Below, one piece after another: positions 1-29,876 of a stretch of 29,876 nucleotides of DNA. Made by a program: the position numbers and the translations under genes. The stretch's first letter is position 1; each line of letters begins with the position of its first letter. Source of the stretch: a virus. Below the pieces are notes generated by a model, which was not told the origin of the DNA, made no database searches, and saw only the letters and a program-made list of their open reading frames with translations. The stretch is taken from the IMG/VR virus record IMGVR_UViG_3300035698_008810, positions 1 to 29,876 of that record. One strand, written 5' to 3'.

Positions 1-295
1 GGATGTCAGTTTCCACACCCTGCGTGTTTTGTCCTGTAGCAACATTATCTGTATCTGAAGGATCAAGCAGAAGTTTATAGGATGTTTTTGTTAATATGTC
101 AATCCATTTTCCATTTTCGCTTGCACCAACAGAGGGTAATGTAAATACTTTTGCCGCCGATGTAGCAACGCCCAAAATCAAAAGCTTATTAAAATCTAAA
201 GTAGTTATAGAATAGTTATCTGTTTTTGTTTCTATTGTTGTTATTGTTGTTATTTGAGTATCACTTATAATAATAATAGGAGTATTAAAACTCAT
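1..295 (-). CDS. Tail fibre-like protein, partial (C-terminal part lies beyond the left edge)
   Basis: The frame opens with ATG at 295 (MSFNTPIIIISDTQITTITT), 8 bases after an AGGAG ribosome site, and runs open to the window edge for 98 codons. The visible part is rich in Thr, Ile and Ser. It has a segment of the form VFTLPSVGASENGKWIDILT, the kind of beta-strand pattern seen in phage fibre and adhesin stem proteins, where a nonpolar value is followed by a G-x-W-I strand. Its place at the end of the appendage cluster, after other fibre genes, fits a receptor-binding or fibre-stem part. No domain family can be named with confidence from the visible part. Confidence 0.75.
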   Translation of the reverse strand, partial: MSFNTPIIIISDTQITTITTIETKTDNYSITTLDFNKLLILGVATSAAKVFTLPSVGASENGKWIDILTKTSYKLLLDPSDTDNVATGQNTQGVETDI

Positions 296-309
296 ACCAA
301 TTTCTCCTT

Positions 310-687
310 TTAAGCATGTGAAGTATCGTGTTTAATTGTGACTGTACCTGGAGAACCCCCTATAGTACCTTCAGCCTTTATTTCTACTTGTATATAAGTT
401 TCTTGTTGTGATGTAGAAGATGCTACTCTTAGTTTACCTGTAGTCTCAATCAAAAATTCAGAAGAAACCAATTCATATCTAGATTCAGTACTATTGTACG
501 CCTTTATTGATTCTTTATAAAAATTACTTCCACCGCTGGGTTTAAAAGAAATTCGTATATACATTCCTGTCACTTCTGAGCCTTTTGTATAATCAATATA
601 GATTAAACTTTGATCTTGTAATGACATAGATGTACTTGCAGCCACATAGCTTGCTGTTAATGTTGTACCATTAAATAATGTTATCAT
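310..687 (-). CDS. Appendage-associated protein with a domain shared with the gpI-like wedge protein
   Basis: This 125-aa protein starts at ATG 687 after a double ribosome site (AAGGAAGGA). It is beta-rich, has no membrane segment and no signal peptide. Residues 28-36 (LIYIDYTKG) and 98-118 (QVEIKAE then GGSPGTVTI) match, in the same order and similar spacing, a stretch at about residues 390-475 of the gpI-like protein encoded at 7809-9647. The shared unit is probably a beta-sandwich domain used on the outer virion surface. The gene sits between two fibre-like genes, so a fibre tip, adaptor or decoration role is inferred. I do not know a named family for it. Confidence 0.8.
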   Translation of the reverse strand: MITLFNGTTLTASYVAASTSMSLQDQSLIYIDYTKGSEVTGMYIRISFKPSGGSNFYKESIKAYNSTESRYELVSSEFLIETTGKLRVASSTSQQETYIQVEIKAEGTIGGSPGTVTIKHDTSHA

Positions 688-703
688 AATTAATTCCTTC
701 CTT

Positions 704-901
704 TTAATTTGACGTTATTGTCTTTGATCCTGATCGAGCTACCTCATAATGAACACCTATAGTTTGTACGAGAACATCACCTGCATAATCATCTGAAGTC
801 GCAGCTACTCTTTTTAAATTAAATCCGTACTGCAACATAGGATTAAATGTAATACCCTCAAAATTTAAAGTGCATCTATTATATTGAACACTGTAATCCA
901 T
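704..901 (-). CDS. Small structural-type protein; true start probably further upstream
   Basis: The first usual start codon is ATG at 901, giving 65 aa, but only GGAA directly precedes it and that is too close to act as a ribosome site. The same frame stays open upstream with sensible residues (ITYTTDSAVIPSATTISAE) past position 949. A good AAGG site lies at 959-962. The in-frame codon at the usual 8-base spacing from it is ACA (947-949), not ATG, GTG or TTG. The protein has strands such as LVQTIGVHYEV and looks like a small virion or fibre-associated part. Either an unusual start is used or a start codon has been lost by mutation or sequencing error. Function is not recognised. Confidence 0.6.
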   Translation of the reverse strand: MDYSVQYNRCTLNFEGITFNPMLQYGFNLKRVAATSDDYAGDVLVQTIGVHYEVARSGSKTITSN

Positions 902-972
902 TTCCGCTGAAATAGTAGTTGCGGATGGGATAACCGCACTATCTGTTGTATAAGTTATCCTTAAATTAAATA

Positions 973-1329
973 TTAACCTTCTCTATCAATCCATTTTTGT
1001 AAGGTAGCATATATCAAAGGCTCTACCAATATTTCATATCTTTCTAATTTAAATCTTTTTAAGCCAATTTTAATTATATCTTTTGCAAGTTTTAATTTTT
1101 CTTCTGAAGTCAAAGAAGTATTTTGTTTTTTTTTCTGAAATGCCATATGCTCTACTGCTCTTATAGCGTCTTCAACTACTTTTCTTATTAAATCCCAATT
1201 TTCATTATTTATTGAAACTTTTCCTTTTTTAAATAGCCAAGTCATAGCCCACATAATTATAGAAACTAAAATCAAATTAATTCCTGGACCCATAATTTCA
1301 AATATACTTATTTCTGTTGTACAAAACAT
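973..1329 (-). CDS. Holin of the LLH type (likely)
   Basis: This 118-aa protein has one membrane segment near residues 13-34 (GPGINLILVSIIMWAMTWLF), then a basic turn and a long amphipathic helical tail. The tail pattern VVEDAIRAVEHMAFQKKK then EEKLKLAKDIIKIGLKRF is like phage LLH holins (superfamily 6), which have one N-terminal transmembrane helix and a conserved 'AV-x-A-x-E' helix. Family length is usually 100-130 aa, which fits. It would make membrane lesions at lysis. ATG 1329 has AAGGAG 6 bases upstream. No endolysin is seen in this window, so the partner must lie elsewhere. A structural membrane protein is the alternative. Confidence 0.6.
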   Translation of the reverse strand: MFCTTEISIFEIMGPGINLILVSIIMWAMTWLFKKGKVSINNENWDLIRKVVEDAIRAVEHMAFQKKKQNTSLTSEEKLKLAKDIIKIGLKRFKLERYEILVEPLIYATLQKWIDREG

Positions 1330-1383
1330 ACTCTTCTCCTTGTTAAATTTATAGACATGCTTAATTAATAATAAAAGAAGGAA

Positions 1384-1404
1384 TCTAGGCTAATAAGACC
1401 TAGA
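1384..1404 (-). terminator. Hairpin after the fibre gene, possible weak terminator
   Basis: The arms TCTAGG and CCTAGA (1399-1404 and 1384-1389) pair perfectly around a 9-base loop. On the minus strand the stem is followed by a T-rich stretch (ATTCCTTCTTTTATT). It lies in the 108-base gap between the fibre gene stop (1438) and the holin start (1329). The stem is short and the T run is interrupted, so termination would be partial. Confidence 0.4.
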
Positions 1405-1437
1405 AACCTATTTAGGAGTAAAAAAATGAGTTTCTGT

Positions 1438-2517
1438 TTATTGATCGTATATAACTTCTACTGTAACTCTAATATTTTCGTTAGTAGGTGAAAAAGAACC
1501 ATCTGTGGTTAAATGTACTCCCACTGTTTGACCTGCTGTAAAGGTGATAACCCCAGGAGCTGCGTTTGCATAAGCGTCATTGGGTGACCCCATTGTCATT
1601 GTTAAGTCTAAAGAAGCGTCTGTTACATCTGTGCCATTTAGGGTAGGCTCTATTGTCAAAGTACCTGCTGCTACGCCTGCACCCATCACAGCAGACATTC
1701 CTACTATAGAACCAGCTTTTCGCATTACTAATCCATCTGTTGTGCCACTCAGATCTTCAACCGCTGTATCCGTTTGGCTTATTGCAATTCCGCCAATATA
1801 GGCAAAAACTAGAGGTACAGATAATAATTGTCGATCGGTCTGAGTTAATACTACATTACTTGCAGTAATAGCAGTTGCTCCGTGCACACCAGCGTGCTCA
1901 TCTGAGGTCAAATGATAGTATTCAGCAGTAGTTCCACCTTGAAGAGATGCTAAATTATTATGAGTAACAGTCCCCGCAAAAACTACCCAGTTAGTGCCAT
2001 TAAATTGATATCTTTGATCATCGTCTATTAACCAAAAGGCCATTCCTTCTGTTGCATCCGTGTCATCAAGAGCTTCTTCATTTATATAAGTATAAATTTT
2101 GTTGTTATGTGTATGTGTTCCTGCATCGCCTCCGGCATCATCTCCATCATCTTTAAACACACATCTTTCATATTCACTAAGAGCTGCCCCTACATCCCAG
2201 GAACCCCCAGTAAAATTATAAAGATCAAAATTAGTAGTATCTAAGCACTTTTCACCATTTGTTGCACCCACTCCTGTTGGAACACCTGCTTTAATGTAAT
2301 TAATATTGTGATTAACTGCATCTTGCCACTCTAGTCCCTCTATCCTGGCATCTACATAGCTTTTACAAGTATAAAGATCGGAGGCACTTGGTGTCCCCTC
2401 TCCCGCTAAAGCTGCTTTTTCGTCTGTTGTTGGTACATTAGCTGAATCAAAAGAAAAGGTGTCAGGTGCCCATGATCCTGTACTGGTATTCAAATAAGCA
2501 TATTTATAACTAGCCAT
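1438..2517 (-). CDS. Tail fibre protein
   Basis: This 359-aa protein is rich in Gly, Ala, Thr, Asp and Asn with few basic residues, typical of trimeric phage fibres. The N-terminal third has SYVDARIEGLEWQDAV, close to the repeated adaptor strand seen in many tail-fibre stems. The middle has HNNLASLQGGTTAEYYHLT, a motif (LQGG-x-EYYHL) widespread in phage fibres and adhesins. The C-terminal 130 residues look like a compact beta head (VMRKAGSIVG, FTAGQTVGVHL, RVTVEVIYD). ATG 2517 follows TTTAGGAGC. It is probably a receptor-binding or fibre-stem subunit. The target receptor cannot be read from sequence. Confidence 0.85.
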   Translation of the reverse strand: MASYKYAYLNTSTGSWAPDTFSFDSANVPTTDEKAALAGEGTPSASDLYTCKSYVDARIEGLEWQDAVNHNINYIKAGVPTGVGATNGEKCLDTTNFDLYNFTGGSWDVGAALSEYERCVFKDDGDDAGGDAGTHTHNNKIYTYINEEALDDTDATEGMAFWLIDDDQRYQFNGTNWVVFAGTVTHNNLASLQGGTTAEYYHLTSDEHAGVHGATAITASNVVLTQTDRQLLSVPLVFAYIGGIAISQTDTAVEDLSGTTDGLVMRKAGSIVGMSAVMGAGVAAGTLTIEPTLNGTDVTDASLDLTMTMGSPNDAYANAAPGVITFTAGQTVGVHLTTDGSFSPTNENIRVTVEVIYDQ

Positions 2518-2532
2518 TAAAAAGCTCCTAAA

Positions 2533-2829
2533 TTAATTAATTAATAAGTTTTCTAAAATTTCAAATATATCTTCTATATCTTTTTTTATTTTAATAATAT
2601 CTTTTTCTATATCTCTAACATCTTTTTCTACATCTTTAATATAGCTATCTATATTTCTAACATTATCTTCAATTTTATCTACTTTATTCTTACAAGCAAA
2701 AGGGTTTTCCTCACAAGGATCTCCATAACCTAACAAAACATTTTTTTGATTTAACGTAGGTAAACAATCTAAATCTTTTAACTCAGAAAAAGGCTGAATT
2801 GATCCCCTATTTCTATTTAAATAAACTAT
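2533..2829 (-). CDS. Coiled-coil protein with an ATA start or an early stop codon
   Basis: The first usual start (TTG 2736) gives 67 aa but has no ribosome site. The frame is open and protein-like upstream (VYLNRNRGSIQPFSELKD) to ATA at 2827-2829, which sits exactly 7 bases after AGGA (2837-2840). Further up in the same frame is ATG (2842-2844) followed at once by TAG. I chose the ATA start, giving 98 aa. The protein has a short conserved-looking N part (VLLGYGDPCEENPFACKNK) with three Cys, then a heptad coiled coil to the C-terminus (residues about 55-95). No membrane segment is seen. The setting suggests a fibre- or lysis-associated small protein; the family is not recognised. Confidence 0.6.
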   Translation of the reverse strand: MVYLNRNRGSIQPFSELKDLDCLPTLNQKNVLLGYGDPCEENPFACKNKVDKIEDNVRNIDSYIKDVEKDVRDIEKDIIKIKKDIEDIFEILENLLIN

Positions 2830-2919
2830 TTTTTCTTCCTACATCTTTATCTCACTTTAGTGTTAAGTATTAAATACTAACTAATTAACTAAAAGAGAAA
2901 AAAAGACAGCTAAATATAA

Positions 2920-3297
2920 TTAATCAATTAATTGATTTAATACACTTTTAATTTCTGCAAGTTTAGATTTAATCTCCTCTGTTCTACTTTTTACTGTTTT
3001 AATATTCTCTACTAATAAATCTGGTATATACCATCTAGGTTCGCCCCTGTTAGTTACCGCGGTAGTCCCTAAATGACAATCATAAATTTCTTTTATTGTG
3101 GTAGAATTTTGATTTATTTTTTCTGTTAGCTTGTCTATTTTTTTTACTATTTCATTCATGGCTACCTCTCGGTTTGGCCTTATTTTTTCTTTTAAAAATT
3201 CTAAAAGTGTTTTAATAATATTAATAAGAACTGCCACGAAAAGTCCTATATAACCTAAACCCTCCAAGGATACATTTTCTAAAGGAATTTGTGTCAT
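2920..3297 (-). CDS. Single-pass membrane protein with coiled-coil tail
   Basis: ATG 3297 is chosen over the upstream TTG because GGGAG lies 7 bases before it. The 125-aa product has one membrane helix near residues 14-35 (LGYIGLFVAVLINIIKTLLEF), a basic boundary (KEKIRPNR), then two long helical stretches with heptads (about 46-70 and 95-122). A hydrophilic loop between them contains TNRGEPRWYIPDL. This layout resembles inner-membrane spanins and some holin partners, but there is no sequence feature that proves either. It lies next to another small membrane protein and a lipoprotein, which makes a lysis or superinfection role plausible. Function is inference only. Confidence 0.7.
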   Translation of the reverse strand: MTQIPLENVSLEGLGYIGLFVAVLINIIKTLLEFLKEKIRPNREVAMNEIVKKIDKLTEKINQNSTTIKEIYDCHLGTTAVTNRGEPRWYIPDLLVENIKTVKSRTEEIKSKLAEIKSVLNQLID

Positions 3298-3319
3298 TTT
3301 GAGTCTCCCATAAAACAAA

Positions 3320-3430
3320 CTAGGGAATTATCTTCTTTACCAAGAATTTTGCAGCACTTATTAAACCAGAGCCTAATTCTGCAAAACCCGTTATAATTAA
3401 ACTACACAAAAATAATTGACTTATTTCCAT
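3320..3430 (-). CDS. 36-aa hydrophobic peptide
   Basis: This short gene overlaps the end of the Lys/Glu-rich gene by 10 bases in another frame. AAGGAG lies 8 bases before ATG 3430, a textbook ribosome site, which is why I accept so small a frame. The peptide (MEISQLFLCSLIITGFAELG, then SGLISAAKFLVKKIIP) is one membrane helix of about 24 residues with a basic end (KK). It could be a small holin-type or regulatory membrane peptide. It ends with TAG, 23 bases before the next gene's ATG, so the two small membrane proteins are likely co-translated. Confidence 0.6.
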   Translation of the reverse strand: MEISQLFLCSLIITGFAELGSGLISAAKFLVKKIIP

Positions 3431-3984
3431 AAAGCTGACTCCTTATTTTTAAAAACTTTTTCAACTGCTTGAGCCATTAACAACTGAACACTTTCTTTTT
3501 TAGATTTAGATTCTTTTTTACTGGCTTCTTCTTTTTCTTCTTCTTTATCCTCTTCCTCATCTTCCTCATTTTTATTATTGTCTTCAGAATCTTCCTCTTT
3601 TTCTTCTTTTTTACTTTTTTTAGATTCTTCTTTTTTTACTTTATCGTCTCCGTCTGGATCAATTTCTTTCATAGCACTTAAAGCTTTATCAAAGATATCT
3701 TTTTCGTTGCTTCCTAAAACATTAGCCATATAAGCCAATAAGCCAGTAGCTTCTTGTTCATCGCCTACAGCTTTTGCCAAATCATTAGCTAATTTTTTAG
3801 GATCATCTTTATAGATTTCTTGTATTTCTTTATCTTTTATATCCAATTTCTGTTTTATTTTTTTTAATACGGGATGATCTTTTTTAGTATCTCCGTCTTC
3901 TTCCTCTTTTTTAACTTCTTTCTTTTTAGCCTCATTAAAAGTTTTAAAGTTAGCAAATTTATGTAGATCCTCTGTTATAGACAT
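3421..3984 (-). CDS. Lys/Glu-rich low-complexity protein
   Basis: The 187-aa product has a normal start (ATG 3984 after AGGGGG). Residues 1-50 and 110-170 are almost only Lys, Glu, Asp and Ser. In between lies an ordered helical core (about 45-112), with segments such as DDPKKLANDLAKAVGDEQEA and ATGLLAYMANVLGSNEKDIF. It ends in a helix (VQLLMAQAVEKVFKNK). There is no membrane helix or signal peptide. Charge-rich proteins of this sort occur among phage internal head and prohead core proteins, but this gene is far from the head block. Function is not recognised. Confidence 0.75.
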   Translation of the reverse strand: MSITEDLHKFANFKTFNEAKKKEVKKEEEDGDTKKDHPVLKKIKQKLDIKDKEIQEIYKDDPKKLANDLAKAVGDEQEATGLLAYMANVLGSNEKDIFDKALSAMKEIDPDGDDKVKKEESKKSKKEEKEEDSEDNNKNEEDEEEDKEEEKEEASKKESKSKKESVQLLMAQAVEKVFKNKESALWK

Positions 3985-4009
3985 TATATAGCCCCCTCTA
4001 TTTTTAAAA

Positions 4010-4064
4010 TAATTTTAATATAATATATTACAAACATACGTATACTTATATTATATTAAAATTA
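4010..4064. repeat. 18-bp perfect inverted repeat with 19-base loop
   Basis: The arms at 4010-4027 and 4047-4064 (TAATTTTAATATAATATA and its reverse complement) are perfect. The loop (4028-4046) itself holds the palindrome ATACGTAT (4036-4043). It fills most of the 101-base gap between the lipoprotein gene and the Lys/Glu-rich gene. As RNA it would form a long AU stem, possibly a terminator, a processing site or a stability element. The lack of GC pairs makes a simple intrinsic terminator less certain. The inner palindrome could be an operator. Confidence 0.7.
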
Positions 4065-4085
4065 AAAAATTTTAAAAGTTAATTT

Positions 4086-4562
4086 TTAATTTTTTTTTCT
4101 GTAAATTCCTAATTTTTTATGTTTAAATTTTAAATTATTATTTTTTGATCCAAATTTTCTAAATATAACAGATGTTTCATCTAATAAACAAATAATTACA
4201 TTTATTACTTTTGATCCTACTGAATCTTTTTCAATTTGAGATTGAATAAGACTAACAATTAATTTGAGCCCTCCCTGAATAGCATATATTTCTTCATCCT
4301 TTAAATTTAATTTTAAAGAATTTAAGGTGCTATTTAATTCTTTTATTTTAATATTTTCTTTACCCTCAATATCTTTTATAACTATATTTATTGCTAAAGA
4401 AGCCTCTTTAAAATGCTCAAATTTATTATCATTTTTATTTCTACTTAATACTATAGGCAAAGATGCATCTACTAAAGATCTTGCTACTACACAAAGATCT
4501 ATATTTGCACATCCGACTAAATTCATCATAAGAAATATTAGTATACATATTAATTTTTTCAT
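4086..4562 (-). CDS. Phage-encoded lipoprotein
   Basis: The 158-aa protein starts MKKLICILIFLMMNLVGCAN: a basic N-terminus, a hydrophobic core and a lipobox LVGC with Cys18 as the lipidation site. The mature part is mostly helical and ends in a very basic tail (KFKHKKLGIYRKKN). A predicted signal peptidase II protein inside a virion gene block is most likely an outer spanin, a superinfection-exclusion lipoprotein (as with T5 Llp or TP-J34 Ltp) or a lysis factor. Nothing in the sequence decides between them. The start follows TTTAGGAG with normal spacing. Ala at +2 after Cys would favour outer-membrane sorting in a Gram-negative host. Confidence 0.75.
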   Translation of the reverse strand: MKKLICILIFLMMNLVGCANIDLCVVARSLVDASLPIVLSRNKNDNKFEHFKEASLAINIVIKDIEGKENIKIKELNSTLNSLKLNLKDEEIYAIQGGLKLIVSLIQSQIEKDSVGSKVINVIICLLDETSVIFRKFGSKNNNLKFKHKKLGIYRKKN

Positions 4563-4587
4563 AATTTACTCCTAAATATAAAATTAA

Positions 4588-4848
4588 TTAACTATTACAA
4601 AAAGTATCTGGGGAACCATCTCTTAAAAGTGCCCCACAACCCATAGTATCGCCCTCTCTAGCCAGTAAATCACTATTTCCCTTAGTATTAAGTGAACCTG
4701 TACTAATTTGCTGGCTTCCATGCCTATTGCAGTGTACAGCATCCCCAACTCTTGCCACAGGGATTCCATTTACAAAGATATTTGAAGACCCCGTTTGTAC
4801 ATATCCTCCATGAGATATTAAATCACCTTTTCTTATTAATTTCCTCAT
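4588..4848 (-). CDS. PAAR-domain spike tip protein
   Basis: This 86-aa protein has the PAAR pattern: KLIRKGDLISHGGYVQTGSS, then NIFVNGIPVARVGD with a His/Cys set (DAVHCNRHG), then a second repeat ending GSPDTFCNS. PAAR proteins form a sharp cone, with a metal bound by His/Cys, on the end of the VgrG/gp5 spike; T4 gp5.4 is the phage example. The ATG at 4848 lies inside the upstream Tfa-like gene (26-base overlap) and has GGAG 7 bases before it, which supports the overlapping start. It should cap the spike protein encoded at 13522-14508. It is unusual that it lies among fibre genes instead of next to the spike. Confidence 0.88.
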   Translation of the reverse strand: MRKLIRKGDLISHGGYVQTGSSNIFVNGIPVARVGDAVHCNRHGSQQISTGSLNTKGNSDLLAREGDTMGCGALLRDGSPDTFCNS

Positions 4849-5578
4849 TTAATTTCTCCAAATCTTCCGCCTTACTACAAGTTTTGATTATTTTTAATTG
4901 TGCAATTTTCCATTTTTGATTCTGTCTTTGAACAGATATAATTTTATTAATTAAAATATCTATTTCTTCTATTGTAATTTTAAAAATGTCCCCAGGATAC
5001 TCATCAAAAGTTATATCATCCTTTTTTATATTTTCTAATTCCATATTCTTTTGTAAAAAATATAAATTATCTAAATTTGTTTTACTTGCTTTTATTTCAA
5101 ATTTTTTAAAAAACACTACTTTTTCTTTTGCAGCTATTTTAATAACTTTGCCCAATAAAACTTCTTTTATTTGGTTTATATTTTCTACTTGATATTCCCA
5201 TATCCCTAAGGGTGTAAGGTCATTATAAACTCTTTTATACCCCTTTTTTTCTAGAATAGTAGGAGCTATATTAGTAGTTTTTAAATCTCTGATATCCAAG
5301 CCTAATTTAGGAATAATTTTCTTACCTGTGTTTTTATCATAATAAATTTTTCCACGATAATCTGCAACCACTTCCCATTGCTGCTCTTTTTCATGAAAAA
5401 GAGCAGCTTTATTTTTTCCGTGTCTGGGAGGTTTAATCTCTGTTGCTTTGGCTGGCACTAAAAACTTAATAACTTTATTTATTTTAAATTCTAAAGGGTC
5501 TATTTTTGCAAAAGTTGTTTTTGAGTAAATATTATTATTGCCATTATAGTGGTAAAGTATTTTTTGTTTTATTTTCAT
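4823..5578 (-). CDS. Tail fibre assembly (Tfa-like) chaperone
   Basis: Residues about 38-90 hold the Tfa signature: FLVPAKATEIKPP, then KNKAALFHEKEQQWEVVADY with RGKIYY straight after. The family usually reads 'VPANAT-x-x-PP ... W ... D-x-RG-x-x-Y'. Tfa proteins help fold and trimerise fibre C-termini and can stay on the fibre. At 251 aa it is longer than common Tfa proteins; residues 130-251 form an added helical and charged part of unknown use. It follows the collar-domain fibre gene directly (9 bases between), the standard fibre/chaperone pairing, so that fibre is its likely client. ATG 5578 follows TTAGGAAAATAGA. Confidence 0.72.
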   Translation of the reverse strand: MKIKQKILYHYNGNNNIYSKTTFAKIDPLEFKINKVIKFLVPAKATEIKPPRHGKNKAALFHEKEQQWEVVADYRGKIYYDKNTGKKIIPKLGLDIRDLKTTNIAPTILEKKGYKRVYNDLTPLGIWEYQVENINQIKEVLLGKVIKIAAKEKVVFFKKFEIKASKTNLDNLYFLQKNMELENIKKDDITFDEYPGDIFKITIEEIDILINKIISVQRQNQKWKIAQLKIIKTCSKAEDLEKLNEEINKKR

Positions 5579-5587
5579 TCTATTTTC

Positions 5588-6487
5588 CTAATATTTAATA
5601 CAAAACATTTTATTAACATTTCTAGGTCTTGTTTCATTTCCACCGTAGGAAGACGTTGTGTAATGGCTACATCCCCCTCTCATTCTCCTTTCACCTGAGC
5701 CTAGATCTAACTCATCACTATCATCATCTCCATAATCATGGGCATGACTTTCTACTCCGGGGGGTTGTTTTGCACCTATAATGTCTCCTCCTGTTCCGTC
5801 CCCCCTGTCTGTACGACTTGCAGCATCAGGGTCATTTCCGGCACCATGATCTAAACCCCTTACAAATTCACCTCGCATATCATTAATATTAAAAGTTGTT
5901 GATCCGTCTCCAACGCCAAACTGAGTCCCTATAACTGCGAATAAACTGGAATACGTAGTTCTTGAAATTATTGAACCATCTTCTTCAAGATATCCGGTAG
6001 GGGGTATTGCTGTATTCCACATTATAGAAGTTCCAACTGGGACTATGGAAGCATCTAAACTTTCAGACTTTATATCTAATTTCGCTATAGCTGTTTCTAA
6101 ATCGTCTCCATCTGCTACTGTGTAAGGAGTGGCCCCGTGAGTAGTATAAGTGGGCGATACATCGTCTTTATCTGTAGCCCCTATAAAAGTTCCTTGATTT
6201 GAATTGTTTAAACTTAATTTTCCTAATGCTACATTGTGTGTGTCTAATTCAGCAATACTATAATTATTACTATAACTAGGCATTGTAGCAGTAGTTTCAT
6301 CCTCTCCTACTTTGTCTGCTAAATAACCTATTTGAGTAAGTTGATCCGTATCCCTCTCAGCTAAATCAACTAAAGGTCTATTATCGACAGGTGCATAAAC
6401 AGGATCGTCTAAAGTATAATATCTAACTGTAGTTAAACCATCCGCATCTGTTGCTGTATTGGCTGGGGGTACTGTTGGCCAAGTCAT
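5588..6487 (-). CDS. Tail fibre with phage tail collar domain
   Basis: The 299-aa protein has an N-terminal adaptor with VRYYTLDDPVYAPVDNRPL (residues 21-39), a motif found in virion-attached fibre starts. Residues about 150-210 form a phage tail collar domain: VPVGTSIMWNTAIPPTGYLE, then FGVGDGSTTFNINDMRGEFVR. The C-terminus holds an HAH motif (ESHAHDYG) and a Gly/Arg-rich end (NETRPRNVNKMFCIKY), as in T4 gp12-type and Mu-like fibres whose His pairs can bind metal. It is a probable receptor-binding short fibre. The next gene is its likely chaperone. Confidence 0.88.
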   Translation of the reverse strand: MTWPTVPPANTATDADGLTTVRYYTLDDPVYAPVDNRPLVDLAERDTDQLTQIGYLADKVGEDETTATMPSYSNNYSIAELDTHNVALGKLSLNNSNQGTFIGATDKDDVSPTYTTHGATPYTVADGDDLETAIAKLDIKSESLDASIVPVGTSIMWNTAIPPTGYLEEDGSIISRTTYSSLFAVIGTQFGVGDGSTTFNINDMRGEFVRGLDHGAGNDPDAASRTDRGDGTGGDIIGAKQPPGVESHAHDYGDDDSDELDLGSGERRMRGGCSHYTTSSYGGNETRPRNVNKMFCIKY

Positions 6488-6501
6488 AAGGCTAGTCCTT
6501 T

Positions 6502-6975
6502 CTATATATTAATAGTCCAATTAAAAGTTAAAATATTAGCTCCGTGATAAATTAAAGGAAAAGTAACTCTTGCAAATAAAGTAGTATTATCCGTATGAAA
6601 TAGAGCCATCTCACTTATACCACTGCCCACTAATTCCCCTGCATTAATTTGTCCCACAAATTTTACAGAAGTTGTAGTAGGATAACTAAAAGATTCTCTT
6701 ACTTTTCGGTATAATTCGTTTCCTAAGGCTGTATCTGTAGCATCCGCCCCTAAAGCTGTGGAAGGATCTGAAGGATCGTGCCCCCCATCTCCCCAGGCTA
6801 CATAATAAATTTTATTACTATTACCTTCACCTAACATATAAGCAATCTGTTGTCGGCCTATATTAACAACTAAATTTTTATACCTATAAGTATGTAATAT
6901 TTTACCATGCTTATCTATTTCTTTTATTTCTACATTAGTATAAAGCTTTAAATTACTGGATAAGGGCATGACCAT
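6502..6975 (-). CDS. Tail fibre / baseplate appendage adaptor
   Basis: The start is ATG 6975, inside the previous gene (23-base overlap), because GGAGG at 6984-6988 lies 8 bases before it. The 157-aa product is beta-rich. It has YRYKNLVVNIGRQQIAYMLG near residues 31-50, and ends FARVTFPLIYHGANILTFNW. This start (L-V-x-x-G-R) and end (RVTFP ... W-T-I) are found in many phage tail proteins that carry fibres, but I cannot name a Pfam family with certainty. It is followed by the collar-domain fibre gene. A role in attaching the fibre to the baseplate is inferred. Confidence 0.78.
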   Translation of the reverse strand: MVMPLSSNLKLYTNVEIKEIDKHGKILHTYRYKNLVVNIGRQQIAYMLGEGNSNKIYYVAWGDGGHDPSDPSTALGADATDTALGNELYRKVRESFSYPTTTSVKFVGQINAGELVGSGISEMALFHTDNTTLFARVTFPLIYHGANILTFNWTINI

Positions 6976-7432
6976 CCTGGTTACCTCCGGAAAAATTTAT
7001 GCTCAAATTATCCGCGTCTGTATAAGTAACAGTATAATTAGACTCCGCTATTTTTACATAAGAAGTATTTACAACTGTTACACTACAAACTCTTTTATTA
7101 AAACCATGATTAATAGGCCAAGGATTTATGGCGGAGGCACTTTGATCGTATGGGTACCCTAATACGCCAGAAGCTAATGGAGTTTCACCATCTTTTATAT
7201 TAACAAAAAGTGTTTGCCAAGAGGTAGTATCACTATTATATATTTTTAATACATCAGGCCTAGTTGCTCCAGAGGTTGTGTCTAACCATGTTTGTCCTGT
7301 TCCTGCTAATATATCTGTGGGAGCAGTGTCCCCACTATGGTGACTACATAAAGCATTTAAATTAGTTCGCATTTCTGAACTAGATAATCCAGCTTGATAA
7401 GAAGGTTTTGTACTATCATAACCTTGTGACAT
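6953..7432 (-). CDS. Tail fibre-associated structural protein
   Basis: The 159-aa product starts at ATG 7432 after AGGAGTAAAAA. Its N-terminal half has SSEMRTNLNALCSHHSGDTA then GQTWLDTTSGATRPDVLKIY and W-QTLFVNI. This pattern (GQ-x-W-D-T-x ... L-K-x-Y ... W-x-x-L) is common in the N-terminal parts of phage fibres, where it forms a small beta unit. The C-terminal part (INHGFNKRVCSVTVVNTSYV) looks like a second beta domain. It overlaps the next gene, so the two are probably translated together. Confidence 0.75.
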   Translation of the reverse strand: MSQGYDSTKPSYQAGLSSSEMRTNLNALCSHHSGDTAPTDILAGTGQTWLDTTSGATRPDVLKIYNSDTTSWQTLFVNIKDGETPLASGVLGYPYDQSASAINPWPINHGFNKRVCSVTVVNTSYVKIAESNYTVTYTDADNLSINFSGGNQDGHALIQ

Positions 7433-7441
7433 TTTTTACTC

Positions 7442-7798
7442 CTATATTTCTTTTAAATGTTCGTTTAAATGTTTAAATTTTTTTTTCTTCCTAAAATATC
7501 TCAATACTAGCAGTACGATTAAAGAAAAAATTAGACTAATTAAAACTACTACGTATCTTATTTGAAATCCTTTATTATACCACTCAGTTTTAGTTAAATA
7601 TTTAGAGTTATTCAATTTTAATACTTTATCCGTATTTTTAACTAATTTTAATTCCATCTTTTCTTTTTCCAAATAAGATTCTGTTATAACCACTATTCCT
7701 TTTATAAAGGATATAAAAGCAAAGGTTAAACAGACTAGTAAAACTATATTAAATTTAATTTTACTTAAATCTATTTTCTCAATTTTAAATATTTCCAT
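7442..7798 (-). CDS. Two-pass membrane protein, unknown
   Basis: The 118-aa protein has two clear membrane helices, near residues 16-38 (FNIVLLVCLTFAFISFIKGI) and 80-101 (IRYVVVLISLIFSLIVLLVL). They are joined by a charged 40-residue helical loop, and the C-terminus is strongly basic (RYFRKKKKFKHLNEHLKE). Both ends would be cytoplasmic by the positive-inside rule. Holin, antiholin or a host-membrane modifier are possible, but no family is recognised. It sits between a baseplate wedge gene and fibre genes, an odd place for a lysis gene. Confidence 0.72.
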   Translation of the reverse strand: MEIFKIEKIDLSKIKFNIVLLVCLTFAFISFIKGIVVITESYLEKEKMELKLVKNTDKVLKLNNSKYLTKTEWYNKGFQIRYVVVLISLIFSLIVLLVLRYFRKKKKFKHLNEHLKEI

Positions 7799-7808
7799 GA
7801 TATTAATC

Positions 7809-9647
7809 CTAAATTAATAAATTAACTCCAGAAAATTTATCATCACCTATTCTACTAAAATTTTTCGCCGCTTCTACTCCACCTGTTCCATTTACTATAT
7901 CCTCTACATTTGTATAAGCTTTACAACAATTTCTTGTTTTGCCTATATCATCCCAAAAAGTTGAAGCATCGTCCCAAATCAAACCTAAATCCCATTTTGT
8001 ATTATAGTTATACATTACATCTCTTAAATATTCAGGAACACTAGAATTATATGAAGTATTATGCCTAGCTGTATATTTATGATAATTTCTTATATAATAG
8101 GTTTCAAAAGCATAAGTTCCATTAACACAATCAGGTATACTTTCAAGTTGTATTTGTGTTTCTGAAAGTATTGTATCTATTTTAAGAAATTGATATCTAT
8201 TTTTCAAGTACTTTATATTATAATTTATTGTACAAGTTCCAGGAGAGCTGCCTAAATTTTCTGCTTTAATTTCTACTTGTAAAACTCTTTCATAGTTTTC
8301 TAACTCAAAAGGAAGTCTATAATTACCACTACTTGAAATATTAAAAGTTACAATTCTTAGATTATAATTTGTATTGTAATCAAAAGCAGAATATCCATAA
8401 TATCCAAGTCTACTTTGATTTTTTATAGCTACTTGTATTTGTAAACTATTCTCATCCCCTTTTGTGTATTCTATATAAAGACAAGTATAAGCTTGCATGG
8501 AAACATTAGCATCTTCAGAATTATCTCCAAAAGTTCCGGTTAGAGTTACTTCATCAAAAAGAGTTTCTAACTCAAAATAATACTGTTCACCAATATCTAT
8601 TGCTATAAAATCATCTATTTCTAACCCTCTATAACTAAATAAAGAAGAAGCGGAAGTTATTGTAGTCGTTCCATCTATCACTAAATCAGATCTAGTTACT
8701 TTTAGATAACCTAATCTTGTTAACCAAAAAGCATTAGTTTCATCTCTTACACAATGATCATTATGTATTTCAGGCGAATAGGGATCCCATTGCCAAGTAG
8801 GTGCTCCCACATCCCAGAATATATTATTTCTATCCCAGGAAGGGGTATATTGATTTATAGTCTCTACACCATCCCAATTATCCGCTTCTGTAGAATAATC
8901 AGTATCCCAGGCATTACTTGAATCCCAGGTAAAAAAAGTTACATCTATAGGTAAGGCACCTTTTCCATGATAACAGCAACAATTATTTAATAACAACTCA
9001 AAAAATTGTAAATCCATGGCTAATTCGTCTGTCATTGTTAAAGAATCATCAAAATTAAAAATGAAATTTAGACTAAATTCTATGTGTATAGGTGTAAAAC
9101 TTTGTATCTTTTCTTCTATTCGTTGCAACAAATAAGGAGACAATAAACCACCTGAAAAACCACATATATTTAAATCTTCCGCTTCTAATCTTTCTAAAGT
9201 TATTAATATTCTACTTGAACAATACCAACCTGCTAATCTAGTATTGAAAGCTGTTATTACTTCGTCTTCCTCTTTTGTAGTAGCTCCATCCGGAGTTTCT
9301 TCATATAAAATTGTAACTGTGGTATCATACCCTAAGTTTCTCAAAAGGCCTTCATAGCCTTGAGTAGTTCCTTTATATTTATATAAATCTACTATATTTC
9401 TTACTTGCTGCCTAATTAAAGCTTCATCGTCACATTGTTCAATATCTAAACCTACATGATTAGCTAAATAAGCTAAATAGTCTTTAGCACAAACATCCAC
9501 ATCCACTAAATCAGGCAAAGCATTAATTTCGTCTCTTATTATATCCCACTCTTGTTGATAAGCCCCTACAAGATTTTCAATGGCTGCTTGGTTGTCCCCT
9601 AATTTATGTACATAAGGAACAAACCTTTCAAAATAATTTATAGACAT
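7809..9647 (-). CDS. gpI-like baseplate wedge protein with large C-terminal extension
   Basis: ATG 9647 (7 bases after AGGA) is chosen over the TTG at 9653. The N-terminal 110 residues match the P2 gpI / tail protein I type: a conserved INALPDLVDVD, then YLAYLANHVGLDIEQ, IRQQVRNIVDLYKYKGTTQG and LLRNLGY. gpI-type proteins pair with the gpJ/gp6 wedge to form the baseplate arms. The remaining 500 residues are not usual for the family. They include a Trp-Asp rich section (about 240-290), a beta domain shared with the 310-687 product (about 390-475), and another WD cluster near 551-568 (KWDLGLIWDDASTFWDD). The extension may carry fibres, much as T4 gp7 or gp10 do. Confidence 0.82.
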   Translation of the reverse strand: MSINYFERFVPYVHKLGDNQAAIENLVGAYQQEWDIIRDEINALPDLVDVDVCAKDYLAYLANHVGLDIEQCDDEALIRQQVRNIVDLYKYKGTTQGYEGLLRNLGYDTTVTILYEETPDGATTKEEDEVITAFNTRLAGWYCSSRILITLERLEAEDLNICGFSGGLLSPYLLQRIEEKIQSFTPIHIEFSLNFIFNFDDSLTMTDELAMDLQFFELLLNNCCCYHGKGALPIDVTFFTWDSSNAWDTDYSTEADNWDGVETINQYTPSWDRNNIFWDVGAPTWQWDPYSPEIHNDHCVRDETNAFWLTRLGYLKVTRSDLVIDGTTTITSASSLFSYRGLEIDDFIAIDIGEQYYFELETLFDEVTLTGTFGDNSEDANVSMQAYTCLYIEYTKGDENSLQIQVAIKNQSRLGYYGYSAFDYNTNYNLRIVTFNISSSGNYRLPFELENYERVLQVEIKAENLGSSPGTCTINYNIKYLKNRYQFLKIDTILSETQIQLESIPDCVNGTYAFETYYIRNYHKYTARHNTSYNSSVPEYLRDVMYNYNTKWDLGLIWDDASTFWDDIGKTRNCCKAYTNVEDIVNGTGGVEAAKNFSRIGDDKFSGVNLLI

Positions 9648-9674
9648 TTTCAATCCTAATTTAGATTTTTATTT

Positions 9675-10205
9675 TTATATAGTTTCAAAATAAAATGAGG
9701 TATTTTTATTAACTTCAATATTAATACTTTTAGTATCTGAATAATAAGATACAGTGTATTTTAAAAATTTATATTTTTTATTTTTTTCTTTTAATAATTC
9801 TCCTTTTTCTTCATAAGAACTAATTAAATGCTTTAAATTTAATTTTTCTTTTTTAAGGATATCTAATATATTATTAATAGTATAAAAAATTTCATCTTTA
9901 ATAAAAATGATTATAAAATCTTTATAAGTTTCAGTTATATTTATAGATAAGTCTTCTATAAAAAGCTGCTTTTCTGAATAATCAGCCTGACTCTGTGTCT
10001 TTTCTATAAAATCTACTTGTTTTTTAAAAGTAGGTATTTTAGTTATTTCTAATTGATATCTGTCTAAAAACTTTTCTACATTTTTTGATTCAAGAATTTT
10101 AGGATGTGTTTTTATTATATTTTGAATAGAAAAAAAAATCAAATCTAATGTATTTGAATAATTTTTTATAATAAACTTTCTTATTTGTGTTTGCGACATT
10201 ACCAT
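9675..10205 (-). CDS. Unknown helical protein between the two wedge genes
   Basis: The 176-aa protein begins at ATG 10205, 7 bases after AAGGA. A second ATG is two codons later. It is mostly helical, Lys/Ile/Asn-rich, with no membrane segment or signal peptide. Examples of its segments are LDLIFFSIQNIIKTHPKILE and EIFYTINNILDILKKEKLNL. It ends with a short beta part (KYTVSYYSDTKSINIEVNKN). It sits between the gp6/J-like and gpI-like genes, so it may be a chaperone or a minor wedge part. I recognise no family. Confidence 0.7.
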   Translation of the reverse strand: MVMSQTQIRKFIIKNYSNTLDLIFFSIQNIIKTHPKILESKNVEKFLDRYQLEITKIPTFKKQVDFIEKTQSQADYSEKQLFIEDLSINITETYKDFIIIFIKDEIFYTINNILDILKKEKLNLKHLISSYEEKGELLKEKNKKYKFLKYTVSYYSDTKSINIEVNKNTSFYFETI

Positions 10206-10226
10206 TTTTTTTCCTTAATTAATTAA

Positions 10227-11969
10227 TTAACTATTTGTAATTAGAGTTGTACTTCTTGGATCTGTAGATCTAGAATAAACATTAACCACCAAAGTTCCTA
10301 AAGTATAAATTTCATCTCTTGCTACAGGAATATCTTGCAAAAAGTCAAATTGTGTTTCAATACTTAAAGTATCTCCTACAGATGGAGCCACTATATCATC
10401 TATTGTAACTTGGTCTATAGTATTGCTTAAAATATCATACGATTGGCTTGATAAAACACCCGAAGTAAAAGTTAAAGTTCCAGCCGCAAATTGATTTACA
10501 GTAATAGGATTAGAAAGAGTATTTAAATCTATTTGAGTAGATAAACCAGAAGTAAAAGTAGCATCTACTTTAGCTGTTTCTGTTGTTTCTGTTCCTGGTA
10601 TTCCTATGTTAGCTTGCAATATTCCATCTATACTTAAAACTTCTCTTTGTAATTCAGAGATATAAAAAGTCTCCCCTGGCTGCAAAGTTTCTCTATTAAA
10701 AAAAGTTTCTGCAGTAGTTTCTATTTCTGTTTGAATATCGCTTGCTGTCTGAGTTGTTAAAGTTACATAAGCATTGATTGTCATATCTATCGTAGTAGTG
10801 TTTCCCTCATATACAAAAATATCTACAGTCAATACTGCCCTAGCTTTTAAATATGCGTATAATTTTTGTCTTAAAGCAGCGGAAGCTCCAGTGTAAGCCC
10901 CTCCTACAGTTAAAGCCCAGGCATAAACTTCTACTTCATTGGCACTTGAATTTGTTTGACCGTACCTAGGATAAGCTACTGCTTTAGCAATTGACCCATA
11001 AGTAGGGTCACTAAATTGAGAAGCCAATGAATCATAATCACTTTTTGTTATTGCATTTCCATGAGTTCGGACATATCTGGGAGCATTAAATTTAATACTG
11101 TCTATAGATTCTTCATTCTCTCCACCCTGGGCAGAAGCTGGATTAGCTATGGTTACACTAATATCACCACTGATTGTTGTAGCAGTTATAGTAGTGTCTA
11201 TAGTATTAGCCGCTATTATCCCAATTTCACCCCCACCAACTCTATAATCTACTACTATATTATCCGTCCCTATAGGAGGAATTCTTCCACTTACTCCATT
11301 ACCAAATCTAACAGTTGCAGTATTATTTCCATCAAATTTTAATTCATAAACATTCTCATCCCCACTAAAAACTAAAGCATCCGTTTCTAACCATTCAGTT
11401 CCATCTACAGTTATTGTATAACTATTTTGAATTCCAGAATCATTAGAAACAGTATATTCTTGATTAGCTGCTCCCGTACCATCAAAGGTGTCTTGATAAC
11501 TTCTGCCCTCATAAAAAGTAGGTCCGGAAGTATAAACTATACTTGTAACTCCTGCACCTATTATAAAATCGGCTAAAGTTTCAAAGTATAAATCAGCCAC
11601 TTGTATTTGTGTGGCTGATGGAATAGTGGCGGCTAAACTTGTAAATTCAGTTCTTTCGCAAGATACTTGAACACTTGCAGCCGTAGGAGGAGAAGGTTGA
11701 TAACCAATTAAATTTACAATCTTAACTAAATTAGTTCTTTGGGTAGCAGTAGGTAAATAAACTTCGTTTGCTTGCATATCTGCCGTAAAGCTCATTATAT
11801 CACCTACATATGCAGCAACTTCAATTAACATGACTCCTAAAGTTGATTCTGTGAAATCGGTATAATCCTCCGGGTATACCGCCTGTATATAATTTTCTAT
11901 AGCAGCTTTTATAGTGTTAAAATCTCTAGCTGAATAATCTATTCTTGGATAACTTGTACTCATGATCAT
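10227..11969 (-). CDS. Baseplate wedge protein J / gp6-like
   Basis: This 580-aa protein has the Baseplate_J layout. The N-terminus reads DYSARDFNTIKAAIENYIQA, followed by ESTLGVMLIEVAAYVGDIMS and NEVYLPTATQRTNLVKIVNL. The central region has the conserved GGENEESIDSIKFNAPRYVR and AITKSDYDSLASQF. It is the central wedge part that dimerises round the baseplate and drives the sheath trigger. The ATG at 11969 overlaps the stop of the HNH gene (TAATG). A second ATG two codons later is also possible. The stop is followed by TTAATTAATTAA, giving stops in other frames. Confidence 0.9.
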   Translation of the reverse strand: MIMSTSYPRIDYSARDFNTIKAAIENYIQAVYPEDYTDFTESTLGVMLIEVAAYVGDIMSFTADMQANEVYLPTATQRTNLVKIVNLIGYQPSPPTAASVQVSCERTEFTSLAATIPSATQIQVADLYFETLADFIIGAGVTSIVYTSGPTFYEGRSYQDTFDGTGAANQEYTVSNDSGIQNSYTITVDGTEWLETDALVFSGDENVYELKFDGNNTATVRFGNGVSGRIPPIGTDNIVVDYRVGGGEIGIIAANTIDTTITATTISGDISVTIANPASAQGGENEESIDSIKFNAPRYVRTHGNAITKSDYDSLASQFSDPTYGSIAKAVAYPRYGQTNSSANEVEVYAWALTVGGAYTGASAALRQKLYAYLKARAVLTVDIFVYEGNTTTIDMTINAYVTLTTQTASDIQTEIETTAETFFNRETLQPGETFYISELQREVLSIDGILQANIGIPGTETTETAKVDATFTSGLSTQIDLNTLSNPITVNQFAAGTLTFTSGVLSSQSYDILSNTIDQVTIDDIVAPSVGDTLSIETQFDFLQDIPVARDEIYTLGTLVVNVYSRSTDPRSTTLITNS

Positions 11970-12208
11970 TATTTCCTAGTTAAACCCTTACTTATATCTT
12001 TTTTATGCAATTGTTGATGGCACGATCTGCAAACAGAAATTAAATTACTTTTATAATCAGCTTTTTTATCCTCTTTATTTTTTGCACGGCTTTTATGATG
12101 GATATCTAATTTTTTTGTCTTTTCTCCACATCTTTGACAGGTATAATTATCTCTTTCTTTTATTTCTTCTCTTCTTTCTTTTTGTATTTTATGCCTTTTT
12201 GGTTTCAC
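11969..12208 (-). CDS. HNH endonuclease, free-standing
   Basis: The 79-aa product starts with GTG at 12208, 8 bases after AGGAG. It carries a complete small HNH motif: CQRCGEKTKKLDIHHKSR, then N-x-x-S-VCRSCHQQLHKKD. There are two CxxC zinc pairs and the catalytic His pair, with the Asn (SNLISV) between. Free-standing HNH genes between virion genes are usually homing endonucleases that spread into phages lacking them. The N-terminus is basic (MKPKRHKIQKERREE) and fits DNA contact. It lies between the zinc-ribbon gene and the gp6/J-like gene. A packaging HNH is less likely, as no terminase is nearby. Confidence 0.88.
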   Translation of the reverse strand: MKPKRHKIQKERREEIKERDNYTCQRCGEKTKKLDIHHKSRAKNKEDKKADYKSNLISVCRSCHQQLHKKDISKGLTRK

Positions 12209-12234
12209 TATTCTTACTCCTAAATAAAAATAAT

Positions 12235-12381
12235 TTATTTCCTACATTTAAAACAAGCTTTGCATAAATAAATTTGTTTGTATCTTCTTAAATTTCTAGC
12301 TATAAGACCACAATTAAAACAAGTATTAATTTTCTTTTTCTTTTTTTTCTTTAATTTTTCTAGGCTTTCTAATTCTTCCAT
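12235..12381 (-). CDS. 48-aa zinc-ribbon peptide
   Basis: The frame runs from ATG 12381 to TAA 12235 between the gp25-like and HNH genes. The peptide has an acidic start (MEELESLEKL), seven Lys in a row, then a CxxC pair (TCFNCGLIARNLRRY) and a second pair (LCKACFKC). This is a likely zinc ribbon or knuckle with a basic helix. Only a weak AGGTAAGA site lies upstream. It may act with the HNH protein or bind nucleic acid on its own. It is not a known family to me. Confidence 0.62.
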   Translation of the reverse strand: MEELESLEKLKKKKKKKINTCFNCGLIARNLRRYKQIYLCKACFKCRK

Positions 12382-12388
12382 TTTACTC

Positions 12389-12805
12389 TTACCTTTGTAC
12401 TTCTATTTTACTTTCAATCCTGTTAAGATTTAATACCACATTATCTTCAGTTAATATAGGTTTTTTTATTAAATATTTCAAAGATACATTAACATTATTT
12501 GGCTTATTAGAATTCCGATAAATTGTTGTAGATAGAATTTCTATACTAGGCACCCAACGTTGTAAAGCTTCCACTACATATTCTCTTATCATAACATCTA
12601 ATACTACATCATTTTGCTCATAAATCAATTCAAAAATTCTTGAACCAAATTCCGTATTATGCACCCGTTCACCTATTCTAGTTAGTAAAGTAATAATAAT
12701 TTGGTTTTTAATAGATTTTTTACCATAACTTATGGTAAAAAACCCGTTTCTACCTTTATCAACTGGATAATGTACATGAGGAAAAAGTTTACTTACTTTT
12801 AGCAT
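12389..12805 (-). CDS. Baseplate wedge protein gp25-like
   Basis: The 138-aa product is of the usual gp25 length (about 110-140). It has the family pattern IKNQIIITLLTRIGERVHNT followed at once by EFGSRIFELIYEQND and VVEALQRWVPSIEI. gp25-type proteins (T4 gp25, TssE) form the wedge core with gp6-type proteins and hold the first sheath ring. ATG 12805 follows GGGG at the very end of the upstream gene (2 bases between). Confidence 0.92.
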   Translation of the reverse strand: MLKVSKLFPHVHYPVDKGRNGFFTISYGKKSIKNQIIITLLTRIGERVHNTEFGSRIFELIYEQNDVVLDVMIREYVVEALQRWVPSIEILSTTIYRNSNKPNNVNVSLKYLIKKPILTEDNVVLNLNRIESKIEVQR

Positions 12806-12807
12806 AA

Positions 12808-13311
12808 TTAAACCCCATAATTAAAAAAACCTATTGAATTCTTTAAAATAGATATCAATTGATCACTCATTTTAAATTTTTCTTTATTAAATTCAATACT
12901 GTCTAAAACATTTCCCTCTTTAGTTCTTTGAGAGGAAGCCGCCCAATCACAAAACATTTCTATAATATCCACAAAAGTCATTCCATTTATACCCATTTCA
13001 AAATGTTCTGGATGATGCTTATTATTTTTATAGTATTGATCTAAAGGTAAAAGTTTTTTAGCTTCCTTATACTCCTTCGAGCCGTATTTTAAATCTTTCA
13101 AAATAGCTGTATTTTTTGCAAAGACTGTAAGCTCCGGCTCCTCTAATTTACTATTATCGTGCAGTAAAGCTCTTAATTTTATTTCATCTGCAAATTTATC
13201 CATAAAGAACTTAACTAATTTCTTATGCTTTTCAGTATCTTTTATAAAATCATCCTTTTTGTTTTGATCATTACTTTCTAAAAACATGTTTAAATCTGCT
13301 TTAATAGACAT
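12808..13311 (-). CDS. DUF5662-like HD-type protein
   Basis: The 167-aa protein has the DUF5662 pattern with a His-Asp pair: KLRALLHDNSKLEEPEL (H51-D52), then YGSKEYKEAK, NNKHHPEHFE (H99, H100, H103) and MFCDWAAS (D122). With H29 these give a likely HD-domain metal site, so a phosphohydrolase activity is probable but its substrate is unknown. The gene starts with ATG overlapping the stop of the upstream peptide (TAATG). An enzyme in the middle of the baseplate block is unusual. It is probably a moron-type insertion or a virion-linked enzyme. Assignment to DUF5662 is from the motif order, not a search. Confidence 0.75.
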   Translation of the reverse strand: MSIKADLNMFLESNDQNKKDDFIKDTEKHKKLVKFFMDKFADEIKLRALLHDNSKLEEPELTVFAKNTAILKDLKYGSKEYKEAKKLLPLDQYYKNNKHHPEHFEMGINGMTFVDIIEMFCDWAASSQRTKEGNVLDSIEFNKEKFKMSDQLISILKNSIGFFNYGV

Positions 13312-13490
13312 TATTTATAAACCTTTATTCCTAATTTGTTTAGATAAGAAGTATGTTTATTACTATTATTCGGACAAGTTTTTCCTGCTTGTTGTTTTTT
13401 TCCTACATTATTATTATTATTATAAGTATTTTGATAAGAACCTTTAAAAGGTCCCGATCCATCTCTAATACCTTGATTTTCTTTGCCCAT
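13311..13490 (-). CDS. 59-aa polar peptide after the spike gene
   Basis: ATG 13490 has GGGAG at 13498-13502. The peptide starts MGKENQGIRDGSGPFKGSYQ, has five Asn in a row, then VGKKQQAGKTCPNNSNKH. It is polar with a single Cys. Short peptides with a GxRDGSGP start and a KxxAGxxCP end occur next to baseplate genes of other phages in my memory, but I cannot name a family. Its stop overlaps the next ATG (TAATG), so translation of the DUF5662-like protein is coupled to it. Confidence 0.68.
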   Translation of the reverse strand: MGKENQGIRDGSGPFKGSYQNTYNNNNNVGKKQQAGKTCPNNSNKHTSYLNKLGIKVYK

Positions 13491-13502
13491 AATTTTACTC
13501 CC

Positions 13503-13520
13503 TTATAAATATATTTATAA
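13503..13520 (-). promoter_or_regulatory. 18-bp palindrome holding a T4-like late promoter box
   Basis: TTATAAATATATTTATAA is a perfect palindrome, just after the spike stop and just before the ribosome site of the 59-aa peptide. It contains TATAAATA, the T4 late promoter consensus, on both strands. On the minus strand the start point would fall about 12 bases later, just ahead of GGGAG. It could promote the small-gene set that follows (13490 to 12389). It may also simply be an AU-rich hairpin. Confidence 0.4.
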
Positions 13521-13521
13521 T

Positions 13522-14508
13522 TTACGGATTAAATTCTAATGGATCTCCTGTAATTGTATACGTACCTGTAGCTGTAGAAGTTCCAATACCTGTAATGTTT
13601 TCTGCTTTTCCACCAAAAAAATTATAAGTAGATAATAAAGTAACAGTTTTAATAAATAAATTTAAATAAGTCTCTATTACGGTTAATGTAACAGTAGTTG
13701 TTAAAGTGCCTAAAATAGTAATTATTTTATTACCTGTAATATTTTGAATTAAATTACTCAAAAAGTTTTCTGTTACAAAAAGTGTAACATTAGTTGTCAT
13801 ATTTTGCAAAACTGTTAAAGTTTTATCTAAAGTTATTGTTTCTACTCTACTTCCTAATATTGTTTTTGTTTGATTACCATCTACTTGTTGATTATGCAAT
13901 TGTTTATAATATTCTTGCACATCTCCATCTACTACAATATGATAATCTCCTTTTACATGCAGAACTACATCACCGTTAGCTCTGAATTCTTGATGTGAGC
14001 CACTCGGATGATATACATGTACCCTTTCCGCTCCTGAAGTATCATCTAATTCTATAACAATTCCAGACTTAGTTCTTATTCCTTTATTTTGCGGATATAC
14101 TGCATTATAACTGCCTGCCTGATCTATTAAAGTTTCTGTATCAACACAAGCAGGATCGGTAGCATCTCCCCTAAATATTTTAGGTATTTCACTTGTGCCT
14201 CCTGGAGCACTATGACAAGTTCCTATCCAAGTAACCGGATATCCTTCAATATAAGAAACTACTACATGATCTCCTATTTCAGGAATAAATATCAAACCAA
14301 CATCATTTTGACCTCCATATGAAAAATTAGGTATAGCCCAGGGCAGTGCGTCATTATTAATCCCTTCATGCAAAGAAAAAAGTTTTACTTTTAATCTTCC
14401 TAATTCTTTGGGATCAATGTTATCTATTACTTCAGCTCTATAAATATAATTTAATTCTTTTAAAAGGTCTTTTTTCTTTTTATAGATATCAAGAATAGTT
14501 TTTTTCAT
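13522..14508 (-). CDS. Central spike protein (gp5/VgrG/gpV-like)
   Basis: The 328-aa protein begins with an OB-fold of the gp5/gpV type (about 20-105): IYRAEVIDNIDPKELGRLKV then PWAIPNFSYGGQNDVGLIFI and PEIGDHVVVSYIEGYPVTWI. A linker follows with IRTKSGIVIELDDTSGAERV, then DVVLHVKGDYHIVVDGDV. The last 130 residues are a Thr/Val/Ile/Asn repeat (VTLTVIETYLN and similar) that fits a triple beta-helix needle. There is no lysozyme domain, unlike T4 gp5. The spike pierces the outer cell layer and would be capped by the PAAR protein at 4588-4848. It overlaps the hub gene by 4 bases (ATGA). Confidence 0.88.
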   Translation of the reverse strand: MKKTILDIYKKKKDLLKELNYIYRAEVIDNIDPKELGRLKVKLFSLHEGINNDALPWAIPNFSYGGQNDVGLIFIPEIGDHVVVSYIEGYPVTWIGTCHSAPGGTSEIPKIFRGDATDPACVDTETLIDQAGSYNAVYPQNKGIRTKSGIVIELDDTSGAERVHVYHPSGSHQEFRANGDVVLHVKGDYHIVVDGDVQEYYKQLHNQQVDGNQTKTILGSRVETITLDKTLTVLQNMTTNVTLFVTENFLSNLIQNITGNKIITILGTLTTTVTLTVIETYLNLFIKTVTLLSTYNFFGGKAENITGIGTSTATGTYTITGDPLEFNP

Positions 14509-15671
14509 AGCCTTGTAGCCTCTTTTATAATTCCTTTTTTTTGCTCACTTAAAGATTTTCTTTTACTTCCTGTTAATTCATCTCTACCTTTTTTCAATCC
14601 TGTCTTAGTCATAACTAATTCCGTTTTAAAAGCATTTGCTGTAATAGTTTGATAAATTGTTTCTACTAAATAAATTCCTGTTCCTGGATGATAGCCTTTA
14701 GCACTTGGAATAGTTATTTCTATTTCCATACCTGGAGATATTTTAGAATCTCCATCTATTTCTAACAATCCTATATACCTAGTTCTAAAAGCATTATAAT
14801 AATTATTAATTGCATGTTGCTGTACTTCTTCTTTTAAAGTACCTGCTCCAAAATAATACCTCCCTATATCAAAATTACCCGTTGTTAATGCTTGAGTCCT
14901 GTTTCCTCTTAGTATCTTTTGAGGTGTATTAGAATCTTGTACTGTATAGCTTAGTATTTCTTTAGATATAGGATCAAAACCAGCATTCTTTATTGAAACC
15001 CCCCCTTGAATATTAGAAGATTCCCCTCTATACCATAATTTAAACTTTTTTATTTTATTTTCTGCCTCAGTAGTTTCAAAATAAGTATATTTTTTATAGA
15101 CAGAATTTTTAGATTTAGGAGGATGGAAATGCAATTTACCAAAATTATCAAAATATAAATTATAACTTCCTTGGCCACTTTTATTACTTATGGCATAGGG
15201 TAAAAGTTGATTTAAAACAAATTTTAAATCCGTGGTGTATACTTGCCTTATTGTATACTTGCCTTGAGTTTCTTCTATATCATAGGATAAAGAATTTTGA
15301 GTAGCTATTTGAATAACCATATCAGATATTGTCATATTAGAAAAACCTTGAGTCTTTTCACCCCTGAGTAAATCAATAGACTTATCTATTATATCTAAAT
15401 TTAAAAGAGAATAACCCCCTATAAATTCAATATTATATTCTGCCAATTTATACTGAAATTTATCTGAAAGTTCTACATTTGTTCTACCAAATCTAAAAAC
15501 TACTTGACTATCTTTTAAAAAATTTTGTATCTCAGTTCCAGTATCGTCTGTTAATACAATAGTTGCATGATTAGCTTGATTAGCTATTGTATTACAAAAA
15601 GAAAAACCAAGTAGTTTATTTTCTGTACTATAAGTAGTGTTATTAACAATCATTTCTATATAAGCTGGCAT
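14505..15671 (-). CDS. Baseplate hub protein (gpD / gp27-like)
   Basis: The start ATG 15671 (MPAYIEMIVNNTTYSTENKL) is chosen because AAGGA is upstream and its first strand fits the family. A TTG at 15785 would add 38 Asn/Lys/Phe-rich residues that look like a translated hairpin. The 388-aa protein has the late-control D pattern: TIVLTDDTGTEIQNF, then MTISDMVIQIATQNSLSYDI, VYTTDLKFVLNQLLPYAI and HPGTGIYLVETIYQ. The hub trimer links the tail tube to the spike and matches the tube fold. The spike gene follows with a 4-base overlap. Confidence 0.85.
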   Translation of the reverse strand: MPAYIEMIVNNTTYSTENKLLGFSFCNTIANQANHATIVLTDDTGTEIQNFLKDSQVVFRFGRTNVELSDKFQYKLAEYNIEFIGGYSLLNLDIIDKSIDLLRGEKTQGFSNMTISDMVIQIATQNSLSYDIEETQGKYTIRQVYTTDLKFVLNQLLPYAISNKSGQGSYNLYFDNFGKLHFHPPKSKNSVYKKYTYFETTEAENKIKKFKLWYRGESSNIQGGVSIKNAGFDPISKEILSYTVQDSNTPQKILRGNRTQALTTGNFDIGRYYFGAGTLKEEVQQHAINNYYNAFRTRYIGLLEIDGDSKISPGMEIEITIPSAKGYHPGTGIYLVETIYQTITANAFKTELVMTKTGLKKGRDELTGSKRKSLSEQKKGIIKEATRL

Positions 15672-15708
15672 ATTTAATATTATCCTTAATTTTAGCTGCT
15701 TTCCAAAC

Positions 15709-15741
15709 AAAAATAAATTATTTTGAAAATAATTTATTTTT
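15709..15741 (-). terminator. 16-bp perfect inverted repeat upstream of the hub gene
   Basis: The arms 15709-15724 and 15726-15741 (AAAAATAAATTATTTT and its reverse complement) flank one base. The repeat sits in the 94-base gap between the gp53-like stop and the hub ATG. On the minus strand the stem ends in ATTTTT, then GTTTGG, so it could act as a weak terminator or as an RNA element lowering or timing hub synthesis. The stem has no GC pair. Confidence 0.5.
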
Positions 15742-15765
15742 CTCTTAACATTGTTAAAATAGCTC

Positions 15766-16095
15766 TTAATCCTCAAAAGCTTCAAATATTTTAGATTTAT
15801 CTGGTATATAAATTACAGCCCCAACTTCCATATCTACTAAAGGATCTATAATTTGATTTACTAAAGCTATAACCCACCATAAAGCCTCAGTACCATAATA
15901 TTTATTTGATACTAAATCTAGTCTTCCTACGTCTGTATCTAGTATAGTATAATAACTAGCATTATCAAGAGAAATATCTGGTTTTTCTAAAGTTCCAAAA
16001 AAAGTGACATCCCCTCGAGTAAAAGTATAACTAGTTGTATATAAAGGTGTATCTCTATATCTAGAAGTTAAATCTAATTCAAGCTCTCTTGCCAT
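15766..16095 (-). CDS. Baseplate wedge protein gp53-like
   Basis: ATG 16095 (MARELELDLTSRYRD) is chosen; it overlaps the previous stop (TAATG), while the longer frame would read through the previous gene. The 109-aa product has the gp53/LysM-like pattern DVGRLDLVSNKYYGTEALWW, VIALVNQIIDPL and VGAVIYIPD. T4 gp53 closes the wedges round the hub, and LysM-type relatives occur in other contractile systems. It lies next to the CIS tube-type gene, as expected. Confidence 0.82.
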   Translation of the reverse strand: MARELELDLTSRYRDTPLYTTSYTFTRGDVTFFGTLEKPDISLDNASYYTILDTDVGRLDLVSNKYYGTEALWWVIALVNQIIDPLVDMEVGAVIYIPDKSKIFEAFED

Positions 16096-16655
16096 TAGGC
16101 TACACCCCCACGTCTTACAATGCCTTGAGTAATTAATCCAATTTCTTTTGGTATTGCTTGTTCCATATCTAAAGTGACTTTTGCCCAAATAGGATAATGA
16201 GTATCAATATCAAATTCTCTTGCCCATTCCGTACTTACACTTTTTATTACAACCCTTGTTTGTATCCATTGGCCTATATTAAGTAGCATAAGTGGGGGCT
16301 TTTTATTTGGTTCTTTACTACTAATAGGGTATTGTAAAGATTTTAACCAATTTACAGGATCAAAAACTTCTATTTTGGCATTGGCTACCATAACAAAAGT
16401 TACAGTCATTCCTAATGTTCTAACGCCGGTATTCTTCCAATATCTTAAAACATGACTAGTCAAACCTTGAGCTGTTCTAGTTTCATATTCTGCACTTATA
16501 GAATCACCGGATATTTCTGGAGGTAAAAAATACATTCTTTCTCTTGGATCATCCACCATGATTAAAAAAGAATCCGTAGAAGAAGCCTCAGCCCCCGCCG
16601 TCATGCCAAATAACGTAACACCTGCTACGCCAGTTCCTGTGACATCTGTAGCCAT
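16095..16655 (-). CDS. Tail tube initiator / CIS tube-type baseplate protein
   Basis: The 186-aa protein has PPLMLLNIGQWIQTRVVIKS, then VSTEWAREFDIDTHYPIWAK and VTLDMEQA. This 'P-P-L-x-x-x-x-G ... V-x-S-x-x-x-x-x-x-F-x-x-x-x-x-P-x-x-A-x-V' string is the contractile-injection-system tube-cap (CIS_tube, T4 gp48/54-like) type. Such proteins start the tube on the hub. ATG 16655 has GGAG 9 bases before. It lies between the tape measure and the gp53-like protein, the usual place. Its N-terminus (about 1-30) is Gly/Ala/Thr-rich. Confidence 0.7.
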   Translation of the reverse strand: MATDVTGTGVAGVTLFGMTAGAEASSTDSFLIMVDDPRERMYFLPPEISGDSISAEYETRTAQGLTSHVLRYWKNTGVRTLGMTVTFVMVANAKIEVFDPVNWLKSLQYPISSKEPNKKPPLMLLNIGQWIQTRVVIKSVSTEWAREFDIDTHYPIWAKVTLDMEQAIPKEIGLITQGIVRRGGVA

Positions 16656-16657
16656 GA

Positions 16658-18898
16658 TTAATCACTCCAACTTAATAAATTAGAGGATAAAAAATTTTCT
16701 ACTTTCATTTCTTTTCCTCTATCTTCTTTTAATAATGAAATCATTTGATCTAACTTTTTACCTATAATAGTTAAATCTAAATTAACATTAACTTGAGGTG
16801 CTTTATTATCATTTGCTGCATTAGGTGCCATGCCTTTTATTAGCCGTCCCATATCCTCTACAGGCATTACAACTTCTGGTCCATTTTCTCCCACCACCAT
16901 TGGTTGGGGAGCAGTAACTAAAGCTCCTGATGCTGCCCCTACTATTTTAGCTTCAGACCCCCATATGCCTGTTTTTTCAAGCAACCACTTCATGCCTTTT
17001 CCACCTGTTTGTTTCATAGAATCCCACAAATTACCAATTTTATTTAACCATCCCCATAAGGTTTTAAGACTAAGAGTCACAGAATCTATCGGGTGTTTGA
17101 AAAAAAATAATAAATTATTACCTACATTTTTTAAACCTGTTTCAAAAGAATCTATTAAAATATTTAACCATTTAACTTCTATTCCAAATTTTTTTAATAC
17201 CCAATTAATTAACTTAAAAGTACCGTAAATAGCCCCCCCAACCAATGCTACTTTAGCCATAACTATTAAAAAAGGTAACATCGAAATCATTAAACCATAA
17301 AAAGCAGGTATCACTTTAAATAAAATCATTTTAGTTAAAAAACCAAAACCTTTCATAAGAAATTTAAAAGGCCCTGCTATTAAACTACCCATAGCTTTAA
17401 AAACTGCCCCTATCCCTATTTTTTTTAATATAACAAAAGCAGTAGATAAAGCAAAGGTAGTTACTATTAAACTAGCCATTAAACTTATTGTATACTTAAA
17501 AGGGGTTGAAAGATTTTCTAGCCATTTAGCTGTTTTTTCTAAATAAGGTACCAATTTTTTTAATACAGAATGTAAGAACTCAAAAAATACAGTTCCTAAT
17601 GATTTAAATATTGGAATAAACGCATTTTTAAGTTGGGCCGTTAAAGACTCAAATCTATTTTGCATTTTAGTCCAGGCTTTATCTATTGCTGTAGGATCAG
17701 CTTCCTTTTTGAAACCCTTGAAAATATTTTCAAAATTTACCTTACTCATTGTTTTCAACTGTATAGCCACGTCATAACTTACGCCATAAAGCTCCTGCAT
17801 AGAACTTCCAAATCTTTCAATTTGTTCCCTAGATAAACCACTAACCGCCTTATATAAAAGCGTCATATAATCAGCATATTTACCTTCTTCTATTAATTTA
17901 TTTATATCAGATAAAGGTTTTCCAAGATTCTGTGAAAGCATATGTTTTATAGTTAAGCCCTCGGCCGAATACTTCATTCTTAAATTCTTAAACATGTCCG
18001 CCAATCCACTTGTTTCAATTCCTGCGTTGTTTAAAGCCCCTCCTATTTTTAAAATGCTCTTTAACATAGTGTGTGCTACAGTTTTAGTAGATGTTTTAGC
18101 CAGCAATTTAAACTCTTCTACTAAACTTGCTACTTCATCTACTGTCATATTAGTAGCAGTAGCAACAGAGTATACCATAGACGACATTTCTTTTAATTTT
18201 CCTTTTCCTTTATAAAATTTAAGAAAAGTTTTAACTAATTTAGAACTTGATTCAATACCTAGAGTAGTAGTCACATTTAAATAAGACACAGATTTATTAA
18301 ATGCATTCATAGTATCTTTATCTTTTATAATAAAGTTGTCATAAGTCCCAAACATAGTTTTCATTTGTTCTTCAGTCATTTTCAATTGTAACATATTAGT
18401 TAAAAAAGATCGTTTCATATATTTTTCTTGCTTTATAGTAAGTTGAACATTTTTTTGCATGGAAGCTGAAAGATTATCAAAAGAGGCACCAAATTCAATA
18501 AGGTATTTAAAAGCACCAAAAGCTACCAACACCCCAGCTAAATCTGCTACGCCAACTTTGACTTTGCTTACATTTTTGCCTAATATAGCCATTCTAGCGG
18601 CGGCCATCTTTACCATACCCTTCAAAGAATCAAAAGCTCCTGCCTGTGTGTCCAAAGTATTTGAAAGATCATCTACAGCATTTGTACTTTCTTTAGTTTC
18701 TTTTTGAAAAGTATCACTCCCTTGATGCTTCAAATCATTTATTTCTTCAGTAATATTGCTAATACTTTTCTTAGCATTATCTAAAGTCTTTTTAGAGGTT
18801 TTTTCAAATTTTTCAAAAGTACCTTGTACAGTATTCATAGGTTTTGATACTTCGTCTTTCATTTTCATCGAAAACTCAAGATTCTTTTTTATATCCAT
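16658..18898 (-). CDS. Tape measure protein
   Basis: The 746-aa protein has an N-terminal coiled-coil region (1-100), a TP901-like core (about 120-390) with KYLIEFGASFDNLSASMQKN, MTVDEVASLVEEFKLLAKTS and REQIERFGSSMQELYG, then a long hydrophobic part (about 468-566) with several membrane-like helices. It ends with the common tape-measure signature VVGENGPEVVMPV (668-680). With the usual 0.15 nm per residue, the tail would be near 110 nm; this is an estimate. ATG 18898 lies 11 bases after the stop of the frameshift extension; a GAGG about 14 bases upstream is the only site, so translation may be coupled to the frameshifted frame. Confidence 0.9.
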   Translation of the reverse strand: MDIKKNLEFSMKMKDEVSKPMNTVQGTFEKFEKTSKKTLDNAKKSISNITEEINDLKHQGSDTFQKETKESTNAVDDLSNTLDTQAGAFDSLKGMVKMAAARMAILGKNVSKVKVGVADLAGVLVAFGAFKYLIEFGASFDNLSASMQKNVQLTIKQEKYMKRSFLTNMLQLKMTEEQMKTMFGTYDNFIIKDKDTMNAFNKSVSYLNVTTTLGIESSSKLVKTFLKFYKGKGKLKEMSSMVYSVATATNMTVDEVASLVEEFKLLAKTSTKTVAHTMLKSILKIGGALNNAGIETSGLADMFKNLRMKYSAEGLTIKHMLSQNLGKPLSDINKLIEEGKYADYMTLLYKAVSGLSREQIERFGSSMQELYGVSYDVAIQLKTMSKVNFENIFKGFKKEADPTAIDKAWTKMQNRFESLTAQLKNAFIPIFKSLGTVFFEFLHSVLKKLVPYLEKTAKWLENLSTPFKYTISLMASLIVTTFALSTAFVILKKIGIGAVFKAMGSLIAGPFKFLMKGFGFLTKMILFKVIPAFYGLMISMLPFLIVMAKVALVGGAIYGTFKLINWVLKKFGIEVKWLNILIDSFETGLKNVGNNLLFFFKHPIDSVTLSLKTLWGWLNKIGNLWDSMKQTGGKGMKWLLEKTGIWGSEAKIVGAASGALVTAPQPMVVGENGPEVVMPVEDMGRLIKGMAPNAANDNKAPQVNVNLDLTIIGKKLDQMISLLKEDRGKEMKVENFLSSNLLSWSD

Positions 18899-18909
18899 AA
18901 TAATTTTAA

Positions 18910-19828
18910 CTACCTCTTTCTATTTGCCTTTTCCATTTCCTCATTCTTCTTATCTATGGTGTCACTAAGTAACTTATGAAAATAATTGCGTTCACTGACG
19001 GGCATATTTTCTGTGTCTGTATAATTAAATCCTTTTGCGAAGTAACCAAGATCAAATTGTTGTTGCAAAATGTTTCTTGTCTTTACTTCGCTCTGTCCGA
19101 AAAAAAGCAGACGTAAGCCTCAAATAAGTTTCAAATAAATAACCGCATTGTGGACACTCAATTTCAATATCAAAATTAATTCCGGCTGTATTCTTTTCTA
19201 TATCATTTCTAAAAGCAGACGAATCCATAGTTACCATATCTTTTACAAATTCTAAAGTATCCATTACATCGACTTCTTTTTCATCAATATGAGTTATTCT
19301 TCTTGCAAGACTATATTCATAAGCTTCATCCCCTAAAGAATTCTTTTTTCTGTTATTCTCTCTTTTTCTAAATTGGTATATAGCATTCTCATCTTTTCCT
19401 CTTAACATTTTATAGCCTATAGTTACTCCGCTATTAGGTAAAGTTATTTCAAAAGGTTCTTTTTCATTGCCCTCATAATATGTAACTTCTAAAGCATTTA
19501 AATCTGTAGTATGGTTATAAACATTTCCACAAGACTCACAGTTAACTGGTATGGTATATTTAGACCCAAATGATAATTGCCTTATTTTAAAGATTAAAAA
19601 TAGCCTGTCAGCATCTAAAAGGTCATATACAGTCAAACCTTCAGGAAGTCCTTCAACACATCTTTTTATAAGAGTATCAATCTTTTGATTTATAGCCGCT
19701 CCACCACTATAAATTAATTTTTCTTCTTTAGTTGTCATACTCTTTACTGTAATATCGCCTATTTCTTTATCGTATAAAACTCCTTTTGAAGGCAATGTAA
19801 ATTGCTGTTCTATACTACTATTACTCAT
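18910..19828 (-). CDS. gp26-family tail chaperone with frameshift extension (proposed G-T type product)
   Basis: A +1 (or -2) shift at T7-CGG (19097-19108) would join residues 1-243 of the gp26-family protein to a 62-codon frame ending at TAG 18910, giving about 305 aa. The added part reads GQSEVKTRNILQQQF, then GYFAKGFNYTDTENMPVSER and NYFHKLLSDTIDKKNEE. It has no usual start with a ribosome site; the ATG within it lacks one. In the +1 frame a TGA lies seven codons above the slip, so the frame is open only from just before it. The shape (zinc protein, shift, extension, tape measure) is that of siphovirus gpG/gpGT. The shift itself is inferred, not shown. Confidence 0.65.
19052..19828 (-). 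CDS. gp26/T4_baseplate-type zinc protein, tail assembly chaperone
   Basis: The unshifted product is 258 aa. Its start (FTLPSKGVLYDKEIGDITVK, then SMTTKEEKLIYSGGAAI) and the following LLDADRLFLIFKIRQLSFGS are the T4_baseplate (gp26-like) pattern. Two CxxC pairs (C97/C100, C225/C228) should bind one zinc. In T4 such proteins aid baseplate-hub assembly with the tape measure; here the place just before the tape measure suits a chaperone. It ends 10 residues after the slip site region with a Lys-rich tail (RSKDKKHFATTI). ATG 19828 follows AGGGGATAAAAAAAA. Confidence 0.82.
   Translation of the reverse strand: MSNSSIEQQFTLPSKGVLYDKEIGDITVKSMTTKEEKLIYSGGAAINQKIDTLIKRCVEGLPEGLTVYDLLDADRLFLIFKIRQLSFGSKYTIPVNCESCGNVYNHTTDLNALEVTYYEGNEKEPFEITLPNSGVTIGYKMLRGKDENAIYQFRKRENNRKKNSLGDEAYEYSLARRITHIDEKEVDVMDTLEFVKDMVTMDSSAFRNDIEKNTAGINFDIEIECPQCGYLFETYLRLTSAFFRTERSKDKKHFATTI
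19097..19108 (-). promoter_or_regulatory. Probable ribosomal frameshift site (T7 then CGG)
   Basis: The minus-strand sequence is GCT TTT TTT CGG in the frame of the gp26-family gene. Slip of the last TTT by +1 reads TTC, and Phe tRNA stays paired. A -2 slip on the T run gives the same frame. The rare-looking CGG in an AT-rich gene would slow the ribosome. The same UUU-C-G core drives the influenza PA-X +1 shift. A -1 slip meets TAA within six codons and is excluded. Confidence 0.6.
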
Positions 19829-19849
19829 TTTTTTTTATCCCCTAAGTAT

Positions 19850-19882
19850 AAAAAACAATAGTCCCTATTTCTAAGGACTATT
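19850..19882 (-). terminator. Intrinsic terminator after the tail tube gene
   Basis: The arms AATAGTCC (19875-19882 on the minus strand) and GGACTATT (19857-19864) pair over 8 bases with a 10-base loop, then GTTTTTT follows. It stands 5 bases past the tube stop and before the gp26-family gene. It probably limits read-through from the highly expressed sheath-tube pair into the chaperone and tape measure genes, which are needed in fewer copies. Confidence 0.75.
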
Positions 19883-19886
19883 TAAA

Positions 19887-20423
19887 CTATTGTTGGTAAG
19901 CAAAAGTTGGAAAAGCTTTGTCATATCGTATTGTTATTTCTAATTCTACTTGGTCATTAGAAGTATTGTCTAAATCTCCTGCCGTCACTGTTTTAGGCCA
20001 ACACCCTTCTAATCTCCAGGTTCTTTTAAAATTATCATCGTCATTAGGAGATAGCATATAAATATACGCAGTAACTTTGTAATCACTTGCTAACCCTATT
20101 TTATCATTAAAAGGGTTATATACTTTCTTTTTCCATCTATAAACTACTCCTGCTGTATCTGTGTCTATAAAATCCCTAACTCTTACAGTACCCTCAGAAT
20201 AAGTAGCTCTTCCAGCTACGTAAACACTTGTATTTTTACCTGGAAATTCTACTTCATCATTTGTCATCTCGGGAATAAAGGCACCTATAGTGGATAATTT
20301 TAATAATTTTTCGTCTCCACTGTCATTTAAAATAAATTGAATATAATACTGATTCCTTCTCTGTGGTTCATATCCACCCCCACTAGGTGCTATATAATCC
20401 ACGGTTAAATTAGTAGTTGCCAT
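19887..20423 (-). CDS. Tail tube protein (gp19-like)
   Basis: The 178-aa product has the size and pattern of T4 gp19-type tube proteins: NQYYIQFILN at the start, STIGAFIPEMTNDEVEFPGK, YSEGTVRVRDFIDTDTAGVV then YRWKKKVYNPFND, and FKRTWRLEGCWPKTVTAGDL with ELEITIRYDKAF at the end. The last strand is the typical tube end. The protein stacks as hexamers round the tape measure. It follows the sheath gene by 12 bases, with its start after AAGGAAAATGATCT. Confidence 0.92.
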   Translation of the reverse strand: MATTNLTVDYIAPSGGGYEPQRRNQYYIQFILNDSGDEKLLKLSTIGAFIPEMTNDEVEFPGKNTSVYVAGRATYSEGTVRVRDFIDTDTAGVVYRWKKKVYNPFNDKIGLASDYKVTAYIYMLSPNDDDNFKRTWRLEGCWPKTVTAGDLDNTSNDQVELEITIRYDKAFPTFAYQQ

Positions 20424-20435
20424 AGATCATTTTCC

Positions 20436-22313
20436 TTAAATATTGGTACCAGTCGCTTCATTAAACTCAGCACCTGAGGGTAATAGTACAAAATCAAATA
20501 TCAATTTTTCAGCCGATTTTGTAGGTATAATAAAAATTTTACCTGGCATTTCATTTCTGTTTCTATGATATTCTGTTACTGTAGTTTCATCTATAACTAC
20601 TCTATAATCTTCAATACCTCTTTCACTTTTTACAAAAGCTAATAAAGGCGTAATTAAACCTACGGCCCTATTCCAAGTATCCGAATCATTAGGCTCAAAA
20701 ACTAAATATTTTGTTGCAGTAGCTACGACTTTTTCTACATAAAGTAACATTCTTCTTACATTAATTCTATCTAACGCACTATAAGACCTTTGTAGTGTCA
20801 TCTGTCCCCAAATTGTTATGCCTTCTTTAGAAAAATCTACTATAGGATTTACCCTATTAAGATTATCTTGCATATATTCTTGTGCACCTGAAGACAATTT
20901 AGTCTCTAAAGATAAAACATTGTTTAGTCTTCCAAAAGTTAAACCAGCAGGTGCTTGCCAGGGGTTTCTTCTATTATCAGTATAAGCCATTTGAGATAAA
21001 ACAAAACCACTCGGAGGTACCCAAACTTTTACATCATTATATGAATCATAAATTCTTTCCCAGGGATAAAAAGTTGCTCCATAACTAGTATTAAATGCTG
21101 GATGTAATGCGTCATAATCTCCATTACCATTATGCCAGTCTACAGCCTCAGTATAATCTAATCCATAAGGAGTATCCGCCACAAAAAAGCAATCTTTTCT
21201 ATATTCACATAAAGCTTGCATAGCTTGGACAACAGGACCTGATGAAACACCTGGTATTGCAATTAAATTAACATCATAGGCTGTAGGGTCTTTAATTGCC
21301 TGTAGTCCTGTTGCTCCAGTTGCAGATTCAACGCCTATATAATTGGCATCTGCTATTGAGCTAATACCATCTAATCCACCAATTAAATAATTAGTTTCTG
21401 CTACATCAGTAGTATTATTTAATACTATTGGGGATGGAGGGGCTGTTTCATCTTCAACATCGGCCTCAATATATAAACTATCCTCATTTATAGTTTCTTC
21501 TATATTAGCTTGAGTTAAATTATCGTAAACTTCTAAAGGGTTAGAAACATTTGGTGCATAAACTTTTACTTTGAATGTTCCTGTAGTTGTGCCGGTCTCT
21601 ATCGTAACATAATAATTATTGGCCCAAATACCCTCAGATTTTGCATTAATTGTTAAAACGGGTGAAACAATTGCAACACCTTTTTCAGACACGGGTAATG
21701 TAATGTCACCAAATATTAGAGAATAGGCATCTAACGCAGGATTGGTATAAGCTGTCACTCCTACACTGCCCACTGCTCCTGTAACTACTGACCTTAAAAC
21801 TAATTTAGCATTCAAGTTATCTTTAAAAGCAAAAGCTGCAAAATCAGTCTCTGCATTTATAGCACTTATAATTTCATCCAGGGTAGTGGCCGCTGGAATA
21901 GCTCCAGAAATATCCACATTCGCAACATCTGTATCTTGCTCTAAACCTAAATATTTTCTAACAGAACAATCAATTGTACCTGATATATCTAAACTAGACT
22001 TATAATAAGCTGGTTGAGCTAAACTATCAATAGATATTGTTGCTTTAGCCTCCGCCCCGTCTGCAACTCTTATTACCCATAACTGCCTTCCATTTCGTAA
22101 ATATTCTAAAGCAGCATATGGCATATAATGACTTGTTGTAGGCTCTCCAAAATTAGTTATAAATTCATTTGTGTTAGTTACTAATGTAGGAGTATCAATA
22201 GGCCCTTTTGTACAAGTTCCCACTACAGAAGCTATAGTACTAGAAAGTGCCGGAGTATACTGACTAAGATCTATCTCATTAACATAGACTCCTGCTGCTA
22301 TATAGTTTCCCAT
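20436..22313 (-). CDS. Tail sheath protein (gp18-like)
   Basis: ATG 22313 (MGNYIAAGVYVNEIDLSQYT) follows AAGGAT and is preferred to the in-frame TTG inside the previous gene. The 625-aa protein has the sheath N-terminus (VVGTCTKGPIDTPTLVTNTN, then EYLRNGRQLWVIRV), variable inserted domains (about 90-310), the core with GVSSGPVVQAMQALCEYRKD and SGFVLSQMAYTDNRRNPWQA, and the C-terminal contractile part INVRRMLLYVEKVVATATKY then FEPND. It is the contractile sheath; its C-terminal arm links subunits. Confidence 0.94.
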   Translation of the reverse strand: MGNYIAAGVYVNEIDLSQYTPALSSTIASVVGTCTKGPIDTPTLVTNTNEFITNFGEPTTSHYMPYAALEYLRNGRQLWVIRVADGAEAKATISIDSLAQPAYYKSSLDISGTIDCSVRKYLGLEQDTDVANVDISGAIPAATTLDEIISAINAETDFAAFAFKDNLNAKLVLRSVVTGAVGSVGVTAYTNPALDAYSLIFGDITLPVSEKGVAIVSPVLTINAKSEGIWANNYYVTIETGTTTGTFKVKVYAPNVSNPLEVYDNLTQANIEETINEDSLYIEADVEDETAPPSPIVLNNTTDVAETNYLIGGLDGISSIADANYIGVESATGATGLQAIKDPTAYDVNLIAIPGVSSGPVVQAMQALCEYRKDCFFVADTPYGLDYTEAVDWHNGNGDYDALHPAFNTSYGATFYPWERIYDSYNDVKVWVPPSGFVLSQMAYTDNRRNPWQAPAGLTFGRLNNVLSLETKLSSGAQEYMQDNLNRVNPIVDFSKEGITIWGQMTLQRSYSALDRINVRRMLLYVEKVVATATKYLVFEPNDSDTWNRAVGLITPLLAFVKSERGIEDYRVVIDETTVTEYHRNRNEMPGKIFIIPTKSAEKLIFDFVLLPSGAEFNEATGTNI

Positions 22314-22329
22314 ATATATATTATCCTTT

Positions 22330-22509
22330 CTACTCAATTTTAGTTATTTTTATAATTCCTTTTGTACCTTTTTTTTCTATATCTTTAGTCATTTCATCAT
22401 CTTGAATTTGAACAGTCTTTCTAGGAAGAATAGTCAAAGTAGATGACCTATTATTTTTTCTTTTTAACAAGTTAATAACCTGTTTTTTTAAATTTTTAAT
22501 TTCATACAT
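22330..22509 (-). CDS. 59-aa basic peptide just before the sheath gene
   Basis: ATG 22509 has AAAGGAA 8 bases upstream. The peptide reads MYEIKNLKKQVINLLKRKNN, then RSSTLTILPRKTVQIQDDEM, and ends with KGTKGIIKITKIE. It is basic, with a helix at the start and beta-like strands after. Short proteins at this place in other phages include sheath or neck factors, but I do not recognise a family. Its stop is 16 bases from the sheath ATG. The 120 bases upstream of it (22510-22629) hold no gene; I see only weak hairpins such as AAGCT...AGCTT. Confidence 0.7.
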   Translation of the reverse strand: MYEIKNLKKQVINLLKRKNNRSSTLTILPRKTVQIQDDEMTKDIEKKGTKGIIKITKIE

Positions 22510-22629
22510 TCTATATTCCTTTATTTCAAACCCAATACCCTTTTACTTTAATCCTAAGCTATTTTTAGGAAGCTTTCTATATAAAAGCACTTAATTAAAA
22601 TAGAAACCTCTTAAAATATAAATATACTC

Positions 22630-23397
22630 CTACGCTTCATAAAGTGTCTGTTCTATTGAATCTAATAATCCTCCCGTTGAGTCATCATAATAGTCCAAAG
22701 AAGTAATAAAAATAGTTTTTTGTGTGTTGTAGGGTCTTACTAAAAACCCTTCTATTTTCAGGGAAACTGTAGTTCTTTTTTTTCGATGATCTCGTGAAGT
22801 TTCCAACATATCTGAACTAGATAAAGATTCTAAAAAAATGTGTACATAAATATCCTCTTTATACACAGTATTACTTATTTGACTAAAGTTTACCGGTAAT
22901 CTTAAAATCTGGGAATCAAATTGAAGTGCCACCCACTGTTCTAGGAGATTCATTTGTGTTGTTGTTATCGTAAATAAGTCTAATTGATAATTAATACTAT
23001 AGGGTACAGGATAAGGAAATTCTTGTACCTCTCTATATTCACTTGTATAATGTGCTTTTCTTATTGTAGCTTTATGATACCTATTAGGATCAAAATCAAA
23101 ACCTGTTCTAGTAATCGCTATAGCTGGAAATTGCATTCTTATTTCTTTTTTTCTATGCCTATTATATTCTCTCTCATCTTTATGCAATATGTCTTTTATT
23201 CTTGCAAAACCAACATCTCCTGAAGCCATAAAAACCTGATAGTCATCCGCCGTATTAGGGTGTTTAACAAAAGGACAAGTCACTAACCAACTTTTCAACA
23301 TTACATCATAAAGCCGAAATTGATCTGTATTAAATCCCTCTGTAAAATCGCTTAAAGTAGCGTTATTTGGAGGAATAGAAATATCATTTGCTGTCAT
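22630..23397 (-). CDS. Tail completion / sheath terminator protein (gp15-like place)
   Basis: The 255-aa product begins at ATG 23397, overlapping the previous stop (ATGA), and has AAAGGA upstream. It has QFPAIAITRTGFDFDPNRYH, FPYPVPYSINYQLDLFTITT and EQWVALQFDS. Strings with 'P-x-x-x-I-x-R ... PYP-x-x-Y-x-I-x-Y-x-L-x-x-x-T' are seen in T4-type gp15 tail completion proteins, which cap the tube and sheath and join the neck. It sits two genes before the sheath, as gp15 does relative to gp18. The assignment rests on context and weak motifs. Confidence 0.6.
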   Translation of the reverse strand: MTANDISIPPNNATLSDFTEGFNTDQFRLYDVMLKSWLVTCPFVKHPNTADDYQVFMASGDVGFARIKDILHKDEREYNRHRKKEIRMQFPAIAITRTGFDFDPNRYHKATIRKAHYTSEYREVQEFPYPVPYSINYQLDLFTITTTQMNLLEQWVALQFDSQILRLPVNFSQISNTVYKEDIYVHIFLESLSSSDMLETSRDHRKKRTTVSLKIEGFLVRPYNTQKTIFITSLDYYDDSTGGLLDSIEQTLYEA

Positions 23398-23825
23398 TTG
23401 TTAAATCCTTTAATTTTTAAATAATTGTTTATACCTTGTGTTAGTTTATTTATAAAGGGTTCTATATGTTTTACAGGAAATTCTCCTTTTAAAGGGTAGC
23501 CTCTATCTATTTTATAAGCTAAACCTCTTATAGAATCATCTATTTGAAAGCTTAATCTTATTAGGTTTTTATTTTTTTCATCTATATTAATTTCTACTCT
23601 AAATTTATCCCAATAATTTTTACTTGTAAGGTATCTTTTTACGGGCTCCCCTCCAATAGTTTTATTACCCCTTGTTGGATAACCTATATATTTAATACAA
23701 TAATCTTTTGCCTCTTCTATTATATTTTCAAACTCCTCCTTTAAATCTTTAGAAATTTCTTGTTTTAAAGGTTCAAGTTCTTCAAAAAGTTCTTTTAAAC
23801 TAGGCATAGAATAAGACAATTTCAT
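23394..23825 (-). CDS. Neck / tail completion protein, HK97 gp10-like (tentative)
   Basis: The 143-aa protein is short and charged, with a helical N-terminal half (LKELFEELEPLKQEISKDLK, then EEFENIIEEAKDYCIKYIG) and a beta C-terminal half (KFRVEINIDEKNKNLIRLSF). A helix-then-strand layout of this length is shared with tail completion proteins of the gp10/gpZ type, but no strong motif is visible. It starts at TAATG after the previous gene with AGGGG upstream. Its place between the neck genes and the tail completion gene supports a joining role. Confidence 0.45.
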   Translation of the reverse strand: MKLSYSMPSLKELFEELEPLKQEISKDLKEEFENIIEEAKDYCIKYIGYPTRGNKTIGGEPVKRYLTSKNYWDKFRVEINIDEKNKNLIRLSFQIDDSIRGLAYKIDRGYPLKGEFPVKHIEPFINKLTQGINNYLKIKGFNK

Positions 23826-24352
23826 TAGTATTTACCCCTATCTACCTCACTAGTATAAACTATTAATTCAATATTTTTATGACTGGACATCCAGTAAGAG
23901 TCCGCCACCGGTTCTAAACTAACTACAAAATAAGTATGATGATCTATTTCTATTTTATCGCCTTCCCCTAACCACTCCGGATTAATATTTAATTTTTTCA
24001 GGCTAGGAACAGATATTTTAATTTCATGCTTATACTCTTTTTCTAATCCAAATAAAGTCAAATCTGGCTCACATTGTGCTAAAGTTATTCCTAAAGGTAT
24101 TTCTAAAGCATGTGTATAATATTTTATTCTGGATTCTTTATATAACTCATCACAATTAAAAGTTTTATCCCATGTATAAGCAGATTCATCCCAAATATAG
24201 CCTTTATCCCAAATTAAAACTTTATCTCTTATTAACCTATACCATTTATATTTAGGGCAGTCTCTCAATGTAACTTCTGTATTAAATTCTGCCATTAAGT
24301 CATAATCTTTATTTATAAACTCTCCTTCAGATTTCCAAGCTATGAAAGTCAT
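23825..24352 (-). CDS. Neck / head-closure protein with a WD cluster (tentative)
   Basis: The 175-aa protein begins at ATG 24352 after TAGGAG. Residues about 47-63 hold IWDKGYIWDESAYTWDK, a triple Trp-Asp run. The gpI-like baseplate protein has nearly the same spacing (WDLGLIWDDASTFWDD). The rest looks beta-rich: YTHALEIPLGITLAQCEPDL and EGDKIEIDHHTYFVVSLEPV. The end pattern (GD-x-I-x-x-x-x-x-Y-x-V) is like SH3-type head-closure proteins. The position between the 349-aa and 143-aa genes suits a head-closure ring. Exact family uncertain. Confidence 0.5.
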   Translation of the reverse strand: MTFIAWKSEGEFINKDYDLMAEFNTEVTLRDCPKYKWYRLIRDKVLIWDKGYIWDESAYTWDKTFNCDELYKESRIKYYTHALEIPLGITLAQCEPDLTLFGLEKEYKHEIKISVPSLKKLNINPEWLGEGDKIEIDHHTYFVVSLEPVADSYWMSSHKNIELIVYTSEVDRGKY

Positions 24353-24384
24353 TTAGACTACTCCTATTATTAGTATTATTATTA

Positions 24385-25434
24385 TTAAAAATAAGTGGGT
24401 GGCAAAGGCATTTGCATTCTTTCCAAATCCAATATTAATTCTGCTTTTCTGGTTGTAGCTTCTTGTTTTAAAGTTTCTCCATTTAAAGTTATCTTTCCTG
24501 TGTGAGACTGAATACCATCACCATATTTACTTCTTACCTCTCCTAACTTAAATTTTGCTTCACATTCTGCTAGGTCTTTTATTAATTCATGGTAACTTGT
24601 GGATATCTCTTCAATTCGATGATCTCTCATATAAACATAAGTAATATAATATTCAGTATAACCAGAAGTATCAATATAAAGTTTAAGAGGCTCATTTGGA
24701 TCCCATTTCCATATAGGGTCAGTTCCAGTCACTCTTTTAATTACGCCTAATTGAGGAATCCCTAAAACAAATTCATCAAATTTGATAGGGTCCTGAATAG
24801 GAAAATAACTTCCCCAAAAAGGATGCGTTGAAGTTGTAGGAGAATATTTATTTTTAAATTGAACATCTACCACACCTTTTCCACAATCATCTATATCATA
24901 TTCATACTGGTTGCAAACTAAATCTATATTCCCATACTCGTATTTAGAGCAATATCTGTTAAATAAATTAATAGCAGATTGAATAGAATCATCTAGATGA
25001 GATTCTTCTAATTCAACTGCAGCTTTAGGCCAACCTAAACGTCTTAATGTTATGTCTTTTAACTCTGTAGCTAGTAATAATTGTTCTGTAGTTTTAGCTA
25101 AAGTGTGAAAAGTAGTTGTAGGATAGGGATCAAAGTTTTCCCCATTTATTTTTGCATACCATTTTGCTATTATTTTAGTTTCTGTATAATCTTCTGTGTC
25201 TAATCTTACATAGTAATATAAATTACTGCCTGAAGGTTTTATTTCTATTGAAGGAGTAGAAGTTAAAGTAATGTCACTGCCTATTTGACTATCTGTTATT
25301 GTAAATAATTTTAAAGTCAAATCAGTGTCTACTAATACGCTCATATCTCTTATTCTAAAACCCTTTTCCAATATTAAAAGATTAGGCGTTTTATTAATAT
25401 TTGGTGTAAAATTAGAAAAGCTATCATATAACAT
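24385..25434 (-). CDS. Head-tail connector / neck protein (gp13-like place)
   Basis: The 349-aa product has an N-terminal beta part (about 20-120) with NLYYYVRLDTEDYTETKIIA, then a helical part with LKDITLRRLGWPKAAVELEE and DDSIQSAINLFNRYCSKYEY (about 130-180). The middle and end hold VVDVQFKNKYSP, TDPIWKWDPNEPLKLYID and YYITYVYMRDHRIEEI. Helix pairs such as L-x-D-x-I-x-x-A-I-x-x-x-x-x-Y are common in T4-like gp13/gp14 and adaptor proteins. It follows the capsid block at one small gene, so a neck ring is likely. It shares WxWDP with the gpI-like protein. Confidence 0.55.
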   Translation of the reverse strand: MLYDSFSNFTPNINKTPNLLILEKGFRIRDMSVLVDTDLTLKLFTITDSQIGSDITLTSTPSIEIKPSGSNLYYYVRLDTEDYTETKIIAKWYAKINGENFDPYPTTTFHTLAKTTEQLLLATELKDITLRRLGWPKAAVELEESHLDDSIQSAINLFNRYCSKYEYGNIDLVCNQYEYDIDDCGKGVVDVQFKNKYSPTTSTHPFWGSYFPIQDPIKFDEFVLGIPQLGVIKRVTGTDPIWKWDPNEPLKLYIDTSGYTEYYITYVYMRDHRIEEISTSYHELIKDLAECEAKFKLGEVRSKYGDGIQSHTGKITLNGETLKQEATTRKAELILDLERMQMPLPPTYF

Positions 25435-25455
25435 ATTCCCTATCCTTAATTTCTA

Positions 25456-25947
25456 CTATTTTTTTTTATAAGCGTCTAATTGTGTTTTTATCTTAAATAC
25501 TAAATCATCTTTTGGTGTATTGTGTCCTATTATTACACCAAGAAATTTACAAATATCTAAAAGTTCTTTTTTTACAAAAGTTCCTAAACCATCTACATTA
25601 TCTTCATTTTCACTCATTATAATTAAATCGTTTATATCTTTTCCAAAAATAGTTTTTCCAACATGTGCTGGTCTAACTACTTCTTGTTTTTCTATATTTA
25701 ATCCTAATAATTTCGCATCCTCTTCTTTTTGTTTTTTCATTATTTTTTCTTGTGCTGAAAGTCCTCTTATTTGTTGCATTATACCTACAGGCCTAGGCCC
25801 CCTATAAATATTTAGAGATTTTCTTGGATCAAAGCAATTTTCAAATTGTTTTCCTTCTACAATTTGGCCTGGAGCTATTTTAATAGTTTTATCATTCGAA
25901 ACTACTACTACAACATATGCTTGATTATTTATAAATTTCTGTCCCAT
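25456..25947 (-). CDS. Small head-associated protein with a C-terminal helical (HeH/SAP-like) end
   Basis: The 163-aa product starts at ATG 25947 after TTTAGGAG. Residues 8-75 look like a small beta domain (YVVVVVSNDKTIKIAPGQIV, then FDPRKSLNIYRGPRP). After a basic coil, the last 45 residues (ELLDICKFLGVIIGHNTPKD then LVFKIKTQLDA) form a helix-extended-helix pattern like SAP/HeH domains, which often bind nucleic acid. It follows the capsid gene after a terminator, so it may be a head decoration, adaptor or neck part. No named family. Confidence 0.65.
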   Translation of the reverse strand: MGQKFINNQAYVVVVVSNDKTIKIAPGQIVEGKQFENCFDPRKSLNIYRGPRPVGIMQQIRGLSAQEKIMKKQKEEDAKLLGLNIEKQEVVRPAHVGKTIFGKDINDLIIMSENEDNVDGLGTFVKKELLDICKFLGVIIGHNTPKDDLVFKIKTQLDAYKKK

Positions 25948-25969
25948 TTTTTTTGCTCTCCTAAATACA

Positions 25970-26006
25970 AAAACAAGAGAAAGGATTATTTTCCTTTCTC
26001 TTTTTT
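25970..26006. terminator. Strong bidirectional intrinsic terminator after the capsid gene
   Basis: Perfect 11-bp arms (25975-25985 and 25992-26002; AAGAGAAAGGA with TCCTTTCTCTT) enclose a 6-base loop. On the minus strand the stem is followed by GTTTTTG, on the plus strand by TTTT. It lies in the 80-base gap between the capsid stop (26028) and the 163-aa gene. It should cut the very abundant capsid message and lower transcription of the downstream neck and tail genes. Confidence 0.88.
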
Positions 26007-26027
26007 AAAATCTATTATTTATTTATA

Positions 26028-27503
26028 TTAGACTATTGAACCAGTTACATAAAAACGTGGGTTTACAAAACGAGTTCCATAAGCTGAACCCATACCTCTT
26101 CTTGTTTTAAAATCAGGTAAAGTAATTGGAGGTGTAGTGAACAGCGGCAAGAAAGTTGCATGTACAAAACCAGCATCTAACCAATTTGGTCCTAGATAAC
26201 CTGCTACAGATATATTAGAGTTACTTTGGCCTATACCTAAATAAGGATCTTTAAAGATTTGCCATTTTCCATCTAATACTCCAATATCAATAACTCCAGC
26301 GCCGCTCTGTGTTTTGGTAGCATTAATATTACCTACAAAAGAAGGCAATGTTTCAATGACATTGCAAGTATCGATGCTTGCAACAATCCAATTGGTCATC
26401 CCTCTTTTTGTTTGCCTAAAAACTAAATTACTCATTTGAACTTGTGCGGTCACATAGGATAATTTATGTTCTGTATAACTTACGCCAGCCGGTACGGTAC
26501 TATCCCATGCAACGTGTCCAGCCATAGCACCATTATACAATGCATTAATAATTTCTCTATCAATTTCAAATCCTATTTGATTAGCTAATACACCCAGTAA
26601 TTCTTTTTCTACATCTACTCCATGCAGACTATTTAAACTAGCAGCAGATTCAATAGACCACTGCGACTGAAGCTTTCTATATTTAGCTACTACAGGACTA
26701 GAAGTTAATTGTAAATCCATTTGAGGTACATTATCCTGAGCCTCCCCATCGTATCTATAAGTTTGGGTAATAGCTAAGGCATTTACGGGAGCAACACTAA
26801 AAGTAACATCTATAGCTCCAGTAGTATAATCAATTGTACCCGCTGCAATACCTGTTCCAGAAATACTTCCAGCTCCATCATCAAATCCATTTATAGACCC
26901 TGCTGTTACACTAAAAGAACTTCTTTGCACAGGAAGGTAACTACAAGTACCCGTAAAATTAGTGGCAGACCCTGTTCCGGTGCCTAAAGGTTCATCTACT
27001 ACATCCTCACTTGAATAATATTGACTGTCATTTGGGCCTGTTCCAGAATCAACCGCAATCTCCCCTGTTTGCTGTGCCCCTTTTGTACTACCAAATATAT
27101 AGTCCATCCAAAAGATTAAACCAATAGGGCCTGATAAAGGCTGCTTAGATACTAAACTACCTGATACTGTATTAGCAAAAATAGCTCTAATCATTGGAAA
27201 AGCAAATTTTTCAAATGTGCCTATATTAGCTGTTAGAGTAGTTTCATTTAAAGATTTAAAATATCTATCTGTGTTTTCAAGTAAGGTTGCCATGTAAGCT
27301 TTTTCATGTGTGCTTTCTATACTTTCACACAACCCTCTCCATTTTCCATTTGCTAACTGTAAACCATAATCTTGCATGGAAGAAAAAGCATCTTGACCAT
27401 TAGTTTGTAAGGCACCCTCTAGTAAAGGATTCATGCCTGTCATCACAACGCCATTTCCTAACATATTTCTAAGCGTAGAATCTACTTGCATTCCATTAAA
27501 CAT
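26028..27503 (-). CDS. Major capsid protein (gp23-like)
   Basis: The 491-aa protein has the T4 gp23 pattern: FEKFAFPMIRAIFANTVSGS, then LVSKQPLSGPIGLIFWMDYI (the 'V-x-x-QP-x-S-x-P-x-G-x-IF' string), EKELLGVLANQIGFEIDREI and TNWIVASIDTCNVIETLP. It has the HK97 fold. Near the N-terminus it has LLE-G (E29) and LCE-S (E60), which fit the T4 prohead-protease rule (L/I-x-E, then cut), so an N-terminal pro-part is probably removed. ATG 27503 follows AAGGGGAAAAAC. It follows the protease-scaffold gene by 15 bases. Confidence 0.93.
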   Translation of the reverse strand: MFNGMQVDSTLRNMLGNGVVMTGMNPLLEGALQTNGQDAFSSMQDYGLQLANGKWRGLCESIESTHEKAYMATLLENTDRYFKSLNETTLTANIGTFEKFAFPMIRAIFANTVSGSLVSKQPLSGPIGLIFWMDYIFGSTKGAQQTGEIAVDSGTGPNDSQYYSSEDVVDEPLGTGTGSATNFTGTCSYLPVQRSSFSVTAGSINGFDDGAGSISGTGIAAGTIDYTTGAIDVTFSVAPVNALAITQTYRYDGEAQDNVPQMDLQLTSSPVVAKYRKLQSQWSIESAASLNSLHGVDVEKELLGVLANQIGFEIDREIINALYNGAMAGHVAWDSTVPAGVSYTEHKLSYVTAQVQMSNLVFRQTKRGMTNWIVASIDTCNVIETLPSFVGNINATKTQSGAGVIDIGVLDGKWQIFKDPYLGIGQSNSNISVAGYLGPNWLDAGFVHATFLPLFTTPPITLPDFKTRRGMGSAYGTRFVNPRFYVTGSIV

Positions 27504-27518
27504 GTTTTTCCCCTTATA

Positions 27519-29459
27519 TTATTTCCAAGTATCATTTTGAGTAACTATAGCCTGAAAAATATTGACATCGTCTAATTTTTTAGGTTTAGAGCTCTCATTT
27601 AATTTTTGTGTTTTTTTTATTTTTTTAGCAACATCATTGCTCTTTGACTCTATATTATTATCAGATTCATTGATCTGTTTACTAAGCATCTTTTTTAATT
27701 CAACTAAACTTTTGGTACTTTCTAAAATAGGCTGTACACATATAAGTTTAGGATTTTTTTCAATAGCTTCATTTATAAGTCTTTCTTTTGCTTGTTTTTC
27801 ATAACTACCTATAAAATCCTGTATAATTTGATAAGAGGCTTTATTACGTTTAGTCAATTGAACGTTTGCTTCATTTAAAGATTTTTTATGACTTTCTAAA
27901 AATACTACTTTTTTCTTTAAATTAGTAAGCTCTTTTTTATAGTTATTTATAGCTTCTTTAAAACTAATTTTTTTAGGAAATTCTAAAGATTCACCATACC
28001 TTTTTTTAGAAGTTTTAGCCGCTAATTTAGCTCTTTTTTTTGCTGCTGATTTAGATATCTTCATCTTTTTCCCCGTTCTTTTTCTAGCTGCTGCTTTTTG
28101 TTTAGCCGATTGTATCTTCTTTTTTCTATATACCTTTTTTCGTTTTTCTTCTAAACTTTCTTCATCCTCATAATCTTCTTCATCTTGTTCTTGATAAGTC
28201 TCATCATAATCAAAATCTCCGCCTTCATACTCCTCATCATCGTAATACTCATCCTCATCTTCATATTCATCATCATCCATGTAGTCATCATCATCGTAAT
28301 ACTCATCATCGTCTACGTAGTCGTCATCGTCCATATATTCTTCATCCATATAATCATCATCATCATCATTTGTATAATTACCATTACTCATCTCTTCATT
28401 ATAACCTGCATCGTCTAAAGGGTCATAATCATAATCTTCTGGTACTCCCAAATCAACTACACCTTCATTAAAAGTACCTTTAAAATGTTTATCAGATTTC
28501 TTATTTGACTCTGAAAGATTTAATCTTTCTTTAACCCTGTCATTTATAGCACTCTCTATTTTTAAAGCGTTTTCTAAAGAAGACTCAATAATTGAAGGTA
28601 TTGTACTTATTTCTTGAGTAGACTCCAATTTTATCTTTTCTTCTTCTTTTTTCTTTTTTTCGTTAGGATCCATATTATCTCTAGCCTCCTGTAATTTAGT
28701 ATTGAGGGAGTCCCTAATCCTTGATATTTGATCTCCCTGACTGTTAAATTTAGCTAATTCTTTTTCTAAAGTATTCAATTCTTGTTTTGTCTCTCTAGAA
28801 AGTTTATCTTCTTTTAGTATTTCTTTATATATTTGCATTAATCGTACTGCTAATTGAAAAAGGGAGTCAATATCATACATATCTAAATTTATAGTTTCTA
28901 CTATAGATTCTTTCACCTCACCATAAGGTTTGTATAATCTTGGATAAGCTCCCTGAGTACTAGGCTTATAAACAAAATCAAATGTATCTAAAATATAATC
29001 TTTAGGTGTTATCCATTCTACTTCTTCTTTATCTATAGTTTTTTTTGCTGAAGTTCCACCCCCTCGACTAGATACCCCAATTCTAGCTTTTCTTCTTGCT
29101 AATTCTTGTAATATAAGTCCTGTAGGAGTGTTGTATAGCTCTGCTTGCCCTGTTATTTCTGTGCCATTCATACCTAAAGCAATTATAGCATGAGAAATAT
29201 CTTGTGCCCGTGTTTTATCATCGCTAGGGTGTTCTACTACTCCCAACATACCTCTTGTTCCATTAGGGCAAATTATCCTACTCTGCTCTTCTTCTACTAT
29301 TCTTTCCCACAGTTCCAAAGGATAATATCTACCATTTATATTTTTTCTGTTAGCTTCTTGAAATTTGCCCTTTAATATAAATAAGTCATTTTGAGACTCA
29401 TTAAAAGAAAGTCCGGCTAAGGGGTACATATCATCTCTTAAAGGCTTTCTTTGTACCAT
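27519..29459 (-). CDS. Prohead protease-scaffold fusion (gp21 + core proteins)
   Basis: The 646-aa protein starts MVQRKPLRDDM (ATG 29459, GGGAG upstream). Residues about 20-185 are a T4 gp21-type (family U9/S80) protease: RKNINGRYYPLELWERIV, GMLGVVEHPSD (H77), ARIGVSSRGGG (S130/S131) and the conserved DFVYKPS end. The rest is core: helical (185-320), an Asp/Glu/Tyr block (341-436), a Lys/Arg/Ala block (439-488), then coiled coil and a C-terminal end like a scaffold (about 500-646). In T4 these functions are separate: gp21, acidic gp67, basic gp68 and gp22. L-x-E sites, such as LEE-K at 438 between the blocks, suggest self-cutting. Confidence 0.87.
   Translation of the reverse strand: MVQRKPLRDDMYPLAGLSFNESQNDLFILKGKFQEANRKNINGRYYPLELWERIVEEEQSRIICPNGTRGMLGVVEHPSDDKTRAQDISHAIIALGMNGTEITGQAELYNTPTGLILQELARRKARIGVSSRGGGTSAKKTIDKEEVEWITPKDYILDTFDFVYKPSTQGAYPRLYKPYGEVKESIVETINLDMYDIDSLFQLAVRLMQIYKEILKEDKLSRETKQELNTLEKELAKFNSQGDQISRIRDSLNTKLQEARDNMDPNEKKKKEEEKIKLESTQEISTIPSIIESSLENALKIESAINDRVKERLNLSESNKKSDKHFKGTFNEGVVDLGVPEDYDYDPLDDAGYNEEMSNGNYTNDDDDDYMDEEYMDDDDYVDDDEYYDDDDYMDDDEYEDEDEYYDDEEYEGGDFDYDETYQEQDEEDYEDEESLEEKRKKVYRKKKIQSAKQKAAARKRTGKKMKISKSAAKKRAKLAAKTSKKRYGESLEFPKKISFKEAINNYKKELTNLKKKVVFLESHKKSLNEANVQLTKRNKASYQIIQDFIGSYEKQAKERLINEAIEKNPKLICVQPILESTKSLVELKKMLSKQINESDNNIESKSNDVAKKIKKTQKLNESSKPKKLDDVNIFQAIVTQNDTWK
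28185..28420 (-). repeat. GAT/GAC/TAC triplet tract coding the acidic block of the scaffold
   Basis: On the minus strand the tract is a near-repeat of GAT, GAC, GAA and TAT codons, giving runs such as YMDDDDYVDDDEYYDDDDYM. On the plus strand it reads as TCATCATCG repeats. Triplet tracts of this kind can change length by slippage with no frame change, so the block length may vary between close relatives. Confidence 0.75.
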
Positions 29460-29483
29460 TCTAACTCCCTTATTCCTTAATTA

Positions 29484-29741
29484 TTAAGTAGCGTATTCAT
29501 AATGTAGAACGTCTCTATTTACTGTTACTCTTATGTCTCTTGCGTCTTGAGCTTTTGATACATAAGTAGTTGATTGATTTACAGAAAAACCATAATTAGT
29601 CTGTAAATACGTTTTTGTATTAGCTACAGTATCATCACTAAGAACCGATCCCCCTCTAGGGCATCTTATTATAATATTACCATCACCTTTTCTTGATACA
29701 CTCATTTCAATTTCTTTTAAAGATGCGCTTGATATAGCCAT
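29484..29741 (-). CDS. Small head-block protein, unknown
   Basis: ATG 29741 (MAISSASLKEIEMSVSRKGD) is chosen: GGAG is 8 bases before it, while an in-frame TTG at 29747 is too close. The 85-aa product is mostly beta, with strands such as GNIIIRCPRGGSVLSDDTV and ARDIRVTVNRDVLHYEYAT. It has no membrane helix. It sits just before the protease-scaffold gene, where T4 has core proteins gp67 and gp68, but it does not resemble them in charge. Function not recognised. Confidence 0.7.
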   Translation of the reverse strand: MAISSASLKEIEMSVSRKGDGNIIIRCPRGGSVLSDDTVANTKTYLQTNYGFSVNQSTTYVSKAQDARDIRVTVNRDVLHYEYAT

Positions 29742-29760
29742 AATCAAATCTCCTTGTCTT

Positions 29761-29876
29761 TTATACCCCCACTATGCCAAAGAAAACAGACTCATTTTCT
29801 AATTGCTCTTTAGCATAAGCAGGAAAATCTTTTAATTTCACGTTAGTTACTATCTGCTCTTCTACATCTAAACCTA
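29761..29876 (-). CDS. C-terminal end of a head-block gene, cut by the window edge
   Basis: The last 37 codons end at TAA 29761: GLDVEEQIVTNVKLKDFPAY, then AKEQLENESVFFGIVGV. The frame is open to the window edge. The next gene's ribosome site follows 7 bases later. In T4-like layouts the gene before the protease would be the portal or a core protein; the visible end is too short to tell. Confidence 0.65.
   Translation of the reverse strand, partial: GLDVEEQIVTNVKLKDFPAYAKEQLENESVFFGIVGV

Follow-up and report, generated by a model that had tools for sequence, protein, structure and literature searches.

A candidate +1 frameshift giving a tail chaperone pair from gp26-type genes of T4-like contractile-tailed phages

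Xu, Hendrix and Duda (2004) reportedly described a conserved frameshift in the tail chaperone genes of phages, and Vladimirov, Gautam and Davidson (2022) are said to have found that frameshifting is kept in several T4-like groups, with the T4 group itself using genes 26 and 51. To our knowledge, +1 programmed frameshifts at sense codons are rare in bacteria and phages, and few natural families are available for comparison. The review PMC5009743 has gpG and gpGT acting on the tape measure protein in lambda, names T4 as the exception, and gives the haloarchaeal myovirus HSTV-2 as very likely a +1 case. Two papers that cite Vladimirov 2022 state that some T4-like phages have separate short and long genes (PMC10885494) and that poly-T −1 signals occur in the TAC-N genes of T4-like phages (PMC12846349). 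PMC3004832 describes gp26 and gp51 as hub assembly chaperones, of which gp51 is absent from the particle.

The sequence analyzed here, referred to as the window, is the whole 29,876-nucleotide stretch of viral DNA presented above. Its initial annotation proposed that a T4 gp26-type gene beside the tape measure gene gives rise to a pair of proteins resembling G and GT, a proposal that comparative evidence now supports. We hold with considerable confidence that this gene yields a G/GT chaperone pair by a +1 slip at UUU CGG; the occurrence of the shift, its direction, its efficiency, and the chaperone role are what we infer from comparison of sequences.

Gene order and slip site in the window

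The locus lies on the minus strand. A gp19-type tail tube gene (19887..20423; PF06841, E 1.4e-7; phrog_4542, E 2.6e-23) stands directly upstream of the gp26-type gene, and a tape measure protein gene (16658..18898; phrog_167, E 1.8e-14) directly downstream. This order of tail tube, G(T), and tape measure matches that of lambda-type tails and is found again in Bacillus phage SP-15, Listeria phage LIS04, and Flavobacterium phage immuto. The gp26-type gene itself (19052..19828) encodes a predicted short tail assembly chaperone, G or TAC-N, of 258 residues with two CxxC pairs, and its 0-frame product ends in LTSAFFRTERSKDKKHFATTI before the stop.

The assignment of G to the gp26 family is based on Pfam T4_baseplate (PF12322), which it matches over the full profile (positions 7–218 of 219) with E 2.3e-17 and 63.9 bits, above the gathering cut-off of 24.5, and on phrog_150 (E 1.1e-19). 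T4 gp26 and gp51 both belong to PF12322, gp51 being the longer at the C-terminus, and T4 gene 26 has lost the slip heptamer, reading GAG TTC TTT GAG. The AlphaFold model of G (pLDDT 91.9) suggests a modest structural similarity to known tail chaperones: its two best VIA-align matches are the HK97 chaperone 2ob9 (Z 5.4, rmsd 4.2, 87 aligned) and YqbN 3klu (Z 5.1, rmsd 4.0, 88 aligned), a member of the XkdN-type chaperones, well ahead of the third at Z 2.7, and Foldseek returned E above 1. The N-terminal half of the model matches 3klu and the C-terminal half 2ob9, an arrangement that may reflect internal duplication of the chaperone fold.

Near the end of this gene, minus-strand positions 19108-19091 read GCT TTT TTT CGG ACA GAG. 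The T7 run (19100..19106) contains the candidate P-site codon TTT (19102-19100); the codon that then enters the A site is the rare CGG. The run occupies the position homologous to the conserved TTT TTT TGG CCT of relatives. In the +1 frame, a TGA lies seven codons 5′ of the slip, beyond which 62 codons are open (GQSEVKTRNILQQQFDLGYFAKGFNYTDTENMPVSERNYFHKLLSDTIDKKNEEMEKANRKR) up to a TAG at 18912-18910, 11 nt short of the tape-measure ATG at 18898; the predicted extension, T or TAC-C, spans 18910..19098 with its stop. The initial annotation had described the slip sequence as we find it, and its positions and counts for the TGA, the 62-codon opening, and the 11-nt gap were exact. The extension lies in the +1 frame, so the site is not of the −1 X XXY YYZ type, and the −1 frame closes five codons past the slip. 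T runs are common in this AT-rich window, where in-frame TTT TTT occurs 13 times among 32 genes (31% GC), and the T7 site alone is therefore weak evidence; TTTTTTTCGG is expected 0.17 times in the window.

Three other features of the window are recorded here as observations in their own right. The head maturation protease ORF at 27519-29459 contains a very acidic low-complexity stretch (DDDDDYMDEEYMDDDD...) and then a Lys/Arg-rich stretch, and perhaps represents a protease fused to a scaffold-like region. A small glycine-rich protein at 4588-4848 resembles, by eye only, a PAAR-type spike tip, and a small ORF at 11969-12208, amid baseplate genes, has CxxC pairs and His residues and resembles, again by eye only, an HNH endonuclease.

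Homologous loci, their slip sites, and the extension

A tblastn search with the upstream protein identified SP-15, LIS04, Streptococcus phage GXN1, and two uncultured huge phages, and in all five an out-of-frame extension follows the gp26-type ORF. The 62-residue extension alone, searched by tblastn against 50,697 phage records, gave a single match (E 4e-5), in LIS04, where it falls in an unannotated syntenic gap between gp26 and the tape measure gene. A scan of viral contigs with only the upstream ORF as query supplied further loci, of which the best 80 of 379 were kept, one of them incomplete. The complete scan loci, ten isolate loci, the viral contig L101, the five tblastn relatives, and the window make up a set of 96 loci, each included for its complete gp26-type ORF and selected by that ORF alone; with a scan limited to the best 80 of 379, the sample is biased towards relatives of the query. 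The nearest independent relatives of the window have only ≈30% identity in G, and scans with the window's sheath gene and the G of GXN1 as queries found no closer relatives of the window.

A homologous extension out of frame with the gp26-type ORF is present at all 96 loci, 78 of them using the +1 frame and 18 the −1 frame (the scan part being the best 80 of 379), and because these loci were picked by the upstream ORF only, we regard the arrangement seen in the window as real. Among the 90 non-redundant loci, the frame used is open for at least 45 codons beyond the stop in 99% and the other frame in 4%, with the same selection of the best 80 of 379 from the scan. The comparison of homologous loci suggested by the initial annotation came out in its favor as to the out-of-frame extension, and the slip sites are near-invariant.

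The +1 sites fall into a few closely related forms. Among the loci examined (scan, best 80 of 379), TTT TTT TGG NNN accounts for 67 of the 78, 58 of which have CCT next and nine another codon; TTT CTT TGG CCT is found in three (contigs L051 and L082 and phage immuto, L090), and TTT CGN in five, the window among them. The −1 class carries the usual heptamer T TTT TTC in 16 of 18 loci, in some cases with a stop only a few codons away. Of 70 non-redundant +1 cases, 69 have TTT as the P-site Phe codon, whereas TTT makes up 74% of the Phe codons in the remainder of these genes (p 2e-8). At those TTT TTT TGG loci whose 0-frame Pro is altered, the +1 frame still reads Gly-Leu, which locates the slip immediately ahead of GG. 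The CTT sites occupy three separate tree positions, each beside TTT relatives, and the upstream-domain tree requires two changes between the +1 and −1 classes, only one of them forced by starred branches. In prfB the ribosome slips on CUU, and PMC10885494 ranks CCC and UUU next in slipperiness there.

The part of the extension beyond the upstream stop differs at codon positions 1, 2, and 3 by 429, 252, and 758 changes across 25 independent pairs, and dN is far below dS wherever dS is computable. These patterns indicate that the extension is under purifying selection and that it is very likely a translated protein. AlphaFold models it as three helices (mean pLDDT 91), and a structure search with this model gave no significant match. 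A profile of the extension matches a profile of T4-like −1-frame tails plus the T4 gp51 end with a probability of 96% (E 4.7e-9), although its match to the single T4 gp51 sequence is weak (E 0.063), if at the expected place; by profile comparison, the extension and the gp51-type tails of T4-like phages are homologs.

The −1-frame tail is carried in cyanophage annotation as gp51, 'baseplate hub assembly catalyst'. In cyanophages S-RIM50 and S-H34 (L095:3959-4857 and L098:3959-4860), the annotated 'gp51' is a short −1-frame ORF immediately behind gp26; the site there is T TTT TTC, and the ORF is probably the long-form tail, not a separate gene. The small ORFs behind gp26 in XacN1, Serratia BF, and Atu_ph07 are probably tails of this kind too, as is unannotated DNA in PA5oct. 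PMC3037559 gives cyanophage gp51 as only about 20% of full length, with the first 200 residues missing.

How the long form would be made

In the +1 mechanism that we propose, most ribosomes would read through the site and produce the 258-residue gp26-type protein, the G form. A minority would pause when tRNA-Phe occupies UUU in the P site and the A site presents the rare CGG, a pause to which the hairpin just downstream would perhaps add. The tRNA-Phe would then slip forward by one base, from UUU to UUC, a re-pairing that the sequence at the window's P site makes possible, and reading would go on in the +1 frame to give a GT product of about 305 residues, composed of G and the 62-residue helical T domain. 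By analogy with lambda gpG and gpGT, the G part would coat the tape measure protein, the T part would recruit tube subunits, and both G and GT would depart before tail completion. CGG makes up 6 of the 8920 codons in window genes (0.67 per 1000), and by this rarity it would be a slow A-site codon in the host.

The hairpin at 19037..19091 (minus strand), a likely pausing or stimulatory element, has a 9-bp stem, GCGAAGTAA/TTACTTCGC, and begins 8 nt past the P-site codon. Its dG of −18.8 kcal/mol corresponds to a z of −5.1, no shuffle was equally stable, and it outranks in stability all 994 60-mers tiled over both strands. At one offset, the share of relatives with stable 3′ structure (z < −2) is 19% for the +1 class, where control positions give 5–6%, and 35% for the −1 class, where they give 18%, such that 3′ structure is enriched and not universal (mean z about −0.8 in the +1 class). 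Strong 3′ hairpins are commoner with −1 or −2 shifts. Several +1 relatives (L030:3222-3260, L014, L031, and L032) have a compact hairpin, such as GGGCCTA...TAGGCCC, whose start is only a few bases from the slip site and which overlaps the stop of the 0 frame.

Upstream of the slip, the +1 class shows SD-like pairing at two distances 5′ of the P site, ≈18–27 nt and 3 nt, and in the window a GAGG ends ≈15 nt 5′ of the P-site codon. We do not claim an upstream SD-like stimulator, as the distant signal tracks conserved Met/Leu-Glu-Val codons and may reflect protein constraint.

The closest competitor of the +1 slip, in our judgment an unlikely one, is a −2 slip on the T run aided by the 3′ hairpin, which would give the same fusion with AFFFGQ at the junction instead of AFFGQ. 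The window, with its T7, and L003 and L004, with T6, permit re-pairing two bases back, which in L004 (a +1 locus with TTT TTT AGT) is even the better one, and a hairpin placed 8 nt downstream, as here, is a typical companion of backward shifts. However, the sites CTT TGG (L051, L082, and L090), TTC TTT CGT (L005 and L034), CTG TTT CGC (L096), and AAC TTT CTA (L007, a weak site) re-pair at +1 and not at −2. It is because of such variants that we favor a +1 P-site slip over a −2 slip or polymerase slippage. Where the initial annotation had left the shift as '+1 (or −2)', its first option is upheld and the second is disfavored.

RNA polymerase slippage on the T7 run, by which an altered mRNA would encode the fusion, is very improbable despite the homopolymer present in the window and most relatives. 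Seven extension-bearing loci lack the run (L005, L034, L051, L082, L090, L096, and L007), the −1 class retains TTT TTC as in the ribosomal heptamer, and no tie to frame changes was noticed for the window's remaining runs of T7 to T9.

We give equally little credence to the extension being a small gene of its own, translated alone or by coupling in the manner of the annotated cyanophage 'gp51', even though small ORFs are annotated at this place in S-RIM50, S-H34, Mel-JY01, immuto, BRock, and SP-15. A start of the second frame's own in relatives, which the initial annotation had named as an objection to a frameshift, is not conserved: within the 15 codons that follow the slip, 71 of 96 loci lack an ATG, and 57 of 96 lack ATG, GTG, and TTG alike. 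Moreover, conserved residues start right at the slip (Gly-Leu in the main +1 group), and the slip codons are more strongly conserved than the protein would require. That the frame break is a sequencing error or the mark of a decayed gene is the least credible reading of all: the break does sit on a homopolymer, but the almost identical contig L002 (one difference in 1128 nt) carries the same T7, which excludes the error allowed for by the initial annotation, complete isolate genomes (SP-15, LIS04, GXN1, and others) share the arrangement, and the extension is kept by selection.

Comparison with described systems

The chaperone-pair principle in T4-like phages, in some with −1 shifting, is already published, and it is the widespread +1 class that looks new. 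The literature searched contained no mention of a +1 class in the gp26-type family, although Vladimirov 2022 (doi 10.1016/j.virol.2021.11.003), known through the papers that cite it, may already list such sites. On balance we favor the view that the +1 users, which include isolates on Bacillus, Listeria, Streptococcus, Microcystis, Flavobacterium, and Streptomyces and most metagenomic relatives, form a large undescribed class of T4-type contractile-tailed phages that slip at a sense codon (UUU UGG C, CUU UGG C, or UUU CGN), that this gene position has switched between +1 and −1, and that the T4 group has two genes instead.

With dozens of divergent members and near-invariant sites, the family offers natural variants from which to derive the rules of forward slipping. 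The finding is also consistent with an origin of T4 genes 26 and 51 by division of a frameshifted ancestor into its short and long forms, accounts for the shortness of cyanophage 'gp51', and corrects many phage annotations in which the long chaperone is absent or given as a small hypothetical gene.

The T4-like chaperones gp26 and gp51 are of the same PF12322 family as the window's G, and the extension is homologous to the gp51-type tail. Unlike them, the window and most of its homologues use +1 with UUU UGG, CUU UGG, or UUU CGN, and have neither a −1 heptamer nor two genes. Lambda gpG and gpGT are likewise short and long forms from one gene between the tube and tape measure genes; lambda, however, shifts −1, and the protein family is not the same. 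At the level of the site, the +1 family closely parallels the release-factor-2 slip codon: three loci with CUU UGG C have the identical P-site codon and near-identical context to CUU UGA C of Escherichia coli prfB, although the A-site codon of the family is a sense codon (Trp) and that of prfB a stop, with no autoregulation implied for the family. The UUU CGN of influenza A PA-X recurs in the window and four other loci, which makes the likeness to PA-X drawn in the initial annotation an apt one; gene and host are unrelated, and the likeness is one of the site only.
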